Source: Alistipes sp. (lineage in GTDB: Bacteria > Bacteroidota > Bacteroidia > Bacteroidales > Rikenellaceae). From it: 64,000 bases of DNA. Positions 1 through 64,000 of the stretch are shown here, piece by piece. The stretch is taken from assembly GCA_017621455.1 (NCBI GenBank), contig JAGATC010000020.1:248001-312000 (forward strand). The letters are read 5' to 3'. Below the pieces are notes generated by a model that saw only the letters and a program-made list of their open reading frames with translations, was not told the origin of the DNA and did not search any database. Position 1 is the stretch's first letter, and every line of letters begins with the position of its first letter. The translations under genes and the position numbers were made by a program.

Positions 1-270
1 GTCGGCAAAGGCCTGCATGATGGCTATGGTGTCGTAGGCGACGACCTCCTCTTCGGCCTCGAAGTCGAAGTCGTCCCAGTAGTGCTCCATGGCATAGTTA
101 TAGTCGTCGAGAGTGGCGATATTGTAGATGTCTACCTCCACATTCATGCGACGCGTGCCTGGGGCATAGACCTCCTTGGCTGCCTCCTCGCTCTTATCTT
201 GCTTCGGCTTTGTCTCGGCGCACGAGACGAGGATTAGTGCCATGATTGTGGCGTAATATAAGTGCTTCAT
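1..270 (-). CDS. Partial lipoprotein, function unknown
   Basis: The gene runs off the left edge, so only its first 90 codons are present. ATG at 270 opens a lipoprotein signal peptide with lipobox LVSC, which places the lipidated cysteine at residue 17. A charged linker (ETKPKQDKSEE) follows, then a stretch rich in Asp, Glu and Tyr. I recognise no family. The cell location is probably the periplasm or outer membrane. It lies downstream of argS on the same strand with a 72-base gap. Confidence 0.7.
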   Translation of the reverse strand, partial: MKHLYYATIMALILVSCAETKPKQDKSEEAAKEVYAPGTRRMNVEVDIYNIATLDDYNYAMEHYWDDFDFEAEEEVVAYDTIAIMQAFAD

Positions 271-342
271 ACTCACTCTTATTCAATTAGAAATTACTAA
301 TTGTTCGCCGGCAGTAGTTGACGCCTTATCACTGCAAAATAA

Positions 343-2118
343 TTACATGCGCTCGGGAACGTTGATGCCCAAGAGCGACATTGCCGAGCGGATGACGCGT
401 GCCACCTCGCCTGCGAGCTTCAGACGCAATGAGCGTACCGCTGCGTTCTCCTCCTTGAGGATAGAGTGGTCGTGGTAGTAGCCGTTGAACTGCTTAGCGA
501 GGTCGTAGGCGTATGCCGCGATTACCGAGGGCGCAAACTGCTCACCTGCCGAGCGTACCACAGCGGGGTACTCCGTGAGGGCCTTGATGAGCTCCACCTC
601 CTCGGCAAGGAGTGTCGCCTCCATATAGTTGCTTGAGTCGATACCTGCCTCCTCGGCCTTGCGTAGGATTGAGCATATACGCGCATGGGTGTACTGTACG
701 AAGGGGCCAGTGTTACCGTTGAAGTCGATGCTCTCGCGTGGGTCGAACAACATGGTCTTCTTGGGGTCTACCTTGAGGATGAAGTACTTCAACGCGCCAA
801 GGCCTACCATCTCCGAAATCTTTGCAGCCTCCTCGTCTGATACGCCATCGAGCTTACCCAGCTCCTCGGACATCTCGCGGGCTGTAGCCACCATATCGGC
901 GATAAGGTCGTCGGCATCTACCACCGTACCCTCGCGTGACTTCATCTTACCCTCGGGCAACTCAACCATGCCGTACGAGAGGTGGAAGATGTTGTCGCTC
1001 CACTCATAGCCGAGCTTCTTCAACACAAGCTTCAATACCTGGAAGTGGTAGTTCTGCTCGTTGCCCACGACGTATATCATATCGTCGAGCTTATTCTCCT
1101 CGAAGCGGCTCAATGCCGTGCCGAGGTCCTGAGTCATATATACCGATGTGCCGTCGCCACGAAGTAGGAGCTTCTGGTCGAGGCCATCTGCCTCAAGGTC
1201 AATCCATACGGAGTTATCCTCCTTGCGGAAGAATACGCCCTTCTTTAGGCCCTCCTCCACGAGGCTCTTACCGAGGAGATATGTCTGCGACTCGTAGTAT
1301 ACCTTGTCGAAGTCGACACCAAGAGCCTTGTACGTTACGTCGAAGCCCTCGTATACCCAGCCGTTCATAGTCTCCCAGAGTGAGTATACCTCGGGGTCCT
1401 TAGCCTCCCACTTGCGTAGCATCTCCTGTGCCTGGAGCATGATGGGAGCCTTTTTCTTGGCCTCATCCTCAGCCATGCCCTCGGCAACGAGTGCCTTCAC
1501 CTCCTGTTTGTAGTGCTTGTCGAATTCGACATAGTACTTACCTACGAGGTGGTCGCCCTTCATGCCCGACGATGCGGGGGTCTCGCCATTGCCATAGAGC
1601 TGCCATGCAAGCATCGACTTACAGATGTGGATACCGCGGTCGTTGACGAGGTTTACCTTGATGACATTGTGGCCGTTAGCCTTGAGAATGGTCGCCACCG
1701 AATAGCCGAGCAGGTTGTTACGTATGTGACCGAGGTGCAGGGGCTTGTTGGTGTTTGGCGACGAGTACTCAATCATTATGGTGCGTCCCGAAGAGGGAGC
1801 CATGCCGTAGTTCTCGGTGTCAACAATCTCCGCGAAGCGCTCTGCCCAGAAAGAGGCATCTACCGAGAGGTTGAGGAAGCCCTTGATTACATTGAAACTC
1901 TTAATCTCGGGTGTCGATGCTGTAATCTTCTCACCTAACTCTGTAGCTGTAGCCTCGGGTGACTTCTTCGATGCTCGTAGTAGGGGGAACACCACCACGG
2001 TGTAGTCGCCCTCAAACTCCTTGCGTGTCTTCTGTATCTGTATGTTGTCGCCTACGCCATATAGCTCCTCGGCTGCGCGCTTCACGACACTTGCGATAAA
2101 CTCTTCAATATTGACCAT
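343..2118 (-). CDS. argS: Arginyl-tRNA synthetase
   Basis: Class I aminoacyl-tRNA synthetase that charges tRNA-Arg in the cytoplasm. At 591 residues it has the usual family length. The N-terminal Add-1 tRNA-recognition domain covers about residues 1-100. The HIGH motif appears as HLGH at 128-131, inside NTNKPLHLGHIRNN. The KMSK-equivalent loop is KMKSREGT near residue 390, the form common in Bacteroidota ArgS. The C-terminal helical anticodon-binding domain ends at NVPERM. The start at 2118 sits about 30 bases downstream of a minus-strand TAnnTTTG box. Divergent from dusB. Confidence 0.98.
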   Translation of the reverse strand: MVNIEEFIASVVKRAAEELYGVGDNIQIQKTRKEFEGDYTVVVFPLLRASKKSPEATATELGEKITASTPEIKSFNVIKGFLNLSVDASFWAERFAEIVDTENYGMAPSSGRTIMIEYSSPNTNKPLHLGHIRNNLLGYSVATILKANGHNVIKVNLVNDRGIHICKSMLAWQLYGNGETPASSGMKGDHLVGKYYVEFDKHYKQEVKALVAEGMAEDEAKKKAPIMLQAQEMLRKWEAKDPEVYSLWETMNGWVYEGFDVTYKALGVDFDKVYYESQTYLLGKSLVEEGLKKGVFFRKEDNSVWIDLEADGLDQKLLLRGDGTSVYMTQDLGTALSRFEENKLDDMIYVVGNEQNYHFQVLKLVLKKLGYEWSDNIFHLSYGMVELPEGKMKSREGTVVDADDLIADMVATAREMSEELGKLDGVSDEEAAKISEMVGLGALKYFILKVDPKKTMLFDPRESIDFNGNTGPFVQYTHARICSILRKAEEAGIDSSNYMEATLLAEEVELIKALTEYPAVVRSAGEQFAPSVIAAYAYDLAKQFNGYYHDHSILKEENAAVRSLRLKLAGEVARVIRSAMSLLGINVPERM

Positions 2119-2146
2119 AGTTACCTATATTTATATATTCAACGCG

Positions 2147-2154
2147 CAAATATA
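2147..2154 (-). promoter_or_regulatory. -7 promoter box of argS
   Basis: TATATTTG on the minus strand matches the Bacteroidota TAnnTTTG consensus and lies 29 bases upstream of the argS start. Confidence 0.55.
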
Positions 2155-2186
2155 CTACTTTTTTCCCAATTTCTAATTGATTTTAG

Positions 2187-2194
2187 TATCTTTG
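2187..2194 (+). promoter_or_regulatory. -7 promoter box of dusB
   Basis: TATCTTTG matches the Bacteroidota consensus and lies 18 bases upstream of ATG 2213. It rules out the in-frame TTG at 2177 as the start, because that codon lies upstream of the transcript. Confidence 0.65.
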
Positions 2195-2212
2195 TCGAAA
2201 ATTACCGTGACT

Positions 2213-3235
2213 ATGAAGATTGCAGATATTGAGTTGGGCTCTCAGCCGCTGTTCCTCGCACCTATGGAGGATGTTACCGACCCATCGTTCCGCTATATGT
2301 GTAAGCGCTTCGGTGCCGATGTAGTCTACACCGAGTTTATATCCTCGGACGGCCTTATACGCGATGCGTGGAAGTCACGTGCAAAGCTCAATATCGCTGA
2401 TTATGAGCGCCCTGTGGGCATACAGATATATGGCCACATGATTGAGCCTATGGTCGAGGCGGCACGTATCGCCGAGAGTGCCAACCCCGATATTATCGAC
2501 ATCAACTTTGGCTGTCCCGTGAAGAAGATAGCCAACCGCGGTGCTGGCTCGGGTATGATGCGCGACCCCGACCTTATGGTGGAAATGACGCGCCAGATTG
2601 TGCGTGCCGTAAATAAGCCTGTCACCGTGAAGACACGCCTCGGCTGGAGCGATGAGATGAAAAACATCGAGGAGATAGCCCTCCGCTTGCAGGATGTGGG
2701 CATCGCAGCCCTCACCATTCACGGCCGTACACGCTCGCAGATGTATCGTGGCGAGGCGGACTGGACGCTTATAGGCAAGATTAAGAACGACCCCCGCATA
2801 ACCATCCCCATTATCGGTAATGGCGACGTGGACTCTGCCACAAAGTGCAAGGAGATGTTCGACCGCTATGGCGTCGATGGCGTGATGATAGGCCGCGCCA
2901 CTTATGGCCGCCCTTGGATTTTCCGCGAGTGCAAACACTACCTCGCAACGGGCCAACTACTGCCACAACCCTCTGTTGCAGAGCGTGTTGCAATAGCCAA
3001 AGAGCACCTCGCCAAGTCGCTCGAGGTTAAGGGCGATAGGGTAGGAATCCTCGAGATGCGCCGACACCTCACTAATTACTTCAAGGGGCTGCCCGACTTC
3101 AAGCAGACGCGCCTCAAGCTCGTCACCTCGTTCGATGTGGAGGAGATAGAAAAAACGCTCGACTATGTTGCCGAGCGTTGGGGTGATTTCGATATGCGCG
3201 AGGCTGTGCCCGCGCCCTTGTCGCACGATTTGTAG
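2213..3235 (+). CDS. dusB: tRNA-dihydrouridine synthase (DusB family)
   Basis: Flavoenzyme that reduces uridine to dihydrouridine in the tRNA D-loop. The 340-residue TIM barrel opens with FLAPMEDVTDPSFR, the FMN-binding start typical of Dus. The catalytic cysteine is C101 in INFGCPVKK, followed by the GAGSGMM loop. TIHGRTRSQ and IGNGDVDS form the phosphate-binding region, and GVMIGRATYGRPW is the usual late motif. Start ATG 2213 was chosen over TTG 2177 because of the promoter box. It converges on the permease gene, with the two stop codons one base apart. Confidence 0.96.
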   Translation: MKIADIELGSQPLFLAPMEDVTDPSFRYMCKRFGADVVYTEFISSDGLIRDAWKSRAKLNIADYERPVGIQIYGHMIEPMVEAARIAESANPDIIDINFGCPVKKIANRGAGSGMMRDPDLMVEMTRQIVRAVNKPVTVKTRLGWSDEMKNIEEIALRLQDVGIAALTIHGRTRSQMYRGEADWTLIGKIKNDPRITIPIIGNGDVDSATKCKEMFDRYGVDGVMIGRATYGRPWIFRECKHYLATGQLLPQPSVAERVAIAKEHLAKSLEVKGDRVGILEMRRHLTNYFKGLPDFKQTRLKLVTSFDVEEIEKTLDYVAERWGDFDMREAVPAPLSHDL

Positions 3236-3236
3236 G

Positions 3237-4694
3237 CTACTTCTCCCACTCGAACTTCTCGATGTCGGCATCTGCGGCCTTCCACTCTGGTTTGCGCATG
3301 GCGTAGATGATAAAGGGGATGATGACAAAGAGCACGGCACCTATGCCTAACACCATAAACCACACCACGTTGCTACCCACGGCAATCTGCGAGGGTGGAA
3401 TAAAGCTAAGGACAAAGGCGAGCAACGAGCCACAGAAACCTAAGCCTCCCAGGAGCCACATCACGCCGTTACCCTTCGCACCGAGACGGAAGGGTCGCTC
3501 CATCGTGGGCAGCTTGTAGCGTAGGCGTATCGCCGAGGCAAACATCAACATATACATAATAAGGTATAGCAGCACCGTTAGCTGTGAGAGTATCTGGTAG
3601 AAGGACTGCACCGAGGGCATAACGACGAATAGCATGCTAAGGATGGTTACTATCACGCCCTGCACAAGGAGGATATTGCGCTGCACGCCCTGCTTATTTG
3701 TGCGCTGGAAGAATGGAGGTAGGTAGCCGGCACGCCCCACGGTGAAGATACCCTTCGAGGGGCCTGCCACCCACGTTAATACACCCGCCAGTACGCCAAA
3801 CACCAGAGCCACGGCAATGACGGGACCCATCCACGAGAGCTTGACGAAGTGGAAGTAGCTGTCGAAGCCTATTAGAAGTGTCTGCGTGAGGCTTATATCC
3901 TTTGCGGGTACCACTATGCCGAGGGCAAAGGTGCCGAGGATGAAGATAGCCACCGTAACGAGCGAGCCGAGGATTATGGCACGCGGGTAGTTACGCTTGG
4001 GGTTGTCCACCTCCATCACGTGTATACCCATCATCTCCATGCCGGCATAGAATAGGAAGATGCTCGAGGCGAGGACTAAGTTGTTGAAGTTCGAGAGGTC
4101 GGGGAAGAACGACTCCTTGGTGTCGAGGTAGCTGTGACCGCCCATGGCTAAGTAGACAATGGCGAGGATTATAAGCAACGCCGCGGGGATGATGGTGCCT
4201 ATAATGCCTCCCCACTTACTCACCTTACCTACCCAGCCTATGCCGCGTAGCGAGATAAAGGTCGCCGCCCAGTATATGGCCAACACTACGACCAGCGTGA
4301 ATATGCGGTTCGAGGCCAATGCTGCATCTGCCGCCGGGTCGATGCCTATGTAGGCTATGCTCACCGCTCCGAATGTCAGTACCGTAGGGTACCATATCGT
4401 CGACTGTATCCACTGCAGCCATATTGCGAGGAATCCTGCTCGTGCACCAAATGCCTCGCCCACCCAGCGGAATACACCTCCCTGCTTCGTGGCAAACATC
4501 GCGGCAAGCTCCGCTGCCACCATAGCTGTGGGGATAAGAAAGACAACGGCGGCAAAGAGGTAGTAGAAGGCCGACTGTATGCCGTATATCGCCTCTGTAG
4601 CCAGTCCTCGCAGGCTCACTACCGCCGTAACGTTCATAATTGCCAGCGTCATCACGCTGAGCTTGAATCCATTAGAAGTTTTCGTTTTGTCCAT
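3237..4694 (-). CDS. APC-superfamily amino acid permease
   Basis: Inner-membrane amino acid transporter or antiporter of 485 residues with about 12 hydrophobic segments. The first reads FKLSVMTLAIMNVTAVVSLRG, which fits the glutamate/GABA-antiporter and YjeM-like branch of the APC family. WVGEAFGARAGFLAIWLQWI and FYAGMEMMGIHVMEV are APC-like helices around the unwound substrate site. The substrate cannot be assigned. I start at ATG 4694 (MDKTKTSN) because the longer frame begins at a TTG with no signal. It has no neighbour in an operon and no clear promoter box. Confidence 0.88.
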   Translation of the reverse strand: MDKTKTSNGFKLSVMTLAIMNVTAVVSLRGLATEAIYGIQSAFYYLFAAVVFLIPTAMVAAELAAMFATKQGGVFRWVGEAFGARAGFLAIWLQWIQSTIWYPTVLTFGAVSIAYIGIDPAADAALASNRIFTLVVVLAIYWAATFISLRGIGWVGKVSKWGGIIGTIIPAALLIILAIVYLAMGGHSYLDTKESFFPDLSNFNNLVLASSIFLFYAGMEMMGIHVMEVDNPKRNYPRAIILGSLVTVAIFILGTFALGIVVPAKDISLTQTLLIGFDSYFHFVKLSWMGPVIAVALVFGVLAGVLTWVAGPSKGIFTVGRAGYLPPFFQRTNKQGVQRNILLVQGVIVTILSMLFVVMPSVQSFYQILSQLTVLLYLIMYMLMFASAIRLRYKLPTMERPFRLGAKGNGVMWLLGGLGFCGSLLAFVLSFIPPSQIAVGSNVVWFMVLGIGAVLFVIIPFIIYAMRKPEWKAADADIEKFEWEK

Positions 4695-4750
4695 AGATAG
4701 AATTGTGTTTAATATTCGTCGAATGATTTGCAATTATTGTGCATTTATGT

Positions 4751-4758
4751 TACCTTTG
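4751..4758 (+). promoter_or_regulatory. -7 promoter box of the PH-like gene
   Basis: TACCTTTG lies 50 bases upstream of ATG 4809 and downstream of the longer frame's first codon, so it supports the shorter protein. Confidence 0.55.
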
Positions 4759-4808
4759 TAGTGCATGTTCCCATTAGGATAGTTAATTACATAACTCTTA
4801 TAGCTACC

Positions 4809-5156
4809 ATGATTAATATTGCTTACAACGCTGCGATGGGGATTGAGGGCTACGATGATGACGATGAGTCTATCATGTGCTTGGTCCTTTTCCAGGATAA
4901 AATCACGCTGCAAATTACCTATGTCCCAGTGGGTATGGGAGTACAATTAGGTAGTAATCTTGTGTTTGAGTACAAAGATATTGTCAAGGTTCAAAAGCCT
5001 CGATTAGCACTCTACGTTAAGCTATTCTTCCCTAATGGCGTATCTCTGGTGTTTCAGACATTCCAGAAGCAGAGACTCGTCGATATGATTGTCGCCAACC
5101 GTAACGAGGCCTATCAACTTCAGGGTGAAGTAGCACCTCCGCTCAATATCGTCTAA
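4809..5156 (+). CDS. Small PH-like cytosolic protein, function unknown
   Basis: Encodes 115 residues with no signal peptide or membrane segment. An acidic patch (YDDDDES) precedes alternating beta-like segments (SIMCLVLF, KITLQITYV, VFEYKDIVKVQ, ALYVKLFF, GVSLVFQTF), and the protein ends in a helix (RLVDMIVANRNEAY). This order of strands and one C-terminal helix resembles the bacterial PH/GRAM-like fold. That is a fold guess from pattern, not a recognised family. Start ATG 4809 is preferred because TACCTTTG lies just upstream. It is monocistronic, between divergent permease and rubrerythrin genes. Confidence 0.7.
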   Translation: MINIAYNAAMGIEGYDDDDESIMCLVLFQDKITLQITYVPVGMGVQLGSNLVFEYKDIVKVQKPRLALYVKLFFPNGVSLVFQTFQKQRLVDMIVANRNEAYQLQGEVAPPLNIV

Positions 5157-5235
5157 GGCTTGATGCCATAATCGTTGCTGATAGTATTATAAAAATATAT
5201 AATTAAAAATCTATTGCGAAATAAAAAATTACTCT

Positions 5236-5243
5236 TATCTTTG
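5236..5243 (+). promoter_or_regulatory. -7 promoter box of rubrerythrin gene
   Basis: TATCTTTG matches the consensus and lies 80 bases upstream of ATG 5324, leaving an A-rich leader typical of highly expressed Bacteroidota genes. Confidence 0.6.
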
Positions 5244-5323
5244 CACCAGGAAAAAGGAGATAAACCTCCAATGCAAAGAGAAAACAGAAAAGAAATTACA
5301 AACCTTATAAAAACTAAAACACT

Positions 5324-5860
5324 ATGAAAGACTTGAAAGGAACTAAGACTGAGAAGAACTTGTGGGAGGCATTTGCTGGTGAGTCACAGGCACGTAACAA
5401 GTACACATACTTCGCATCAAAGGCTAAGAAGGATGGCTATGTTCAGATAGCTAAGATCTTCGAGGAGACCGCTGCAAACGAGAAGGAGCACGCCGAGATT
5501 TGGTTCAAGCTGCTCCAGGGTATCGGCTCAACTGCCGAGAATCTTAAGTCGGCAGCCGAGGGCGAGAACTACGAGTGGACCGATATGTACTACCAGATGG
5601 CTAAGGATGCTCGCGAGGAGGGCTTCGACCACATCGCATTCCTCTTCGACGAGGTGGGTAAGATCGAGAAGGAGCACGAGGAGCGCTACCGCAAGCTCTT
5701 GGCCAATGTTGAGGGTGGCTTGGTATTCTCACGCGACGGCGATATGATCTGGCAGTGCTCTAACTGTGGTCACATCCACGTGGGTCAGAAGGCGCCCGAG
5801 GTATGCCCCGTATGTGTTCACCCACAGGCATACTTCCAGATTAAGGCCGAGAACTATTAA
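5324..5860 (+). CDS. rbr: Rubrerythrin
   Basis: Cytoplasmic peroxide-scavenging di-iron protein of anaerobes, 178 residues. The N-terminal ferritin-like four-helix domain carries the iron ligands in the first ExxR-type helix (E20 in GESQARNKY), [10 protein letters not shown] (residues 47-56), AREEGFDH and [13 protein letters not shown] (110-121). The C-terminal rubredoxin domain has C145, C148, C161 and C164 (CSNCG, CPVC). Codon use is strongly biased to efficient codons, which suggests high expression. Likely monocistronic. Confidence 0.96.
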
Positions 5861-5885
5861 TAGATATAAGTATGGTATGAGATTG

Positions 5886-5909
5886 GTGGGTGTCCTACGG
5901 GGCACCCAC
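5886..5909 (+). terminator. Hairpin after rubrerythrin gene
   Basis: Arms GTGGGTGTCC and GGGCACCCAC with a TACG loop. The U-tract is weak, so this may be a terminator or an mRNA-stabilising 3' hairpin. Confidence 0.5.
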
Positions 5910-5931
5910 TATCGTATAAACTGACTGAATT

Positions 5932-6708
5932 ATGGATATTCTACCCATTGTAGCTATTCCCTTCTTAGGAACAGCCATAGGTGCTGCGGCGGTATTTTTC
6001 ACGCGCGAGAGGGTATCGTCACGCGTGGAGAATGCTCTGTTGGGCTTTGCTGCGGGTGTGATGGTTGCCGCCTCGGTGTGGTCGCTAATCATCCCCGCCA
6101 TCGACCTCTCGGAGTCGTTGGGGCGTATGAGTTGGATGCCTGCAGCTGTGGGCATAGTGCTCGGCATGCTCTTCCTGTTGGCGCTCGACAGCCTTGTGCC
6201 ACACCTCCATCCCACCTCCACCACAGCCGAGGGCCCACGCTCGAAGCTCGGACGTAGACCCATGCTTATGCTTGCCGTGACGCTGCATAACATCCCCGAG
6301 GGTATGGCTGTGGGTGCTGTTGTTGCGGGAGCCTTGGCTGGTGATAGTGGCATCACGATGGCTGCGGCGGGGGCATTAGCCTTAGGTATGGCTGTGCAGA
6401 ATATCCCCGAGGGCGCCATCATATCACTGCCACTGCGTGCCGATGGCACCTCACGTCGCCGTGCCTTTGGTTATGGTGCTCTATCGGGCATTGTAGAGCC
6501 CATCTCGGCATTAGTGATGATAGCCCTATATAGCTATATTTCGCCTCTGTTGCCCTATCTCTTAGCCTTTTCAGCGGGTGCTATGCTCTATGTTGTTGTC
6601 GAGGAGCTTATCCCCGAGACGCAGCGCGGTAAGCACTCCGACACGGGAACCATCGCCTTTGCCGTAGGCTTTGTTGTGATGATGATTCTCGACGTGGCGT
6701 TGGGTTAG
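5932..6708 (+). CDS. ZIP-family divalent metal transporter
   Basis: Inner-membrane importer of zinc or other divalent cations, 258 residues with about eight hydrophobic helices. The ZIP metal site is visible as HNIPEG at 119-124 in helix IV and QNIPEG at 156-161 in helix V. Between helices III and IV is a short His-containing loop (VPHLHPTS). It is nearest the ZupT/GufA branch. In the QNIPEG copy a glutamine replaces the more usual histidine, as in several ZupT-like proteins. The metal cannot be told from sequence. Confidence 0.93.
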   Translation: MDILPIVAIPFLGTAIGAAAVFFTRERVSSRVENALLGFAAGVMVAASVWSLIIPAIDLSESLGRMSWMPAAVGIVLGMLFLLALDSLVPHLHPTSTTAEGPRSKLGRRPMLMLAVTLHNIPEGMAVGAVVAGALAGDSGITMAAAGALALGMAVQNIPEGAIISLPLRADGTSRRRAFGYGALSGIVEPISALVMIALYSYISPLLPYLLAFSAGAMLYVVVEELIPETQRGKHSDTGTIAFAVGFVVMMILDVALG

Positions 6709-6729
6709 AGGCTTTATAGCGACAATAAA

Positions 6730-6754
6730 GGCGGCATCCTTCGGGGGTGCCGCC
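6730..6754. terminator. Bidirectional terminator hairpin between ZIP and FKBP genes
   Basis: GGCGGCATCC pairs with GGGTGCCGCC around a TTCGG loop, between two convergent genes. Confidence 0.65.
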
Positions 6755-6776
6755 TATAGTTTCTATATGATGGTCT

Positions 6777-7826
6777 TTAGTTCTCGGGGTTAACCTTGAT
6801 AAGCTCCACCTTGAACTCGAGAGCCTCGTTAGGGCCGATAGAGCCGTTACCCGCCTCTTTGTAGGCCAACTCTGAGGGTATCCACAACGTAATCTGGCCA
6901 CCCTCGCCTACGAGCTTCATGCCCTCGGTCCAGCCCTCAATCACACCGTTAAGAGGGAAGGAGATGCTCTCGCCACGCTCGTAGCTTGAGTCGAATACCT
7001 CGCCAGTGCGTAGCTTACCCTCGTAGTTTACCTCCACAACATCTGTATCGGCAGTAGCCTTCACGTCGCTACCCTCGCGGTCGATGCGGTACAAGAGTCC
7101 CGATTCGGTCTTCTGGACGCCCTCCATCTGCTCAATCTCGGCGAGCCACTTAGCTGAGGCTGCACTATTCTCCGCCAAGAGGCGTGCCTGAAGCTCCTCG
7201 CCACGCTGCATGACAATGGTGCTCAACGCTCCCGACTGCTCCATGAGCTGCTCCTCGGTGAGGCGGAGACCATCAAACATTGTCTCCTGAGACTCTATTG
7301 CGAGTGCGTCGAGCATACCTGCAACAACCCAATTAGCGTCGATGTCCTCCTTAAGAAGCACCAAAGTGCGACCCATCATGCGGCCATTGAGACCTGTGAA
7401 CTCCTCCTTGGTGTACTCGTCGTTGAAGAAGGCGGGGAGCTCCTCTACGGGAGTACCATTATACTGAGCCATCATGCGAGGATAGAACTGCTCGTACTGG
7501 AACTCGCTAATGCGCTGCTGATCCTTAGCAGTGTCGCTGTTATCCAATACGCCCTTCTCGTAGGTGTCGAGAATGAACTTCATGAGCAACTCGCTGTCGA
7601 TCTCTAACTCTGACAAGCCGAAGTTAGCCTGAAGACCCATGTTTGCACCCAAGGTGTATGCTACAGAGTCCATCTCAGCGCCCTCAGCCACCTTGTAGTT
7701 GTCGATGTTAATGTTCTCAACAGACTCTGGGATGAAAGGGTTTCTCTCAGCCTTAGTCTCACTGTTGCAGCTAACGGCTGCAACTGATAGGGCTACAACG
7801 CCCATTGCGAAAAATAGCTTTCTCAT
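6777..7826 (-). CDS. FKBP-type peptidyl-prolyl isomerase lipoprotein
   Basis: Protein-folding isomerase anchored as a lipoprotein, 349 residues. The signal peptide ends at AAVSC with C20 lipidated. An FKBP_N-like helical dimerisation region covers about 50-225 (VAYTLGANMGLQANFG is its usual opening). The FKBP catalytic domain covers about 250-349, with EVNYEGKLRTGEVFDSSYER, PLNGVIEGWTEGM and WIPSELAYKEAG. It is the last gene of the minus-strand operon, 27 bases after the AsmA-like gene. Confidence 0.93.
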   Translation of the reverse strand: MRKLFFAMGVVALSVAAVSCNSETKAERNPFIPESVENINIDNYKVAEGAEMDSVAYTLGANMGLQANFGLSELEIDSELLMKFILDTYEKGVLDNSDTAKDQQRISEFQYEQFYPRMMAQYNGTPVEELPAFFNDEYTKEEFTGLNGRMMGRTLVLLKEDIDANWVVAGMLDALAIESQETMFDGLRLTEEQLMEQSGALSTIVMQRGEELQARLLAENSAASAKWLAEIEQMEGVQKTESGLLYRIDREGSDVKATADTDVVEVNYEGKLRTGEVFDSSYERGESISFPLNGVIEGWTEGMKLVGEGGQITLWIPSELAYKEAGNGSIGPNEALEFKVELIKVNPEN

Positions 7827-7853
7827 TGTTTTAATTTGTTGTTTATGAATATA

Positions 7854-10415
7854 TTAATTAATCTCATTGTTGTCAGCATCACCACTCTCTAACGTGTCGG
7901 TTGCGGTAATATTGTCCTCATCCTCGATTATAGGCTCCTCCAACGCGGGCTCATCCTCCAGAGCGTATGCGTCGTAGTAGTCCTCCTCAAGTGTAGCATC
8001 ATCAGGTGCGGGCAGCTCTACCTCCTCATCGTCGATAATCATGGTCACGGTGAAGCGGTCCTTGCCGTTGTAGTTCTTCATATCCTCCACAACCACGTTG
8101 TTTATAGTGAAGGCATCCTTGGGCATATCCTGATGCTGGAAGCCCATGTAGTCCATGATGACACGGTTGCGGTGCTCCATGAGCTGTACCATCTGCTCCT
8201 CGACAACGTCGCCATAGAGCTGCATAGCCTTATTCTCGGCATTCATATGCGAGGGGTCTATGCCGCGTGCCGTGAGCAACGAGTCGGCGTAGGCTATAAC
8301 CTCCCTGTTCGACATCTTGGTGTCGTTAATCTGCGAGAATGCCAACATATCGAGGTAGCCCTCCTTGTCGCCATGCTTGTAGTTGTAGTAGGCGATTTTG
8401 AGGTTGAGGTTGGCTATGCGCTGTGTTGCACGCTTATAGTTTACACGCTGTGTGAGGCGTACGCGCAGGGTGCTATCGCCCTTAAGCGCATTTGCCATAT
8501 TGTCGAGGCGTGCGTAGTGCTCCGAGCCGAGACCTGGGTCTAACAGATCGAGGTCGATATGACGGAAGGTGTCCTGCTTGCTCTTGTCCATAAGCTCAAA
8601 GGGTGATGCCACGAGCTTAAGCATGAGGTTACCCACTGCCTTAAGTATAATCTTGCGATACGAGAACTTAGGCTCGTCGAGGTGTCCCGAGATGGGTAGG
8701 TCGATGTCGATGTGGTCATCCTTATCGGTGAGTACCCACACGGCAAGACGCAACGGTAGCTTCAGCTCCACATCCATCTCCTTGTCGCGCTGACCCACCT
8801 TGAAGAGGTATGTGCCCAACTGGTTGATGCCGCTAAGTGCACCGTTCGATACCACGTTCTGGCTGCGGAAGGTGAGGTTACCCGAGGTGATGGGGAAGCC
8901 CGTGTAGTACTCCACGTAGGGTGATAGTCCCTCCATGTCGACGTTGGTGAGCATAAGCATAAGGCTCTGGTTGTGGAAGTCGCTAAGCGAGCCATCCCAA
9001 CGTAGCTGTACCGAGCCCTGCTTAGGTAGCTTGGCGCTGAGCGTGATGTTATTCTGGCCCATAAGGTCTATGTTCGTGCCCGTGATTGCCACCTCGCGCA
9101 TCGGGTACTCGAACTTGCGGTGCATGGTGTTATCCGAGTAGAGGAAGTCACCACCCTTAAGGTCTACGTGTGCTATGCGCAGTACCATGTTGGCGAAGGG
9201 TGCCTCCTCCTCGCTTGTGGTCACCGTAACGCGCTCCTTGACGTCGTATAGCTCCTCACCCTCCTCGGTAGCGGTAGACTCGATGGTGATGACGGGCTCG
9301 TCGTAGAAGAGCGGGTCGAAGTTTGTTGAGCCATCTGCCTCGAATATCATCTCTGCAGAGTAGCCGTTTGCCACGAGTGACGACAGGATGTAGCGCTCAG
9401 CATCGATGTTAAGCTCCTCGATGCCCACCTCCAGGTGGTTGGTGGTGAGTACCTTTCCTCCGTTCGAGGCGGTTATGCCAAATCCATCGGCTGTAGCCGT
9501 GCCGCTAATGTCCATCGAGAAGATGTCCATAACGTTACCCACAAGGCTGAAGTCGGCATTGGCAATACCTGTGATGCTACCCACATTGAGGTATGGGGTC
9601 CAGTATTTGTATGTCTCAGCCAATGGGAACTCCTTCACTGAGCCATCGAAGGTGAAGTCCCAGCTGTTGTAATCGAGCTCTATGATGCCTTCGAGCTGTG
9701 CGCGGTCGTTGATTATGGCCGACGACTCGATATGGCTAAAGCCACCGTCGAGGTAGAAGCGTGGCGTGGCGAGGTTAAGCTCGGTAAGCTCCCAGCGCTG
9801 GTCTATCTCGTGGTCGAAGTATGCGAAGTGGCTATTGCGTATGATGATGTTATCGAGGGTTATTACCCAGGGCTCGCCCTCCTCCTCTTCAGGCGTCTCC
9901 TCGGCAAGATACTCCTTGTCGATAAACTCAATCATGTCGTCGAGGTTGAACTCCTCGACATCCTGGTCGATGCGTAGATATGCCTCGTCGGCGTATGCGC
10001 GGGTGATGTGGACATGGTTGCTAAATAGCTCACTCAGTGCGAGCTCCGCCTCGAGGTGCCCTATGCGCGCAAAGTGCGTAGAGTCGTCAGCCTCGTAGAG
10101 GATAAGGTTATCCACCGATGCCTCACTGCTGAAGAGCTTTATGCGAAGGTTGTCCATCTCTATGCGGCGACCTACGAGCTCCATGTCGTGCTTCTCGACA
10201 TACCACTCGACGATGGGGCCTAACCAGGTGATTGCTGCCGCTACGGCAAGTAATATTAGCAAGAGTAGCGATAGCGATGTCCAGAGTATTATGCGCTTAG
10301 TCTTGCTACGCGGTTTCTTCGCGTTGCCATTTATGCTCGTTGCCTCTACGTTGACTTGGGTGCTCTCTCCACTCTCGTTGGGGGTTGTGGGCTTTAACTC
10401 GGTGTTATTGGTCAT
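7854..10415 (-). CDS. AsmA-like / DUF748 family protein
   Basis: Large 853-residue inner-membrane-anchored periplasmic protein. A cytoplasmic Lys/Arg-rich N-terminus (KKPRSKTKR) leads into one transmembrane helix (about 46-68). A long beta-rich body follows with DUF748-type motifs such as LWTLDNIII-like ITLDNIIIRNSHFAYFD and LKGGDFLYSD. The C-terminal 60 residues are very acidic. AsmA/DUF748 relatives are proposed to help move lipids between membranes; the role here is inferred. It starts 7 bases after the SDR gene, so it is almost certainly co-transcribed with the reductase genes. Confidence 0.8.
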   Translation of the reverse strand: MTNNTELKPTTPNESGESTQVNVEATSINGNAKKPRSKTKRIILWTSLSLLLLILLAVAAAITWLGPIVEWYVEKHDMELVGRRIEMDNLRIKLFSSEASVDNLILYEADDSTHFARIGHLEAELALSELFSNHVHITRAYADEAYLRIDQDVEEFNLDDMIEFIDKEYLAEETPEEEEGEPWVITLDNIIIRNSHFAYFDHEIDQRWELTELNLATPRFYLDGGFSHIESSAIINDRAQLEGIIELDYNSWDFTFDGSVKEFPLAETYKYWTPYLNVGSITGIANADFSLVGNVMDIFSMDISGTATADGFGITASNGGKVLTTNHLEVGIEELNIDAERYILSSLVANGYSAEMIFEADGSTNFDPLFYDEPVITIESTATEEGEELYDVKERVTVTTSEEEAPFANMVLRIAHVDLKGGDFLYSDNTMHRKFEYPMREVAITGTNIDLMGQNNITLSAKLPKQGSVQLRWDGSLSDFHNQSLMLMLTNVDMEGLSPYVEYYTGFPITSGNLTFRSQNVVSNGALSGINQLGTYLFKVGQRDKEMDVELKLPLRLAVWVLTDKDDHIDIDLPISGHLDEPKFSYRKIILKAVGNLMLKLVASPFELMDKSKQDTFRHIDLDLLDPGLGSEHYARLDNMANALKGDSTLRVRLTQRVNYKRATQRIANLNLKIAYYNYKHGDKEGYLDMLAFSQINDTKMSNREVIAYADSLLTARGIDPSHMNAENKAMQLYGDVVEEQMVQLMEHRNRVIMDYMGFQHQDMPKDAFTINNVVVEDMKNYNGKDRFTVTMIIDDEEVELPAPDDATLEEDYYDAYALEDEPALEEPIIEDEDNITATDTLESGDADNNEIN

Positions 10416-10422
10416 AGTCGGT

Positions 10423-11241
10423 TTACTTTTGCCACTTCATCGTAAAGCTACGCAAGGGGCGAATTAGAAATCCTGGAAGATACTTGCAAATGGGTATTAG
10501 TAGGCGGAACCACCAGTCGGGTACCACCACGCGGCGACCCTTAAACATGGCATTCAGACCACGTCGGGCACAGCTCTTGGGCGACATCAGGATGCCGGTC
10601 TTTAGGCCGAAGCGCTGCAGGTCCTTAGATAGACCGTAGAGGTCGGTGGCGATACCTGCGGGGCATATAGCCGTTACCGTTACCCCTGTCTTTCGCAGCT
10701 CCTTGGCAAAGGCCTCGGTGAAGCTCTTGACGTAGGCCTTCGAGGCGCTATATAGTGCTAAGCCAGGGAATGGCATCCAGATGGAGTAGGACGACATGTT
10801 GAGGATGCGTCCCTTACCACGCTTTACCATATCCTCGCCATAGAGGCGACACATAGAGGTTAGCGTAAGGTCGTGCAACAGCAGTAGACGCTCGATACGC
10901 TCCAAGGGGGTATTAAGGATGTCGCAGAACGAGAAGATGCCTGCATTGTTTACCACCACGTCGAACTCATAGCCCTCGGCCACGGTGTCGTCGTGAAGCT
11001 GGCGGGCAGCACCCTCGGTTGCGAGGTCCATAACCCTCCCTACACACGTTACGGCGTGCTGCTCGGCAATAATTCTCGCCTCGGTGACGATGGCGGGGTC
11101 GCAGTCGACCATATATACGTTGTAGCCGAGGCATGCTAAGCGCTCGGCATACTGGCGACCGATACCCTTGGCTGAGCCCGTAACCATAGCCCACGCCTTG
11201 CCGCGTGCTACCTCTCCTCGTCGCTTATTACAAAAACACAT
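10423..11241 (-). CDS. SDR-family dehydrogenase, candidate 3-beta-hydroxysteroid dehydrogenase
   Basis: NAD(P)-dependent short-chain dehydrogenase of 272 residues. The cofactor motif is TGSAKGIG (21-28), the NNAG motif is at 98-101, and the catalytic triad is around S150/S151, Y164 and K168 (YSASK). The C-terminal hydrophobic segment (about 240-260) may touch the membrane, as in steroid-active SDRs such as 17-beta-HSD12. Third in the operon after the 5-alpha-reductase homologue and the OYE enzyme, with a 17-base gap. By analogy with the 5AR/5BR/3-beta-HSDH gene set of Odoribacteraceae, a 3-ketosteroid substrate is likely. The family is certain; the substrate is inferred. Confidence 0.9.
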   Translation of the reverse strand: MCFCNKRRGEVARGKAWAMVTGSAKGIGRQYAERLACLGYNVYMVDCDPAIVTEARIIAEQHAVTCVGRVMDLATEGAARQLHDDTVAEGYEFDVVVNNAGIFSFCDILNTPLERIERLLLLHDLTLTSMCRLYGEDMVKRGKGRILNMSSYSIWMPFPGLALYSASKAYVKSFTEAFAKELRKTGVTVTAICPAGIATDLYGLSKDLQRFGLKTGILMSPKSCARRGLNAMFKGRRVVVPDWWFRLLIPICKYLPGFLIRPLRSFTMKWQK

Positions 11242-11258
11242 AACGCTCCTTTCTCGCC

Positions 11259-12506
11259 TTACTTAATTGAGTTAATCTCCTTCCAAAGGCGCTCGGGGAT
11301 ATGCTCCTTGCAGTTGTGGCAGCACTGCATATCGACTGAGTACATGCGTGCCATGCAGTAGTCGCGGTGGTCGCAGCCACTACGCGTGGCCATGTCTCCC
11401 TCCTTAAGCTTATTCACAAATGCTGGGTCGTTAACCAGGGCACGTGCCATCTGCACAAGCTCGAAGCCCTCGTCCAAAACCCTCTCAATGCCCTCACGTG
11501 ACACCAAGCCGCCGACATATACCAGCGGGCCTTTCAGTGCTTGGCGGAACTTCTTAGCATTCTCCAAGAAGTAGCACTCCTCGAAGTCGTACTGCTTGAT
11601 AAGCCACTGGCCAAAGAGCGAAACGACAATCTTCTGCAGCCACTCGTTCCAACCCATGTAGTAACCCATGGTCTTTGTGGGGATACGGCCACGCATCACG
11701 GCCATAGGTGCCTTAGATACGAAGCCCGATGATAGCACAATGCCGTCGACACCAAAGGTCTCAATCTGCTTGGCTATCTCTATAGACTCGGGTACCTGAA
11801 TGCCCGATTTGAAGCCATCCTCCATGTTATGCTTAACAAGTACACCCATGCCACGCTTGCGTGCAGCCTCCATAACCTCCTCTAAGCACATGTTCATAAA
11901 GCGCATGCGATTCTCGAGTGAGCCACCATACTCATCGCGACGATGGTTCGTATAGGGCGACAGGAACTGCGAGATAAGGTAGCCATGGCCTGCGTGCACC
12001 TCCACTGAGTCGAAGCCTGCGTTGTAGGCGGTCTCTACGGCTGTGCCGAAGTCCTTGGCAAACTGCTTTATCTCCGCCTTGCGCATGCGGCGGTGGAACG
12101 TAGGTGAGTATAGATTAAAACCGTTAGATGCCGATACGGGGAAGCTACCTGCCGTAGACCAGTGTGTCATATTACCGCAGTGGCCAAGCTGAATACCCAC
12201 GGCAGCACCCTCGTTGTGTACAGCGTCGGTAAGGTCTCTAAGTGCGGGGACAATCTCGTCGCGTAGCCATAGCTGCTTGTTGAACGAGATACCGCTACGG
12301 TTGATTGAGGCGTAAGCTACAGTGGTCATACCGACACCGCCTTTAGCCACGCTGACATGGTAATCCTTGAGTGCCTGAGTAGGGGCGAAGTCCTTACCCA
12401 TCGACTCGAATGCCGCTGAGCGTATCACACGGTTGCGTAGTGTTACGCTACCAAGCTTGTAGGGGGTAAATAGTTTTGACTCTTCGAGTCTCTTTGTGTT
12501 CTCCAT
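11259..12506 (-). CDS. OYE-family NADH:flavin oxidoreductase, candidate steroid delta4-5-beta-reductase
   Basis: FMN-dependent ene-reductase of 415 residues. The TIM barrel opens with LFTPYKLGSVTLRNRVIRSA. It has QLGHCGN, HAGHGYLISQFLSP and the NHRRDEYGGSLENR signature, plus VYVGGLV and MARALVNDP near the phosphate site. It lacks the second flavin/NAD domain of 2,4-dienoyl-CoA reductases. The cysteine-rich tail has an unusual spacing (C-x5-C-x10-CC-x2-C) where BaiCD-like enzymes carry a 4Fe-4S motif. I start at ATG 12506 (MENTKR), which leaves an 11-base gap to the upstream gene. Context suggests a 3-oxo-delta4-steroid substrate. Confidence 0.92.
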   Translation of the reverse strand: MENTKRLEESKLFTPYKLGSVTLRNRVIRSAAFESMGKDFAPTQALKDYHVSVAKGGVGMTTVAYASINRSGISFNKQLWLRDEIVPALRDLTDAVHNEGAAVGIQLGHCGNMTHWSTAGSFPVSASNGFNLYSPTFHRRMRKAEIKQFAKDFGTAVETAYNAGFDSVEVHAGHGYLISQFLSPYTNHRRDEYGGSLENRMRFMNMCLEEVMEAARKRGMGVLVKHNMEDGFKSGIQVPESIEIAKQIETFGVDGIVLSSGFVSKAPMAVMRGRIPTKTMGYYMGWNEWLQKIVVSLFGQWLIKQYDFEECYFLENAKKFRQALKGPLVYVGGLVSREGIERVLDEGFELVQMARALVNDPAFVNKLKEGDMATRSGCDHRDYCMARMYSVDMQCCHNCKEHIPERLWKEINSIK

Positions 12507-12517
12507 ATTTCTGGAAT

Positions 12518-13300
12518 TTAGTAGATAAACGGAATAATACACTTGCGCTTCAATGAGGTGAACTCCTCGCCAAACTCGCGCTCGTAGCGCTTATACAGCG
12601 ATGCTGAGCGGGGACCGAGGTTGGCAAAGGTCCATAGCGCGAATACCACACCTGCCCACGACCATGAGGCTATGGCGAAGCCTACCCACTCCATAAACTC
12701 ACCAAAGTAGTTGGCACTCGACACATACTTAAACATGCCACCCTTGGGGATGTAGTGTTTGGTGTCGCCAGGCTTACGTAGGTTGCGTATGACGTAGTCG
12801 GAGTGGAGGTTGGTGACAAAGCCAAAGAGCCATACGGCCGTGCCGATGTAGATGAATGGCTGCGAGAACCAACAGTCGTAGTAGCCCATTTCGGGGGCGT
12901 AGTAGAATATCCAGCCACCCTGCATTACGGCATTCAACGTGTTGAACACCATGCCCATAAGCATGATACCTACGGGCATCTTCGAGTTGCCACGTATAAG
13001 CATCGGGAAGATAAACGAGCGTTGGAAGTAGTGTGTTTGGAAGATGATAAATAGCGTGAGTGGTGCCGCCTCAATGGCGTAGTCGGACATCCACCACAGG
13101 ATGAACATCACGATAAACACCGGACACTCCATAAGCACCCATGCCACACGGTTGGGTACGGGGAAGCCAAACTTTGGGTTGAACAGATAGCCGTAACCCG
13201 CATCGACAAAGTATAGTGCGACGAAGACTACAACGGCCACAGCAGCCATCACAACGAGGAAGGTGTTGTAGCTATCAAGCGATATAAACTCTGAAAACAT
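12518..13300 (-). CDS. Steroid 5-alpha-reductase family protein (3-oxo-5-alpha-steroid 4-dehydrogenase)
   Basis: Integral-membrane NADPH-dependent reductase of the delta4 double bond of 3-oxo-steroids, 260 residues with about seven hydrophobic helices. It resembles human SRD5A1/SRD5A2 along its whole length. E58 in VLMECPVF and Y91 in THYFQRSF align with the catalytic pair E57/Y91 of SRD5A2. The cofactor-binding C-terminal half keeps NLHSD (164-168), LRKPGDT (174-180), YIPKGGMF and ANYFGEFMEW (196-205), and ends CIIPFIY. First gene of the operon, behind a TAnnTTTG box embedded in a palindrome. Confidence 0.94.
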   Translation of the reverse strand: MFSEFISLDSYNTFLVVMAAVAVVVFVALYFVDAGYGYLFNPKFGFPVPNRVAWVLMECPVFIVMFILWWMSDYAIEAAPLTLFIIFQTHYFQRSFIFPMLIRGNSKMPVGIMLMGMVFNTLNAVMQGGWIFYYAPEMGYYDCWFSQPFIYIGTAVWLFGFVTNLHSDYVIRNLRKPGDTKHYIPKGGMFKYVSSANYFGEFMEWVGFAIASWSWAGVVFALWTFANLGPRSASLYKRYEREFGEEFTSLKRKCIIPFIY

Positions 13301-13333
13301 AGTTAATCTTGGTTTGTGTTAGTGTGCATCGGC

Positions 13334-13350
13334 TGATACCAAAGGTATCA
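13334..13350. promoter_or_regulatory. Palindrome over the -7 box of the steroid-reductase operon
   Basis: Perfect inverted repeat TGATACC-AAA-GGTATCA. On the minus strand it contains TACCTTTG (13347-13340), the likely -7 box, 40 bases upstream of the 5-alpha-reductase start. A repressor bound here would block the promoter. Confidence 0.6.
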
Positions 13351-13392
13351 CGTTCATGATGAAAATTCTCGCAAATATACGAAATTTTTCTA

Positions 13393-13409
13393 AAAGACCA
13401 AAGGTCTTT
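13393..13409. promoter_or_regulatory. Second palindrome upstream of the steroid-reductase operon
   Basis: Perfect inverted repeat AAAGACC-AAA-GGTCTTT, sharing the core ACCAAAGGT with the palindrome at 13334-13350. The centres are 59 bases apart. Candidate second operator. Confidence 0.45.
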
Positions 13410-13515
13410 GTTGTAAATGCACTGAGGATAGGGTAATATGGCGTGTTGTTGAGTGTAAAGTGCCAATAGATACAACGAAAATGAGGACAAGCACAAGCTT
13501 GCCCTCAACTTCTTA

Positions 13516-13569
13516 CTCCTTGCTCCTTGCTCCTTGCTCCTTGCTCCTTGCTCCTTACTCCTTACTCCT
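13516..13569. repeat. Heptanucleotide tandem repeat
   Basis: About 7.7 copies of CTCCTTG/CTCCTTA. They are flanked on both sides by the same 16-base direct repeat, CTCAACTTCTTACTCC (about 13504 and 13567). Together with the promoter region it fills the 309-base gap between purA and the steroid-reductase operon. Non-coding. Confidence 0.85.
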
Positions 13570-13609
13570 CAACTTCTTACTCCCCCCCCTGGCTCGCAAA
13601 TAGAGCGAA

Positions 13610-14893
13610 CTAAAAAATCTCCTTGCGGATGATGGTCTGCTCGCGGTCGGGACCTACCGATACCACTGCCACCTCGGTGCGTGTAAGCTCCTCGAGCTTG
13701 GCGATGTAAGCCTTGGCATTTGCTGGGAGCTCGTCGTATGACTTGATGGCGGTGATGTCCTCCTGCCAGCCATCCATCTCGATATACTCGGCCTCTACGC
13801 GCTCGAGCTGTGCGATGGTTGAGGGCACGTAGTCGATATGCTTGCCGTCGAGTTTGTAGCCTGTACAGATACGAATCTTGTCGAGACCCGAGAGTACGTC
13901 GAAGAGCATGAGCGATAGGTAGTTAAGACCACTGATGCGACGTACGTGGTTGAGTACCACAGTGTCGAGCCAACCCACACGGCGAGGACGACCCGTTACG
14001 GTGCCATACTCGTGGCCACGCTCACGGATGTAGTTGGCACGCTCGTCGAAGAGCTCGGTGGGGAACGGACCCTCACCCACGCGGGTGGTGTAGGCCTTAG
14101 CCACGCCCATAACGTTGTTGACGTAACGTGGTGCAATACCGGTATTTACGGGCACGCTGGCTGCCGTAGGACTCGATGATGTGACGAAGGGGTATGTGCC
14201 GTGGTCGATGCAGAGCATAACGCCCTGAGCACCCTCAAACAGCACCTTCTTGCCCTCCTCGATAAGGCGGTTTAGCAATACCGACGTGTCGCAAATCATC
14301 GGACGGAACTTCTCGCCAAAGGCGAGGTACTGGTTGTATATGGTATCGAAGTCGCAAGGCTCCATACCAAGTGCCTTTAGCTCAATGTTTTTCTGCGCCA
14401 AGGCATCCTTCAGACGCTCCGCGAAGTACTCCTTATCGAGTAGGTCGCCCATGCGAATACCTACGCGGCTATACTTATCGGTGTAAGCGGGGCCGATACC
14501 CTTCTTTGTGGTGCCAATCTGGCGGCCACCCTTAAGTGCCTCGTAAGCGCCATCGAGCATAGCGTGGTAGGGCATAACGCACGCTGCGCGATCCGAGATA
14601 TAGAGTTTGTAGTCGGTGATGCCCGCCTTGTGCAGACGGTCAAGCTCCTCCTCCAACGACACGGGGTTAATGACCATGCCGTTAGCCATCACGTTGATGA
14701 TGTGGGGGTTGAACACGCCCGAGGGGATAGACTGCAACGCGAACTTCTTGCCATCGAAGACGATGGTGTGACCTGCGTTGTTACCGCCCTGGTGGCGTAC
14801 TACGACGTCGGCACCGCCAGCATAGAAGTCGGTGATTTTGCCCTTACCCTCATCGCCCCACTGGGCACCTACAACTACCAATGTATTGCTCAT
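13610..14893 (-). CDS. purA: Adenylosuccinate synthetase
   Basis: Joins IMP and aspartate using GTP in the first step from IMP to AMP, in the cytoplasm. At 427 residues it has the family length. GDEGKGK (13-19) includes the general base D14, and GGNNAGHT carries H42. GTTKKGIGPAY, the GVMLCIDHGTYPFVTSS loop and TGRPRR complete the set of purA signatures. Probably monocistronic, with its own promoter box. Confidence 0.98.
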   Translation of the reverse strand: MSNTLVVVGAQWGDEGKGKITDFYAGGADVVVRHQGGNNAGHTIVFDGKKFALQSIPSGVFNPHIINVMANGMVINPVSLEEELDRLHKAGITDYKLYISDRAACVMPYHAMLDGAYEALKGGRQIGTTKKGIGPAYTDKYSRVGIRMGDLLDKEYFAERLKDALAQKNIELKALGMEPCDFDTIYNQYLAFGEKFRPMICDTSVLLNRLIEEGKKVLFEGAQGVMLCIDHGTYPFVTSSSPTAASVPVNTGIAPRYVNNVMGVAKAYTTRVGEGPFPTELFDERANYIRERGHEYGTVTGRPRRVGWLDTVVLNHVRRISGLNYLSLMLFDVLSGLDKIRICTGYKLDGKHIDYVPSTIAQLERVEAEYIEMDGWQEDITAIKSYDELPANAKAYIAKLEELTRTEVAVVSVGPDREQTIIRKEIF

Positions 14894-14978
14894 AATACTT
14901 TAATAAAGTTGACTGATTTTCACTATTTTACAGCCGTGCATCTTGCGACGTCGGCTGCTAAGCATAATTTTACGCCTA

Positions 14979-14986
14979 CAAAAGTA
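14979..14986 (-). promoter_or_regulatory. -7 promoter box of purA
   Basis: TACTTTTG on the minus strand fits TAnnTTTG and gives an ~85-base leader. The leader contains a short hairpin (CAGCCG / CGGCTG, 14931-14957). No purine riboswitch pattern was recognised. Confidence 0.5.
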
Positions 14987-15061
14987 GTAAAAATTTGGAT
15001 ATGCGCGCTATAATTTGCCGCGAAAGTTATCAACAGGTTGTTGCGTTTCTTCGAAACACCA

Positions 15062-15787
15062 TCATCGCTTGCTATTCATCTTATACTCGTAGGAGTGGCG
15101 GCCCTCGGCGCGAAAGTCGCTGTGGTAGCGCTCCAATACCTCACGGTAGACCTCCTCGTAGCGCGGAATAAAGAGGTCGTTGCCACGCTCCATATTCTCT
15201 ATAATCTCGCACGCAAGTGCCTCAGTTAGAGCAAGGTCGGTAGAGCCATTGTAGAATGATGTGCCCTTAATTGCACCTGGCGCCACGTGGAGTATGCGGT
15301 TAGCCGTGCCTGCCATCTCAAGCTCCACATTCACACTCTCAATAAATATCTTAAGTGCCGCCTTGGATGCACCATATACCGCAAAAAGGGGTGAGGACAT
15401 GAAGCCTGCGATGCTACCCATAACTGCCACGCGGAAGGGCTCCTTCGAGCTTAGGCGCGGGTAGAAGTGGTGTATGATGCGCATCACGGCCGTGGCATTT
15501 ACAGCCATCGAGGCTGTTATGTGCTCCTCCTCCACCTCGGCGAAGTGTGCGAGGCGGCCAAAGCCTGCGGTGATGATGAGCGTGTCGATGTCGCTAAAGC
15601 CCTCGAAAAGAGCGAAGTCTGAGCCACTTAGGTCAAATTCGGTGAAGCGAAACTGCTCGAGCATGTGCTCCTTGTTGGGTGCTACCTTGTCGACGATGTA
15701 GACCCTCTCGTGGCCTCTATTTAGGGCGAGCTCACGGGCTATGGCGAGGCCTATGCCATTGGCGCCACCTACGACTAATGCACTCAT
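15062..15787 (-). CDS. SDR-family oxidoreductase of the polyol-phosphate cassette
   Basis: Short-chain dehydrogenase of 241 residues. The cofactor motif is GGANGIG (7-13), and the catalytic residues are S125, Y138 and K142 (YGASK). It is the last gene of a three-gene minus-strand operon, overlapping the end of the cytidylyltransferase fusion gene by 4 bases. A likely role is reducing a keto-sugar or keto-sugar-phosphate to the polyol that is then activated with CTP. That is inferred from the neighbours only. Confidence 0.88.
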   Translation of the reverse strand: MSALVVGGANGIGLAIARELALNRGHERVYIVDKVAPNKEHMLEQFRFTEFDLSGSDFALFEGFSDIDTLIITAGFGRLAHFAEVEEEHITASMAVNATAVMRIIHHFYPRLSSKEPFRVAVMGSIAGFMSSPLFAVYGASKAALKIFIESVNVELEMAGTANRILHVAPGAIKGTSFYNGSTDLALTEALACEIIENMERGNDLFIPRYEEVYREVLERYHSDFRAEGRHSYEYKMNSKR

Positions 15788-17130
15788 ATCTCGAAGAAGT
15801 TTTTACGCTCGGCGAACTGCTCCATGACGCCCGCCATGGCGATAGATTGACGCGGTGTGAGGCGTGCTGAGCTGGGGCGGTGGTTGATTATGCACGACAC
15901 AAACTCCTGAATCTCATAGCGTAGGCCTGGCTCATCCCACTTGTAGAAGTACTTCTTGTTGCGGTTCTGGTCCTCGTAGCGCAACTCGAAGTAGTCGGTC
16001 TTCCACCATGGCGAGGGGACATAGACGTAGCCCTGCGTGCCCGAAATCACGAGGTTACCCTCGGTCTTTACCCCCAGTCCAAGCTGGAACGAGGCGATGG
16101 CACTCTTGTAGCATACGATGCCACGAGTGTAGACGTCGACGCCGTTGTCGTTCATGCGGCTGTATATGTTAATATGCTCATAGTCAGTGCCTAATAGCTT
16201 GATGATGGGCAGTAGCGGGTAGGAGCCCATCTCGTAGAGCGAGCCTCCCGACATCTCAGGGTCGAGCTCTCGTTTTAGGTTCTCCTTGCTCCATAGTTTC
16301 GACTCCGAGGCATCGATGCCTACAACGTCGCCTATAAGGCCGCTCTTAACCAGCGATATGAGGTGGGTGAATGCGGGGGAGTATGCTGTCTTATTTGCCT
16401 CCAGGAGCACCAATCCACGCTCCTCGGCCAGCGCATACAGCTCCTTGGCCTCAGCCTTGGCCAACACCATAGGGGTCTCGCATAGCACATGGCGGCCATG
16501 CTCCAAGGCGTACTTCGCCTGCTGGTAGTGCAGGTGGTGGGGCGTGGCGATATAGACGGCATCGGCTCTCTCGACAGCCTCCTCGAGGCTTGCAGCGATG
16601 AGCGAGTGGTCGTTGGTGAGTCGCTTTGCGGCGTTGGTGTCGATGTCGTAGAGCGACGCTACGTGTGCCGCATCCACCTTATCTACCTCGGCATAGAAAC
16701 GCTCGGCAATACGGCCACAACCGATGATGGCAACGTCGACAACAATCTCGCTCTTGGCGCGTAGCATCGACGAAGAGATACCCTCGGTGCGGGGTAGATA
16801 TACCACCTCGCAGAACTCCGTGAGGTAGTCGAACTTACCCTCCCAGTCGGAGCCTATGGCGAAGATGTCGACGTCGTATTTGAGGATGTCGTCAATCTTC
16901 TGACCAACATAGTCCTCGATAATCACCTCGTCGACGATGCCTGTGGCCTTTACTGCCTCCACGCGCTCGAGCACGTTGTTACGCACGTTAAGCTTGCCGC
17001 GCTCGCGGTCGAAGCTATCGTTTGTGACGCCCACGATGAGGTAGTCGCCAAGCTCCTTAGCACGGCGTAAAAGGTTGATGTGACCCTCGTGTAGTAGGTC
17101 GTAGGTGCCGTATGTAATTACCTTCTTCAT
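15784..17130 (-). CDS. Fusion of TagD-like cytidylyltransferase and Gfo/Idh/MocA oxidoreductase
   Basis: Bifunctional protein of 448 residues. Residues 1-127 form a glycerol-3-phosphate-cytidylyltransferase-like domain with HEGH (14-17), VGVTNDSF and ISSS (118-121), the nucleotide-binding signatures of TagD. From about residue 131 a Rossmann dehydrogenase begins, with IIGCGRIA (135-142), ATPHHLHY and the alpha/beta C-terminal domain typical of Gfo/Idh/MocA. The canonical EKP motif reads ETP (218-220), so the usual catalytic lysine is missing. It probably makes a CDP-activated polyol for the LicD-type transferase encoded just upstream (2-base gap). Confidence 0.92.
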   Translation of the reverse strand: MKKVITYGTYDLLHEGHINLLRRAKELGDYLIVGVTNDSFDRERGKLNVRNNVLERVEAVKATGIVDEVIIEDYVGQKIDDILKYDVDIFAIGSDWEGKFDYLTEFCEVVYLPRTEGISSSMLRAKSEIVVDVAIIGCGRIAERFYAEVDKVDAAHVASLYDIDTNAAKRLTNDHSLIAASLEEAVERADAVYIATPHHLHYQQAKYALEHGRHVLCETPMVLAKAEAKELYALAEERGLVLLEANKTAYSPAFTHLISLVKSGLIGDVVGIDASESKLWSKENLKRELDPEMSGGSLYEMGSYPLLPIIKLLGTDYEHINIYSRMNDNGVDVYTRGIVCYKSAIASFQLGLGVKTEGNLVISGTQGYVYVPSPWWKTDYFELRYEDQNRNKKYFYKWDEPGLRYEIQEFVSCIINHRPSSARLTPRQSIAMAGVMEQFAERKNFFEI

Positions 17131-17132
17131 AG

Positions 17133-17966
17133 CTATTTATCGTTGCCGTAAATCTCTTTGATGTACTCCTTGCAGTGGATGCACTTGCGTATCTGCTCGT
17201 CGGAGGGTAGCTCGCGCCAGTTGCCGTAGACGTTCGTAAGGTAGGCATCCATATCCTTGGGTACGGGCCACTCCTCGCCCTCGAAACGTGTGGTCGTAAG
17301 GGGCAGTGTATCCTTCATGTAGAAGGTGTGGCGTGCCCAGCCTGTGCCCAACACATAGTGATACTCGCCGCGCGGGTTTATTAGGCCTATAAGTCTAAGT
17401 ATAGGGTTTACGATGCCGAGCGAGAAGCCCTCGATAAGGCGAATAAGGGGCTTACGTAGCCACGCCCAGCGGATGTACGACGTGGGGTGTTGCAGGTTGT
17501 GGTATATGACCGTGGCGGCACGTGCTGCGAAGTAGTTGGTCTTCTCTATGGCGAAGATGTCGAAGCCTATGCCCGCCCATTTGTAGTAGTTGTAGCGGCG
17601 ACTCGACGACTCAACGCGACCCTCGCGCTTACGGAACTTGCCGAAGAGGTTTGTGTAGTCCGCGTCGCTACGCATCGAGTGGTATACGTACTCCTCGTGG
17701 TTGAGTTCGTGGAGCAGCCTCTCTAAGCGCTTGCAGTCGCGCTTAAGTAGCACTATGTCGAGGTCGTCGTCCCAGGGGATGAATCCCTGGTGACGGGCTG
17801 CGCCGAGCAGCGTTCCCGAGCTCAGCCACCACTGTATGCCGTTGGCATCGCATATATCGGTGACCACGCGGAGCATCTTCATGAGCTCGAGCTGGTCGTG
17901 ACGCAGGCGTGAACCGTCGGGGTTGTAGCGCTGTCGGAGTGCTTCGTTATCGATATTTGTAGCCAT
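17133..17966 (-). CDS. LicD-family phosphotransferase
   Basis: Member of the LicD/fukutin nucleotidyltransferase-like family, which moves choline-phosphate or polyol-phosphate from CDP carriers onto surface glycans. Length is 277 residues. The family motif WWLSSGTLLGAARH (47-59) is followed by the metal-binding WDDDLDIV (65-72). No signal peptide, so it acts in the cytoplasm. First gene of the operon with the cytidylyltransferase fusion and the SDR, which points to polyol-phosphate rather than choline as the transferred group. Confidence 0.92.
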   Translation of the reverse strand: MATNIDNEALRQRYNPDGSRLRHDQLELMKMLRVVTDICDANGIQWWLSSGTLLGAARHQGFIPWDDDLDIVLLKRDCKRLERLLHELNHEEYVYHSMRSDADYTNLFGKFRKREGRVESSSRRYNYYKWAGIGFDIFAIEKTNYFAARAATVIYHNLQHPTSYIRWAWLRKPLIRLIEGFSLGIVNPILRLIGLINPRGEYHYVLGTGWARHTFYMKDTLPLTTTRFEGEEWPVPKDMDAYLTNVYGNWRELPSDEQIRKCIHCKEYIKEIYGNDK

Positions 17967-17985
17967 ACCTTAATATAATATCAGG

Positions 17986-17993
17986 CAAATTTA
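17986..17993 (-). promoter_or_regulatory. Possible -7 box of the licD operon
   Basis: TAAATTTG on the minus strand fits TAnnTTTG, 20 bases upstream of the licD start. The surroundings are AT-rich, so a chance match is possible. Confidence 0.35.
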
Positions 17994-18025
17994 CAAATTT
18001 TTTTCTAAATACTGAGAATAATTTC

Positions 18026-18033
18026 TATCTTTG
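18026..18033 (+). promoter_or_regulatory. -7 promoter box of lnt
   Basis: TATCTTTG matches the consensus, 59 bases upstream of ATG 18093. Confidence 0.6.
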
Positions 18034-18092
18034 TGAGAGCAAAGCTAAATATTAGTCAAATTATCTCTTACGTATAACATAAAAAGAGTATT

Positions 18093-19679
18093 ATGCTGCA
18101 TAAAACATGGCATAGAGCGCTTGCGGTGCTTGTATCGGTACTCCTGCTGAGCCTTGGCTGGTGGGGAATAAGTGGACTAAGCATGCTTGTGGCATTGGTG
18201 CCGTTGCTTATTATGAGTGAGGGCTATAGCGACTCGCACCGCGACTGGTGGCGCATGTGTGGCTGGGCATCCCTTACCTTCTTGTTGTGGAATGCCGCAA
18301 CCATCTGGTGGGTGTGGATAGCTGCGCCCATAGGACCCATTACCGCGGGCATCGTGGGCACCTTCTACAACCTCTGCGGATTTATGATGTACCACTACGC
18401 CTCGAAGCGTGCTCACCGTGCTCTGGCATATACGCTCTTAGTATCCATCTGGATAGCCACAGAGTGGGCCTATAACTCGGCAGATGTGATGACCTTCCCG
18501 TGGTTGTTGCTCGGTCACGGCTTCTCGAACGATATATGGGCGGTGCAGTGGTATGAGTATACGGGTATCTTTGGTGGTACGCTATGGGTGCTATGCTCCA
18601 ATATCGCCCTCTTTGAGCTTCTGCGCCAGCGTACTACGGCGAAGATTGTGGGCGCCTCGATTGTGGTGCTTGTGCCCATAATAGTCTCACTATCACTATA
18701 CTTCGGCTATGAACCATCGGATAGGAGTGCACAGATTAGTGTCGTGCAGCCCAACATCCCCTGCTACGACGAGGAGCGTATGGCTGCTGGCATCGTCGAC
18801 CCCACGGCTATGGTCTACGACCTTATGGACGAGGTGCCCGCAGACTCAGAGTTTGTGCTTCTGCCCGAGTCGGCACTCGCCTATATCCCCGCCATTGGCT
18901 CGGTGAACGAGGAGGCTACGGAGCGCTACGCGCCTATGTTTAAGCGACTACATGCCCACCCAGATAGCTCTATGAGGCTGATTGTGGGTGCCTCTACGGT
19001 GCGCTACTATGGCGATATTGAGGCTACGGAGACGGCACGCTATGATGAGGATTTTGGCTACTACGATATGTACAACTCGGCGCTTCTTGTCGGCTCCGAT
19101 GGCGATGTAGAGCAGCTATACCACAAGCAGAAGCTTGTCATTGGCGTGGAGGCTACACCCTTCCGCACTCTGCTCAAGAACTTCAAGGTAGACCTTGGTG
19201 GTGTCTCGGGACAGCTTGGCTGGGGTGAGAGACATATCGTCTTTGAGGGTGGCGACACGAAGATAGGCCCCGCGATATGCTACGAGGGACTCTATGGCGA
19301 CCACTACGCGGGCTTTGTGCGCGAGGGTGCTGAGGCTATGGCCGTCATCTCGAACGATGGATGGTGGGGTGATACCCCAGGACATAGGCGTCTCTTCGAC
19401 TTCTGCCGTCTGCGTGCCATAGAGACACGTCGCTCGGTGGCACGTAGTGCCAATACGGGCATCTCGGGCTTTATCTCGCCTCGTGGCGATGTCGTGGGCG
19501 AGCGACTGGAGTGGGACGAGCGTGGCGTGCTTACCGAGGAGGTGGAGCTACGCAGCGAGGTGACCTTCTACGTGATGTATGGCGACCTTATTGCCCGCAT
19601 CGCGACATACGTTGCTGCCCTTGCGGTGCTATACTTCGTGGCATACCGCGTAAAACGCAAGAACTACTTAGTGGACTAA
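18093..19679 (+). CDS. lnt: Apolipoprotein N-acyltransferase
   Basis: Adds the third acyl chain to lipoproteins at the inner membrane, which matters in a genome this rich in lipoproteins. Length is 528 residues. The N-terminal half has about six membrane helices. The periplasmic nitrilase-like domain starts near SVVQPNIP and carries the Glu-Lys-Cys triad at about E260 (LLPESALAY), K344 (HKQKLVIGVEATPF) and C396 (GPAICYEG). A final membrane helix precedes the basic C-terminus. It is followed 18 bases later by folC. Confidence 0.96.
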   Translation: MLHKTWHRALAVLVSVLLLSLGWWGISGLSMLVALVPLLIMSEGYSDSHRDWWRMCGWASLTFLLWNAATIWWVWIAAPIGPITAGIVGTFYNLCGFMMYHYASKRAHRALAYTLLVSIWIATEWAYNSADVMTFPWLLLGHGFSNDIWAVQWYEYTGIFGGTLWVLCSNIALFELLRQRTTAKIVGASIVVLVPIIVSLSLYFGYEPSDRSAQISVVQPNIPCYDEERMAAGIVDPTAMVYDLMDEVPADSEFVLLPESALAYIPAIGSVNEEATERYAPMFKRLHAHPDSSMRLIVGASTVRYYGDIEATETARYDEDFGYYDMYNSALLVGSDGDVEQLYHKQKLVIGVEATPFRTLLKNFKVDLGGVSGQLGWGERHIVFEGGDTKIGPAICYEGLYGDHYAGFVREGAEAMAVISNDGWWGDTPGHRRLFDFCRLRAIETRRSVARSANTGISGFISPRGDVVGERLEWDERGVLTEEVELRSEVTFYVMYGDLIARIATYVAALAVLYFVAYRVKRKNYLVD

Positions 19680-19697
19680 TAACCATATCTTTATACT

Positions 19698-20987
19698 ATG
19701 AATTACACAGAGACACTCGAATTTCTATTCACTTCTATGCCATCGTTCCAGCGTGTTGGTGGCGACGCTTACAAGCCAGGATTGGAGCGTATCGCCTCAT
19801 TCTGCCAGCACATAGGTAACCCCCAGCGCAACTACCATATTATCCACGTTGCGGGCACTAACGGCAAGGGCTCCGTGTCGCATATGCTTGCCTCGATACT
19901 CCGTGAGGCGGGCTACCGTACGGGTCTCTTCACCTCACCCCACCTCGTAGATTTCCGCGAGCGCATACGTGTCGATGGCGAGATGATGCCTAAGCAGAAG
20001 GTGGTTAACTTCGTCGACAAGCACCGCGAGAAGATGAAGGAGCTCGACCTCTCGTTCTTCGAGATGACGGCAGCTATGGCCTTCGACTACTTCGACCAGA
20101 GCGATGTGGAGGTGGCAGTCATCGAGACGGGCCTCGGTGGCAGGCTCGACGCTACAAACCTCGTGACCCCCATCCTTAGCATCATCACCAACATAGGCTT
20201 GGAGCATACCGAGTTCCTCGGTAGCACCATTGCAGAGATAGCAGCGGAGAAGGCGGGCATCATTAAGAAGAGCGTGCCCGTGGTTATAGGCCAGCGCGAC
20301 GATGCCTACAACGCCGTATTTGAGGCGCGTGCCAAGGAGTTTAACTCACGCCTCGTATATGCCGAGCAGGAGTGGACGCTAAACGGCGTGGAGCACTTCG
20401 ACGATGATAACCAGCACTTTAGCCTCACGCGTGAGCGTGATGGCCGTGGCTATGAGCTCGACGTAGACCTCTTGGGCGACTACCAGCGTCGCAATATCGT
20501 CACGGTGTGTGCTGCTGCCGACTTCCTTGCCGAGCATACGCCTCTCACCATCTCGCGTCGTGCCTTCCGTGAGGGTCTCGCCACGGCGGCGGCATCTACG
20601 GGGCTTGCTGGTCGCTGGCAGGTGCTCTCACGCGAGCCATATACGGTCTGCGACACGGGACATAATGCCGACGGCTTGAAGTACGTAGCGGAGCAGCTTG
20701 ATGCCTTGGAGTGTGACCGCCTCTTTGTTGTCATGGGCTTCGCCAAGGAGAAGGACCTGACAAAAATTATGGCATTGCTGCCCCGTAAGGCGCACTATAT
20801 ATTTACTAAGGCGCAGATTGAGCGTGCCCGCGCTGTGGAGGATATCGCTGCGGAGGCCGAGCGTCTGGGTCTCGACTACGAGTGCCAGCCCACGGTAAGG
20901 GAGGCTGTGGAGCGTGCTAAGTGCTTGGCATTGCCCGCAGATGCTATCTTTATCGGCGGCAGCAACTTTATTGTAGCCGAGTTGTAG
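19698..20987 (+). CDS. folC: Folylpolyglutamate / dihydrofolate synthase
   Basis: Mur-ligase-family enzyme that adds glutamate to folates, and often also to dihydropteroate, in the cytoplasm. Length is 429 residues. The ATP P-loop is AGTNGKGS (52-59). The omega-type loop and metal site follow in FTSPHLVDFRERI. ETGLGGRLDATN and the second-domain motif CDTGHNADG are typical of FolC. The end GGSNFIVAEL is the family's normal terminus. Likely co-transcribed with lnt. Confidence 0.97.
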   Translation: MNYTETLEFLFTSMPSFQRVGGDAYKPGLERIASFCQHIGNPQRNYHIIHVAGTNGKGSVSHMLASILREAGYRTGLFTSPHLVDFRERIRVDGEMMPKQKVVNFVDKHREKMKELDLSFFEMTAAMAFDYFDQSDVEVAVIETGLGGRLDATNLVTPILSIITNIGLEHTEFLGSTIAEIAAEKAGIIKKSVPVVIGQRDDAYNAVFEARAKEFNSRLVYAEQEWTLNGVEHFDDDNQHFSLTRERDGRGYELDVDLLGDYQRRNIVTVCAAADFLAEHTPLTISRRAFREGLATAAASTGLAGRWQVLSREPYTVCDTGHNADGLKYVAEQLDALECDRLFVVMGFAKEKDLTKIMALLPRKAHYIFTKAQIERARAVEDIAAEAERLGLDYECQPTVREAVERAKCLALPADAIFIGGSNFIVAEL

Positions 20988-20989
20988 GC

Positions 20990-21060
20990 GCGAGGAGAGA
21001 GAGGGCAGAGAGAGGACGGAGAGACGACAGAGACGACAGGGACAACAGAGAGACAACGTG
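20990..21060. repeat. Purine-rich 9-base imperfect tandem repeat
   Basis: Low-complexity stretch that begins with GAGAGAGAG-type sequence and becomes repeats of GACGACAGA/GACAACAGA. It resembles the 9-base array at 49684-49745. Non-coding and directly after folC. Confidence 0.7.
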
Positions 21061-21092
21061 GAAAACGCACTACACCCTCCCTGAAACTCTCT

Positions 21093-21215
21093 TCCTTTGT
21101 CATCCTGAGCGTAGCGCAGCGTAGTCGAAGGATCTGCCGAGAGCAAAGAGGGCAAAAATACTATCGCCCCAATTACCAGATTCTTCACTTCGTTCAGAAT
21201 GACAGGGAGAGGTCA
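21093..21215. repeat. Dispersed palindromic repeat (CATCCTGAGCG / CAGAATGACA type)
   Basis: The left arm TCATCCTGAGCGTAGCGCAG...GAAGGATCT and the right arm AGATTCTTCACTTCG...CAGAATGACA are imperfect reverse complements about 45 bases apart. Related intergenic palindromes are widespread in bacterial genomes. Confidence 0.65.
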
Positions 21216-21292
21216 GAGAGAATCTGTTAATCAGTTTGATAGTATAAGCCGTGTCACTATAAAGAAGAGACGGCCATTAGCACCACGACCCT

Positions 21293-21423
21293 AATTTCTT
21301 GTCAGAAGTCGTGAGATGTGGTGCATTAGAAAAGAGACTGCCACGGGATAGTACATTGAGGTACAGCCCGTGGTAGTCTACTTTTAATAATGTGCCGCAG
21401 ATTGCGGCTTATCACAAGAAATT
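21293..21423 (-). repeat. Variable-stem hairpin element, copy A
   Basis: A 131-bp element bounded by AATTTCTTGT and its reverse complement ACAAGAAATT. On the minus strand it starts with the stop codon of prs. Inside is a small hairpin (GCCGCAATCTGCGGC, minus strand), then a large hairpin with 13-base arms at 21335-21347 and 21367-21379 (one G/T wobble on the plus strand). The loop on the minus strand contains GTAC-CTCAAT-GTAC. The flanks match copies B and E, but the stem sequence does not. It may also end the convergent folC and prs transcripts. Confidence 0.85.
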
Positions 21424-22363
21424 ATCTGTAGAAGATAGAAGAGATAGATTTGTAGTTATGCACGCGCTCGATGACGTCGGCAAAGATGGGCGCAACGCTC
21501 AATACGGTGAACTTATGCAAATCCTCGCCCTCCTTCAAAGGAATGGTGTCGGTGGTGATAACCTCCTGGATGGCGCTCTCGTTGATGCGGTCGTATGCCT
21601 TGCCCGAGAGTACGGGGTGGGTGACAGCGGCACGCACGCTCTTAGCACCACGCTCCATAAGCATGTTGGCAGCCATGCAGATAGTACCCGCGGTGTCAAT
21701 CATATCATCTACGATGATGACATTGCGGCCCTCCACCTCGCCGATGGCGGTCATCGAGCCCACGACGTTGGCCTTAGCGCGCTCCTTGTGCGAGATGATG
21801 ATGGGCGCCTGGAAGTGCTTAGCATACGACGAGGCACGCTTAGCACCACCCATATCGGGTGAGGCGATAGATAGGTCGGGGATGTTCAACTTCTGGATGT
21901 ATGGCACGAAGATGCCCGATGCGTAGAGCGCATCCATCGGCAGGTCGAAGAAGCCCTGAATCTGGTCGGCATGGAGGTCCATGGTCATCACGCGCTGAAC
22001 ACCTGCGGCGATGAGCATGTTAGCCACGAGGCGTGCTGTGATAGGCACACGTGGGCGGTCCTTGCGGTCCTGACGTGCCCAGCCGAAGTAGGGGATGACG
22101 GCGATAACCTGGTGCGCCGAGGCACGACGTGCAGCGTCGGCCATCATAAGAAGCTCCATTAGGTTGTCTGAGGGTGGGAACGTAGACTGAATGATAAATA
22201 CGGTGCAGCCACGAATAGACTCGTGGAAGCAGGGCTGGAACTCGCCGTCGCTAAACTGCAGAACGTCAGAGTCTCCGAGCTTGATGCCATACTCGGCAGC
22301 GATCTTCTCTGCGAGGTAGCGTGAGCCACGGCCAGCGAAGAACTTAATCTTGTGGATTGCCAT
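21422..22363 (-). CDS. prs: Ribose-phosphate pyrophosphokinase
   Basis: Makes PRPP from ribose 5-phosphate and ATP in the cytoplasm for nucleotide, His and Trp synthesis. Length is 313 residues, the class I norm. FAGRGSRYLAEKIA opens the first half, and MTMDLHADQIQGFFD contains the conserved ATP/Mg site. The PRPP-binding loop is VIIVDDMIDTAGT (about 215-227). Its TAA stop codon supplies the first bases of hairpin element A. Confidence 0.97.
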   Translation of the reverse strand: MAIHKIKFFAGRGSRYLAEKIAAEYGIKLGDSDVLQFSDGEFQPCFHESIRGCTVFIIQSTFPPSDNLMELLMMADAARRASAHQVIAVIPYFGWARQDRKDRPRVPITARLVANMLIAAGVQRVMTMDLHADQIQGFFDLPMDALYASGIFVPYIQKLNIPDLSIASPDMGGAKRASSYAKHFQAPIIISHKERAKANVVGSMTAIGEVEGRNVIIVDDMIDTAGTICMAANMLMERGAKSVRAAVTHPVLSGKAYDRINESAIQEVITTDTIPLKEGEDLHKFTVLSVAPIFADVIERVHNYKSISSIFYR

Positions 22364-22392
22364 AGTTTAATATTAGGTTAGGTTAACTGATA

Positions 22393-22400
22393 CAAAGTTA
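22393..22400 (-). promoter_or_regulatory. -7 promoter box of prs
   Basis: TAACTTTG on the minus strand fits the consensus, 30 bases upstream of the prs start. Confidence 0.55.
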
Positions 22401-22443
22401 TGTCAAATATGCCGAATTACCAAACTTTTTGTGCTATTGTTTG

Positions 22444-23040
22444 CTATTTTTGGAGGCACTCCTCGATAAAGGCGAGTATCTCCTCGCGGCCACGGCGCTT
22501 CTCGCTCGACGACACAAGCATCGGTGGTAGCTCCTCCCACTGCTCCGAAAGCCTACTCTTATAGGCCGTAATATTGCGGTTTAGCTGCGCCTGGGATAGT
22601 TTGTCGGCCTTGGTGAAGATGATGCCAAAGGGTATGCCATTCTCGCCCAGTAGCTCTATGAAGTTGAGGTCTATCCTCTGCGGCTCGAGGCGCGAGTCGA
22701 CCAAGACGAAGAGGAAGTGCATCTTCTCGCACTTGAGCACATAGTCGAGGATGAGCTTCGAGAACTCGCCACGTGTCTCCTTCGACACCTTGGCATAGCC
22801 ATAGCCTGGCAGGTCGACGAGGTACCAGCTGTCGTTAACAAGGAAGTGGTTTATAAGGCGTGTTTTACCCGGTGTTCCCGAGACCTTGGCAAGGCCGTTT
22901 ATGCCCGTGAGCATATTCACCAACGACGACTTACCCACGTTACTGCGCCCGATAAAGGCTATATCCTTAAGGTTGTCTTTGGGCACTTGCGAAATCTTCT
23001 CCGAGCTACACTTAAACTTTGCTTTTATTGTAATAGCCAT
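22444..23040 (-). CDS. engB: Ribosome-biogenesis GTPase EngB/YihA
   Basis: Small GTPase needed for large-subunit ribosome assembly, 198 residues as usual. The G1 P-loop is GRSNVGKSS (31-39), G3 is DLPGYGYAK, G4 is TKADKL, and the G5-like SSSEKRGRE region is near the C-terminus. Transcribed divergently from the MazG-like gene. Confidence 0.97.
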   Translation of the reverse strand: MAITIKAKFKCSSEKISQVPKDNLKDIAFIGRSNVGKSSLVNMLTGINGLAKVSGTPGKTRLINHFLVNDSWYLVDLPGYGYAKVSKETRGEFSKLILDYVLKCEKMHFLFVLVDSRLEPQRIDLNFIELLGENGIPFGIIFTKADKLSQAQLNRNITAYKSRLSEQWEELPPMLVSSSEKRRGREEILAFIEECLQK

Positions 23041-23063
23041 ATATGGTGGTTATTAATTTAGGG

Positions 23064-23071
23064 CAAAGTTA
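23064..23071 (-). promoter_or_regulatory. -7 promoter box of engB
   Basis: TAACTTTG on the minus strand fits the consensus, 24 bases upstream of the engB start. Confidence 0.55.
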
Positions 23072-23092
23072 CGAAAATAAAATAAAAATGTC

Positions 23093-23100
23093 TACCTTTG
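23093..23100 (+). promoter_or_regulatory. -7 promoter box of the MazG-like gene
   Basis: TACCTTTG matches the consensus, 30 bases upstream of ATG 23131. Confidence 0.6.
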
Positions 23101-23130
23101 CTCTATTGAAAAATCTAAAAAGCAGAAATA

Positions 23131-23529
23131 ATGAAAAAAGAGTGGAACGATGTTCGTGAATTTCACGAGAAGTTTGGTCATCCCGTGGCCACGGAGCCAA
23201 GGATGATAGATAAGAAGCGTGCCTTGTCGCGTGCCAAGTGGATGAACGAGGAGGTTGCCGAGTTTCTCGTTGCCGACAACATCTACGAGCAGGCCGATGC
23301 CATGATTGACCTTATGTACTTCGCCCTCGGCACTATGGTGGAGATGGGCTTGGAGGCAGACGAGCTCTTCGAGATTGTGCAGCAGGCAAATATGGCGAAG
23401 CTATGGCCCGATGGCAAGCCCCACTACAACCCCAAGGATGGCAAGGTCATCAAGCCCGACACGTGGGAGGACCCCGCACCCAAGATTAAGGCATATATCG
23501 ACTCGGTAATCGCCGCAAAAAGAAGATAA
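23131..23529 (+). CDS. MazG-like all-alpha NTP pyrophosphohydrolase
   Basis: Predicted cytoplasmic enzyme of 132 residues that splits a nucleoside triphosphate to monophosphate and pyrophosphate. The helical metal-binding pattern is visible: E40, E41 and E44 (NEEVAEF), then E53, D56 and D60 (YEQADAMID). This EExxE...ExxD layout is typical of MazG/PRA-PH-like proteins. The substrate, perhaps a non-canonical nucleotide, cannot be named. It may lead a transcript into the BACON lipoprotein gene 15 bases downstream. Confidence 0.82.
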   Translation: MKKEWNDVREFHEKFGHPVATEPRMIDKKRALSRAKWMNEEVAEFLVADNIYEQADAMIDLMYFALGTMVEMGLEADELFEIVQQANMAKLWPDGKPHYNPKDGKVIKPDTWEDPAPKIKAYIDSVIAAKRR

Positions 23530-23544
23530 AACTAGTACCCTAAA

Positions 23545-25851
23545 ATGAAAACTAACTCTTTACAGCTGTTTGCCATCGCTATGGCAGCACTCGTTGCGTT
23601 GGTAGGTTGCCAGAAAGACCCCGATACGCCAAGCGCCACTATCGAAATCTACGCGGAGAGCCTCGAGGCTAAGCCCGAGGGCGAGGAGCTGCGCTTCAAC
23701 TACTCGATTATAGATGCCGTAGAGGGTGTGGCACTCTCTGTGGAGTGCGATGCTGAGTGGGTGTCGAACATCCGCTCTACGGATAACTTCGTGCTCTTCG
23801 ATGTCGCCAAGAACGACACGGGCGCGGAGCGCGAGACGACGCTCAAGCTGACTTATGGCGCAGTGCATAAGTCGTTGACGGTTAAGCAGAAGCCCTTTAT
23901 GGAGCCTCTGTCGCTGAAGGTTGAGTCGGTGGATGCTACCTCGGTGACCATTGCTGTAGTGACACTCGACGAGGAGACCACCTGGATTGGTCAGATTGTG
24001 GGTCGCGAGTGGTTCGAGGCTTTCGACGAGGAGCAGATTTTCAGCGAGGACTATGCCTACTACTTGAATATGGCCCAGGAGGCAGAGGTGTCGTTGGAGG
24101 AGTATCTCTCGAAAATCTTGAGCCGTGGCTCACACTCGGGTATTCGTATGTCGGGCCTCGACGTAGAGTCGGAGTATGTGGTATATATATATGGTATGAA
24201 CACCTCGGGCGAAAAGACCACATCTATCTACTACGAGGCGTTCACCACGACGCCAGCGTATGAGGGCAACGACGTCACCTTCGACTTCGACATCAGCGTC
24301 AATCGCTCTATCGCATCTATCACCGTTACCCCCTCGCACGAGGGCGTGGCCTACTACCACAACCTCACCACACGCGAGCACTTCGAGGCCTGCGGTGGCG
24401 ACATCGAGGCCCTGGCAAAGGATGTTGTGGCAACGGCACTCGACAACTACCTGTATTGGGAGTATACCGAGGCTGAGTTCTTCGAGTATAACTCATACTA
24501 TCTCACTGATTTCTACGACTTTGAGGGTATTGCCGATACCGAGTATGTGGCATTCGCATTTAAGTGGGACGAGCGTTTAGAGCCCCTTAGCGAGGTATCC
24601 TTCGAGTGGTTCAAAATAGATAGCATTCCCCCCTCGGAGAACGAGCTGGCGATGACCATCAGCAAAATCACGCAGACGACGTTCGACATCGCTGTCACCA
24701 CCACCAACGACGACCCCTACACCATCTTTGCTGTGCCCAGCAGAGAGCTTGCTAAGCTGAATACCGATGGCGCGATATTCGACTACCTTATGGATACTTA
24801 TGGCACATCGCAGTTGAGCCTTAACGTCTGCAATGGCCCTGTCGAGGGTACATTCAGCGGCCTGGAGCAGGATACCGATTATGAGGTGTTACTCTTTGGC
24901 TATGAGGCGGGTACGCTCACCACGTCGATGGTGCGCAAGAAGATACATACGGCTGTTGCGGGCGATGTGGAGGCGTGCCAATATACCGTGGAGGTTACCG
25001 AGATTGGCGACCGCGAGGCTTACATCTCTATCACCCCCTCGGACTACAGCGTATGGTACTACTGGAACGTCTTCGAGGCCTCGACCACCGAGGAGCAGAT
25101 TAAGGCATCTATCACAGAGGTCTACAACTCATACTACTACGCCGACTACTGGGAGTTTAGCTACTATGAGATTACGCAGGGCACCTCGAGCAGCTACGTC
25201 TCGCAGCTCTACCCCTCGACCGACTACAAGGTGGTTATCGTGCCTATGAATCCCGACGAGTTTGAGTACACGGGCACGCTGCGTACCGTAGGCGAGTTCA
25301 CCACCCAGGAGGCTGTCATTGCCGACATCACCATCACCGCGGGCTTCGATGCCTACTACGATGGCGACGAGGTCTCGGCGCTCGAACCCGATTACTTGAG
25401 CAACTATCATGGCTACGCTATCTTGCCCATGAGCGTAAGCATCGAGGGCGACTATTCGCGCTTTCTCTACACCATCTTCAACTATGTTGAGGGCTTGGAG
25501 AATCCCGCTATTTACAGCGATGATGTGCTTCTCGACACGCTCTACGAGGTGGGTGCCTACTGGACTCCAGCCTACTTCCGCGGCGAGTGGGAGAAGGATT
25601 TAATGATTGCTGCCGTGGCCTTCGACATGGAGGGTAACCCCTCGGCGGTGTACCGCGAGAAGATATACCTCACTCGCGAGGGTGCTGCCGATGCGCAGGA
25701 GTTTGTCGACTACTATATGGGCAGCATCAGCTCGGTAAAGAGCGCTGGTGCCAAGCCAATGACGTATGTCGCTACGAGCGATGCTCCCGAGCTTAAGATG
25801 ATGACCAAGCAGGAGTGTCGTGAGCGTGGCATTCGTTTGACCAAGAGATAG
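23545..25851 (+). CDS. BACON-domain lipoprotein with repeated beta-sandwich modules
   Basis: Surface or periplasmic lipoprotein of 768 residues. The signal peptide ends at LVGC (C22). A BACON-like domain covers about 35-115 (VALSVECDAEWVSNI, KSLTVKQ). At least three FN3-like modules of about 110-130 residues follow, each with the boundary pattern (T)DYxVxxFG/VPMN...FTT, for example LEQDTDYEVLLFGYEAGT and YPSTDYKVVIVPMN. Aromatic-rich helices (YNSYYYADYWEFSYYE) sit within modules. No catalytic motif was seen. BACON domains often act as spacers in glycan- or mucin-related surface proteins, so a binding role is a reasonable guess. Confidence 0.75.
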   Translation: MKTNSLQLFAIAMAALVALVGCQKDPDTPSATIEIYAESLEAKPEGEELRFNYSIIDAVEGVALSVECDAEWVSNIRSTDNFVLFDVAKNDTGAERETTLKLTYGAVHKSLTVKQKPFMEPLSLKVESVDATSVTIAVVTLDEETTWIGQIVGREWFEAFDEEQIFSEDYAYYLNMAQEAEVSLEEYLSKILSRGSHSGIRMSGLDVESEYVVYIYGMNTSGEKTTSIYYEAFTTTPAYEGNDVTFDFDISVNRSIASITVTPSHEGVAYYHNLTTREHFEACGGDIEALAKDVVATALDNYLYWEYTEAEFFEYNSYYLTDFYDFEGIADTEYVAFAFKWDERLEPLSEVSFEWFKIDSIPPSENELAMTISKITQTTFDIAVTTTNDDPYTIFAVPSRELAKLNTDGAIFDYLMDTYGTSQLSLNVCNGPVEGTFSGLEQDTDYEVLLFGYEAGTLTTSMVRKKIHTAVAGDVEACQYTVEVTEIGDREAYISITPSDYSVWYYWNVFEASTTEEQIKASITEVYNSYYYADYWEFSYYEITQGTSSSYVSQLYPSTDYKVVIVPMNPDEFEYTGTLRTVGEFTTQEAVIADITITAGFDAYYDGDEVSALEPDYLSNYHGYAILPMSVSIEGDYSRFLYTIFNYVEGLENPAIYSDDVLLDTLYEVGAYWTPAYFRGEWEKDLMIAAVAFDMEGNPSAVYREKIYLTREGAADAQEFVDYYMGSISSVKSAGAKPMTYVATSDAPELKMMTKQECRERGIRLTKR

Positions 25852-25880
25852 AATAACTTATTCTATTTGAACAGATATTA

Positions 25881-25912
25881 GGGGGGGGTGTCCGTGGGGG
25901 CATCCCCCTTTC
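25881..25912 (+). terminator. Terminator after the BACON lipoprotein gene
   Basis: A run of G (GGGGGTGTCC) pairs with GGGCATCCCCC around a short loop, then TTT. Confidence 0.6.
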
Positions 25913-25968
25913 TGCTCTATAAAAAGTGTTGTTCGTTGAAATTATTCTTCGATTGAGAAAGTTTGCTT

Positions 25969-25976
25969 TATCTTTG
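25969..25976 (+). promoter_or_regulatory. -7 promoter box of the fimbrillin-like gene
   Basis: TATCTTTG matches the consensus, 37 bases upstream of ATG 26014. Confidence 0.6.
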
Positions 25977-26013
25977 TCCGCGGTAAAAATAAAAATAAGA
26001 AGAGACTACGTCT

Positions 26014-27783
26014 ATGAAGATTGTTAAGAAGATAGCGGCGTTGGTTGTGTGTGGTTTTGCACTTACGGCGTGTGTCAGCGAGTTTGGTGAGAGTCCTGTG
26101 AAGCCTGTGGAGAGCGGGGAGGTAGGTTTTGAGTTGTGTGGCGAGGCTACGCGCACCTCTATCGACCCCGATGGTGTAACCACACGATGGGCAGAGGGCG
26201 ATAGGATGGCTGTATGGGCAGAGGATGCGGCAGGTAACTACACACTCGAGAATACGACGTTTAGATTCCACCACTACTCCGATGAGTTCGACCACGGCTA
26301 CTTTGTCGCTAACATCGCCTCAATGGCCGAGGGCGACTACACCTATATGTTAGCATACCCCACACCCCAGTCGGTGAGCGGTACGCAGGCCACCTTTAGC
26401 GTTCCAGCTACGCAGTCGGGAGCCTACGATGGCAAGTACGACATTATGATTGCCGAGCCCGCTGTGGCCGAGGCGTTGAGTGCAAAACGTAAGGTGGAGA
26501 TTAACACCGTTATGCGCCACCAGATGCACGCCGTGAAGATTACCGTGCCCGAGGGTCGCAACCTCTACGGCACGCGCTTCTATCGCTTGGAGATAACCTT
26601 CCCCAACCCCGTTGTTGGCGACATCACCCTCGACATCACCAACCCCGATGCCGAGCCCGTCTACTCAAATATGTCGAATGTCGTGGTGCTCGAGAGCGCC
26701 GAGGGCTTCGATGCTGGCAGCGTGCTCTGGGCCTTTGTGCTTCCAGGTACGGTAGATGGCGATGTGTCGTACCGTGTAAAGGGTGAGCGCCGCCACTCAA
26801 ATGTGGCAACATACTCGCTCTCGAAGCAGATGCAGAAGGGCCGCGTTACGCCCATCAATATGGCAATCCCTACAATATATCCCTACTATTCGGCTGCTAT
26901 TATCACCGTTGAGCAGAACAACCTTGGCGAGGAGTATAACACCGTTAGGATATACGATGCGAATGGTGGTCTTATGGGTGAGTATCCCCGCAACGACAAT
27001 GGCGTCTATATTGTTGATTATGAGGGTGAGTTTGACTGCGACCAGTATGATAACACCTCGTGGAGAGTAGAGTTTGACTCGGAGCACGCTATCGTGTCGT
27101 CGTATGTTGCAATGGGTGATATGACCGACTACACATCGCACAACTATACCACCGATGTGCCATACCTCTTCTACGAGGACTTCAGCGCACTTGCAACGTT
27201 TGATGGCGACTATACCGGTGGTCCATATACATCAACGAGTAATGCCTCGATAGATGGTCGCGACCTATCGCAGTATGGTATCGCTGCGGGTTGGACTGGC
27301 GCACGTACAGGATGCGATGCTGCGGGTACTGCAATTTTAGTGAGTGGTCGAACAGACTATGTTATTGCAGGTGCTACACGTGCCTATGGTCGATTGGAAT
27401 CTCCTGCATTGTCGGCAATCAAGCCAGATAAGGATGTTAAGGTGAAGGTTACGTTCGACTATGGCGGTAGTCGCTCAGGTGGTAGCTGGGCTTATGCCGT
27501 TGCGAAAGTTGGTTATACGACGACTCAGGGCATTCTCAATGGTTATGCTACACAGTTTAACAACAACGCAGCATTCTCGGGTATTGATGGAGCTATTGAT
27601 GTGCCAGATATCCCCACCTCGGGCTCTGCTTCGGCTCTTACGTTGTCGATGTCATATAATATTGATGTTTGTACGTCGTTGCACCGTCTATCTTGGCATA
27701 TTGGTAGCTTGGGTACTACTTTTATCGGCAATGGTTATCAGTGGATGTACATTGACAATATCAAAGTACAGATAGTCCAGTAA
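26014..27783 (+). CDS. Fimbrillin-like lipoprotein with C-terminal jelly-roll-like domain
   Basis: Secreted lipoprotein of 589 residues. The lipobox is LTAC (C20). Shortly after comes EATRTSID, then VTTRWAEGDRMAVWA, the opening typical of Mfa-like fimbrillin family proteins. The fimbrillin-like part runs to about residue 285. From about 375 a different domain begins (YLFYEDFSAL...), Gly/Ser-rich and ending WMYIDNIKVQIV, which resembles the C-terminal jelly-roll of choice-of-anchor or carbohydrate-binding modules. The gene stands alone behind its own promoter. It could be a fimbrial tip or an adhesin; not certain. Confidence 0.7.
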   Translation: MKIVKKIAALVVCGFALTACVSEFGESPVKPVESGEVGFELCGEATRTSIDPDGVTTRWAEGDRMAVWAEDAAGNYTLENTTFRFHHYSDEFDHGYFVANIASMAEGDYTYMLAYPTPQSVSGTQATFSVPATQSGAYDGKYDIMIAEPAVAEALSAKRKVEINTVMRHQMHAVKITVPEGRNLYGTRFYRLEITFPNPVVGDITLDITNPDAEPVYSNMSNVVVLESAEGFDAGSVLWAFVLPGTVDGDVSYRVKGERRHSNVATYSLSKQMQKGRVTPINMAIPTIYPYYSAAIITVEQNNLGEEYNTVRIYDANGGLMGEYPRNDNGVYIVDYEGEFDCDQYDNTSWRVEFDSEHAIVSSYVAMGDMTDYTSHNYTTDVPYLFYEDFSALATFDGDYTGGPYTSTSNASIDGRDLSQYGIAAGWTGARTGCDAAGTAILVSGRTDYVIAGATRAYGRLESPALSAIKPDKDVKVKVTFDYGGSRSGGSWAYAVAKVGYTTTQGILNGYATQFNNNAAFSGIDGAIDVPDIPTSGSASALTLSMSYNIDVCTSLHRLSWHIGSLGTTFIGNGYQWMYIDNIKVQIVQ

Positions 27784-27867
27784 TCGCGGTTGCCGATGCA
27801 CTATGTTAATAAGATGTAATATGGTAATAACTAAAATAAAATATAACCTAATTAAAATCAATGACTT

Positions 27868-28638
27868 ATGAGAAAGTTTTTTACAATCGCTTCGCTCGTT
27901 GCGTTGACGCTTTCGGCTTGTTCGAAGGAGTCTACCCAGGGCAGCGAGAAGGGTGAAGGACAGGTGAGCATCAGCTGCGTTGTAGCAACAGATGTTGATG
28001 AGACCCGTGCCAATGTTGACTGCACCACCCCCGCAGTTGAGGATTTCTCTCTCAAGATCGAGGGTGTAGGTCACACCTATGCAGAGGAGTATGCTACCGT
28101 GGCAGAGTTCAACGATGCCGAGGTGTATATGAAGAGTGCCAGCTACAAGGCTACCGTTAAGTCGGGTGACGTTAACTCCGAGGGCTACGATAAGGCAGCC
28201 TTTGAGGGTAGCGCAGAGTTTGTTGTAGAGCCTCGCAAGCATACCAATGTGGAGATTACTGCAACCATAGCTAATGCCTTGGTTAAGGTTGAGGTTACTG
28301 ACCAGTTCAATGCCTACTTTGTTGGTGGCCACGAGCTTAAGGTGGTTACAGCTGCAGGCAACGAGTTTGACGTAACTGCGCAGACCGAGCCATTGTTTAT
28401 AGCTCCTGGCGCGTTTACCATCTCGGGTACCGCCGTTAAGCAGCCCAACCAGTCGGGTGCTGATGGCACTGTTGTGGCCTTGCCCGAGTATAAGAATACC
28501 GATGCTAAGGCGCAGACGCTCTACACCGTTAAGCTCGATGTTGTGAATGCGGGTAGCGCTCAGCTTACTATCACCCTTAACGAGGAGCTTGTTGAGTCGA
28601 TAGATATTGAGCAGGAACTTAACGATAACGCTAAATAA
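27868..28638 (+). CDS. DUF4493-like lipoprotein, first gene of surface cluster
   Basis: Lipoprotein of 256 residues with lipobox LSAC (C18). The mature part begins with a polar linker and then ISCVVATDVDETRANVDC, FSLKIEGVGHTY and FVVEPRKHTNVEITATIANALVKVEVTDQF. This is the pattern I associate with DUF4493 domains of Bacteroidales. Single domain, no enzymatic motif. It starts a six-gene plus-strand series with gaps of about 5-28 bases, probably one operon. Location is likely the outer membrane surface. Confidence 0.7.
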   Translation: MRKFFTIASLVALTLSACSKESTQGSEKGEGQVSISCVVATDVDETRANVDCTTPAVEDFSLKIEGVGHTYAEEYATVAEFNDAEVYMKSASYKATVKSGDVNSEGYDKAAFEGSAEFVVEPRKHTNVEITATIANALVKVEVTDQFNAYFVGGHELKVVTAAGNEFDVTAQTEPLFIAPGAFTISGTAVKQPNQSGADGTVVALPEYKNTDAKAQTLYTVKLDVVNAGSAQLTITLNEELVESIDIEQELNDNAK

Positions 28639-28652
28639 TAGGAGAAAAAGAT

Positions 28653-30305
28653 ATGAAATCAGTAGTAAAAATGATGGGTGTTGCCTTTGCTGCGCTACTT
28701 ACACTTGGAGCATGTAGCAAGGATAAGGTCAACTATGTAGATGGCCCAGATTCTTCAAAGGATAATATCGGCTACTTGCTCGTAGGTGGCATGGAGGCCT
28801 CTATTTTGGAGGATACCGAGAATGTTGAGAACTCATCGGCGACACGTGCCGGAGAGGTTGATATTAACACGTTTGATGTTGTTATCACCAACAAGGATGG
28901 CCAGGAGATGGCGTCGTTTAAGTATGGTGAGCGTCCTTCGGAGCCTATCGAGTTGGTAGGTGGTGTCTATAAGATTACAATGTCGTCGGCTCAGATGCAA
29001 GGAGCACAGTGGGAGGCTCCTGTATATGGTGGCGAGAAGGAGGTTGTAGTCACTCGCAAGCAGACCACCGAGGTTAGAGACCTCGTATGTAAGCTCGCTA
29101 ACATCAAGGTTACTGTGGGCTATTCTGCCGACCTTGCCGAGCAGCTCGACCAGGAGTACACCAAGATGACCGTGGAGTTGGATGGCGCCTTGGAGTATGC
29201 CTTCTCGGAGACACGTGCTGGTTACTTTGCTCCAGTGGCTGCGGAGAATACGCTAAAGTTGACTTTCAACTGCCGCTATAAGGGTGAGACTAAGGATATT
29301 ACCATGACTAACGAGATTAAGGGCGTTAAGGCTGCGCAGTGGCGTAAGATTAACGTTGTTGTTCAGCATGCTGCTGATGGTACTGCTTCTATCGGTATCG
29401 TTTGCGACACATGGACCTACGACGAGGAGATTACGTTCGACACATCGGTCTCGCTTATGGAGGAGATTATCCCCGATGATAGCGACGCTCCTGTAATCGT
29501 TTGGGAGGGTCACGACCTTAATGAGGCCTTCGAGCTTACTGACGATATGTTCGACGCTGATGGTAACTTCACATCAAGCATCAACCTCGACGTTACAGCC
29601 AAGGCGGCTATTAAGTCGTTGGTTGTTAAGGTGTCGTCGGACAATGCCGATTTCACCACAGCCTACTCTGAGATTATGGCCTTGGAGGAGGACTTGTGCG
29701 CACCCACAGCCTCTAACACCATCCTCAAGATGATGGGTTACCCTGTTGATGCTAAGGATGCCACCACTACACGCCTTAAGTTCGCTTCGCAGGCTGAGTT
29801 GCTCAAGTCGTACGAGGGTACTCACTCTTACGAGATTACCGTAACCGATGTTAACGGTGCTCACACAACAGCAACGCTCACCGTCAAGTATGGCCAGAAT
29901 GTTGCACCACAGATTATCTGGGTTGGTTACAACATCGACGAGCGTCAGACAATTACCTCGGATACCACTTGTAAGATTCGCGTAGTAGCACCTTTGGCTA
30001 TTAAGGACTTCGAGATTGAGATTAAGTCTAACACTCTTACTCCCGAGGAGTTGGCAGGTGTAGGTCTTGCATCAGAGTTCAGCCTTGTGACCTCTACCGA
30101 TATGCACGAGTCACTCGCGGGTCTTGGTTTCCCCGTAGGCGACGATGTATATGGTCAGACTCTCATTGCGGAGGATAAGCTCGATATTACAAGCTTCCTC
30201 AGCATCTTGAGTATGCTTGGCTCGGGCGATCACGACTTCGTGATGACTGTAACCGATATGGAGGGCAACGTTACAACCAAGACTGTGATGATGCACTTCG
30301 AGTAG
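28653..30305 (+). CDS. DUF4493-like lipoprotein with added beta domains
   Basis: Lipoprotein of 550 residues with lipobox LGAC. Residues about 35-265 look like the same DUF4493-type domain as the preceding gene (SATRAGEVDINTFDVVI, TEVRDLVCKLANIKVTVGYS). After this come two similar modules of about 130 residues, each opening with an APVIVWEGHDL / APQIIWVGYNI-type strand and ending in a VTD...T strand. They are tandem immunoglobulin-like repeats. Function unknown; part of the six-gene cluster. Confidence 0.7.
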   Translation: MKSVVKMMGVAFAALLTLGACSKDKVNYVDGPDSSKDNIGYLLVGGMEASILEDTENVENSSATRAGEVDINTFDVVITNKDGQEMASFKYGERPSEPIELVGGVYKITMSSAQMQGAQWEAPVYGGEKEVVVTRKQTTEVRDLVCKLANIKVTVGYSADLAEQLDQEYTKMTVELDGALEYAFSETRAGYFAPVAAENTLKLTFNCRYKGETKDITMTNEIKGVKAAQWRKINVVVQHAADGTASIGIVCDTWTYDEEITFDTSVSLMEEIIPDDSDAPVIVWEGHDLNEAFELTDDMFDADGNFTSSINLDVTAKAAIKSLVVKVSSDNADFTTAYSEIMALEEDLCAPTASNTILKMMGYPVDAKDATTTRLKFASQAELLKSYEGTHSYEITVTDVNGAHTTATLTVKYGQNVAPQIIWVGYNIDERQTITSDTTCKIRVVAPLAIKDFEIEIKSNTLTPEELAGVGLASEFSLVTSTDMHESLAGLGFPVGDDVYGQTLIAEDKLDITSFLSILSMLGSGDHDFVMTVTDMEGNVTTKTVMMHFE

Positions 30306-30325
30306 CATAGTTAAACCCCAAGATT

Positions 30326-32383
30326 ATGTCTATTATGAAAAAGATATTAGCATTATTGAGCATGGTGCTCGTTGTGGCAGCCTGCTCTAAGGATACAGAA
30401 ACACGCGTTGAGGTTGCCACTGATGGTGGTGCTATGCGCCTGTCGGTTGCTGCTCAGGCAGATGTTATGGCCAACGATAGCGTGGTCGTCAAGATCTATA
30501 AAGTTGAGGGCGAGGAGGAGTCTTTGATTCGTCGCTATAGCTCTCTGAACGATGTTCCCGAGTACCTTGCGTTGCTCGCTGGTGACTATGTTGCGAAGGT
30601 GCAGGTTGGCGAGAAGCACGCCGTGTCGTACGACCAGAAGTACTACTATGGTGAGTCGGCATTTGAGGTTAAGGCTGGCGAGGTGGCTGCCGTAACCGTT
30701 GATTGCAAGCTTCACTCTACAATCGTTGCAGTAAACTACGACGCAACCGTAGCCGAGAAGCTCTCTGAGGGCTACTTCACCACTGTTGCTATCGCTGAGT
30801 CTTACGATGCTGGTGCTATTGCTACTGGCGACGTGTTGTCGTTGACATTCGAGGAGTCAAAGGAGGGTTATGTTGTAATGCCCGAGGGTCAGACCTCGCT
30901 CTACTGGCACTTCGAGGGTACTCACCCCGTTGAGGGCGACATCGTTAAGGAGGGACTTATCGAGAACATCAAGTCGTCGGCACGCTATACCATCACTTTG
31001 AAGTACTCGGAGGATGCTCCTGGCAGCCTTGTATTCGAGGCTACGGTGGATGAGTCTATCGAGGAGTGTGATGATACCATCATCTTCTCTCCCGACCCAA
31101 CAATCCTTGGCGATGGCTTCGATATGAGCGAGGAGCAGCTCTCTACAACGGCCTCACGTGCCTACAACGTGGCTTCGTTGGCTGCAATCAGCACTATGAC
31201 CATCACCATCGACGGCACAGAGTACGACCTTCTTACTAACGTTCCTGAGGGCATCACCGTAGATAAGAGCGACGACCTCAACTACAAGGTTACGGTTAAC
31301 GAGACCTTCTTCAACGCCGTATCTGGTGGCGACCATGCCCTCGTATTCTACGTCGAGGATGTCGATGGCGGTAAGGTCGAGAAGGAGGTAGCCTATAGCG
31401 TTCAGGGTGTTATGCCTTTGACCAATGCTGACTACGACCTATGGTTTGGTAACGTTACGTTCAAGGCTAACGTTATCAACACCGCAGCTACCTCTGTGAA
31501 GATTGCCTACTCGGCTGATGGCTCTACTTGGACCGAGGTTGATGCTGTGGCTGCTGCCGATGGCACTTATACCGCTACTGGTGCTGACTTCGCTGCCGAG
31601 AAGAACTACACATATAAGCTCGTCGTAGATAGCGTCGATGCAGGTAAGGCACTTACACACCAGACAGCCCCAGGTGCTCAGATTCCTAACGGCGATATGG
31701 AGTCGTGGTCTACATCGGGTGGTGTTGTCTACCCCTATGCTGCTGGCGCTTCACCTTTCTGGCTCACGGGTAACGATGGTGCAGCAATGGCAAATGCTAC
31801 GCTTACACAGTCATCTACTGATGTTCGCCCAGGCTCAACTGGTCAGTATTCGGCATACCTCAAGTCGCAGAAGGCTGCGGTGATGGGTATCGGTAAGTTC
31901 GCTGCGGGTAACCTCTTCGTAGGTACCTTCTCGATGAGCGGTCTTAATGGTACTGTTAACTTCGGTCGTGACTTCAACTTCACGGCTAAGCCCAAGAGCC
32001 TCTCGTTCTGGATGAAGCACAACGAGGGTACCATCAACGAGAACTCTGGTGAGCCAGCATCGGGTCTCGATATGTGTACCGCTAATGTCATCATCACCAA
32101 CTGGACAGAGCCCTACGCAGTAGATACATCAAATACCGACACATTCTTCACAATGGCAGACCTCGCTACTATGGAGGGTGTTATCGGCTATGGCTACTAC
32201 CAGACTACCTCGTCGAACACCGAGTGGACAGAGTATACGCTCGACATCACCTACCGCGAGGATATGAAGGATGCTAAGCCTACAAAGCTTGTGGTGTCGT
32301 TCACTCCTTCGGGCTATGGTGACTACTTCTGCGGCTCTACCGACTCGTGGATGTATGTCGACGACATTGTCTTCAACTATTAG
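30326..32383 (+). CDS. DUF4493-like plus PCMD-domain lipoprotein
   Basis: Lipoprotein of 685 residues; ATG 30335 is an equally good start. Lipobox VAAC. The N-terminal 230 residues are DUF4493-like, an Ig-like middle follows, and from about residue 450 the protein carries a PCMD-type domain: PNGDMESWST, YPYAAGASPFWLTGNDGAAMA, GIGKFAAGNLFVG, and ends CGSTDSWMYVDDIVFNY. The PCMD region is clearly paralogous to the last gene of this cluster. The name (putative carbohydrate metabolism domain) suggests glycan binding, which is unproven. A hairpin follows the stop codon. Confidence 0.72.
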   Translation: MSIMKKILALLSMVLVVAACSKDTETRVEVATDGGAMRLSVAAQADVMANDSVVVKIYKVEGEEESLIRRYSSLNDVPEYLALLAGDYVAKVQVGEKHAVSYDQKYYYGESAFEVKAGEVAAVTVDCKLHSTIVAVNYDATVAEKLSEGYFTTVAIAESYDAGAIATGDVLSLTFEESKEGYVVMPEGQTSLYWHFEGTHPVEGDIVKEGLIENIKSSARYTITLKYSEDAPGSLVFEATVDESIEECDDTIIFSPDPTILGDGFDMSEEQLSTTASRAYNVASLAAISTMTITIDGTEYDLLTNVPEGITVDKSDDLNYKVTVNETFFNAVSGGDHALVFYVEDVDGGKVEKEVAYSVQGVMPLTNADYDLWFGNVTFKANVINTAATSVKIAYSADGSTWTEVDAVAAADGTYTATGADFAAEKNYTYKLVVDSVDAGKALTHQTAPGAQIPNGDMESWSTSGGVVYPYAAGASPFWLTGNDGAAMANATLTQSSTDVRPGSTGQYSAYLKSQKAAVMGIGKFAAGNLFVGTFSMSGLNGTVNFGRDFNFTAKPKSLSFWMKHNEGTINENSGEPASGLDMCTANVIITNWTEPYAVDTSNTDTFFTMADLATMEGVIGYGYYQTTSSNTEWTEYTLDITYREDMKDAKPTKLVVSFTPSGYGDYFCGSTDSWMYVDDIVFNY

Positions 32384-32391
32384 TAACTAAC

Positions 32392-32424
32392 GAGATAGTG
32401 GTGACTGGTGGTTGCCACTATCTC
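32392..32424 (+). terminator. Hairpin within the DUF4493/PCMD operon
   Basis: Perfect 10-base arms GAGATAGTGG and CCACTATCTC, then CCTCCCTTTTATTT, just ahead of ATG 32439. Probably an attenuator or processing site that lowers expression of the downstream barrel genes. Confidence 0.55.
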
Positions 32425-32438
32425 CTCCCTTTTATTTA

Positions 32439-33248
32439 ATGAAGAGATTTTATATTACAATCCTTGCCATGCTCTCAGTAGTGGGCGTCATGGCGCAGGA
32501 TGCAGTGCTCCCCCAAGATGACAATATTGAGGTAGAGACCATCGAGACGCTTACGCCTAACGAGGCACGTAAGCAGCGAGGATTCTCTACGGATGAGAGT
32601 TTTGTGCCCAAAGGACAGTGGATTTTTGGCGGTACGGCGTCGTACTCGACACACACCAACAAGAACTATAAGCTGCTTGTTATCGACAACATCGATTCGG
32701 AGGGTTATACGGTCAAGGTAAGCCCTATGATTGCCTATGCTGTTAGCAAGAATATGGCTGTTGGTGTACGTTTCGGCTATGGTCGTTCGCTGCTCGCTAT
32801 GGATAACGCTTCGTTGTCGGTGGGCGAGACCAACATGGGTATCGACTACTTCCACAAGATTAAGCACACCTACACGGGTACCATCTTCTGGCGTCCCTAC
32901 ATCCCGCTGGGTCATAGCAACCGCTTCGCTATCTTTGCCGAGGTGCAGCTAAGCCTCTCGGGTGGTCAGTCGAAGGTTGTGGCCGAGAATGGTGTTGTGG
33001 ATGGCATGCAGAACTATACGGGTACCTACTCTAAGAACTTCGGTGCCTCGATAGCGTTGCAGCCAGGTATTGTGGCATTTGTTACCAACAACACCGCCCT
33101 GGAGCTCTCGATAGGTGTCTTTGGCATAGGTGTAGACCGTGTTAAGCAGCTTAAGAGTCAGGTTGAGGAGGGCAAGTTCATCTCATCTGATGCAAATTTC
33201 AAGCTGAACTTCCTGTCGGTAGGTTTCGGCGTATCGTTCTACTTATAA
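32439..33248 (+). CDS. Outer-membrane beta-barrel protein 1 of surface cluster
   Basis: Protein of 269 residues with a signal peptide cut after VMAQ. An N-terminal linker (TLTPNEARKQRGFSTDESFVPKGQW) precedes amphipathic strands (WIFGGTASYST, VSPMIAYAVSKNMAVGVRFGYG, NRFAIFAEVQLSLSG, FLSVGFGVSFYL). The terminal aromatic-hydrophobic strand is typical of proteins inserted by the Bam complex. Start ATG 32439 is used because the longer frame begins at TTG inside the hairpin. It could be a small porin-like export or anchoring barrel for the neighbouring lipoproteins. Confidence 0.75.
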   Translation: MKRFYITILAMLSVVGVMAQDAVLPQDDNIEVETIETLTPNEARKQRGFSTDESFVPKGQWIFGGTASYSTHTNKNYKLLVIDNIDSEGYTVKVSPMIAYAVSKNMAVGVRFGYGRSLLAMDNASLSVGETNMGIDYFHKIKHTYTGTIFWRPYIPLGHSNRFAIFAEVQLSLSGGQSKVVAENGVVDGMQNYTGTYSKNFGASIALQPGIVAFVTNNTALELSIGVFGIGVDRVKQLKSQVEEGKFISSDANFKLNFLSVGFGVSFYL

Positions 33249-33261
33249 ACCGCAGTAAACT

Positions 33262-34110
33262 ATGAAGAGACTAATACTACTTTTAGCTGCTGCGATGGTT
33301 TCAGTAGCAACGCTCTCGGCACAGGAGCTTTCCACTCAGACGGTAACAGCTCAGGCGACAAGCACAAGCGACGAGGTTAAGAAGACGAAGTTTTTGCCTA
33401 TGCGACAGCGTGTCGATCGTCATATCGACCGTAACAAGTTCGTCTATAAGGGAGAGGTGATGCTCGGTCTTACGGCGTCGTATGGTAACGTAAAGGCTGA
33501 GGATTCAGACCTTATGCTCCTGCTCAACGATATTGACGTAGGCCTGCGTAGCACCACGGTACGCCCATTCTTCGCTTATGCCTACCGCGATAACCGCGCT
33601 GTCGGCTTGCGCCTTGGCTACCAATATATAAATGGTAACCTCGGAAACATCGATGTCAACCTTGGCCTTATTGCTGAGGGTATCGAGGATATGAATCTGG
33701 GCAATATAGGTCTGCGTAACGAGACCTTCTCATGGTCTGTATTCCACCGTAATTACCTCGGTCTGGATCGCCGTGGCATCGTGGGTGTTATCCTCGAGAC
33801 GGAGCTCTTGATCAAGAGCGGCTCGACACGATTTATGTCGGGTGGCGATGATGTGAGTGCCTCGGTGAGTCGCAACTTTGCTGCACAGCTCAACGTAAAC
33901 CCCGGCCTCGGCGTATACATTATGCCGCAGGTATGTGTGACAGCTACGGTGGGCATCGGTGGCCTGAGATATAACAACATCCGCCAGTTGGACAACGTTA
34001 CGGGCGAGGTTATTGGTCGCCGCGACCACTCAAGCCTTAACTTTAAGATTAACATTGTCGACATACAGATTGGTATTGTGGCACATTTATGGAGTAACAA
34101 AAAGAAGTAG
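33262..34110 (+). CDS. Outer-membrane beta-barrel protein 2 of surface cluster
   Basis: Protein of 282 residues with a signal peptide ending LSAQ. It has the same architecture as the preceding barrel: a charged linker, the shared strand pattern (VMLGLTASYGNVKAED, VRPFFAYAYRDNRAVGLRLGYQY), and a final strand IQIGIVAHLWSNKKK. The two are diverged paralogues in tandem, 13 bases apart. Their presence between PCMD lipoproteins suggests that they act with them. Confidence 0.75.
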   Translation: MKRLILLLAAAMVSVATLSAQELSTQTVTAQATSTSDEVKKTKFLPMRQRVDRHIDRNKFVYKGEVMLGLTASYGNVKAEDSDLMLLLNDIDVGLRSTTVRPFFAYAYRDNRAVGLRLGYQYINGNLGNIDVNLGLIAEGIEDMNLGNIGLRNETFSWSVFHRNYLGLDRRGIVGVILETELLIKSGSTRFMSGGDDVSASVSRNFAAQLNVNPGLGVYIMPQVCVTATVGIGGLRYNNIRQLDNVTGEVIGRRDHSSLNFKINIVDIQIGIVAHLWSNKKK

Positions 34111-34115
34111 CAGCT

Positions 34116-35714
34116 ATGAATAGAGTATTTAAATCCATTGTTTTAGGTCTTGTTGCTGTTGCTTCGCTTGGTTGCATACGTAACGATATTCCCTATCCTA
34201 TCATTAAGCTCGACATCCTCACTCTTGAGGCTGAGGGCATGAAGTCGACGCCTAAGATTGATGCTACGAACCACACCGTGAAGTTGGAGCTGGAGGAGAC
34301 TACCGATATTCGCAATGTACATATCACTAACGTTGCGGTGACTGAGGGTGCTGAGTCGGATGTTCTGTTCCCTGGCTACTTCGACCTGCGTAAGCCTCTG
34401 TATGTCAACCTCTCGATGTATCAGACATTCGAGTGGACAATCACCGCAGAGCAGCATATCGAGTACTACTTCCGCGTTAATGGTCAGATTGGTGAGTCGG
34501 AGATTGACCCCATCGGACATGTGGCTACGGCCTATGTGCCTATGGATTTCGACCTATCTAACGTAGAGGTTGTTGCCGCAAAGTTCGGCCCCGCTGAGAT
34601 TACCAGCTACGACCCCGACCCTATGTCGTTTACCTCGTTCGAGGATACGGCACACAACGTCATTGTGACCTACCATGGCGACATCGAGGAGATGTGGACG
34701 CTACGCATCTTCAAGAAGGATGTAGAGGTGGAGTTCACGTCGGTAGATGCCTGGGCTAAGCGTATATGGCTCTATGCAAATGGCCGTAGTGGCGCCGACC
34801 TCGGCTTCAAGTATCGTAAGACGGGTGACCAGGAGTGGATCGACGTCGAGAACATCACTACCGAGGGTGGTAGCTTCTCGGCATACATAGATAACCTCGA
34901 CACCCTGACATCGTACGACGTTGTGGCATACTCTAACGATACCTTTACCGATGTTGTCACCGTAACCACGGAGGATACCTTCGCACTGCCTAATGGCGAC
35001 TTCGAGCGCTGGTCTACGATTAATAACATCGTCTACCCCTATGCCGAGAGCGATGCTCCATTCTGGGGTACGGGTAACGACGGTGCAGCTATGGCAAGCA
35101 CCACACTTACGGAGGCTACCGAGGAAGTGCGTCCTGGTAGCGAGGGTAAGCTCGCCGCAGCATTGCAGTCGAAGAAGGCTGCGCTGATGGGTATCGGTAA
35201 GTTTGCCGCAGGTAACCTCTTCCTCGGTGAGTTCGGCGGTCTTGTCGGCCTCGACGGCTTGGTTAACTTCGGTCGTCCCTCTACAGCACGCCCCGTGGCA
35301 TTGCACGGCTGGGTTAAGTACAATTGCGGCGTTATCGACGAGCTTGGCCGTGTGCCATCGTCGCGCCCCGACCTTAAGAAGGGTGACTACGATGAGGGTC
35401 AGATTCTCATCGCCGTAGGTAACTGGACAGCCGAGGAGTATGGCGGTAGTGCCGACTGCCCCGTGGTTGTCAATACCAAGGATGAGTCTACCTACTTCAA
35501 TAAGAACGGTAAGAATGTCATTGGCGCTGGCGAGATGATCCTTACGGAGTCTACCGATGGCTGGGTTGAGTTCACCCTGCCACTCGATTATGTCACTACC
35601 AGCGAGGTGCCTACGCACATGATTATTATATGCTCGGGCTCACGCTTTGGCGACTACTTCACAGGTTCGACACAGAGCCTTATGCTTGTCGACGACCTCG
35701 AACTCGTATATTAG
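34116..35714 (+). CDS. PCMD-domain lipoprotein, last gene of surface cluster
   Basis: Lipoprotein of 532 residues with lipobox SLGC. The N-terminal half holds two beta-sandwich modules. From about residue 290 comes a PCMD-type domain: PNGDFERWSTINN, YPYAESDAPFWGTGNDGAAMA, GIGKFAAGNLFLG, and the end STQSLMLVDDLELVY. This region matches the C-terminal domain of the gene at 30326 closely. It starts 5 bases after the second barrel gene. A strong terminator follows. Confidence 0.75.
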   Translation: MNRVFKSIVLGLVAVASLGCIRNDIPYPIIKLDILTLEAEGMKSTPKIDATNHTVKLELEETTDIRNVHITNVAVTEGAESDVLFPGYFDLRKPLYVNLSMYQTFEWTITAEQHIEYYFRVNGQIGESEIDPIGHVATAYVPMDFDLSNVEVVAAKFGPAEITSYDPDPMSFTSFEDTAHNVIVTYHGDIEEMWTLRIFKKDVEVEFTSVDAWAKRIWLYANGRSGADLGFKYRKTGDQEWIDVENITTEGGSFSAYIDNLDTLTSYDVVAYSNDTFTDVVTVTTEDTFALPNGDFERWSTINNIVYPYAESDAPFWGTGNDGAAMASTTLTEATEEVRPGSEGKLAAALQSKKAALMGIGKFAAGNLFLGEFGGLVGLDGLVNFGRPSTARPVALHGWVKYNCGVIDELGRVPSSRPDLKKGDYDEGQILIAVGNWTAEEYGGSADCPVVVNTKDESTYFNKNGKNVIGAGEMILTESTDGWVEFTLPLDYVTTSEVPTHMIIICSGSRFGDYFTGSTQSLMLVDDLELVY

Positions 35715-35742
35715 GCGAGCAAACAAAATAACTGAATAGGGT

Positions 35743-35771
35743 AGTGGGAGAGGCCGATGGCTTCTCCCACT
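35743..35771 (+). terminator. Terminator of the DUF4493/PCMD operon
   Basis: Perfect arms AGTGGGAGA and TCTCCCACT, extended inward by GCC/GGC around a GAT loop, followed by a T-containing tail. Confidence 0.7.
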
Positions 35772-35840
35772 TCTCGGTTTAGAGGTGTGAGTTTCTAAAT
35801 TTATTTATGAATGTGCTTTGATAAATCCGTTTTAATTTCG

Positions 35841-35848
35841 TACCTTTG
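35841..35848 (+). promoter_or_regulatory. -7 promoter box of the NifU-like gene
   Basis: TACCTTTG matches the consensus and gives a leader of about 60 bases, A-rich before ATG 35914. Confidence 0.6.
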
Positions 35849-35913
35849 TCACGATTTGTGCTTAACAATCGAAAAAGAGTATAATATACAATAACTAAAA
35901 AGTAATTAAGACT

Positions 35914-36606
35914 ATGATTTACTCACACGAAGTGCAGCAGATGTGCTGCGTGAAGAAGGGTGCTAACCACGAGTCTGCACCTATCCCCGAGGAGGGCAAA
36001 TGGGTACGTGCCAAGGAGATTAAGGATATCTCTGGTCTTACTCACGGTATTGGCTGGTGTGCACCTCAGCAGGGCGCTTGTAAGCTTACGCTCAACGTCA
36101 AGGACGGTATCATCGAGGAGGCATTGGTTGAGACTATCGGTTGCTCTGGTATGACTCACTCTGCAGCTATGGCATCGGAGATTCTTCCTGGCAAGACCAT
36201 CCTTGAGGCTTTGAACACCGACCTCGTATGTGACGCTATCAATACCGCTATGCGCGAGCTCTTCAAGCAGATTGTTTACGGTCGTACACAGTCAGCATTC
36301 TCTGAGGGTGGCCTCGTTATCGGTGCATCGCTCGAGGACCTTGGTAAGGGTCTCCGCTCACAGGTAGGTACCATGTTCGGTACTAACGCTAAGGGTACTC
36401 GCTACCTCGAGATGGCTGAGGGCTACTGCACACGCATGGCGCTCGACGCTAACGACGAGGTTATCGGCTACGAGTTCGTACACCTTGGCAAGATGATGGA
36501 CTTCATCAAGAAGGGCATCGAGCCCGCAGAGGCATTGGAGAAGGCAAAGGGCTCTTATGGCCGCTTCAAGGATGCTGTTAAGTATATCGATCCTCGTCAC
36601 GAGTAA
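35914..36606 (+). CDS. NifU-like iron-sulfur scaffold protein
   Basis: Cytoplasmic protein of 230 residues related to the IscU/NifU N-terminal scaffold fold. Candidate cluster-binding cysteines occur in QMCCVKK, IGWCAPQQGACKL and the family-typical TIGCSGMTHSAAMASE. It is longer than IscU because of a C-terminal helical extension (about 150-230). Codon use is that of a highly expressed gene. It pairs with the GGGtGRT gene 46 bases downstream, a pairing I know from other anaerobes. The client of this pair is unknown. Confidence 0.85.
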   Translation: MIYSHEVQQMCCVKKGANHESAPIPEEGKWVRAKEIKDISGLTHGIGWCAPQQGACKLTLNVKDGIIEEALVETIGCSGMTHSAAMASEILPGKTILEALNTDLVCDAINTAMRELFKQIVYGRTQSAFSEGGLVIGASLEDLGKGLRSQVGTMFGTNAKGTRYLEMAEGYCTRMALDANDEVIGYEFVHLGKMMDFIKKGIEPAEALEKAKGSYGRFKDAVKYIDPRHE

Positions 36607-36652
36607 GCGAGGGCGTTCATAGAGTTATTAACCATTAAATTTTTAGGAAATT

Positions 36653-37651
36653 ATGGCATTATTTGAGAGCTACGAGCGCAGAATCGAGAAAATTAACGCT
36701 GTGCTTGCACAATATGGTATCAAGTCGGTAGAGGAGGCTAAGGCCATCTGCGACGAGAAAGGCATCGACCCCTATAAGATGTGCGAGGAGACTCAGCCCA
36801 TCTGCTTCGAGAACGCTAAGTGGGCTTACGTTGTAGGCGCCGCTATCGCTATTAAGAAGGGTTGCACCAACGCTGCTGACGCTGCCGAGGCTATCGGTGA
36901 GGGTCTTCAGGCCTTCTGTATCAACGGCTCAGTAGCCGAGGATCGTAAGGTAGGTATCGGCCACGGTAACCTCGCTGCACGTCTTTTGCGTGAGGAGACT
37001 CAGTGCTTCGCATTCCTTGCAGGTCACGAGTCATTCGCAGCTGCCGAGGGCGCTATCAAGATCGCTGAGATGGCTAACCGCGTACGTAAGAACCCCTTGC
37101 GCGTTATCCTTAACGGTTTGGGTAAGGACGCGGCAAAGATTATCTCACGTATCAACGGCTTTACATACGTTCGCACCGAGTTCGACTACTACTCTGGCGA
37201 GGTTAAGGAGGTTGAGACTATCTCTTACTCTGACGGTCTCCGCTCAAAGGTACGCTGCTATGGCGCTGACGATGTTCGTGAGGGCGTAGCTATTATGTGG
37301 AAGGAGGACGTAGATGTATCTATCACTGGTAACTCTACCAACCCTACACGCTTCCAGCACCCCGTAGCAGGTACATATAAGAAGGAGCGTACCTTGGCTG
37401 GTAAGAAGTACTTCTCAGTAGCATCTGGTGGTGGTACTGGCCGTACTTTGCACCCCGATAATATGGCTGCAGGTCCTGCATCATACGGTATGACCGACAC
37501 AATGGGTCGTATGCACTCTGACGCTCAGTTTGCAGGCTCTTCATCAGTTCCCGCACACGTGGAGATGATGGGCTTCCTCGGTATGGGTAACAACCCTATG
37601 GTTGGTGCTACTGTGGCTATTGCGGTAGCTATCCAGCAGGCAATGAACTAA
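36653..37651 (+). CDS. GGGtGRT protein
   Basis: Conserved 332-residue protein named after its motif, seen here as SGGGTGRTLHPDN (about 262-274). No signal peptide or membrane segment. Conserved cysteines occur in EAKAICDEKG, YKMCEETQPICFEN and KGCTNAADAAE. The function of the family is not established. Constant pairing with a NifU-like scaffold suggests a role in iron-sulfur handling. Optimal codons suggest abundant protein. Its TAA stop codon is the first part of hairpin element B. Confidence 0.88.
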   Translation: MALFESYERRIEKINAVLAQYGIKSVEEAKAICDEKGIDPYKMCEETQPICFENAKWAYVVGAAIAIKKGCTNAADAAEAIGEGLQAFCINGSVAEDRKVGIGHGNLAARLLREETQCFAFLAGHESFAAAEGAIKIAEMANRVRKNPLRVILNGLGKDAAKIISRINGFTYVRTEFDYYSGEVKEVETISYSDGLRSKVRCYGADDVREGVAIMWKEDVDVSITGNSTNPTRFQHPVAGTYKKERTLAGKKYFSVASGGGTGRTLHPDNMAAGPASYGMTDTMGRMHSDAQFAGSSSVPAHVEMMGFLGMGNNPMVGATVAIAVAIQQAMN

Positions 37652-37775
37652 TTTCTTGTGATAAGCCGCAATCTGTGGCATCAAACTCAACTCCCCAAAT
37701 AGGAAATACGACTTGTATGTCCTATCTGGGGAGTTTTCATTTGCTACCACATCTCACGACTTCTGACAAGAAATT
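37650..37775 (+). repeat. Variable-stem hairpin element, copy B
   Basis: A 126-bp element running from AATTTCTTGT to ACAAGAAATT, same termini as copy A in opposite orientation. Left flank AAGCCGCAATCTGTGGCA, right flank ACCACATCTCACGACTTCTG. The large hairpin has 15-base arms at 37689-37703 and 37721-37735 with one A/C mismatch, which becomes a G-U pair on the minus strand. The loop contains ATAC-GACTT-GTAT. It begins inside the TAA stop of the GGGtGRT gene. Confidence 0.85.
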
Positions 37776-37918
37776 AAACTCATTGTCATCTTGCAAAATA
37801 ATCGGTCATCTGCGACCTCTCAATCCAAAGCCCGAATGGGAAATACGCCAAGTATATCCCATCCGGGCTTTCTCTTTATCGAGGCCACATCTAACCCCTT
37901 CTGACGCTAAATTACAGC
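37776..37918 (+). repeat. Variable-stem hairpin element, copy C
   Basis: Second unit of the tandem array. Hairpin arms of 14 bases at 37828-37841 and 37857-37870, with a single A/C mismatch at the same stem position as copies B and D. The loop contains ATAC-GCCAA-GTAT. Right flank is CCACATCTAACCCCTTCTGACGCTAAATT (37884-37912), a variant of the copy B flank. Confidence 0.8.
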
Positions 37919-38099
37919 TCATTGCTTGTTTCGTAAGATAAGGCAGACTATTATGACCCCTAACAAAAAGTCCCGACAATGGGTCGTACGCTCAAGTACT
38001 ACCCATCGTCGGGATTTTTGTCGAGTGTTGTATCTGCAGCCCTCTTTTGCGAAACCTCGTAGCACTCTGACGCTAAATTTCACTTCATTGCGGACAATT
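37919..38099 (+). repeat. Variable-stem hairpin element, copy D
   Basis: Third unit of the tandem array. Arms of 14 bases at 37971-37984 and 38001-38014 with one A/C mismatch. The loop contains GTAC-GCTCAA-GTAC. T-rich tracts follow the stem on both strands. The right flank has ATCTGCAGCCCTC and CTCTGACGCTAAATTT. It ends against the stop codon of the HAD phosphatase gene. Confidence 0.8.
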
Positions 38100-38753
38100 T
38101 TAATGCCTTATAATCGAGCATAGCTCGGCAATATCATCCACAATGGCATCAGCCTTAGCCTCCTCCAGCTCTTGGCGTGTGGCGTTTCCGTAGCTTACGC
38201 CGATGGCCCTCACGCCCGCATTGTGAGCCATGGCTATGTCTACTGGCATATCGCCCACAACAATGGCCTCAGAGGCGTCGTAGCCCATATCGCGGAGGGT
38301 CCTAATGACTGGCTCTGGGTCGGGCTTATGTCGTTCAACGCTATCCGAGCCGAGAACGTATGGAAAGTAGTCGGCGATGCCCATATTGCGCAGAAATAGG
38401 TGCAACGATGGTGACGAACGAGATGACGCTATAGACATTGCAATATCCTCGTTATGAAGCATTTGCAGAGTCTCTTTAACATGCGGAAAGAGTGCGGGTG
38501 TTAGCTCCTCGATACTCTGGTAGAAGATGTCGCGATAGGTCGTTACGCACTCGCGTGCCTCCTCACGGCTCATCGTGGGATACATGCTTAGGAAGCTATC
38601 CTCGAGCGTTAGACCGATGGTGTGGGCGCATGTCGCCTCGTCGCGTAGTTCGAGGCCACGTAGGCGCATAGTGCGCTGCAACGTTACAACAATGTTGTGT
38701 CGCGTGTCGCCCAGTGTGCCGTCGAAGTCGAAGATGACGAGTTTTACCCTCAT
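38100..38753 (-). CDS. HAD-family phosphatase, phosphoglycolate-phosphatase-like
   Basis: Cytoplasmic hydrolase of 217 residues. HAD motif I is FDFDGTLGDT (about 8-17) with the nucleophile and acid/base aspartates. Motif II is in IASSRSSPS, motif III is the lysine in RHKPDPEP, and motif IV is VVGDMPVDIAMA. A helical cap lies between motifs I and II, as in Gph and PgmB. The substrate cannot be fixed. It begins 8 bases after the TonB receptor gene, so it is probably co-transcribed with it. Confidence 0.88.
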   Translation of the reverse strand: MRVKLVIFDFDGTLGDTRHNIVVTLQRTMRLRGLELRDEATCAHTIGLTLEDSFLSMYPTMSREEARECVTTYRDIFYQSIEELTPALFPHVKETLQMLHNEDIAMSIASSRSSPSLHLFLRNMGIADYFPYVLGSDSVERHKPDPEPVIRTLRDMGYDASEAIVVGDMPVDIAMAHNAGVRAIGVSYGNATRQELEEAKADAIVDDIAELCSIIRH

Positions 38754-38761
38754 ATTGCCCC

Positions 38762-41700
38762 TTAGAATACTACCTTTACGCCAAGTTGCATATGCCAGCG
38801 CGAGGCGATGTCATCGACCGTATAATTTGCGCCATTGAACTTATACACAGGGCGATAGCCTCCCTCGACCTCGCGTAGCTCGGTGATGGTCACGGGCGAT
38901 AGTGCCCAGTTTGAGGTGCGGTGCACAAGGCCCCATGAGCGCGAGATAAGGTTGCCGAGGTTGATAACATCAAGCGTTAGCTCTACGCGGCGGCTGTCGT
39001 TCTTCGAGAAGTAGAACGACTGACCAATGTGTAGGTCGAGGCGGTGCACGAAGGGCAGCGAGTGTGAGTTGCGCTCGGCAAACTTACCACGATGCGTACG
39101 TAGATATTTGTCGCCCTCGATGTAGTCGTTAAACGCTGCGGCGGATGTCTCATCTGCCCACAACATAGTCGGCATCTCTGCCTCAGTGGGGATGTAAATC
39201 AGTGAGTTACCACGATATGTGTCGCCATTCTCGTCGACCTTACCACGTGCGTACGTTAGCGAGTAGTGCTCGCCCGAGAAGCCGTTATAGAGCAGCATCA
39301 CGTTGGTGCCAAAGAGGTCACGGCGGCCATAACGTTGCGAATATGAGATCTCGGCAACGACCTTGTGTGGGAACTCGTAAACCGAGTTGCTAAGTACTGG
39401 TGAGTTGCTGTCGACGGTGTATGTGCGGCCCCAATTTGATGACGATTGTGCCGAGATACCATCGTTCACGCTCTTCGATTGCGAGTAGGTGTAGGCCGCC
39501 GAAATCTTAAGGCCCGAGAGCTCATACATAAAGTTATATTCCACGCGTGCGGTAGTTGACCAAGAGTAGCCTTTTTGGGTGTTAGATAGGCGGTAAACGG
39601 CCGAATAATCCTTCGTATTTGAGTTGTAATATGTGGCCGATGAGTCGCTATTCTCGCCACCTACAAATAGGCGCTGACCGTTGTCCTCGGCAACAAGATT
39701 CTCGACGAAGATATTGTTTAGTCCCTTCGAGTAGTCGGCATCGATAGAGAGTACCCAGGGGTAGAGGTCAAACGTTGCACCTGCAGCCACGCGGAACACC
39801 TGTGGGTAGCGGAAGTCGCTCGAAACGAGGTCGATAGATGGATTGCTCTTGATGCCCACACTCTCGGGATTTAGGCTAAAGTCGGGAGTCTCAGCGGGGT
39901 TGGTTACAGTCACGCCAACCGAGCGAAGTCCGGTATTCTGGTAGCAGTTCGAGAGCCATACGAAGGGTATACGACCGGTGTATATGCCGGCACTTGCGCG
40001 CAGCTTCACAACATAGCTATTCCACTCTATGCCCACGCGCGGAGATAAGAGGATTTGCGCGCGTGGAATATCTCCCGTCATCGTACCAAATTTAGCGAAA
40101 TAACTCTGATTAAATCCCTCGTTGGCTACGGGCTTGTCGAACATCACGGGGATGTCGGCACGCAGACCATAGGTGAGTTTCAGCTGCCAATTAAACTCCA
40201 CCTCATCCTGTGCGTAGAGGGCAAACTGACCCGTTGTCATCGGTGGGTTCTGCTTGCCGTTGGCGAAGTAGCCGTAGGCATACTGTGTGGCGTTATCGGT
40301 CATAAAGTCGTCGAGCGAGGCGTAGGTGTATGTGCCGCGGGCGTTGGCAAGGTAGAGGTTGTCGGCACGATATATCTCGTTTGAGGTGCCGAACGTTACG
40401 GTATGCTTGCCCTTGTTTAGTGTGACGTTATCGCTGAAGATAAAGACATCCTGCTTTAGGATGTTGCGGCCCGAGTAGGGGTTTGTGCCGATGGTTGCCG
40501 AGCCGTTGCTGCGCTCTCCTAAACCGTTGATAATCACGGCGGGAAGACTCTCGGGTGTTGTGCGCCCATCCTTTAGGCGTGTGTAGCCAATGCGTAGACC
40601 ATTCGAGCCCCACTCCTTCGTGGTGTTAAGCTCCGCAACAACCGAGTGCGTGCGGTTGATGTTGGTATATTCGGCACCAGTGAAGTAGAACGATTGTGCC
40701 GAGTTTGACGATGATGCAGCGTCGGCGTGAAGCATATTGTAGCGCACCGAGAGGTCGTTGTCGTCGTTGATGTTCCAGTCGAGGCGGGCAAGGGCTGAGC
40801 CCGTGAGTGCCAACACGTTATGCTCGCTATAGCCACCACCGTCGTAGCCCGTAAGTGCCTCGTAGCGCTCGGCAATCTGCTTCGCTTGGTCGAGCGTTAG
40901 GGCTGACACGCCGCTACCAGGGTGGTTGGTCGATGGGGTAGTGTTGCGGTTGAACTCGCCCGCTACGAAGAAGTGAAGCTTATCCCTGATGATGGGGCCT
41001 CCGAGGGTTACACCCACGATGTTGGTCATCTGCTCCGAGAGGGGAGTGCGCTCGGCGATGTCTCGACCTGGTGTCGTTCCCCAGAAACGCTGATTGTTGA
41101 AGTAGGTGTATGCCGTACCGCGGAACTCGTTGGTACCCGAGCGCGTAATGGCGTTGATGCTACCACCCGTAAAGCCGCTCACGCGAAGGTCTACCGTGGC
41201 TGTTGCTATCTGTACGAGTGATATTGCATCGAGTGGTACGGGGTTGGCCTGCGTGAGTGAGCCCGTCATACCCGTTGTGCCAAGACCGTAGATGTCGGCC
41301 GACGATGTGCCGTCGATGGTGAAGGCGTTGTAGCGCGTGCTCTGACCTCCGAGGATGATGCCTCCCGATGCGGGGCTTACGGCCGAGGGTATAAGCTTCG
41401 TCAGGTCGTATATCGAGCGGTCGATGGTGGGGATGCTCTCCATGTGGTGATTCGAGAACTGCTGCGTGTGCATATCTCGATTGCTGAACACAACGGTTAC
41501 CGGGGTCATTATAGTTGCGTCTTTATCCTCTTCGAGTTCGGCGTTTAACACAACTATCTGGCCGAGGGGTAGTTCGACGTTGTTGTAGGTGAGAGTTTCG
41601 TATCCGAGATATGAGAATTCGATTCGGTAGGGACCTCCTGCGCGCATTCCGTTGATGGAGTAGTGACCGTCAGCCCCTACGGCATAGCCGTAAGTTTTGC

Positions 41701-41848
41701 CCGATGGGATGTGAGTAGCAGCCACTGTTGCATACTCCAAGGGTTTGCCGTTATCGGTTATTGTACCTCGAATAGATGAGGTTGTAACCTGTGCGTACGA
41801 CACTGCCACGGCAAGGAGCAGTGCGACGGTTAAAAGCAGTCGCTTCAT
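38762..41848 (-). CDS. Oar-like TonB-dependent outer-membrane receptor
   Basis: Outer-membrane transporter of 1028 residues. The signal peptide ends SYAQ. A carboxypeptidase-regulatory-like beta domain covers about 24-105 (GTITDNGKPLEYATVAATH, LSYLGYETL-like FSYLGYETLTY). A plug domain follows (IPTIDRSIYDLTKLIP, GGQSTRYNAFTIDGT) with GFTGGSINAITRSGTNEFRGTAY, a signature of Oar/CirA-like receptors distinct from SusC. The barrel ends WHMQLGVKVVF. In Myxococcus an Oar protein is needed for protease export, so the substrate may be a protein or peptide. No SusD partner adjoins it on this strand. Confidence 0.9.
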   Translation of the reverse strand: MKRLLLTVALLLAVAVSYAQVTTSSIRGTITDNGKPLEYATVAATHIPSGKTYGYAVGADGHYSINGMRAGGPYRIEFSYLGYETLTYNNVELPLGQIVVLNAELEEDKDATIMTPVTVVFSNRDMHTQQFSNHHMESIPTIDRSIYDLTKLIPSAVSPASGGIILGGQSTRYNAFTIDGTSSADIYGLGTTGMTGSLTQANPVPLDAISLVQIATATVDLRVSGFTGGSINAITRSGTNEFRGTAYTYFNNQRFWGTTPGRDIAERTPLSEQMTNIVGVTLGGPIIRDKLHFFVAGEFNRNTTPSTNHPGSGVSALTLDQAKQIAERYEALTGYDGGGYSEHNVLALTGSALARLDWNINDDNDLSVRYNMLHADAASSSNSAQSFYFTGAEYTNINRTHSVVAELNTTKEWGSNGLRIGYTRLKDGRTTPESLPAVIINGLGERSNGSATIGTNPYSGRNILKQDVFIFSDNVTLNKGKHTVTFGTSNEIYRADNLYLANARGTYTYASLDDFMTDNATQYAYGYFANGKQNPPMTTGQFALYAQDEVEFNWQLKLTYGLRADIPVMFDKPVANEGFNQSYFAKFGTMTGDIPRAQILLSPRVGIEWNSYVVKLRASAGIYTGRIPFVWLSNCYQNTGLRSVGVTVTNPAETPDFSLNPESVGIKSNPSIDLVSSDFRYPQVFRVAAGATFDLYPWVLSIDADYSKGLNNIFVENLVAEDNGQRLFVGGENSDSSATYYNSNTKDYSAVYRLSNTQKGYSWSTTARVEYNFMYELSGLKISAAYTYSQSKSVNDGISAQSSSNWGRTYTVDSNSPVLSNSVYEFPHKVVAEISYSQRYGRRDLFGTNVMLLYNGFSGEHYSLTYARGKVDENGDTYRGNSLIYIPTEAEMPTMLWADETSAAAFNDYIEGDKYLRTHRGKFAERNSHSLPFVHRLDLHIGQSFYFSKNDSRRVELTLDVINLGNLISRSWGLVHRTSNWALSPVTITELREVEGGYRPVYKFNGANYTVDDIASRWHMQLGVKVVF

Positions 41849-41920
41849 AGATTAGGATTTTAGGACACTATTTATGTGCCAGGTTAATAATAGAGGCACC
41901 TTTGCGGTGCAATGCGGATG

Positions 41921-41928
41921 CAAATATA
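41921..41928 (-). promoter_or_regulatory. -7 promoter box of the Oar-like receptor gene
   Basis: TATATTTG on the minus strand fits the consensus, about 73 bases upstream of the start. A small hairpin (GCACC-TTTGC-GGTGC, near 41897-41911) lies in the leader. Confidence 0.5.
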
Positions 41929-41947
41929 GTAAAAATTTTTTTCAAAC

Positions 41948-41984
41948 AATTGGCGATGTTATTTTTTTCACACATCGAACAATT
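41948..41984. other. Imperfect inverted repeat in the divergent intergenic region
   Basis: AATTGGCGATGT and ACATCGAACAATT are imperfect inverted copies separated by a T-rich spacer. The rest of the 484-base gap 41849-42332 is AT-rich, with the two promoters and a leader of about 130 bases for SusC. The significance of the inverted repeat is unclear. Confidence 0.35.
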
Positions 41985-42188
41985 TTTTAGTCTAAAATTA
42001 AGATTCATGCATACAGCATAAATATGTAAAATGTGTTCTATGACAGGGGTGTTCGCTGATGAAAATTAGGCGTTTACACGAATTTTATAGCGCGCGTGCG
42101 AGTTACTGCATTGAGTAGAGGTGTGTGGAAAAAGAGATTTTAAGCAAAAAAAAGAGAGAGTAATTTTTGCTATTTCAATTAAAATATA

Positions 42189-42196
42189 TATCTTTG
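42189..42196 (+). promoter_or_regulatory. -7 promoter box of the susCD operon
   Basis: TATCTTTG matches the consensus. It is 137 bases upstream of ATG 42333, which implies a long leader. Confidence 0.6.
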
Positions 42197-42332
42197 TACT
42201 ATGACTCTATGCCAAAACTGTGCCCATTTGGTTGGCTAATGCGCCGAATTGGACTGCTGAGGGGTATGTGATGGGTTTGGAGGAGAAGAAACAAACTTTA
42301 ATAACTTTATACAAATTTTTTATTTAAAACTA

Positions 42333-45300
42333 ATGCTTATGGTTAAAAAAGTTGTACTATCAATGGTTGCAACTCTGCTCTTGGGCTGCTTCGGCGCATT
42401 TGCTCAAGGTCAGCGTGTTACCGGTACAGTGACCGATGAAACCGGTGCGCCGGTTATCGGAGCAGCGGTTGTTGTCGAGGGTACTACCCGAGGCACATCT
42501 ACCGACGTTGCCGGTTATTATCAGATTCAGGCGTCAGCTGATGCTAACCTGGTTGTCTCTTACTTGGGCTACCAGACGCAGACAGTTGCTGTCGCAGGTC
42601 GCTCGACTGTAGATGTTGTGCTTGTCACAGATTCTGAGCAGATCGAGGAGGTCGTAGTTCAGGCGTTCGGTGTTGCTAAGAAGGAGGCGTTCACCGGTTC
42701 GGCTGCTACTATCAAGTCTGATGAGCTTACTAAGACCCAGTCTTCATCAGTAGCTAACGCCCTTCAGGGTAAGGTTGCTGGTCTTCAGACTACACAGGGT
42801 TCAGGTTCACTCGGTTCAGAGCCTACTATCCGTATCCGCGGTATCGGTTCTATCAACGCTGGTAACGATCCCTTGTGGGTAGTTGACGGTGTGCCTTACG
42901 AGGGTGACCTTAACAACCTTAACATGGCCGATATCGAGACCATGACAGTCTTGAAGGATGCTGCATCTAATGCACTTTACGGTGCTCGTGGTGCTAACGG
43001 TGTCATCATGGTGACTACCAAGCGTGCTAAGGCTGGTGACGCTCGCGTTAACTTCGACGCTAAGTGGGGTGTTAACATGCGTGCACGTCAGCTCTACGAC
43101 TACACTCGTGATCCCGGTCAGTACTATGAGATGCACTATACTGCATTGAAGAACTACTACATGGATAGCGGTATGGACGCTGCTACAGCTCACACTACTG
43201 TAGTTAACGGTCTTACTACTAACGGTGTCGGTGGTCTTGGTTACAACGTCTACACTGTTCCTGCAGGTCAGACTCTTATCGGTTCTAACGGTAAGTTGAA
43301 CCCCAACGCTACTCTCGGCCGTAAGTTCACTTACAATGGTCAGGAGTACACCGTACGTCCCGACGATTGGATGGATGAGCTTTACGATCCTTCATTCCGT
43401 CAGGAGTACAACATCTCAATCGCTGCTGCTACAGAGAAGTCTAACTTCTTCGCATCGTTCGGTTACTTGAACAACAAGGGTATTACCGATGGTTCAGACA
43501 TGTACCGTTGGACTGCTCGTTTGCGTGCCGACTACCAGGCTAAGAAGTGGTTGAAGGTTGGTGCTAACATGAGCTACACTAACTTCAACTGGAATGGTGC
43601 TTCTTCTAACTCTGAGGGTTCGGGTGATACTGCCGACGTATTCTCAGCTGTAGCTGACACCGCTCCTATCTATCCCGTATTCGTACGTGACGGCGAGGGT
43701 AACATCATGAAGGACCAGTATGGTTGGAACGTATATGACTCTGGTGACGGTTCAGTTTGGGGTCTTACTCGTTTCTCTGGTTCACAGTCTAACCCATTGC
43801 AGAACATCTGGTTGGATGAGTCTAACTCAGAGGGTAATGCATTCTCAGTAAGCGGTTTTGCTGATTTCATCATCTACGATGGTCTTAAGCTTACTTTGAA
43901 CGGTTCGGTTACTATCGATGAGACTCGTTCTACATCAATGCGTAACCCATACTACGGTCAGTACGTAGCTAACAAGGGTGTGCTTTCTAAGGGCCACGGT
44001 CGTTCTTACAACCACAACTTGCAGCAGTTGTTGACCTACTCTAAGGCGTTTGGCGCTAACGAGCAGCATCAGCTCGACTTGTTGCTTGGTCACGAGACTT
44101 ACAACTTGCGTTCTTACTCTTTGCGCGCTGGTAAGGCTAACATCTTCTCTACAGATAACACCGAGCTTGATGGTGCTGTGGTTGACCAGGGTAACGCATC
44201 TTCATCTTTCGGTGAGTACGTAAACGAGGGTTACTTCTTCCGTGCTATGTACGAGTACGATGGTCGTATCTTCGCATCGGCATCTTACCGTCGTGATGCA
44301 TCTTCACGTTTCCATCCCGATCGTCGTTGGGGTAACTTCTGGTCAGTTGGTGCCGCTTGGATCATCAACCGCGAGAATTGGTTCAACGCTCATGTATTCA
44401 ACATGTTGAAGCTTAAGGCTTCGGTAGGTTCACAGGGTAACGATGCTATCGGTATGTATATGTACACCGACCTCTACTCAGTTACTAACGATGGTCAGGG
44501 TGGTGTATCTGTAATCTTCGGTCGTAAGGGTAATCCTAACATCACTTGGGAGACTAACACCAACATCAACATAGGTGCTGAGTTCGGTTTGTGGAACGAT
44601 CGCTTGAGCGGTAGTGTTGATTTCTTCTATCGTTTGACTTCTGATATGTTGTTCCAGGTTCCCGTAACTCCATCACTCGGTTACTCTTCTTACTACGATA
44701 ACATCGGTGACATGCGTAACCTTGGTATCGAGGTAGTATTGAACGGTGATGTTGTTCGTACTAAGAATGTTGTATGGTCAATCAATGCTAACCTTACATG
44801 GGTTGACAACAAGGTATTGAGCTTGCCCGATTCACGTAAGGACTACACTATCAATGGTCACTCAGGTTTCATCTCAGGTAGCACATTCATCGCTGAGGGT
44901 CTTCCTTTGAGCACTTATTTCTTGCCCGAGTACGCTGGTGTAAACCAGACAACTGGTGAGTCAGAGTGGTACAGACTCGATCGCGAGTACGCTGAGGATG
45001 GTGAGACTATCCTTAAGGAGGAGTGGGTTCGCGAGGCTGATTACTCTAACGTATCTTCAGATAACGACTCTAAGAAGCTCTTTGGCTCGTCTATGCCTAA
45101 GGTATTTGGTGGTTTCGGTACTACTTTGTATGCTTACGGTTTCGACTTCTCTATCGCATTCGACTACCAGCTTGGTGGTAAGACATACGATGGTGCATAC
45201 GCAGGCTACATGTCATCACCTACCTCTGCAACTTCAGGTAAGAACTATCACCTCGACTTGTTGAACGCTTGGTCACAGGATAACAAGGATTCTAACATTC

Positions 45301-45569
45301 CTCGTTTCCAGTTCGGTGATCAGTACACAACTTCTACATCAAGCCGTTTCTTGATTAGCTCTAACTACTTGAACATCTCGAATATCAACCTTGGTTATAA
45401 CTTCCCTGCTAAGTGGTGGAACGGTAAGATTCAGAACTTGCGCGTATACGTAGCATGCGACAACGTATGGTACTGGTCAAAGCGTAAGGGTCTTGATCCA
45501 CGTGGTACAGGTAACACTAACTACTCACCTATCCGTACCATCTCAGGTGGTGTAACCTTGACATTCTAA
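42333..45569 (+). CDS. SusC/RagA-family TonB-linked outer-membrane protein
   Basis: Outer-membrane importer of 1078 residues that forms the barrel beneath a SusD lid. The signal peptide ends AFAQ. A carboxypeptidase-D-regulatory-like domain covers about 28-105 (VTGTVTDETGAPVIGAAVVVEGT, SYLGYQTQTV). The TonB-box-like EEVVVQAFG follows, then the plug (ALQGKVAGLQ, IRIRGIGSINAGNDPLWVVDGVP, LKDAASNALYGARGANGVIMVTTK). The barrel ends in a final strand TISGGVTLTF. Codon use shifts sharply to efficient codons (GCT, GGT, AAC), a mark of very high expression. First gene of the susCD operon. Confidence 0.97.
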   Translation: MLMVKKVVLSMVATLLLGCFGAFAQGQRVTGTVTDETGAPVIGAAVVVEGTTRGTSTDVAGYYQIQASADANLVVSYLGYQTQTVAVAGRSTVDVVLVTDSEQIEEVVVQAFGVAKKEAFTGSAATIKSDELTKTQSSSVANALQGKVAGLQTTQGSGSLGSEPTIRIRGIGSINAGNDPLWVVDGVPYEGDLNNLNMADIETMTVLKDAASNALYGARGANGVIMVTTKRAKAGDARVNFDAKWGVNMRARQLYDYTRDPGQYYEMHYTALKNYYMDSGMDAATAHTTVVNGLTTNGVGGLGYNVYTVPAGQTLIGSNGKLNPNATLGRKFTYNGQEYTVRPDDWMDELYDPSFRQEYNISIAAATEKSNFFASFGYLNNKGITDGSDMYRWTARLRADYQAKKWLKVGANMSYTNFNWNGASSNSEGSGDTADVFSAVADTAPIYPVFVRDGEGNIMKDQYGWNVYDSGDGSVWGLTRFSGSQSNPLQNIWLDESNSEGNAFSVSGFADFIIYDGLKLTLNGSVTIDETRSTSMRNPYYGQYVANKGVLSKGHGRSYNHNLQQLLTYSKAFGANEQHQLDLLLGHETYNLRSYSLRAGKANIFSTDNTELDGAVVDQGNASSSFGEYVNEGYFFRAMYEYDGRIFASASYRRDASSRFHPDRRWGNFWSVGAAWIINRENWFNAHVFNMLKLKASVGSQGNDAIGMYMYTDLYSVTNDGQGGVSVIFGRKGNPNITWETNTNINIGAEFGLWNDRLSGSVDFFYRLTSDMLFQVPVTPSLGYSSYYDNIGDMRNLGIEVVLNGDVVRTKNVVWSINANLTWVDNKVLSLPDSRKDYTINGHSGFISGSTFIAEGLPLSTYFLPEYAGVNQTTGESEWYRLDREYAEDGETILKEEWVREADYSNVSSDNDSKKLFGSSMPKVFGGFGTTLYAYGFDFSIAFDYQLGGKTYDGAYAGYMSSPTSATSGKNYHLDLLNAWSQDNKDSNIPRFQFGDQYTTSTSSRFLISSNYLNISNINLGYNFPAKWWNGKIQNLRVYVACDNVWYWSKRKGLDPRGTGNTNYSPIRTISGGVTLTF

Positions 45570-45591
45570 TTAATATATAAGGTATAAGACT

Positions 45592-47265
45592 ATGAAATTT
45601 ACAAAGATATTTACAACCGCCGCAGTTGCCTTAGGAGCAACCTTGGCTCTTAGCGGCTGTATCAGAGAGACCTTTCCTAAGGAGAGTGCCATCACAACGG
45701 AGCAGCTCCAGCAGGGTCAGATGGATGTTGTAGCCGAGAACCTTCTCAAGGGTATCCCATCAGGTATGATGTCATACGTTTCAGGTTGGGAGCACACTGA
45801 CTTCGGTTACCACTCAGTAGGCGTTTATAACGACCACGCTTGTGCACTTATCGTAATGTGCGGTCACCAGCTCGGTAACCCTGCAGGTTACAGCCGTTTC
45901 TATCCCGCATCTTATGGTTGGGGTTATGCTCACAACAGCGCTTTGCCTCAGCATGTTTGGTATAACTACTATCCTCAGATTAAGTCATGTAACGACATGA
46001 TTAAGCTTGTGGGTGACAACGAGCAGCTTCAGCACTATGTAGGTATTGCTAAGACCTTCCGTGCTATGTTCTACCTCGACTTGGCTCGTATGTTCGAGTG
46101 TCTCTACGCTGAGGCTCCTAACAACGGTTCATATGAGAATCAGCAGATCAAGGTTGCTGGTCTTACTGTGCCTATCGTTGACGAGAACATCAATGAGGAT
46201 ACTGCTAAGAACAATCCACGTGCTACACGTGAGGAACTCTTTAACTTCATCTTTGCCGACCTCGCTGCTGCTGAGGAGTCATTGGCAGAGTACCAGCCTT
46301 CATCTATCGTTAACCCCGACTTGGCTGTAGTTTACGGTCTTTACGCACGTGCTTACATGTGGTTGGGTGGCTTCGATGATGGCCTTAATGGTGAGCTTCC
46401 TTCTGGTAATGAGGCTTATGCTTTGGCTTCAGAGTACGCTAACAAGGCTCTTGCAGCTCACGGTGGCGCTATCACTACTGAGGCTGAGTGGACAAGCACT
46501 ACTACAGGTTTCAACACTCCTGTTGCTTCATGGATGTGGGGCTTGACATGGTCTTCAGATACCATCATCAACAACCTCTACCAGTTCACTGCACACTTGT
46601 CTCCTGAGGCTGCTTACGGTTATGGTCCATTGTCACAGCCTGGTGTATCTGCTAAGGCTTTCGAGCGTCTTCAGAAGACAGACTTCCGTCGCAACCTTAT
46701 TAAGGGTCCTGAGACCACTTGGGAGGAGTTTGCACCTTACACTCTTATGACCTCTGCTGATGAGTTCAATACAATCGCTCCTTACACTAACTTCAAGTTC
46801 CGTCCTGCACAGGGTGAGCGTAACGACTACATGACAGCTGGTGCTATCTCACTTCCTTTGATGCGTACTGAGGAGATGTACTTCATCGACATGGAGGCAA
46901 CATTGCACACTTCAGGTGTTGACGCTGCATGGCAGAAGCTCATAGCGTTCATGGCATATCGTGACTCTAACTACGTATGTCCTTACGCTACTGAGGATGG
47001 TATCCTCGATGAGATTATCTTCCAGAAGGGTATCGAGTTCTGGGGTGAGGGTATCGTAATGTACGATATGAAGCGTCTTGATATGGGTATCGACACTGCA
47101 TTCCAGGGTACTAACTATCCTGCTGATGCTCGTTTCCAGATTGAGGGTCGTGTGCCCTGGTGGTCATACTGTATCCCAATGGATGAGACTCAGATTAACC
47201 TTGCTATCAAGGAGAACAATCCTAACCCATCGCAGTCTTGGGATCCAATACTTCCTATGGAGTAA
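45592..47265 (+). CDS. SusD/RagB-family substrate-binding lipoprotein
   Basis: Surface lipoprotein of 557 residues that captures substrate for the SusC barrel. Lipobox LSGC (C22-23). SusD signatures are visible: the N-terminal helical region, FRAMFYLDLARMFECLYAEAP and LPLMRTEEMYFIDMEA. The C-terminal KGIEFWGEGIVMYDMKRLDMG is the classic SusD ending motif. 22 bases after susC. The substrate cannot be read from sequence, but nearby proteases suggest peptides, as for RagAB of Porphyromonas. Confidence 0.96.
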   Translation: MKFTKIFTTAAVALGATLALSGCIRETFPKESAITTEQLQQGQMDVVAENLLKGIPSGMMSYVSGWEHTDFGYHSVGVYNDHACALIVMCGHQLGNPAGYSRFYPASYGWGYAHNSALPQHVWYNYYPQIKSCNDMIKLVGDNEQLQHYVGIAKTFRAMFYLDLARMFECLYAEAPNNGSYENQQIKVAGLTVPIVDENINEDTAKNNPRATREELFNFIFADLAAAEESLAEYQPSSIVNPDLAVVYGLYARAYMWLGGFDDGLNGELPSGNEAYALASEYANKALAAHGGAITTEAEWTSTTTGFNTPVASWMWGLTWSSDTIINNLYQFTAHLSPEAAYGYGPLSQPGVSAKAFERLQKTDFRRNLIKGPETTWEEFAPYTLMTSADEFNTIAPYTNFKFRPAQGERNDYMTAGAISLPLMRTEEMYFIDMEATLHTSGVDAAWQKLIAFMAYRDSNYVCPYATEDGILDEIIFQKGIEFWGEGIVMYDMKRLDMGIDTAFQGTNYPADARFQIEGRVPWWSYCIPMDETQINLAIKENNPNPSQSWDPILPME

Positions 47266-47291
47266 TTTGTAACTAAATGATGAGAAATATT

Positions 47292-49577
47292 ATGAAGAAT
47301 TTTAAATTTATAAGCCTTCTTCTTGCTGTAGTAGGTGTTGTTACATTTACTTCATGTAAGGAGGAGTGGGCACCCGGCGCACCAGATGCGAATTTGGGTG
47401 TATATTTCCCCAGCACGCCTGAGCTCGTGATCACTGCTGATGCAGTATCAGTGTCGATTGACGTTGCTCGTGGTGATGTATCTGAGGCTGCTGAGGTATC
47501 AGTACGTGCTGAGGATGTTGAGTCTTGTGGTTTCTTCACAGTTCCCAAGAGTGTCTCTTTCGCTGCAGGCGAGGCTACTACTAAGCTTACTATCGAGGTT
47601 CAGGGCGATAAGCTTGAGGTCGGTAAGATGTATCCTTTGAACATCCAGCTTGACCAGGCACAGGCTTCTCAGTATGGCGTTTCACAGCATATCTTCAAGA
47701 TTGGTATCGCTGAGCCATGGAAGAGCCTGGGTAAGGGTTTGTATCGTGACGACTTCCTTGCTCCTATGTACGGTGGTCCTTCTGGCGTGGTGGTAGAGGT
47801 TGAGATCGTTCAGCACGAGCTTGAGCCTAACCGTTACCGTATGGTTGAGCCATATAGCGAGGCTATGTGTCCCTACATCATCGGTGGTGTGCCTAACGAT
47901 ATGACCTATACTGGTCCTGGTTATGTAGAGTTCGTTGTTGACGAGAATGGTAATGTAGAGATTCCTTCAAGCCCACTTGGTTTCCAGTTGGTTGTTGAGG
48001 AGGGTGGTTCACCTCAGGATCTCTTCCTCGCTACTGTATATGCTGACGAGAACACTCCAATGTATGGTAAGTTCGAGGATGGTGTATTCTGGTTCACTAC
48101 TCCACAGTCTATCATGTGGCACATTCCTGATGGTCGTGGTAACTATGCTAATAAGAACGGTTTGTTCGCTGTAGCACTTCCTGGTTATGAGATTAAGGAC
48201 TACTCAATCTCTGCTGCTTATGCAGGTATGGTTACTGAGGCCGACAACACTACGACTTCTGCCGTTATCGAGTTCGCAGTAGGTGCTGATGTTAAGTCAT
48301 ACAAGTTCACTGTTCTTGAGGGTAATGTTGTAGATACTGCTGATACTGTTGAGGCTATCGTTGCAGGTAGCGAGGATATCACTATCTTCGAGGCTTCAGC
48401 TGACGAGCTTACTTGGAAGCTTGATCTTGGTGCTACTGGCATCTACACTATCGTAGCTGTTCCTTATGGTGCTGAGGCTGAGGTTGAGGATGCTTTGACT
48501 TATCCATTCTACTTCCACAAGGATGGTGGTGAGCTTCCTAAGGCAGAGTTCAAGGTATTCTACGATTCAGTAGCTAACATTACTGGTAATGCTGAGTATG
48601 AGGCGCAGTTCCCAGAGGCTTACTTTGTAGCTCTTGGTATCGTTGGTAATCCTCAGGAGATTAAGTCTATCAAGGCTTGGATTGGCGATGCTAACGTTGT
48701 TGCTAATAGCGGTATGACTCCTGCACAGATCGTTGCAGGCTATGGCGATGACTTCAAGAGCGCTATTGATAAAATTCGTGAGAGTTATGATCCTGAGAAG
48801 GGCTATGGTTCAGTAGTTATGGGTCCATATAACATGGCTTCAGGTTCTACATCATGCGCTATCGTAGCTATCCAGACTCTCTATGGTGATACACAGGTAT
48901 TCTACGTAGAGAAGGAGTTGCCTAACGCAACAGGCTTCGCACTCGGTGATTACAAGCTTACTGACTCACTCACACTTAAGGATGCTGATGGTAAGGATGT
49001 AGTTGAGGAGTATGAGCTCCCAATCTATCTTACTGGTGGTACAGCTCCCGGTCAGCTTATCGCTGAGATGGATGGCTTCCAGTTCCTTGGTTTGATCGAC
49101 GCTGAGACTAACACCGTAGTATTCGACGGTTATGAGGTTAATGATGGTGAAGATTACATCTTCAACGACATTGCCTTCTACTACGATGCTGCTAAGACTA
49201 AGGCATTTGGTTACTTCGCTACATCGGATGCTGAGTTGACTACTCCTGCTGACCTCACATTCTCATTCGAGGGTGATAAGCTTGTAGGTCTTGAGACTTA
49301 CTTCGCAAGCTGTATCTTCAAGATGGAGGAGGGTTATCCTTTCGTAGGTTACGACTTCTACTTCTCACCTGATGCTACGCTTGAGTATGTAGTAGTTGAG
49401 GAGACTCCCGAGGAGGAGCAGCCTGAGACTGCTGCAGTTAAGGCCTCAGTAAAGAGCCTCGGCGCAGAGCTTCAGCTTGGTGTTGCGGTTGATTTCACCG
49501 TATCAACAATCAAGGCAGAGCCTTTCAATGGTAAGTACAACCGTGTGTTGGTTAACAATGCAACTTTCGGTTTCTAA
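47292..49577 (+). CDS. SusCD-associated surface lipoprotein, unknown family
   Basis: Lipoprotein of 761 residues from ATG 47292 (an upstream ATG at 47277 is also possible); lipobox FTSC. A Calx-beta-like N-terminal module (about 40-145: VSIDVARGDVSEAAEVSVRA, SFAAGEATTKLTI) is followed by several beta modules, one with GIYTIVAVPYGA, and a long acidic segment near ETPEEEQPE. No catalytic motif was seen. Third gene of the susCD operon, in the position usually held by a SusE/F-like surface binding protein. It shares the strong codon bias of susCD. Confidence 0.75.
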   Translation: MKNFKFISLLLAVVGVVTFTSCKEEWAPGAPDANLGVYFPSTPELVITADAVSVSIDVARGDVSEAAEVSVRAEDVESCGFFTVPKSVSFAAGEATTKLTIEVQGDKLEVGKMYPLNIQLDQAQASQYGVSQHIFKIGIAEPWKSLGKGLYRDDFLAPMYGGPSGVVVEVEIVQHELEPNRYRMVEPYSEAMCPYIIGGVPNDMTYTGPGYVEFVVDENGNVEIPSSPLGFQLVVEEGGSPQDLFLATVYADENTPMYGKFEDGVFWFTTPQSIMWHIPDGRGNYANKNGLFAVALPGYEIKDYSISAAYAGMVTEADNTTTSAVIEFAVGADVKSYKFTVLEGNVVDTADTVEAIVAGSEDITIFEASADELTWKLDLGATGIYTIVAVPYGAEAEVEDALTYPFYFHKDGGELPKAEFKVFYDSVANITGNAEYEAQFPEAYFVALGIVGNPQEIKSIKAWIGDANVVANSGMTPAQIVAGYGDDFKSAIDKIRESYDPEKGYGSVVMGPYNMASGSTSCAIVAIQTLYGDTQVFYVEKELPNATGFALGDYKLTDSLTLKDADGKDVVEEYELPIYLTGGTAPGQLIAEMDGFQFLGLIDAETNTVVFDGYEVNDGEDYIFNDIAFYYDAAKTKAFGYFATSDAELTTPADLTFSFEGDKLVGLETYFASCIFKMEEGYPFVGYDFYFSPDATLEYVVVEETPEEEQPETAAVKASVKSLGAELQLGVAVDFTVSTIKAEPFNGKYNRVLVNNATFGF

Positions 49578-49599
49578 TCCATAGAAAGCTCTAATATCT

Positions 49600-49636
49600 G
49601 GGCGACCAATCCTTCTGGGTTGGTCGCTCTTTTTGT
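49600..49636 (+). terminator. Terminator of the susCD operon
   Basis: Arms GGGCGACCAA and TTGGTCGCTC around a TCCTTCTGGG loop, followed by CTTTTTG. A textbook intrinsic terminator. Confidence 0.85.
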
Positions 49637-49639
49637 GAT

Positions 49640-49657
49640 GTGCCGCAATCTGTGGCC
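49640..49657 (+). repeat. Solo left-end fragment of the hairpin element (copy F)
   Basis: TGCCGCAATCTGTGGC matches the left flank of copies A and B, but no large hairpin follows. Possibly a decayed copy. Confidence 0.5.
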
Positions 49658-49683
49658 ATACAACACCTCAGATAGCAGAGAGC

Positions 49684-49745
49684 AATGACCACAGAGACCA
49701 CAGAGACTACAGAGACTACAGGGACTACAGAGACTACAGGGAGGT
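49684..49745. repeat. 9-base tandem repeat upstream of the first S8 peptidase gene
   Basis: About six copies of (C)CACAGAGA/CTACAGAGA/CTACAGGGA. Non-coding, in the 295-base gap before the peptidase promoter. It shares its unit with the degenerate array after folC. Confidence 0.8.
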
Positions 49746-49823
49746 TTCTCTCTCCCACCCTCGGTTCTTTGCAACTTTTTCTACACTTTTTACTTAAATA
49801 CTTCGTTATTGGAAAATTTTATT

Positions 49824-49831
49824 TATATTTG
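49824..49831 (+). promoter_or_regulatory. -7 promoter box of S8 peptidase gene 1
   Basis: TATATTTG followed by CATCTTGAGAGA. The same 20 bases recur at the second S8 gene. Confidence 0.65.
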
Positions 49832-49872
49832 CATCTTGAGAGAGTAGGAATATTTTTAATTTTTTAATAACT

Positions 49873-51945
49873 ATGAATAAGGGTAGAATTTTATTGTTTG
49901 CCTTGGTTGCGCTTCTCGCAGTCTCTTGCGTGAAGGATCCTACTGCTGAGCCAGAGTCTCAGGCAGTGTCGACTAACGTAGCCAAGAAGATTATTAACAC
50001 CTCGGAGAATGCTATCGCCGGCGAGCTTATCCTCTATGTGAATGAGGAGACTGCCGACCAGTGGGCAGAGGCAGAAGATGTTACACGCTCAGGCAACGAT
50101 GCTCTTGATGCATTGGCTGCAGAGTATGGTGCAACATCTATCGAGCCAGTATTTAATATGGCTATCAACGGCGACGAGAAACGTGCCATGAATATGCACC
50201 GTTGGTATGTTGTTAAGTTCGATGAGGAGGCTAACCTTGATGTTGTCGCTGAGAAGTTCGCATCGATGAAGGAGATCAACCGTGTCCAGTTCTCAACCGT
50301 TTTGGCGCGTCCTCAGGTTAGCGTACATCCCGTGCAGGAGCGTCTCGCTACACGTGCTGATGGCGACATGCCTTTCAACGACCCTATGCTCGAGCTTCAG
50401 TGGCACTACGACAATCAGGGTTTGAAGTCAATCTACCAGACAGCTAAGAAGGGTGAGGATATCAACGCCTTTGCAGCATGGGAGCACACCGCAGGTAACC
50501 GTCAGGTTGTTGTGGCAGTCATGGATGAGGGTGTTAAGTATGACCACCCCGACCTCATAGATAACATGTGGGTAAACCAGAAAGAGCTTGATGGCCAGGA
50601 GGGTGTCGATGATGATGGCAATGGCGTTAAGGATGACATCTACGGCTACAACTGCGTTAAGGGTAATGGTAATATCACCTGGGATAAGGGTGAGTTTAAG
50701 ACCGATCCTAAGGGTAATACATATTGGGATGGCGATTCAGGCCACGGTACTCACGTAGCAGGTACTGTAGCTGCTGTGAACAACAACGGCATTGGTGTTG
50801 CGGGTGTCGCTGGTGGTACAGGTAATGGCGATGGTGTGCGCATCATGTCTATCCAGATCTTCGATGGCGACGGCAACAGCTCGCTCTCTGCAAATGCTAA
50901 GGGTATGGAGTATGCTGCAGATAATGGTGCTTGTATCCTTCAGAACTCTTGGGGTTACCCCTTGCGTGAGGGTCAGACAATGACAGATAGCGACTATCAG
51001 TCAGGCTACAGCGTTGAGCTTGCTGGCTTGCGCTACTTCGTAAGTAAGAGCGGTTGCTCGGCAATGCAGGGTAATGTGGCTATCTTCGCAGCAGGTAACG
51101 ATGCTAAGGCTACTGCCGACTATCCTGGTGCTTACAACGAGTTTATCGCTGTAACTGCTTATGCTCCAGATGGTCTTCCTACAACATATACCAACTACAA
51201 CTATGGTTGTAACGTGGCTGCTCCTGGTGGCGACATTTGGATTACTGGTCAGTATTCATTCGAATATGCTTATGAGGGTTGTGTGCTCTCGACCATTCCT
51301 GCGGAGACGGTAGATCCTACTACTGGCTCATTGTATGGTACCGACTACGGTTATATGCAGGGTACATCAATGGCGTGTCCTCACGTGTCGGGTGTTGCAG
51401 CTTTGGTTTTGTCATACGCTGTAGAGAATGGCATCACTCTCACAAACACTCAGCTCTACGAGATTATCACCTCTTCAGTGCGTAATATCGATGATGTCCT
51501 CACAGGAACAAAGGCTTATGGTGATAATGCGAGAACTTACTTCATGGGCCTTGATAGCTACAAGGGCAAGATGGGTACAGGTAAGCTCGATGCTTTGATG
51601 GCTATCCAGAGCGTGCGCGGCGCTGTTTGTGTGTCTGCAGTCGTTGGTAAGGAGGTTGAGATTGACGTAAGCTCTCTTCTTGGCGATGGTAACATCAAGG
51701 TTACTGGCTACTCAGACTTTGTAATCCCCGCAGATACGCGTGACCGTCTTGACATCAAGGGCGATACCTACTTCAGCGGTAAGGTATATCTCACATGCCA
51801 TAATTCAGGTGTTGGTACAATCACCGTTAAGTATATCGCTGGTGGCAACGCTGTAGGTGGTGGTAATACCACGGGTGGTAAGCTTATGGAGAAGGAGATT
51901 GTCTTGGTTGTTCGCGACGTTAACGATAACGGCGGCTGGTTCTAA
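49873..51945 (+). CDS. S8-family (subtilisin-like) serine peptidase lipoprotein 1
   Basis: Secreted endopeptidase of 690 residues. Lipobox AVSC (C19). A prodomain covers about 45-150 (NTSENAIAGELILYVNEET, RWYVVKFDEEANL). The catalytic triad is D218 (AVMDEGVKYDHPDL), H294 (SGHGTHVAGT) and S499 (GTSMACPHVSG). The Asp motif reads DEG rather than the usual DTG/DSG. ATRADGDM at about 159-166 sits at the prodomain boundary, a plausible Arg-directed processing site. A C-terminal beta domain of about 100 residues ends GGWF. Followed 34 bases later by a lipocalin-like gene. Confidence 0.93.
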   Translation: MNKGRILLFALVALLAVSCVKDPTAEPESQAVSTNVAKKIINTSENAIAGELILYVNEETADQWAEAEDVTRSGNDALDALAAEYGATSIEPVFNMAINGDEKRAMNMHRWYVVKFDEEANLDVVAEKFASMKEINRVQFSTVLARPQVSVHPVQERLATRADGDMPFNDPMLELQWHYDNQGLKSIYQTAKKGEDINAFAAWEHTAGNRQVVVAVMDEGVKYDHPDLIDNMWVNQKELDGQEGVDDDGNGVKDDIYGYNCVKGNGNITWDKGEFKTDPKGNTYWDGDSGHGTHVAGTVAAVNNNGIGVAGVAGGTGNGDGVRIMSIQIFDGDGNSSLSANAKGMEYAADNGACILQNSWGYPLREGQTMTDSDYQSGYSVELAGLRYFVSKSGCSAMQGNVAIFAAGNDAKATADYPGAYNEFIAVTAYAPDGLPTTYTNYNYGCNVAAPGGDIWITGQYSFEYAYEGCVLSTIPAETVDPTTGSLYGTDYGYMQGTSMACPHVSGVAALVLSYAVENGITLTNTQLYEIITSSVRNIDDVLTGTKAYGDNARTYFMGLDSYKGKMGTGKLDALMAIQSVRGAVCVSAVVGKEVEIDVSSLLGDGNIKVTGYSDFVIPADTRDRLDIKGDTYFSGKVYLTCHNSGVGTITVKYIAGGNAVGGGNTTGGKLMEKEIVLVVRDVNDNGGWF

Positions 51946-51979
51946 TCTTATTCAATAACTGTAAATAAATATTCGAGAT

Positions 51980-52444
51980 ATGAAAAGTTTGAAGATTTGG
52001 TCGCTTGTAGCAATGCTTGCATTGGCAATGACGGCATGTGATAAGAAGGGTGGAGAGCAAGATGAGCCTAAGGTTGGTGGCCTCGAGAATATTGAGCAGG
52101 AGTGGAAGCTCGCATCAGTAAACGGTACCCCTGTGGATTTCAACGTCTACATCAGCTTCTCGTCAGGTACTTTTGCTCTCTATCAGCAGGTATATACCCT
52201 CGACTATCAGTTCTACGATGGCGAGTACACCGTTAGTGGCAACACATTGTTCGGTAGCTACTTCGATGGTGGCAACTGGAAGTGTGACTACACTGGTGGC
52301 ATCACCGAGGATGGCAAGAGTATGACTCTTAAGAGTAAGGAGGATCACCCCGTAACTTATGTCTACGAGGCATGTACCATCCCTGAGATTGTCAAAGAGG
52401 AGGCCTTAGCAACACGCGCTTCAGAGTTTATCCCCTTCTTGTAA
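51980..52444 (+). CDS. Lipocalin-like small lipoprotein 1
   Basis: Protein of 154 residues with lipobox MTAC. The mature part has the short beta-barrel pattern of lipocalin-like proteins: EQEWKLASVNGTPVDF, FSSGTFALYQQ, YDGEYTVSGNTLFGSY, DGKSMTLKSKEDHPVTYVYE. The tail is ATRASEFIPFL, an Arg followed by eight residues. Paralogous to the gene at 54747. It directly follows a secreted protease, so an inhibitor or partner role is plausible but unproven. Its stop codon starts hairpin element E. Confidence 0.75.
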   Translation: MKSLKIWSLVAMLALAMTACDKKGGEQDEPKVGGLENIEQEWKLASVNGTPVDFNVYISFSSGTFALYQQVYTLDYQFYDGEYTVSGNTLFGSYFDGGNWKCDYTGGITEDGKSMTLKSKEDHPVTYVYEACTIPEIVKEEALATRASEFIPFL

Positions 52445-52572
52445 TTTTCGATTATAAGGCCGCATCTGCGGCACATCCCAAAAAGTAAGAGACCTCGGGC
52501 TGTACTTCGTGTACTATCCCGAGGTCTCTTCTTTTGCGATGCACCACATCTGCAGCCTTCTAATCAAAAATT
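52443..52572 (+). repeat. Variable-stem hairpin element, copy E
   Basis: A 130-bp element with imperfect terminal inverted repeats (AATTTTCGATTATAAGGCCG versus the reverse complement of CCTTCTAATCAAAAATT). Perfect 13-base hairpin arms lie at 52487-52499 and 52518-52530. The loop contains GTAC-TTCGT-GTAC. Flanks match copies A and B (CGCATCTGCGGCAC, ACCACATCTGCAGCC). It begins in the TAA stop of the lipocalin-like gene and separates it from the second S8 gene. Confidence 0.85.
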
Positions 52573-52622
52573 CATATCGCAGCATTTTATTAGCCAAACT
52601 CTTCCAATTCAAGAAATTTTTG

Positions 52623-52630
52623 TATATTTG
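52623..52630 (+). promoter_or_regulatory. -7 promoter box of S8 peptidase gene 2
   Basis: TATATTTG with the same downstream CATCTTGAGAGA as the first S8 gene, indicating a duplicated promoter. Confidence 0.65.
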
Positions 52631-52717
52631 CATCTTGAGAGATTGTGAAGTGTGCCACGGGTGTGATTGTCGTGGCAATACCCATACAAACGAGGATACA
52701 ATTTAACTTAAACTACT

Positions 52718-54715
52718 ATGAATAGAACAAAACTCTTTTTTATTGCATTGGCAGGTTTGATGGCCGTAGCGTGTGCCACAGACCCTGTAGATGAGCCTAA
52801 GGGCGCAGCCGAGGAGGCTGTTGTCGCAAAGAAGTTTGTGAATACCTCAGCAAATGCTATCAATGGTGAGCTTATCATCTGCGTAGATGAGGCTACCGCC
52901 GAGCAGCTCGAGAGCGCTGAGGTGACCACTCGCTCGGGTGTAACGTCGCTCGACGCCTTTGCTGCAGAGGTGGGCGCAACGGCTATCAAGCCCGTCTTCA
53001 ACCTCAAGGTTAACGCTGAGCGTAAGCGTGAGCTCGGCATGCACCTCTGGTATACTGTAAGCTTCCCCGCTGAGGAGAATCTCGACGAGGCAGCACAGCG
53101 CCTTGCTAAGTGTGAGGTCGTTGAGCGTGTGCAGTTCTCTACACAGATTGCAACACCTAAGGTTACATCTACCGAGATTGACCCCTCGCAGATGGCTACA
53201 ACACGTGCCGAGGGTGTTCCTTTCGACGATACGTTGCTTCCACGTCAGTGGCACTACAACAACGATGGTACGGTAGACTTCCCCGAGGCTAAGGCTGGTG
53301 CCGACATCAACCTCTTTGCAGCATGGGAGCTCACTACGGGTCGTCCCGATGTCGTTGTAGCGATTGTTGACGAGGGTGTATGCTACACTCACAAGGACCT
53401 TCAGGCCAATATGCACGTAAACGAGGCTGAGAAGTATGGTGTTGAGGGTGTTGATGACGATGGTAATGGTTATACCGATGACGTATACGGCTATAACTTC
53501 GTAGATAATGGTCGTGTGACTTGGACTCGTAATGGTGACTCTGGTCACGGTACGCACGTGGCAGGCACTGTTGCTGCTGTGAACAACAATGGCTTTGGTG
53601 TTGCTGGTGTTGCCGGTGGCTCGGGCAATGGTGATGGTGTTCGCATCTTCTCTTGCCAGATTATCTCGGGTGGTAATGCTGCTGGCGTAGGTGCAACAGC
53701 TGCTGCTGTTGAGTATGCTGCAGACCGTGGTGCTTGTGTCTTGCAGAACTCATGGGGCTTTGAGGCTGGTCAGATTGCCAACGATAATATGTTTGAGAGT
53801 GGCTCAACTGGTGTAGAGTGGACTGCATTCAAGTACTTTATGGAGACCAAGAACCATCCTAACCTTGAGGGTGGTATCATCATCTTCGCTGCGGGTAACG
53901 ATGGTAAGGCTGTGGCTGGCTATCCCGCAGCATATAATAAGCTTATTGCAGTGTCGGCTATCGCTCCTGACGGCAATCCTACATACTACACTTGCTACGA
54001 CCGTGGCTGTAACGTATCGGCACCTGGTGGCGAGTACTTCCTCCGTAATGCTGCATCTGTAGACAGCGGTTGTGTGGCTTCAACACTCCCTGGCGATAAG
54101 TATGCCTTTATGCAGGGTACATCAATGGCTTGTCCTCACGTGTCGGGTATCGCGGCTTTGGCTATATCGTATGCTGCCGACAATGGCATCGTGCTTACAC
54201 TCCCAGAGCTAAAGGATATCATCGTATCATCAGTATCGGGTTTTAAGTTTGAGGGCACAAAGGCCAACTATGGAACACATGGTACAATGAACCTTACAAC
54301 TTATAACAACAAGATGGGTACTGGCCTTATCGACGCATACCGAGTGTTGATGGCTGTGCGTGGTACTACATGTATCCCTATCCCCCTTGGTGAGCAGGTT
54401 ATCCTCGACATCAACAACTTCATTGGCGATGGTAACCTTCAGATTAAGATGCTTGAGTCGGAGATCTCGGACGAGGTTAAGGAGAAGCTCGGTATCACAG
54501 ACTGCCGCTTTATGGGTAGCAAGCTCCTTATCACTTGTACCAAGCCTGGTAGCGCCGTCGTTAAGTTGAAGTATGTCGCTGGTGGTAGCGCCGTAGGTGG
54601 TGGTCAGATTACAGGTGGTATGGAGGCAGAGCAGGAGTTCGCTTTTGTGGTACGTCCTGGTATTAAGGTTGACGAGGGTACTGGTGCTCCTATTGTTCCT
54701 GGTGGCTGGTTGTAA
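52718..54715 (+). CDS. S8-family (subtilisin-like) serine peptidase lipoprotein 2
   Basis: Secreted endopeptidase of 665 residues, a tandem paralogue of the gene at 49873. Lipobox AVAC (C19). The prodomain contains NTSANAINGELIICVDEAT and HLWYTVSFPAEENL. The triad is D218 (AIVDEGVCYTHKDL), H280 (SGHGTHVAGT) and S469 (GTSMACPHVSG), again with a DEG Asp motif. ATTRAEG marks the prodomain boundary. The C-terminal beta domain (IGDGNLQIK, VAGGSAVGGGQITGG) matches its paralogue and ends GGWL. Followed 31 bases later by the second lipocalin-like gene. Confidence 0.93.
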   Translation: MNRTKLFFIALAGLMAVACATDPVDEPKGAAEEAVVAKKFVNTSANAINGELIICVDEATAEQLESAEVTTRSGVTSLDAFAAEVGATAIKPVFNLKVNAERKRELGMHLWYTVSFPAEENLDEAAQRLAKCEVVERVQFSTQIATPKVTSTEIDPSQMATTRAEGVPFDDTLLPRQWHYNNDGTVDFPEAKAGADINLFAAWELTTGRPDVVVAIVDEGVCYTHKDLQANMHVNEAEKYGVEGVDDDGNGYTDDVYGYNFVDNGRVTWTRNGDSGHGTHVAGTVAAVNNNGFGVAGVAGGSGNGDGVRIFSCQIISGGNAAGVGATAAAVEYAADRGACVLQNSWGFEAGQIANDNMFESGSTGVEWTAFKYFMETKNHPNLEGGIIIFAAGNDGKAVAGYPAAYNKLIAVSAIAPDGNPTYYTCYDRGCNVSAPGGEYFLRNAASVDSGCVASTLPGDKYAFMQGTSMACPHVSGIAALAISYAADNGIVLTLPELKDIIVSSVSGFKFEGTKANYGTHGTMNLTTYNNKMGTGLIDAYRVLMAVRGTTCIPIPLGEQVILDINNFIGDGNLQIKMLESEISDEVKEKLGITDCRFMGSKLLITCTKPGSAVVKLKYVAGGSAVGGGQITGGMEAEQEFAFVVRPGIKVDEGTGAPIVPGGWL

Positions 54716-54746
54716 TATTGTTAACTGTATAAAAGTAAAACGAGAT

Positions 54747-55190
54747 ATGAAAAAGTTTTTTGCTGTTTTTGCAGTCGTAGCACTTGCGTTGGTAGGTTGC
54801 AATAATGAGTCTGATGATCCCCAGGTTGGTGGCAGTAGTGCTCTTGATGGCCAGTGGCATATAACCGAGTGGAATGGTGAGGCACCAGAGTTCGACGTAT
54901 ATGTAAAGTTTGACGAGGGTGCTTTCGAGATTTACCAGCAGGTATGGTCGCTCGACTACGAGCTATTTAAGGGCACCTATAAGGTGAGTGGCGAGATTGT
55001 TACTGGCACCTATGAGAATGGCTCAAATTGGGCTTCGGGCTATAAGTTTGCAGTTGCGGGTGACAAGCTCACTATGCACAGCCAGGAGGATCAGAGCGTA
55101 ACAAGCGTTTACGAGAAGTGTGAAATCCCTGCGGAGATTATCACCGAGGCAACAACTACCCGCTCAGCGGAGGTTGTTCCATTCTTGTAA
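54747..55190 (+). CDS. Lipocalin-like small lipoprotein 2
   Basis: Protein of 147 residues; ATG 54747 is chosen because it starts a clean signal peptide (KKFFAVFAVVALALVGC). The mature part parallels the protein at 51980: LDGQWHITEWNGEAPEF, DEGAFEIYQQVWSLDYELF, KGTYKVSGEIVTGTY, and the tail TTTRSAEVVPFL. Both share the pattern TR followed by eight residues ending PFL. It lies just after the second S8 peptidase gene. A role as partner or inhibitor of that protease is inferred only from position. Confidence 0.75.
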   Translation: MKKFFAVFAVVALALVGCNNESDDPQVGGSSALDGQWHITEWNGEAPEFDVYVKFDEGAFEIYQQVWSLDYELFKGTYKVSGEIVTGTYENGSNWASGYKFAVAGDKLTMHSQEDQSVTSVYEKCEIPAEIITEATTTRSAEVVPFL

Positions 55191-55212
55191 TTCCCTAACT
55201 ATTAATCGTAAT

Positions 55213-55246
55213 GGGGTAATTCCTAAGTGGGAGTTACCCCTTTTTT
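55213..55246 (+). terminator. Terminator directly ahead of the C10 peptidase gene
   Basis: GGGGTAATTCC pairs with GGAGTTACCCC, then TTTTTT. The T-run ends only 3 bases before ATG 55250. Confidence 0.8.
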
Positions 55247-55249
55247 AAG

Positions 55250-56992
55250 ATGATGAAGAGACTATTTTTAATGCTTACCCTTGCCGTAGTCTCCATCGGT
55301 GGGGTCGTGGCAAAGGAGGTGCCACACGCCGTGGCACTCGATATTGCTCGTGGCGTGTTGGGTGACCAAACGCGTGGTGTTGATGTTGTTGTGGCGTGGG
55401 ATAGCGAGGTGCTTGGCACCACTCGTGCGAGTGACGCTCCTACGTTCTATGTTGTAACCCCTCAGTCGGGTGCGGGCTTTGTCGTCGTCGCGGGTGACGA
55501 TAGGGTGATGCCCATCTTAGCATACTCCACGAGTTACCCGATGGCGGATAGCGATATGCTACCTCCTAATTTTGAGGCGTGGCTGCGCTATGTCGATAGG
55601 GCAGTGCGCTATGTCCGTGAAAACGATGTCGTGGCGGATGATGCTACCGCTCGCCTATGGTCGGAGTTATATATTCCCGCAGATGTCACGTTGTTGAACA
55701 CAGCGCGCTGGAGTCAGTATATGCCCTATAATAAGTATTGTCCGCTGGATGGAGGTGAGCTATCGCTAACGGGCTGCACGCAGACGGCTATGGCCATCAT
55801 TATGCACTACAATCGCTGGCCAGAGAGGGCGCAGGGTACCACTGAGCCCTTTACGACGCTTACTGGGGGGCTCGACGTTGCCTCGCGCGACCTTAATCAC
55901 GCCTACGACTGGGATAATATGCTTATAGAGTATGTCGAGGGTGAGTATAGCGAGGCCGAGGGTGATGCTGTGGCGGTGCTTATGGCAGACCTTGGTCACT
56001 CGTTCCAGGCAGACTATTCGGCTATTGGAACTGCGGCAATGCCTAATGGTAAGGCTATGTATGAGAATTATGGCTATAGCCCTTCGTGCTACTATGCTAT
56101 GCGCGACTACTACTCTGCGGAGAATTGGAACGCACTGCTACGTAGTGAGATAGATGCCAACCGTCCAGTCTTTTATAGCGCCTATACGCAAGATGCGGCG
56201 GGCCATGCCTTTGTTATCGACGGCTATGATGCCAACGACTACTTCCACGTTAACTGGGGCTGGGGTGGTATGAGCGATGGCTTCTTTAAGATCGAAGGCC
56301 TTGTACTTCAGGAGTACGTCTTCGATGTTACGCACTGGGCTTACCTCGGTCTCCATCCCGTGCGTGATGGCGAGGTGGATAACCTGCTCTACCTCTCTAC
56401 TCCTGGTATGACCACAAGAGAGACGGAGTTTCAGTCTGGCAAGCCGCTTATTATTGACGGCATATCTATCGCCAATCCTGCCGTCATTAACTTCAATGGC
56501 GAGGTGCGCGTGGGTCTCTGCGGCATCGACGGCGAGTTTAAGTCATGGGCCTCGGATGCTATCTCATTCTCGCTCGATGCGGGTTATGCCACGTCGATAG
56601 TGAATATGACAGCTGTGGTAGCGCAGGAGATTGAGTCGGGTGATAGGCTGCGTGCCTACTATCGTTCGGCCGATAGCGACAAGTGGCACTATATGGTGCC
56701 CTATGCGGACAATACCCAGTGGGAGATTGTGTTGAAGCACCCCTCGATAGGTGAGACTACGTCGCTGAGGTTCGATAAGACCACGGGGCTAATGGTCATC
56801 ACGCACGTTGAGGATGTCACTGCGGCGCTCTATCTGCTTGGTGGCGTTGTGGAGAGTGGTGTCGAGACCACCTCGCGAACGATGATTATCGACACTAATA
56901 AGCTGAACCGTAAGGATATGTATACGATATATCTGGAGCGCGAGGATGGTAGCGAGAGCAAGAGTTATACGTTTACCCTAAACGATTTGTAG
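55250..56992 (+). CDS. C10-family (streptopain-like) cysteine peptidase
   Basis: Secreted cysteine endopeptidase of 580 residues with a non-lipoprotein signal peptide (cleavage near VVAKE). A streptopain-type prodomain covers about 22-125 (TFYVVTPQSGAGFVVVAGDD). The catalytic domain has C176 in LTGCTQTAMA and H319 in GHAFVIDGYD, followed by NWGWGG (335-340), which forms the oxyanion and Trp site. About 200 extra residues make C-terminal beta domains. TTRASD at about 57-62 may be a processing site. The start codon is almost on the T-run of a terminator, so expression may depend on readthrough. Confidence 0.92.
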   Translation: MMKRLFLMLTLAVVSIGGVVAKEVPHAVALDIARGVLGDQTRGVDVVVAWDSEVLGTTRASDAPTFYVVTPQSGAGFVVVAGDDRVMPILAYSTSYPMADSDMLPPNFEAWLRYVDRAVRYVRENDVVADDATARLWSELYIPADVTLLNTARWSQYMPYNKYCPLDGGELSLTGCTQTAMAIIMHYNRWPERAQGTTEPFTTLTGGLDVASRDLNHAYDWDNMLIEYVEGEYSEAEGDAVAVLMADLGHSFQADYSAIGTAAMPNGKAMYENYGYSPSCYYAMRDYYSAENWNALLRSEIDANRPVFYSAYTQDAAGHAFVIDGYDANDYFHVNWGWGGMSDGFFKIEGLVLQEYVFDVTHWAYLGLHPVRDGEVDNLLYLSTPGMTTRETEFQSGKPLIIDGISIANPAVINFNGEVRVGLCGIDGEFKSWASDAISFSLDAGYATSIVNMTAVVAQEIESGDRLRAYYRSADSDKWHYMVPYADNTQWEIVLKHPSIGETTSLRFDKTTGLMVITHVEDVTAALYLLGGVVESGVETTSRTMIIDTNKLNRKDMYTIYLEREDGSESKSYTFTLNDL

Positions 56993-57001
56993 ACTTTTAC
57001 T

Positions 57002-57367
57002 ATGAAAAAGATATATTACTTCTCTATAGCAGTGCTCTTGATGGTTAGTTGCCAGGGAGATAAGCCTCTGCCTGGACCAGAACCTGAGCCTGAGCCCAAT
57101 CCCAATCCCGGAGAGGATGTGGTGGTTACGACCTTCAGACTTACGTTACGGCACAATATGGATTATCTCCGCTCCCCCGAGTGGTCGGGTGAGAGTGTTC
57201 GTGGCGAGGTAGAGTGGGGAGATGGCACAAAGGAGGCGTATAGCGAGGGCCTTGACCACGACTATGCAGCAGAAGGTAAGTATAGTGCCAAGTTCGAAAT
57301 GGAGAATGTCGATGGCTTTGAAATAGAGCAACTTGGCGATATTGAACACTTAGATATAGCGTTGTAG
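57002..57367 (+). CDS. Small Pro-rich lipoprotein with PKD-like domain
   Basis: Protein of 121 residues with lipobox MVSC. A Pro-Glu-Asn repeat linker (PGPEPEPEPNPNPGED) is followed by a short beta domain with VEWGDGTKEAYSEG and HDYAAEGKYSAKFEM, the W-G-D-G...H-x-Y pattern of PKD-like folds. It starts 10 bases after the C10 peptidase gene and is surely co-transcribed. Bacteroides C10 proteases can be encoded next to small inhibitors, so an inhibitor role is possible. Sequence alone does not show it. Confidence 0.7.
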   Translation: MKKIYYFSIAVLLMVSCQGDKPLPGPEPEPEPNPNPGEDVVVTTFRLTLRHNMDYLRSPEWSGESVRGEVEWGDGTKEAYSEGLDHDYAAEGKYSAKFEMENVDGFEIEQLGDIEHLDIAL

Positions 57368-57370
57368 CTG

Positions 57371-58612
57371 TTAGCGCCTGTCGCTGAAGATGTTACTTAT
57401 AATGGTGTCCGTAGCACCACACTGCTCCTCGGTATAACGACGTGCCGAGGAGCTCGCTTTTTGTAGTGCCTCACCATCGGTGGCCAAGGGCGCGAACCAC
57501 GCCTCGAGCTCCTCTGCCGAGCTAATACTACGCGCAGCACCCACCGAGATAAGGTCTCGCGCCTCGCGGAACTTCTTATAGTTGGGTCCAAAGGCTATAG
57601 GTAGACCAAAGGTCGCGGCCTCCAAGGTGTTGTGTATGCCTACGCCAAAGCCTCCGCCTATGTATGCCCAGCGGGCATAGCCATACGCCGAGGATAGTGG
57701 TCCTATGGTGTCGAGAACAAGGAGTTGTGTTGTGCTAAAGTCGTCATCTGGGGTGGAGCGAGTATAGCGTGCTACGCCCCCTTTGATGTTAGCCTCAAGC
57801 CACTTAATGCGCTCTTCGTCAATCTCATGCGGTGCTACGACGAAACGTATTGCAGGATTGCTATTTATTAACTGCGCCAGAATCTTTTCGTCTTTACCCC
57901 ATGTAGAGCCTGCAATAAATAGGTCGCCATCGTCACGGAAACGCTCTATAATAGGAATCTCTCTTGCTGCTTTGGCAATTGCTGCCACACGGTCGAAGCG
58001 GGTGTCACCCGCGATAATCGAGCGTGTGTAGCCAACGCCCTCGAGTAGCGTGCGCGAAGCCTCGTCCTGCACGAATATGGTGGTATATGTCTCTAAGGCC
58101 TTGCGCCAGATACCTCCCCAGGGGCGGAAGTGTACCTGTGTGGGGCGGAAGATAGCAGATACGAGGTATGTGGGTATCTGACGGTGGCGTAGTCCATCGA
58201 GGTAGTTGAGCCAAAACTCATACTTTACGAATATGGCGACGTCGGGGTGTATAGCATTGAGGAAGCGACGCACGTTGTGCGGAGTGTCGGCCGGGAGATA
58301 GAAGATGTGGTCGGCACAAGGGTAGTCCTTGCGTATCTCGTAGCCCGATGGCGAGAAGAAGGTCAAGACTACGACGGTCTCGGGGCTATCACGCTTAATG
58401 CGTTCAATTATGGGGCGTCCCTGCTCGAACTCGCCCAGCGAGGCGGCATGTAGCCATACTATTCGTCCCTTTACATCACGCATCGACTCTTCGATGTGGC
58501 GTAGTGCCTCGCGGCCGCCACGGTGACGCAGGCGCGCCTTACGATTGAATGGCGAGGCGAGGGCTATAGCTGCCGAGTAGCACCTAATACCTATATTATA
58601 TAATACGCTCAT
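57371..58612 (-). CDS. waaA: 3-deoxy-D-manno-octulosonic acid (KDO) transferase
   Basis: Glycosyltransferase that adds KDO to lipid A precursor on the inner face of the inner membrane. Length is 413 residues from ATG 58612. The N-terminal membrane-associated helix is followed by IVWLHAASLGEFEQGRP, the family hallmark carrying the catalytic Glu. The second Rossmann domain contains FIAGSTWGKDE, VVAPHEI, and GGGFGVGIHNTLEAATFGLPIAFGP near the C-terminus. Probably downstream in a pepE-yraN-waaA transcript. Confidence 0.96.
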   Translation of the reverse strand: MSVLYNIGIRCYSAAIALASPFNRKARLRHRGGREALRHIEESMRDVKGRIVWLHAASLGEFEQGRPIIERIKRDSPETVVVLTFFSPSGYEIRKDYPCADHIFYLPADTPHNVRRFLNAIHPDVAIFVKYEFWLNYLDGLRHRQIPTYLVSAIFRPTQVHFRPWGGIWRKALETYTTIFVQDEASRTLLEGVGYTRSIIAGDTRFDRVAAIAKAAREIPIIERFRDDGDLFIAGSTWGKDEKILAQLINSNPAIRFVVAPHEIDEERIKWLEANIKGGVARYTRSTPDDDFSTTQLLVLDTIGPLSSAYGYARWAYIGGGFGVGIHNTLEAATFGLPIAFGPNYKKFREARDLISVGAARSISSAEELEAWFAPLATDGEALQKASSSARRYTEEQCGATDTIISNIFSDRR

Positions 58613-58627
58613 CTCAAAACATAACAC

Positions 58628-58657
58628 TGCCACCCACCCCTTTGGGAGCGGGTAGCA
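58628..58657 (-). terminator. Hairpin between yraN and waaA
   Basis: A 13-base stem with three G-U pairs on the minus strand and an AAA loop. With no strong U-tract it may be an attenuator. Confidence 0.4.
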
Positions 58658-58660
58658 ATG

Positions 58661-59017
58661 CTATAAAATGTTCTCTGTATACTCTATGGTGGTGCCACCA
58701 GCATCACTCCATGTTATGGCAATAAGGTCGAACTGGAGGTTAAGTTGTGTTCCGTGTATTGCACGGTATGCCATGGCGCCACGACGCAGTGTACGTATCT
58801 TCTGGTCGTCGATACTGTCGTAGGCGCTCTGCCAGCCACCCTCCTTACGGGTCTTGACCTCGACAAAGTGCAACGTGTCGTAGTGCTGGGCGATAATATC
58901 TATCTCGTAGCGCCCCGCACGCCAATTGCGTTCAACGATATAGTACCCTTGTTCGCGTAGCCACTCCGTGGCGATATCCTCGCCGCGGTTGCCAATTATG
59001 GTGGTCCTGCCACTCAT
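58661..59017 (-). CDS. YraN / UPF0102 family protein
   Basis: Small cytoplasmic nuclease-fold protein of 118 residues. Start ATG 59017 (MSGRTT) is chosen because it lies just beyond the pepE stop codon and restores the family length. GNRGEDIATEWL, the restriction-endonuclease-like core YEIDIIAQHYDTLHFVEVKTR (D-x-n-E-V-K) and the C-terminal NLQFDLIAITW are all characteristic. The exact cellular role of the family is not settled. Confidence 0.93.
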   Translation of the reverse strand: MSGRTTIIGNRGEDIATEWLREQGYYIVERNWRAGRYEIDIIAQHYDTLHFVEVKTRKEGGWQSAYDSIDDQKIRTLRRGAMAYRAIHGTQLNLQFDLIAITWSDAGGTTIEYTENIL

Positions 59018-59027
59018 CGCCCGAAAG

Positions 59028-59741
59028 CTACTTCGCGCGACGGATAAGGAAGTCGATGTTGTCGCCAGGCTGTACCTCGAATGTCTCACGACCCTTCTTA
59101 AATACACGCATTGGGCGCGAACCGATAAGCTCGATGCCATTGTCGTTGATGCGGAGCATACAGCCCTCGCGTAGACCTACGACATAGCGGCTGCGGTTAG
59201 CCTCCAAATACTCCAAGATGCGCTGCTCGCGAGTCTCACCAGCGTGACCCTCGGGGTTAGCGTCGAGGTAGTGTGGGTTAATCTGGAACGATACTAAACC
59301 GATAGCGCGGAACGACTCGGGCTGTACGATAGGCATATCGTTTGTAGTGCATATCGTAGGGCATGTTACGTTGCTACCTGCCGACCAACCAACGTAGGGA
59401 ACGCCCGCCTTAACGCGGTGGAAGATCATGTCGAGGAGGTCCTCCTCCTGCATCTTCTTCAGCAGCGCGAAGGTGTTACCTCCACCTATCACGATGGCCT
59501 GAGCGTGGCGGATGAAGTTGCGCTTGTTTAGTGCATGGTGTACTGAGCGCACCTTGATGCCTATTTCGTTGAAGCGAGCCTGTACCTTCGCCTCATACTC
59601 GTCATAAGAGAAGGTTACGGCAGCGTATGGGACGAAAACAACCTCGTCAATGCCCTCGAGCGTCTTTGCAATCTCGGCAATGGGATATTTCAAATAAGGC
59701 TCACCGGCATTGGTGGAATTGGAAATTAATAATAGGTTCAT
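59028..59741 (-). CDS. pepE: Dipeptidase E (alpha-aspartyl dipeptidase)
   Basis: Cytoplasmic S51-family serine peptidase of 237 residues that cleaves Asp-Xaa dipeptides. The nucleophile serine is in YVGWSAGSNV (about residue 122). The upstream VIGGGNTFALLK and the later QINPHYLDANPEGHAGETR complete the PepE signatures. First gene of a minus-strand group with yraN and waaA. It may supply amino acids from imported aspartyl peptides. Confidence 0.96.
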   Translation of the reverse strand: MNLLLISNSTNAGEPYLKYPIAEIAKTLEGIDEVVFVPYAAVTFSYDEYEAKVQARFNEIGIKVRSVHHALNKRNFIRHAQAIVIGGGNTFALLKKMQEEDLLDMIFHRVKAGVPYVGWSAGSNVTCPTICTTNDMPIVQPESFRAIGLVSFQINPHYLDANPEGHAGETREQRILEYLEANRSRYVVGLREGCMLRINDNGIELIGSRPMRVFKKGRETFEVQPGDNIDFLIRRAK

Positions 59742-59833
59742 AAGGCGTTGAATATTAGTGATTTAGTTAATATATACCAAAAGTTGTTGATAATTTTTTA
59801 GCGTCATAATGTCAAAGATAATAAAAAAAGTGT

Positions 59834-59841
59834 TACATTTG
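59834..59841 (+). promoter_or_regulatory. -7 promoter box of acpP
   Basis: TACATTTG fits the consensus and leaves a leader of about 80 AT-rich bases before ATG 59931. Confidence 0.55.
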
Positions 59842-59930
59842 CACTGTCGAGCGTAAATTTTTTTTACATGCGACACTATTACAGTAGCAAATTATATACT
59901 ACTATAATGTTTAACTAAAACTTATTTATT

Positions 59931-60164
59931 ATGTCAGAAATTCAGTCAAAAGTTGTCGAGATCATCGTTGACAAGTTGGGCGTTAAGGAGTCAGAGGTAG
60001 TGCCCGAAGCAAGCTTCACCGCACACCTTGGTGCAGATTCTTTGGATCAGGTTGAGCTTATCATGGAGTTCGAGAAGGCTTTCGATCTTCAGATTCCCGA
60101 TGCAGATGCTGAGAAGATCCAGACTGTAGGTGATGCTATCAACTACATCGAGTCTCACAAGTAA
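59931..60164 (+). CDS. acpP: Acyl carrier protein
   Basis: Carries growing fatty acids as a thioester on phosphopantetheine. Length is 77 residues, acidic and helical. The attachment serine is S37 in [12 protein letters not shown]. Strong codon bias fits an abundant protein. fabF starts 39 bases later, an arrangement found in many bacteria, so the two genes are likely co-transcribed. Confidence 0.98.
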
Positions 60165-60203
60165 TAACTGATTTTCCTTTTGTAGGTAGATAGTTCTTTG
60201 AAT

Positions 60204-61451
60204 ATGGAGTTGCGTAGAGTTGTCGTTACGGGTATAGGTACGATTAACCCACTTGGTCACAATATCGAGGATTATTTCAAGAATTTGGAGGCTGGTGTAT
60301 CTGGTGCTGCACCCATTACCAACTTCGACGCGTCTAATTTCAAGGTACGTTTTGCCTGCGAGGTAAAGGATTACGATTGGTCGCAGTACTTCGACCGTAA
60401 GGAGGTACGCAAGTACGACCGCTTTGCACAGTTTGCACTCATCTCAGCCTCTGAGGCTGTGGCGGATGCAGCTTTTGGTGAGGACGTTAATCGTCGTCGC
60501 TGTGGTGTTGTGTGGAGCTCTGGTGTCGGTGGTATTGAGACCTATTTTCAGGAATGTATGGACTATGCCAAGGGAGGAGAACTCCCTCGGTTTAGTCCAT
60601 TCTTTGTTCCACGTATGATTGCCGATTTGGCTGCGGGACACATCGCCATGAAGTATGGTTTTATGGGTCCTAACTACAGCGTTACGTCGGCATGTGCATC
60701 GTCGAACCACGCCATGATTGATGCCTTCAACCTCATTCGCTTGGGTAAGGCCGATGTCATCGTTACGGGTGGTGCCGAGGCTCCTATCATCCAAACAGGT
60801 GTGGGTGGCTTTAGCTCAATGCAGGCACTATCTACACGCAACGACGACCCTGAGCACGCATCGCGTCCCTTCGACCGTGACCGTGATGGTTTTGTTATCG
60901 GCGAGGGTGCTGGTGCTTTGGTGTTGGAGGAGTACGAGCATGCTGTAAAGCGTGGTGCGAAGATATATTGTGAGATGGTCGGTGGCGGTATGTCTGCCGA
61001 TGCTCACCACATGACTGCTCCCCACCCCGAGGGTGAGGGTGCGATTTTGTCTATGAACGAGGCGCTGGCCGATGCCGAGATGACGGCCTCGGAGATAGAC
61101 TACATCAACGTTCACGGCACATCTACGCCGTTGGGCGATCTCGCTGAGCTTAAGGCCTTGGAGGCTGTGTTTGGCGATGAGCTTCCGTCAATAAGCATCT
61201 CTTCTACAAAGTCTATGACGGGACACTTGTTGGGCGCCGCTGCCTCAATCGAGGCGTTGGCATGTATCATGGCCATCGACCGTGGTATTGTGCCTCCCAC
61301 TATCAATGTCGAGAATCTCGACCCTGCGGTGCGTCCCGACCTCGACCTTACACTCGGTGTTGCTCGTAAGCGTACGGTAGACGCGGCGCTAAGCAATACG
61401 TTTGGTTTCGGAGGTCATAACTCGACGGTTATCTTCCGCCGAGTGAAGTAG
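60204..61451 (+). CDS. fabF: Beta-ketoacyl-ACP synthase II
   Basis: Condensing enzyme that extends acyl-ACP with malonyl-ACP in fatty-acid synthesis. Length is 415 residues from ATG 60204 (the in-frame TTG at 60198 is less likely). The active-site cysteine is C164 in TSACASSNH. Histidines are H304 (VHGTSTPLGD) and H341 (KSMTGHLLGA), with K336 nearby. The C-terminal NTFGFGGHNS is the usual glycine-rich gate. Confidence 0.98.
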   Translation: MELRRVVVTGIGTINPLGHNIEDYFKNLEAGVSGAAPITNFDASNFKVRFACEVKDYDWSQYFDRKEVRKYDRFAQFALISASEAVADAAFGEDVNRRRCGVVWSSGVGGIETYFQECMDYAKGGELPRFSPFFVPRMIADLAAGHIAMKYGFMGPNYSVTSACASSNHAMIDAFNLIRLGKADVIVTGGAEAPIIQTGVGGFSSMQALSTRNDDPEHASRPFDRDRDGFVIGEGAGALVLEEYEHAVKRGAKIYCEMVGGGMSADAHHMTAPHPEGEGAILSMNEALADAEMTASEIDYINVHGTSTPLGDLAELKALEAVFGDELPSISISSTKSMTGHLLGAAASIEALACIMAIDRGIVPPTINVENLDPAVRPDLDLTLGVARKRTVDAALSNTFGFGGHNSTVIFRRVK

Positions 61452-61490
61452 CATTGCCTTTATATAACTTAGAGTAGTTAGTAGGTTATC

Positions 61491-62276
61491 ATGTTCGATT
61501 TTCTGCTTAGACCATTGCGCCGTAGATTTGGTGCCGATAAGCACTTCTATGTTGCTATAGACGATATGTTCGGCTTTATTCCGAACAATATCGAGTTGTA
61601 TAAGGTTGCCCTTATACACAAGTCAGCATCGGTGGAGCTGGAGGATGGTAGCCATATCAACAACGAGCGTCTTGAGTTTTTGGGCGATGCAGTTATCGAG
61701 AGTGTCACTTCGGACTACCTCTTTATAGAGTTCCCCGACCGTGACGAGGGCTTCCTTACGCAGGTGCGCTCGAAGATGGTGTCGCGCCAGTCGCTCAACC
61801 GCATTGCTAAGGAGATAGGTCTCGACCAACACGTTATCTCACACGCTGCGGGCAATGCCACGCAGAAGCATATCTATGGTGACGCCTTCGAGGCGATGAT
61901 GGGCGCCATCTATCTCGACCAGGGCTACGACTTTGTTAATCGCCTGCTTATCAATAAGATATTTGCACAGTATATGTCGCTTGATGAGGTGCTTCAGTCG
62001 GAGACCGACTATAAGAGCCGCCTTATCGAGTGGTGTCAGAAAAACCACTATTCTATTGAGTTCCGTACCAGCCAGGACCATTCTACAGCATCGTCGCACC
62101 CTTTGTTCCACTCGGTTGTTTATGTTGATGGCATAGCTATCGGTCATGGTCATGGCGACTCGAAGAAGGTCGCCGAGCAGAATGCTGCACACTCTGTGTC
62201 GCAGACCACGCCCACGACAATCTCGGATGAGGGTAGTGCCCGCATCCTTGATAGGTTCGACCGCCTGGCAAATTAG
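61491..62276 (+). CDS. rnc: Ribonuclease III
   Basis: Double-stranded RNA endonuclease used in rRNA maturation and RNA turnover. Length is 261 residues. The catalytic signature NNERLEFLGDAV covers about 58-69. The second metal-binding region is YGDAFEAMMGAIYLDQG. A C-terminal dsRNA-binding domain covers about 178-248 (DYKSRLIEWCQKN, DSKKVAEQNAA). It lies 39 bases after fabF and is followed by a terminator. Confidence 0.97.
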   Translation: MFDFLLRPLRRRFGADKHFYVAIDDMFGFIPNNIELYKVALIHKSASVELEDGSHINNERLEFLGDAVIESVTSDYLFIEFPDRDEGFLTQVRSKMVSRQSLNRIAKEIGLDQHVISHAAGNATQKHIYGDAFEAMMGAIYLDQGYDFVNRLLINKIFAQYMSLDEVLQSETDYKSRLIEWCQKNHYSIEFRTSQDHSTASSHPLFHSVVYVDGIAIGHGHGDSKKVAEQNAAHSVSQTTPTTISDEGSARILDRFDRLAN

Positions 62277-62286
62277 TATTTCGGTG

Positions 62287-62308
62287 ACTCTCTTCGGAGA
62301 GTTTTTTT
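62287..62308 (+). terminator. Terminator after rnc
   Basis: ACTCTC-TTCG-GAGAGT followed by seven T, a classic tetraloop terminator. Confidence 0.85.
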
Positions 62309-62328
62309 GTGTTTTCAGTTTTTCTTCG

Positions 62329-62336
62329 TACCTTCG
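62329..62336 (+). promoter_or_regulatory. Possible -7 box of radC
   Basis: TACCTTCG differs from TAnnTTTG at one base, 20 bases upstream of ATG 62357. Confidence 0.35.
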
Positions 62337-62356
62337 TAGGAAATAGTGCATCAATC

Positions 62357-63013
62357 ATGAAAAATATTACCGATAAACTTCAGTCGCGTGGCGCGCAGTC
62401 GCTCTCGGATGAGGAGCTTGTGGCAGTTGTTGCCGCTGAATCACTTGCGGATGATAGGGCCGTGACGATGGCTGCGGAGGTGCTTAAGGAGTCGGGAGGC
62501 TCGCTTATGCGATTTGCTGAGGTCGATGTACAGCGTCTACGTATGGTCTCGGGCATGGGTCGCCTGCGTGCGCTCAGACTTGTCGCTGCTGCTGAGCTTG
62601 GCCGTAGGGTAGCTGCTGCCGAGGCATCTGTGCAGGATATGGTGCAATCGGATGGCGATGTTGTGCGTATTATGGAGCCACTGCTCGGTCTGCTGCAGCA
62701 CGAGGAGTGCTGGGCGTTGTACCTCGCTTCGTCGGGTAAGGTGCTCGATAGGGTGCGTATCAGCCAGGGTGGTGTGCAGGCCACGGTGGTCGATTGCAAG
62801 ATGGTGATACGCAGGGCATTGGAGCTGCTTGCCACGCAGATAGTGCTGGTACATAACCACCCTTCGGGTAGTGCCGAGCCGAGCGAGCAGGATAGGGTGC
62901 TAACGCGCCGTGTTGCGGATGCTGCCGAGCTCTTCGAGATTCGCCTTTTGGACCACGTCATCATCGCCCGCGGTGCTCACTACTCTTTCCGTGCAAATGG
63001 AATTGTAAAGTAG
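62357..63013 (+). CDS. radC: RadC-family JAB/MPN domain protein
   Basis: Protein of 218 residues from ATG 62357, the codon just after the likely promoter. The N-terminal helix-hairpin-helix region (LSDEELVAVV, RLRMVSGMGRLRALRLVAAAEL) is followed by the JAB metalloprotease-like domain. Its metal motif is HNHPSGSAEPSEQD, with the upstream Glu in the EECWALYLASSG strand. The old link of RadC to DNA repair is disputed, so the function remains open. Confidence 0.94.
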   Translation: MKNITDKLQSRGAQSLSDEELVAVVAAESLADDRAVTMAAEVLKESGGSLMRFAEVDVQRLRMVSGMGRLRALRLVAAAELGRRVAAAEASVQDMVQSDGDVVRIMEPLLGLLQHEECWALYLASSGKVLDRVRISQGGVQATVVDCKMVIRRALELLATQIVLVHNHPSGSAEPSEQDRVLTRRVADAAELFEIRLLDHVIIARGAHYSFRANGIVK

Positions 63014-63049
63014 AGACTTCGAATATTAACTTCTTAAACGACCATTGAT

Positions 63050-63628
63050 ATGAAAAAGCTATCTCTTTTAATCGCGATGTTTATTGTCTCTGTGATGTCG
63101 CTATCGGCTCAGTCGATTGATGAGTATTTTGAGTTTGCTAAGCAGGGTGATGCTGAGGCGCAGTATGCTTTAGGAACGTGTTATGAAACAGGTTATGGTG
63201 TTACGCAGAGTTACGCAGATGCTGTCGTTTGGTATCAAAAGGCCGCGGAGCAGGGTAATGCTAAGGCTCAGAGTAATTTAGGCTATTGCTACTATAATGG
63301 CTTTGGCGTAGCTATGGATTACAAACTTGCTGCAGAGTGGTATGGTAAGGCTGCTGAGCAGGGTAATGTTTCAGCGATGCATAACTTGGGTTGCTGTTAT
63401 TTCGCTGGTGAGGGTGTGAAGGCTGATATCACTAAGGCGGTGGCGCTATGGCGTGCTGCTGCTGAGGAGGGATTTGATCGTTCGCAGTATGAGTTGGGCA
63501 TATGTTATTGCTTGGGTGAGGGCGTTCAACAGGACTATGCCGAGGGCCTAAAGTGGTTGCGTATGGCAGCGCGTCAGGGTCATGCCATGGCACAGAGTGC
63601 ATTGACCTCTTTGGGTGAAAAATGGTAA
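63050..63628 (+). CDS. Secreted Sel1-repeat protein
   Basis: Protein of 192 residues with a signal peptide cut near LSAQ. Four consecutive Sel1-like repeats of 36 residues cover about 37-180, each with the pattern A-x-x-x-LGxCYxxGxGVxxDxxxAxxWxxxAAEQGN. Such solenoids bind other proteins. It lies in the periplasm or outside. The client is unknown. A strong terminator follows. Confidence 0.9.
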   Translation: MKKLSLLIAMFIVSVMSLSAQSIDEYFEFAKQGDAEAQYALGTCYETGYGVTQSYADAVVWYQKAAEQGNAKAQSNLGYCYYNGFGVAMDYKLAAEWYGKAAEQGNVSAMHNLGCCYFAGEGVKADITKAVALWRAAAEEGFDRSQYELGICYCLGEGVQQDYAEGLKWLRMAARQGHAMAQSALTSLGEKW

Positions 63629-63679
63629 TGACCTCTTTCTGTTAAGGGTGGTTCTATAAATATTTAAACTTATTTTTGA

Positions 63680-63708
63680 GTGGAAAGTTACTTTCCACTT
63701 TTTTTTTG
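63680..63708 (+). terminator. Terminator after the Sel1-repeat gene
   Basis: GTGGAAAG-TTA-CTTTCCAC followed by a run of nine T. Confidence 0.85.
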
Positions 63709-63709
63709 C

Positions 63710-63717
63710 TATCTTTG
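63710..63717 (+). promoter_or_regulatory. -7 promoter box of glyS
   Basis: TATCTTTG matches the consensus, 59 bases upstream of ATG 63777 and touching the end of the preceding terminator. Confidence 0.6.
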
Positions 63718-63776
63718 TGGCTTGAATATACCGTAGGTATAAAACCCGAATTAAATAACAAAAACGATATACAACT

Positions 63777-64000
63777 ATGACACAGGAAGAATTGTTCAAA
63801 AAACTGATTGCTCACTGCAAGGAGTATGGTTTTATATTCCCCTCGAGCGAGATATACGATGGTCTTGGTGCCGTCTATGATTATGGTCAGAATGGTGTTG
63901 AATTGAAGAACAACATCAAGAGCTACTGGTGGGACTCTATGGTTAAGCTCCACGAGAACATCGTAGGTATCGACGCTGCCATCTTTATGCACCCCCGCGT
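63777..64000 (+). CDS. glyS: Glycyl-tRNA synthetase (single-chain type), partial
   Basis: The gene runs off the right edge; 74 codons are present. The start MTQEELFKKLIAHCKEYGFIF and then SSEIYDGLGAVYDYGQNG and ELKNNIKSYWW are the typical N-terminus and class II motif 1 region of the dimeric glycyl-tRNA synthetase. It charges tRNA-Gly in the cytoplasm. Confidence 0.95.
   Translation, partial: MTQEELFKKLIAHCKEYGFIFPSSEIYDGLGAVYDYGQNGVELKNNIKSYWWDSMVKLHENIVGIDAAIFMHPR

Follow-up and report, generated by a model that had tools for sequence, protein, structure and literature searches.

A fusion of TagD-like and Gfo/Idh/MocA domains with an exchangeable partner gene in a probable CDP-polyol cassette of gut Bacteroidota

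What do three tightly packed genes make when they encode a LicD-family phosphotransferase, a TagD-like cytidylyltransferase fused to a Gfo/Idh/MocA domain, and an SDR? We found this combination in a stretch of 64,000 nucleotides (the window) from an Alistipes-like genome, with the following features:

17967..18092, no strand: intergenic region between LicD and the divergent lnt, with a TAnnTTTG match (string match only)
17133..17966, minus strand: LicD-family phosphotransferase, 277 aa, PF04991
16756..17130, minus strand: TagD-like cytidylyltransferase domain of the fusion, residues 1-125, PF01467
15784..16740, minus strand: Gfo/Idh/MocA domain of the fusion, about residues 131-448, PF01408 and PF22725
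15062..15787, minus strand: SDR-A reductase, 241 aa, PF00106

The genes are transcribed from the minus strand in the order LicD (17966..17133), fusion (17130..15784, 448 aa) and SDR (15787..15062). Open reading frames and coordinates agree exactly with a preliminary description of this DNA, as do the 2-base gap between LicD and the fusion (17131-17132), the 4-base overlap between the fusion and the SDR (15784-15787) and, by Pfam and NCBIfam, the three protein assignments. The position of the SDR start over the fusion stop makes translational coupling of these two genes likely. The TAnnTTTG string, which is Bacteroidales -7-like, is found 27 bases upstream of LicD. In the window's genome (G000, 2.1 Mb) no glycosyltransferase adjoins the cassette, which stands alone between purA and lnt-folC-prs, away from any glycan cluster; membership in a capsule locus is thereby ruled out for this genome.

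LicD matches PF04991 with 1.3e-34 (120.7 bits, cut-off 22.6). The sole relative of solved structure that we found is human FKRP (6kaj, E 1e-8 over the DxD region), where GTLLGAARHQGFIPWDDDLDI aligns with an FKRP stretch. The alignment includes WDDDLD, so the DxD catalytic stretch of the LicD family is present; FKRP/fukutin and bacterial LicD are alike in being LicD-type phosphotransferases with this motif. LicD is thus probably a transferase that moves a CDP-activated phospho-polyol onto a glycan acceptor.

The N-terminal domain of the fusion matches CTP_transf_like (Pfam PF01467, residues 5-125, 1.7e-18). Its best NCBIfam match is the glycerol-3-phosphate cytidylyltransferase (GCT) model TIGR01518 (5.6e-36), and the N-terminal 125 residues match the solved structures 1coz/2b7l (6e-37), of which 1coz is B. 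subtilis TagD. HxGH and RTEGISS (RTxGxSS type) motifs are both present, His14, His17, Arg44, Lys46, Arg56, Arg114, Ser119 and Ser120 are invariant in 82 fusion members, and 65 of the 125 positions of the domain are invariant across 84 fusions. Nevertheless the fusion scores 123.4 bits against the TIGR01518 equivalog cut-off of 165.4, compared to 203-209 bits for the free-standing TagD of sister genomes G104 and G148. The domain probably functions like TagD, yet scoring below that cut-off it is not classed as TagD.

This assignment bears on a parallel drawn in the preliminary description, which cited Bcs1 and TarIJ as coupling a reductase with a cytidylyltransferase. Bcs1/Acs1 and TarI/TarJ are CDP-ribitol synthases in which a reductase makes the polyol-phosphate that CTP then activates, Bcs1 being a single polypeptide. 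While reductase-made polyol-phosphate and CTP activation are points of likeness, the cytidylyltransferase parallel itself fails: the fusion has no Pfam match to the IspD-like PF01128 and is of the TagD/PF01467 type. In addition, the fused domain is Gfo/Idh/MocA rather than SDR/MDR, and the SDR is a separate gene.

Could the activated compound be something other than a polyol, such as phosphocholine or phosphoethanolamine, handed to LicD for transfer? Both the PF01467 and LicD families include choline and ethanolamine enzymes, the ethanolamine-phosphate cytidylyltransferase 3elb is a weaker structure match to the N-terminal domain, and LicD weakly matches the Mf1 cholinephosphotransferase model of NCBIfam (64 bits, cut-off 225). 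We nonetheless consider this reading very unlikely, as the best-matching models are those of glycerol-3-phosphate cytidylyltransferases, we saw no choline kinase adjoining the cassette, such a pathway gives two oxidoreductases no obvious task and the TarF-type partners described below take polyol donors.

The C-terminal part of the fusion matches GFO_IDH_MocA PF01408 (residues 132-242, 4.7e-22) and PF22725 (residues 257-369), both over cut-off, corresponding to an N-terminal Rossmann and a C-terminal GFO domain. Sequence and structure matches are 3e9m and 3evn (function unknown) and dihydrodiol dehydrogenase. An AF2 model of moderate quality (pLDDT 77), which served for fold matching only, gives 3evn, 3e9m, 2o48 and KijD10 as the best Foldseek matches of the domain, with the Gfo-family UDP-GlcNAc 3-dehydrogenase GnnA (7bvj) also among the fold matches. 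GxGxxA and Asp162 are retained in most fusions (Asp162 in 72 of 84), and the domain is a probable NAD-binding oxidoreductase. Of the Gfo/Idh/MocA dehydrogenase named in the preliminary description, the domain fold is therefore confirmed, but the catalytic EKP lysine (position 219) is absent in 83 of the 84 members and found in only one. The motif reads E-T-P in the window's fusion, and Thr, Ile, Val or Ser occupies the lysine site in relatives. GxGxxA is also gone in two deep members (L137 and L138). Given these losses, the redox role is putative and the domain may not be a dehydrogenase.

The full fusion is found in 14 of 151 genomes of the family (the copy in G109 is broken by a contig end) and in 7 of 393 genomes of the order. 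It is consequently an accessory trait, and these counts rule out a genus-wide feature. Frames of 434-476 aa in G081, G090 and G012 match TagD weakly and were not counted as fusions; the G090 frame reads as HldE.

Scanning genome contigs yielded at least 571 stretches that encode a relative of the fusion, and the best 80 (L029-L108) were analysed. Gene calls in these loci are simple longest-frame picks, search profiles were built from the first relatives of the same families, and the locus statistics cover the 78 loci, from the best 80 of more than 570, with the fusion in view. Most of the best 80, out of at least 571 stretches, are of gut or rumen origin; their sources are Alistipes, Prevotellaceae, Muribaculaceae, Bacteroidaceae, Fibrobacter and others, with Hallella seregens (ATCC 51272) and Xylanibacter muris as cultured carriers. 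Among the matches listed, the nearest relatives of the fusion are from Alistipes sp. (86% identity). The proposed setting in a Gram-negative gut commensal thus holds, the relatives being Alistipes, Prevotella, Fibrobacter and similar gut and rumen genomes.

The gene order is widely shared. An SDR lies directly downstream of the fusion in 56 of 78 loci, whereas among the other same-strand neighbour pairs of these loci an SDR comes second in 11 of 716. The 4-base overlap recurs unchanged in 38 of the 78 loci; this arrangement is not due to chance. A LicD or a TarF-like PF04464 transferase is found at most seven genes from the fusion in 60 of 78 loci. In L015 and L019, which share the chromosomal neighbourhood of the window, the cassette is accompanied by a second LicD, a GT2, a Stealth protein and an LpxL-like acyltransferase, and in L019 additionally by a patatin and a TarF. 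In L022 and L024 it is found inside large clusters of sugar-nucleotide enzymes and glycosyltransferases, with a PglC-type sugar transferase in the former and a flippase-like protein in the latter.

The SDR of the window (PF00106, 1.6e-25) has the glycine-rich NAD motif and Ser-Tyr-Lys catalytic residues of a classical SDR. The SDRs at this position form two families that are only about 20% identical, SDR-A (the window type, 34 members) and SDR-B (28 members). Ser125, Tyr138 and Lys142 are invariant in all 34 SDR-A members, as is Asp33 (NAD type). Moreover, 17 loci have no SDR among the five genes downstream of the fusion, and 10 of these carry a PLP aminotransferase within or adjoining the slot, compared to none of the 61 loci with an SDR (p = 1.5e-8, Fisher). 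Eight are class-V enzymes of one orthologous group and two are HisC-like class-I enzymes. The remaining 7 of 17 have neither SDR nor aminotransferase in view, some being contig ends. A class-V aminotransferase is also present in L055, which is outside the 78 counted loci because the gene picker missed its fusion frame. Deeper relatives carry class-I aminotransferases (L137, L138) or an alanine-dehydrogenase-like protein (L135). N-acetyltransferases adjoin the aminotransferases in L079, L086 and L137, as expected if the partner yields an amine.

The SDR slot is therefore exchangeable, holding either of two SDR families or a PLP aminotransferase next to a constant core fusion. On a tree of 84 fusions, built by a quick method with SH-aLRT as the only branch support, the SDR-A label needs 18 changes and SDR-B 15, at least 14 and at least 11 of which are forced by well-supported branches. 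SDR-B is even found in two members of the window's own Alistipes clade. A core that stays constant while reductases and transaminases are swapped beside it points to a single shared carbonyl compound, variously finished; the conserved fusion probably makes or feeds this compound, which the partner then reduces or aminates. The place given to the SDR in the preliminary description stands insofar as it adjoins the fusion in most loci, with the qualification that it is one of several interchangeable partners.

The same data bear on another scenario, in which TagD provides ordinary CDP-glycerol for LicD/TarF while the substrate of Gfo and SDR is an unrelated sugar found in the same glycan. It draws on the similarity of the first domain to glycerol-3-phosphate cytidylyltransferase and on TarF-type transferases in the vicinity, but seems unlikely to us: Gfo is fused in every counted member and the SDR or aminotransferase overlaps or adjoins in most, which ties both to the CDP compound, and the TIGR01518 score is under a cut-off that the free-standing TagD of sister genomes passes.

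We next consider who uses the product. G000 has exactly one PF04464 protein, located at C12 (235 bits, cut-off 22.1) and flanked by a patatin, an LpxL-like acyltransferase and a GT2. The C12 TarF, patatin, LpxL-like and GT2 proteins are 65, 75, 58 and 46% identical to the cassette neighbours in L019; the module is thus split in two in G000. The TarF-like protein fits TarF (153.7 bits) better than TarL (77), though far below the 550 bits of the curated TarF equivalog NF041712, and is likely a second consumer of the CDP-polyol. This second likely consumer, at another locus, has to be added to the preliminary description.

Across the family, half of the genomes with the fusion (7 of 14) also have a strong full-length TarF, compared to 3 of the 137 others (p = 1e-6). 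Among the exceptions, the TarF of G104 adjoins a true TagD (over the TIGR01518 cut-off) and that of G019 adjoins what reads from sequence as an IspD-like and epimerase-type reductase pair, a kind of pair that makes CDP-glucitol in Campylobacter (PMC10918830). These neighbours suggest that fusion plus SDR takes the place which known or likely suppliers of CDP-polyols have elsewhere.

Taken with the gene content, the cassette very probably makes a CTP-activated small sugar alcohol and joins it via phosphate to a surface glycan. The earlier proposal that a CDP-polyol is made and attached to a surface glycan is thus well supported by context (LicD/TarF linkage and glycan clusters), although the aminotransferase partners imply that the product is not necessarily a simple polyol everywhere. 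Our best guess for the polyol is a glycerol-type three-carbon skeleton, favoured by the proximity of the TagD domain to GCT and by the fit of the C12 protein to TarF over TarL.

How the steps are ordered is less certain. Our preferred reading, to which we give slightly less than an even chance, is an oxidation-reduction relay in the cytoplasm. The TagD domain would couple CTP with a polyol-phosphate, for which glycerol-phosphate or a close relative is most likely. Using NAD+, the Gfo domain would probably oxidise a hydroxyl of the CDP compound, and the resulting carbonyl would be reduced by the coupled SDR, giving the CDP-polyol in its final and, for instance, epimerised form. The acceptor of the polyol-phosphate that LicD then moves would be a lipid-linked glycan of the surface (LPS, capsule or O-glycan), exported afterwards; in G000 the C12 TarF-like transferase probably does likewise. 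In relatives, the unrelated SDR or the aminotransferase would turn the same carbonyl into another stereoisomer or an amine. Gene content, gene overlap, conservation, co-occurrence and partner exchange are the observations behind this relay. The NAD-type motifs in Gfo (GxGxxA, Asp162) and SDR-A (Asp33) allow it to be redox-neutral. Gfo-plus-transaminase pairs are known, GnnA working with a transaminase (GnnA/GnnB). Several points count against the relay: the EKP lysine is absent in 83 of 84 fusions, no glycosyltransferase adjoins the cassette in G000, 7 of the 17 loci lacking an SDR show no partner of either kind, and oxidising and then re-reducing plain CDP-glycerol would be futile unless the configuration changes. 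The enzyme activities, step order, polyol identity and acceptor are what we infer from the observations.

Alternatively, the partner may act first. The SDR or aminotransferase would start from a phospho-ketose, for example dihydroxyacetone phosphate, and give a phospho-polyol or a serinol-phosphate-like amine; TagD would activate this product with CTP, and Gfo would be a degenerate, structural or substrate-binding appendage. Known CDP-polyol pathways (Bcs1) reduce first and cytidylate later, and the losses of the EKP lysine and of GxGxxA described above fit such an appendage. The class-I aminotransferases resemble HisC/CobD, and work on the Campylobacter capsule discusses serinol phosphate (PMC11800397, PMC12096443). 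On the other hand, Gfo keeps its NAD-binding glycines, and 45 of its 318 positions do not vary among the 84 members, which exceeds expectation for a dead domain. Furthermore, only column 278, in the Gfo part, separates aminotransferase- from SDR-partnered fusions; no TagD column does, which suggests one common TagD substrate. Overall we consider a partner-first order the main rival of the relay, though less likely than it.

Returning to the relay, a more specific version invokes a CDP-linked carbonyl intermediate (e.g. CDP-dihydroxyacetone or CDP-glyceraldehyde). At least four unrelated finishers (two SDR families and two aminotransferase classes) would convert it to stereoisomeric CDP-polyols or CDP-aminopolyols for LicD/TarF in gut Bacteroidota and Fibrobacter. 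We offer this version tentatively, with confidence well short of even. To our knowledge, no CDP-linked carbonyl species has been described in cell-surface biosynthesis.

Each part of the cassette belongs to a known family, and CDP-polyol synthesis with LicD/TarF transfer is already known; the combination is new, and the exchangeable SDR slot is newly seen here. In the open-access literature we found no described TagD-Gfo fusion, LicD/Gfo/cytidylyltransferase set or partner exchange. The GnnA/GnnB relay likewise pairs a Gfo-family enzyme with an aminotransferase, but acts on UDP-GlcNAc, whereas here Gfo is fused to a cytidylyltransferase, lacks the EKP lysine and may be partnered by either SDR family instead. 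In Campylobacter jejuni HS:5, CDP-6-D-glucitol is made by HS5.18 and HS5.17 (PMC10918830), similarly a cytidylyltransferase with a dedicated oxidoreductase in a Gram-negative surface-polysaccharide pathway. That pair uses PF01128 and PF01370 in two polypeptides rather than PF01467 fused to Gfo plus a classical SDR, and these different families rule it out as the same system. TagD/GCT also occurs with TagF-like capsule polymerases in Actinobacillus and Neisseria (PMC8262930). Such capsules and Gram-positive teichoic acids share TagD-type activation and TarF/TagF-type transfer with the cassette, but plain TagD systems need no extra oxidoreductases, and the cassette has LicD as a further consumer.

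Phosphodiester-linked polyols on Bacteroidota O-glycans provide a structural precedent for the cassette product. The P. gingivalis O-glycan carries phosphoglycerol, for which the available part of that study names no transferase (PMC8729774), and the P. intermedia O-glycan carries a C6H12O5 sugar alcohol linked by phosphate (PMC10897501). The cassette and its TarF/LicD partners are a testable candidate source of phospho-polyols in gut and rumen Bacteroidota. The partner swapping suggests a plug-in system by which surface decoration is varied. If confirmed, it would give a commensal a simple means of altering surface charge and stereochemistry, with a bearing on recognition by the immune system and on phage receptors, and amino-polyol decorations could be predicted from sequence.

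The genome of the window (G000) carries further genes of interest in the window itself and at two other loci:

Window 10423-13300, minus strand: adjoining genes for an SDR, a flavin oxidoreductase of the old-yellow-enzyme/BaiCD-like type and a protein resembling steroid 5-alpha-reductase
L118 9699-13972 (at roughly 110.7-115 kb on contig C12 of G000): genes for a TarF-like protein, a patatin, an LpxL-like acyltransferase and a GT2
L117 8674-10461, minus strand: second LicD of G000, part of a 595-aa fusion with a GT2 glycosyltransferase

We take the first trio to be like the gut Bacteroidales gene sets for steroid or bile-acid 3-oxo reduction. The L118 group corresponds in G000 to the second half of the module, detached from the cassette. 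In L117, a LuxE-like protein adjoins the LicD-GT2 fusion, and LicD frames similar to it in length are found in six further genomes bearing the cytidylyltransferase-Gfo fusion as well as in G038 and G108.

Two deep members of the cytidylyltransferase-Gfo fusion family have an altered Gfo domain, in which the GxGxxA NAD motif is gone while the C-terminal sheet is still highly conserved:

L137 8611-9951, minus strand: deep family member
L138 8484-9830, plus strand: deep family member

Finally, uncharacterised nucleotidyltransferases and, in L056, a TagD-like protein are found in some loci of the cytidylyltransferase-Gfo fusion:

L075 9522-10613: uncharacterised NTP_transf_5 (PF14907) nucleotidyltransferase
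L022 15202-16362: uncharacterised NTP_transf_5 (PF14907) nucleotidyltransferase
L056 10450-10842: free-standing TagD-like protein, Fibrobacter genome

In L056, which has three LicD genes, the free-standing TagD-like protein directly follows the fusion and an aminotransferase. This single locus may supply two CDP-alcohol donors.

Follow-up and report, generated by a model that had tools for sequence, protein, structure and literature searches.

The type V fimbriae of Porphyromonas and other Bacteroidia (FimA/FimB, Mfa1-5) are polymerising structures with lipoprotein subunits. PMC5954841 describes the maturation of Mfa1 and FimA as Arg-gingipain cleavage following lipidation. The levan and dextran utilisomes of Bacteroides thetaiotaomicron are SusCD-GH-SGBP assemblies; their levan-binding SGBP, BT1761, has a DUF4960 head and docks on the lip of the SusC barrel. 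The PCMD protein BT2081 and its paralogues are located in polysaccharide-utilisation loci, as stated in PMC2954218. Small outer-membrane barrels of the OmpA, OprF and OmpW type have eight strands.

A locus of Alistipes sp., found in a stretch of 64,000 nucleotides (the window), shares features with each of these. Like type V fimbriae, it has lipoprotein subunits, as judged from the lipobox motif, a predicted two-domain fimbrillin fold in DUF4493, and a first gene (g0) that falls in Pfam Mfa_like_1. However, the operon has no PF08842 anchor and has instead two OmpA-like barrels and PCMD domains; and whereas the fimbriae polymerise, the operon is known from its genes and predicted folds. The N-terminal region of its last product, g6, is akin to BT1761, but the operon lacks SusC/D and hydrolase, its barrels are 8-stranded and the head of g6 is PCMD. 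With BT2081 and its relatives (3hbz, 4jrl, 4het, 3s30) it has in common the PCMD domain, a largely preserved aromatic pocket and the position of the calcium ligand Asp351; unlike them, it does not keep Asp259, its PCMD domains are fused to DUF4493 or SGBP-like parts, and no SusC adjoins. The predicted 8-stranded fold of g4 is that of OmpA, OprF and OmpW, yet this 269-residue protein ends with the barrel, leaving no room for a peptidoglycan-binding domain, the barrel is preceded by a conserved RGI-TFVPKGQW start, and there are two tandem copies. A literature search, thin for subscription papers, found no published account of DUF4493 (PF14900), PCMD (PF13201) or this gene set.

Organization of the locus

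Six open reading frames in tandem were confirmed at 27868-35714. A sequence-only reading had taken them as the whole cluster and missed the first gene: the unit comprises seven genes and begins with the lipoprotein gene g0 (Table 1). We count g0 in the operon since a -7 motif precedes it and a search between g0 and g1 found none. The Bacteroidetes -7 consensus is TAnnTTTG; a single motif is weak evidence, as the window holds 43 where 25.7 are expected. The nearest neighbours of the operon resemble housekeeping genes.

Table 1. Features of the locus, in window coordinates
Feature	Position	Strand	Basis
-7 promoter motif TATCTTTG, Bacteroidetes type, before g0	25969..25976	+	motif search
g0, fimbrillin-like lipoprotein, Mfa_like_1 N-terminal part and further C-terminal domain	26014..27783	+	PF13149
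g1, DUF4493 lipoprotein, short form	27868..28638	+	PF14900 4.8e-31
g2, DUF4493 lipoprotein, C-terminal domain repeated twice	28653..30305	+	PF14900 2.4e-40
g3, lipoprotein, DUF4493, middle domains and PCMD	30326..32383	+	PF14900 4.7e-36, PF13201 1e-30
15-bp hairpin, g3/g4 gap	32392..32424	+	dG -22 kcal/mol, z -5.6
g4, barrel A, predicted 8-stranded OmpA/OprF-type	32439..33248	+	AF2, VIA-align
g5, barrel B, g4 paralogue	33262..34110	+	26% identity, E 2e-24
g6, lipoprotein, SGBP(BT1761)-like N-terminal region and C-terminal PCMD	34116..35714	+	PF13201 7.2e-36
Hairpin 3' of g6, possible terminator	35743..35771	+	fold of 35715-35805, z -5.2

The internal hairpin noticed in the sequence-only reading is real. 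It is followed by a weak T-rich stretch only, and it sits where the locus is split in two in other genomes. A repeat element was considered, but the hairpin is present in a single copy in the genome. The start of g4 is most likely the ATG at 32439 rather than a TTG within the hairpin. As for the final terminator claimed in that reading, a hairpin does lie after g6; it stays a possible terminator because it has no clear U-tract and is absent from the list produced by a terminator scan.

The lipoproteins g0 to g3

The products of g1, g2 and g3 pass the Pfam gathering score for DUF4493 (108.8, 139.2 and 125.2 bits against 27 bits), which bears out their description as three DUF4493 lipoproteins. 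The lipobox motif is found in 44 of 46 long gene 1 proteins, 38 of 39 of the g2 class, 33 of 38 of the g3 class and 64 of 75 of the g6 class, as scored by the motif only, and the lipobox-bearing proteins of these classes usually carry D or E at +2 to +6. The canonical gene 1 of other genomes encodes about 840 residues, compared with the short form found here, and ends in a PCMD-like domain, as supported by hhalign (99.8%). In g2, profile positions 284-418 are matched twice, corresponding to its two C-terminal repeats.

The AF2 model of g1 (pLDDT 86) was compared with known structures by VIA-align. The best 19 matches include 17 labelled fimbrial or cell-adhesion, the other two being the antigen PG49 and a DUF1812 protein, and have Z scores of 9.5-7.7 over 170-204 residues (Mfa3 9.4, PG49 9.2, Mfa2 9.2, FimA1 7.9). 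DUF4493 is thus predicted to share its two-domain fold with the type V fimbrial proteins Mfa2, Mfa3 and FimA.

A genome search matched PF13149 in g0 with 37.6 bits (cut-off 27) at 274179-274868 of contig C15 (G000), that is, window positions 26179-26868; hmmscan of the window g0 protein itself gave no PF13149 match. Three of nine g0 homologues match this family. Searched by sequence against the PDB, as a single sequence or as a profile, g0 gave nothing convincing, and its comparison with the DUF4493 profile (90% probability) is weak, the signal peptide being part of the roughly 110 columns covered. Strong g0 matches occur in 30 genomes, of which 21 have a DUF4493 gene within about 500 bp after the match. 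It was also considered that g0 might be the split-off C-terminal half of the canonical gene 1; in profile comparison, the g0 C-terminal domain matched neither PCMD nor the C-terminal end of long gene 1 products.

The barrels and g6

The paralogy of g4 and g5 holds over nearly their full length. The AF2 model of g4 (pLDDT 86.7) aligns by VIA-align with the OprF barrel 4rlc (Z 13.7, 133/135 residues) and with OmpA (Z 13.6), and both barrels are predicted to be 8-stranded and of the OmpA/OprF type. To our knowledge, this class is without a protein-conducting lumen. The sequence-only reading had proposed that the barrels anchor or export the lipoproteins; with eight predicted strands they would be too narrow for export, which was rejected, and would be suitable as anchors instead. 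The models behind the folds of this locus are of the g1 and g4 monomers.

The PCMD domains of g3 and g6, described beforehand as strongly alike, are 44% identical and score 107.7 and 124.5 bits (gathering score, 28 bits). The g6 profile finds PCMD structures in the PDB at E values of 4e-31 to 3e-27. A 13-sequence profile also relates about 200 residues of the N-terminal region to BT1761 (E 5e-7), while a single-sequence search with the window protein gave no BT1761 match. The start motif of g6, C-x-x-N-D-I-P-Y-P, is conserved.

The pocket of BT2081 is largely preserved in 75 g6 sequences: Asn149 is found in 75, Phe340 in 74, Phe202 as F or Y in 74 and Phe206 as Y or F in 74. The window g6 itself loses two of the pocket aromatics, with Ser at 389 and Leu at 431. 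The Asp351 position is kept in 68/75. Of the catalytic pair proposed for BT2081, the Asp338 position is D in 74/75, and I, Q and V predominate at that of Asp259. A main role as a glycosidase was rejected because Asp259 is not kept.

Conservation of the gene set

The window genome holds exactly three DUF4493 and two PCMD matches. Gene content, synteny and co-occurrence were followed in other genomes. Where at least 2.8 kb of downstream sequence was available (71 barrel loci), the order is barrel A-barrel B-PCMD in 65 and barrel-PCMD in five. Upstream sequence of at least 6.3 kb was available for 65 barrel loci: 35 are preceded by at least three DUF4493 genes and 12 by one or two; the remaining 18 have no DUF4493 gene nearby, so the linkage is not obligatory. 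Of 30 genomes that lack DUF4493 at the barrel locus, 29 encode the family elsewhere, usually in three copies. Across 247 Bacteroidales genomes, 19 have both DUF4493 and barrel, seven DUF4493 only and two barrel only. DUF4493 alone is therefore not specific to the system, the barrel being absent from 7 of the 26 DUF4493 genomes. The genera include Bacteroides, Phocaeicola, Parabacteroides, Barnesiella and Coprobacter, of human and animal gut; strains with the locus include B. finegoldii DSM 17565 and P. plebeius DSM 17135.

The genes do co-occur elsewhere, and their conserved order and co-retention when unlinked uphold a relation between barrels and lipoproteins. This supports the earlier proposals of a multi-part surface system and of barrel anchoring.

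Proposed function

In our preferred reading, to which we give about an even chance, the products of the locus form a single glycan-binding surface assembly, anchored in the outer membrane, which serves in adhesion or glycan retention and is neither a transporter nor an enzyme. The small barrels g4 and g5 would form a platform in the outer membrane, on which g6 may dock via its conserved NDIPYP start and SGBP-like N-terminal domains, and its PCMD head, displayed outward, would bind glycan. The fimbrillin g0 and the DUF4493 lipoproteins g1-g3, whose type V fimbrial fold is partly a prediction, would be lipid-anchored at the surface, and these proteins may pack on the barrel platform or pair mutually, displaying further PCMD and Ig-like domains. 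The whole would act as an adhesin or glycan-retention device. We infer its assembly as one complex, docking on the barrels, glycan binding and surface exposure.

An unlikely alternative is a short type V pilus-like fibre, in which the first loop of the DUF4493 proteins and g0 is cut behind an Arg and the subunits join by strand exchange, with PCMD tip adhesins and a base of barrels and g6. It would agree with the predicted fold of DUF4493, the place of g0 in PF13149, the prevalence of lipoproteins and the Arg-gingipain maturation of Mfa1 and FimA (PMC5954841). The loop that connects strands one and two is enriched in Arg and depleted of Lys (69 R and 32 K in 1618 residues, compared with 441 R and 860 K in 16065 residues outside it), and it contains an Arg in 57 of 74 sequences. 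However, no Arg column is invariant, a Pfam scan of the operon found no Mfa2-family PF08842 protein, and, since further domains follow DUF4493 in long gene 1 and g3, these show no obvious C-terminal donor strand like that of FimA. Moreover, the genome has a separate ordinary fimbrillin and Mfa2 locus on contig C9, where both of its PF08842 matches lie.

It is quite unlikely that the device holds or organises the cell's own capsule or exopolysaccharide. Sugar genes do occur around DUF4493: 72 proteins near 11 loci without barrels include GDP_Man_Dehyd (4), Epimerase (4), Poly_export of the Wza family (3), Epimerase_2 (2) and UDPG_MGDP_dh (2), and at two of these loci DUF4493 and a small DUF3575 protein lie near Wza. 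Likewise, 118 proteins beside 26 cluster loci include Glycos_transf_2 (4), Glycos_transf_1 (3) and Polysacc_synt_2 (3). Such families are absent among the 25 listed for 115 control proteins, although single control matches would fall outside those 25. Yet the adjacency follows lineage and is often on the opposite strand, and the housekeeping-like neighbours in the window speak against this role. A reduced polysaccharide-utilisation unit, capturing dietary or host glycans for uptake, appears improbable: the company that BT2081 and its paralogues keep (PMC2954218) and the SGBP-like N-terminus of g6 would suit it, but a Pfam scan of the operon found no SusC, SusD or glycoside hydrolase, and the Asp259 position has changed as noted above.

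More tentatively, and at a chance well short of even, the surface assembly preferred here might be a widespread, undescribed organelle of gut Bacteroidales, in which two 8-stranded barrels carry PCMD heads and lipoproteins of fimbrillin fold: a fimbria-like relative of utilisomes that adheres instead of importing. DUF4493 would then add a branch to the type V fimbrial superfamily. Because both modules are kept at separate places in some genomes, nature offers a test of their mutual dependence. The families DUF4493 and PCMD, both of "unknown function", and two unnamed barrels are brought into one testable system, in which folds of type V fimbriae meet docking of a utilisome-like kind. Were this system an adhesin, it would bear on the attachment of these commensals to mucus, to food particles or to the capsule that they make themselves.

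Conservation of the unit

The sequence-only reading took six genes (three DUF4493 lipoproteins, barrels A and B, and a PCMD lipoprotein) as one surface system. All six ORFs are present, gene 4 most likely starting at the ATG listed in the Table. Pfam agrees with the assignments of DUF4493 (PF14900) to genes 1-3 and PCMD (PF13201) to genes 3 and 6, every match exceeding the curated cut-off; these are the only three DUF4493 and two PCMD matches in the genome. The two PCMD domains, described as strongly alike, are 44% identical. The barrels have no Pfam match above cut-off, and comparison of their sequences bears out their proposed paralogy.

The genome-neighbourhood survey proposed with that reading was run: gene order is conserved, and DUF4493 and barrel co-occur. 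A survey of 247 genomes from the order finds DUF4493 in 26, PCMD in 116, and a barrel match with E < 1e-20, a threshold chosen after the list was inspected, in 21; weaker barrel matches add 17 genomes. DUF4493 and barrel are found together in 19 (Fisher p about 1e-20, uncorrected for relatedness). A barrel-alignment scan of named genomes confirmed 222 loci, the best 80 of which were analysed; they lie in Bacteroides, Phocaeicola, Parabacteroides, Barnesiella, Coprobacter, Muribaculaceae and others. The downstream flank reaches at least 2.8 kb at 71 of these 80: 65 of the 71 have the order A-B-PCMD and five A-PCMD; at the last (L119) PCMD was not called. Where the upstream flank reaches at least 6.3 kb (65 loci), 35 carry at least three DUF4493 genes and 12 one or two; DUF4493 is absent at 18. 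In its canonical form the locus runs from a DUF4493 gene of about 840 aa with a PCMD-like end, through a second of about 425 aa and a DUF4493+PCMD gene of about 715 aa, to barrel A, barrel B and a PCMD gene of about 530 aa. The set is a real, conserved and coherent unit.

A DUF4923 lipocalin-like protein neighbours the cluster, on either side, in 22 loci (e.g. L105:825-1442, minus strand, and relatives).

g0 and the unit boundaries

The conserved unit is one gene longer than the six described and includes g0, whose end lies 84 bases short of gene 1. Upstream of g0 there is a TATCTTTG motif; none of this type was found in the g0-gene 1 gap. A g0 match occurs in 34 of 101 genomes of the same family. 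Among the 30 with a match at E ≤ 1e-29, at least 21 have DUF4493 on the same strand no more than about 500 bp 3' of g0, a count resting on the matches listed, the remaining nine not all being negative for DUF4493. Searched against the window's own genome, Mfa_like_1 (PF13149, fimbrillin-like) detects g0 at 37.6 bits (cut-off 27). By hmmscan, three of nine g0 homologues match this family (best 9.6e-15); the window's g0 protein itself does not. The BACON-domain gene is probably a separate unit, and the gene at 35914 probably has its own transcript, given the promoter match before it.

Features in and around the unit (window positions)
Feature	Position	Remark
BACON-domain lipoprotein, 768 aa	23545-25851	upstream of g0
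G-run/C-run hairpin	about 25881-25912	separates BACON-domain lipoprotein gene from operon
g0	26014-27783	first gene of unit
Gene 4 start, ATG	32439	most likely start
Full Bacteroidetes-type promoter match (TTTG, spacer, TACCTTTG)	35817-35848	precedes gene at 35914

Two modules

The DUF4493 and barrel parts are two modules that travel together. At 30 of the best 80 of 222 barrel loci DUF4493 is wholly absent, some of these loci being close to contig ends and so not all true splits. Their genomes carry DUF4493 elsewhere in 22 of 23 and 7 of 7 cases, and in 13 of 14 within the subset of the 23 having at least 6.3 kb upstream. The unlinked genes are mostly three, in canonical open frames. The point of separation lies between genes 3 and 4, the gap that holds a hairpin in the window.

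Predicted folds and binding

Most proteins of the set carry a lipobox with acidic residues after it, which would favour surface export in Bacteroidetes. The gene 1 model (74 sequences, pLDDT 86.2) resembles fimbrial proteins, the best Foldseek matches being putative adhesins of Bacteroides (7.5e-7). Of its top 19 VIA-align rows (Z 9.5 to 7.7), where Z < 8 can be common and the leading rows exceed 8 and span most of the domain, 17 carry a fimbrial or cell-adhesion label and come from Bacteroidales; the remaining two rows are P. gingivalis antigen PG49 and a DUF1812 protein. The gene 4 model (65 sequences, pLDDT 86.7) matches the OprF and OmpA barrels along the full length of these barrels (Z 13.7 and 13.6); by our reading of the strands, the predicted barrel has eight, some broken.

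A profile of 13 gene 6 proteins matches the PCMD structures 4jrl (4e-31), 4het (9e-28), 3hbz (9e-28) and 3s30 (3e-27). Its N-terminal 200 residues match the DUF4960-named chain in 8a9y, 8aa0 and 8aa2 (5e-7), not found with the window's gene 6 as single sequence. We take these entries to be the levan utilisome and the chain to be BT1761. BT1761 is called SGBP-lev in the levan utilisome paper. Directly after the gene 6 lipid cysteine stands N-[DN]-[ILV]-P-Y-P (conservation, n = 75: N23 70, P26 70, Y27 72, P28 73). Relative to the BT2081 pocket residues (PMC2954218), the gene 6 PCMD largely retains the pocket, without Asp259; the window's own protein has lost two pocket aromatics, a sequence change that may alter or weaken its predicted binding. 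At L163, L101 and L103 extra PCMD genes adjoin the cluster, which suggests interchangeable heads.

Relation to known systems

Compared with controls, barrel-less DUF4493 loci more often have polysaccharide genes as neighbours, among the families listed; the signal is weaker beside the DUF4493/barrel/PCMD cluster itself, and no such genes were seen next to it in the window. Two barrel-less loci, L088:5891-11061 and L091:5445-10021 in two genomes, combine a standalone DUF4493 lipoprotein with an adjoining small protein of the DUF3575 family and a polysaccharide exporter of the Wza type. They represent the same kind of arrangement on a smaller scale, with polysaccharide genes nearby. Such neighbours hint at a glycan role without naming the ligand.

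The unit belongs neither to the type V fimbriae, since it lacks a PF08842 (Mfa2-family) anchor, nor to the SusCD utilisomes, since it lacks SusC/D. The same genome also has, on contig C9 (8248-49456) and apart from the DUF4493 operon, a type V fimbrial region of the ordinary sort, which includes Mfa2 and numerous Mfa_like_1 genes. The best reading is a barrel-anchored, putatively glycan-binding surface assembly with predicted fimbrillin-fold lipoproteins, which may work like a type V fimbria or a SusCD utilisome.
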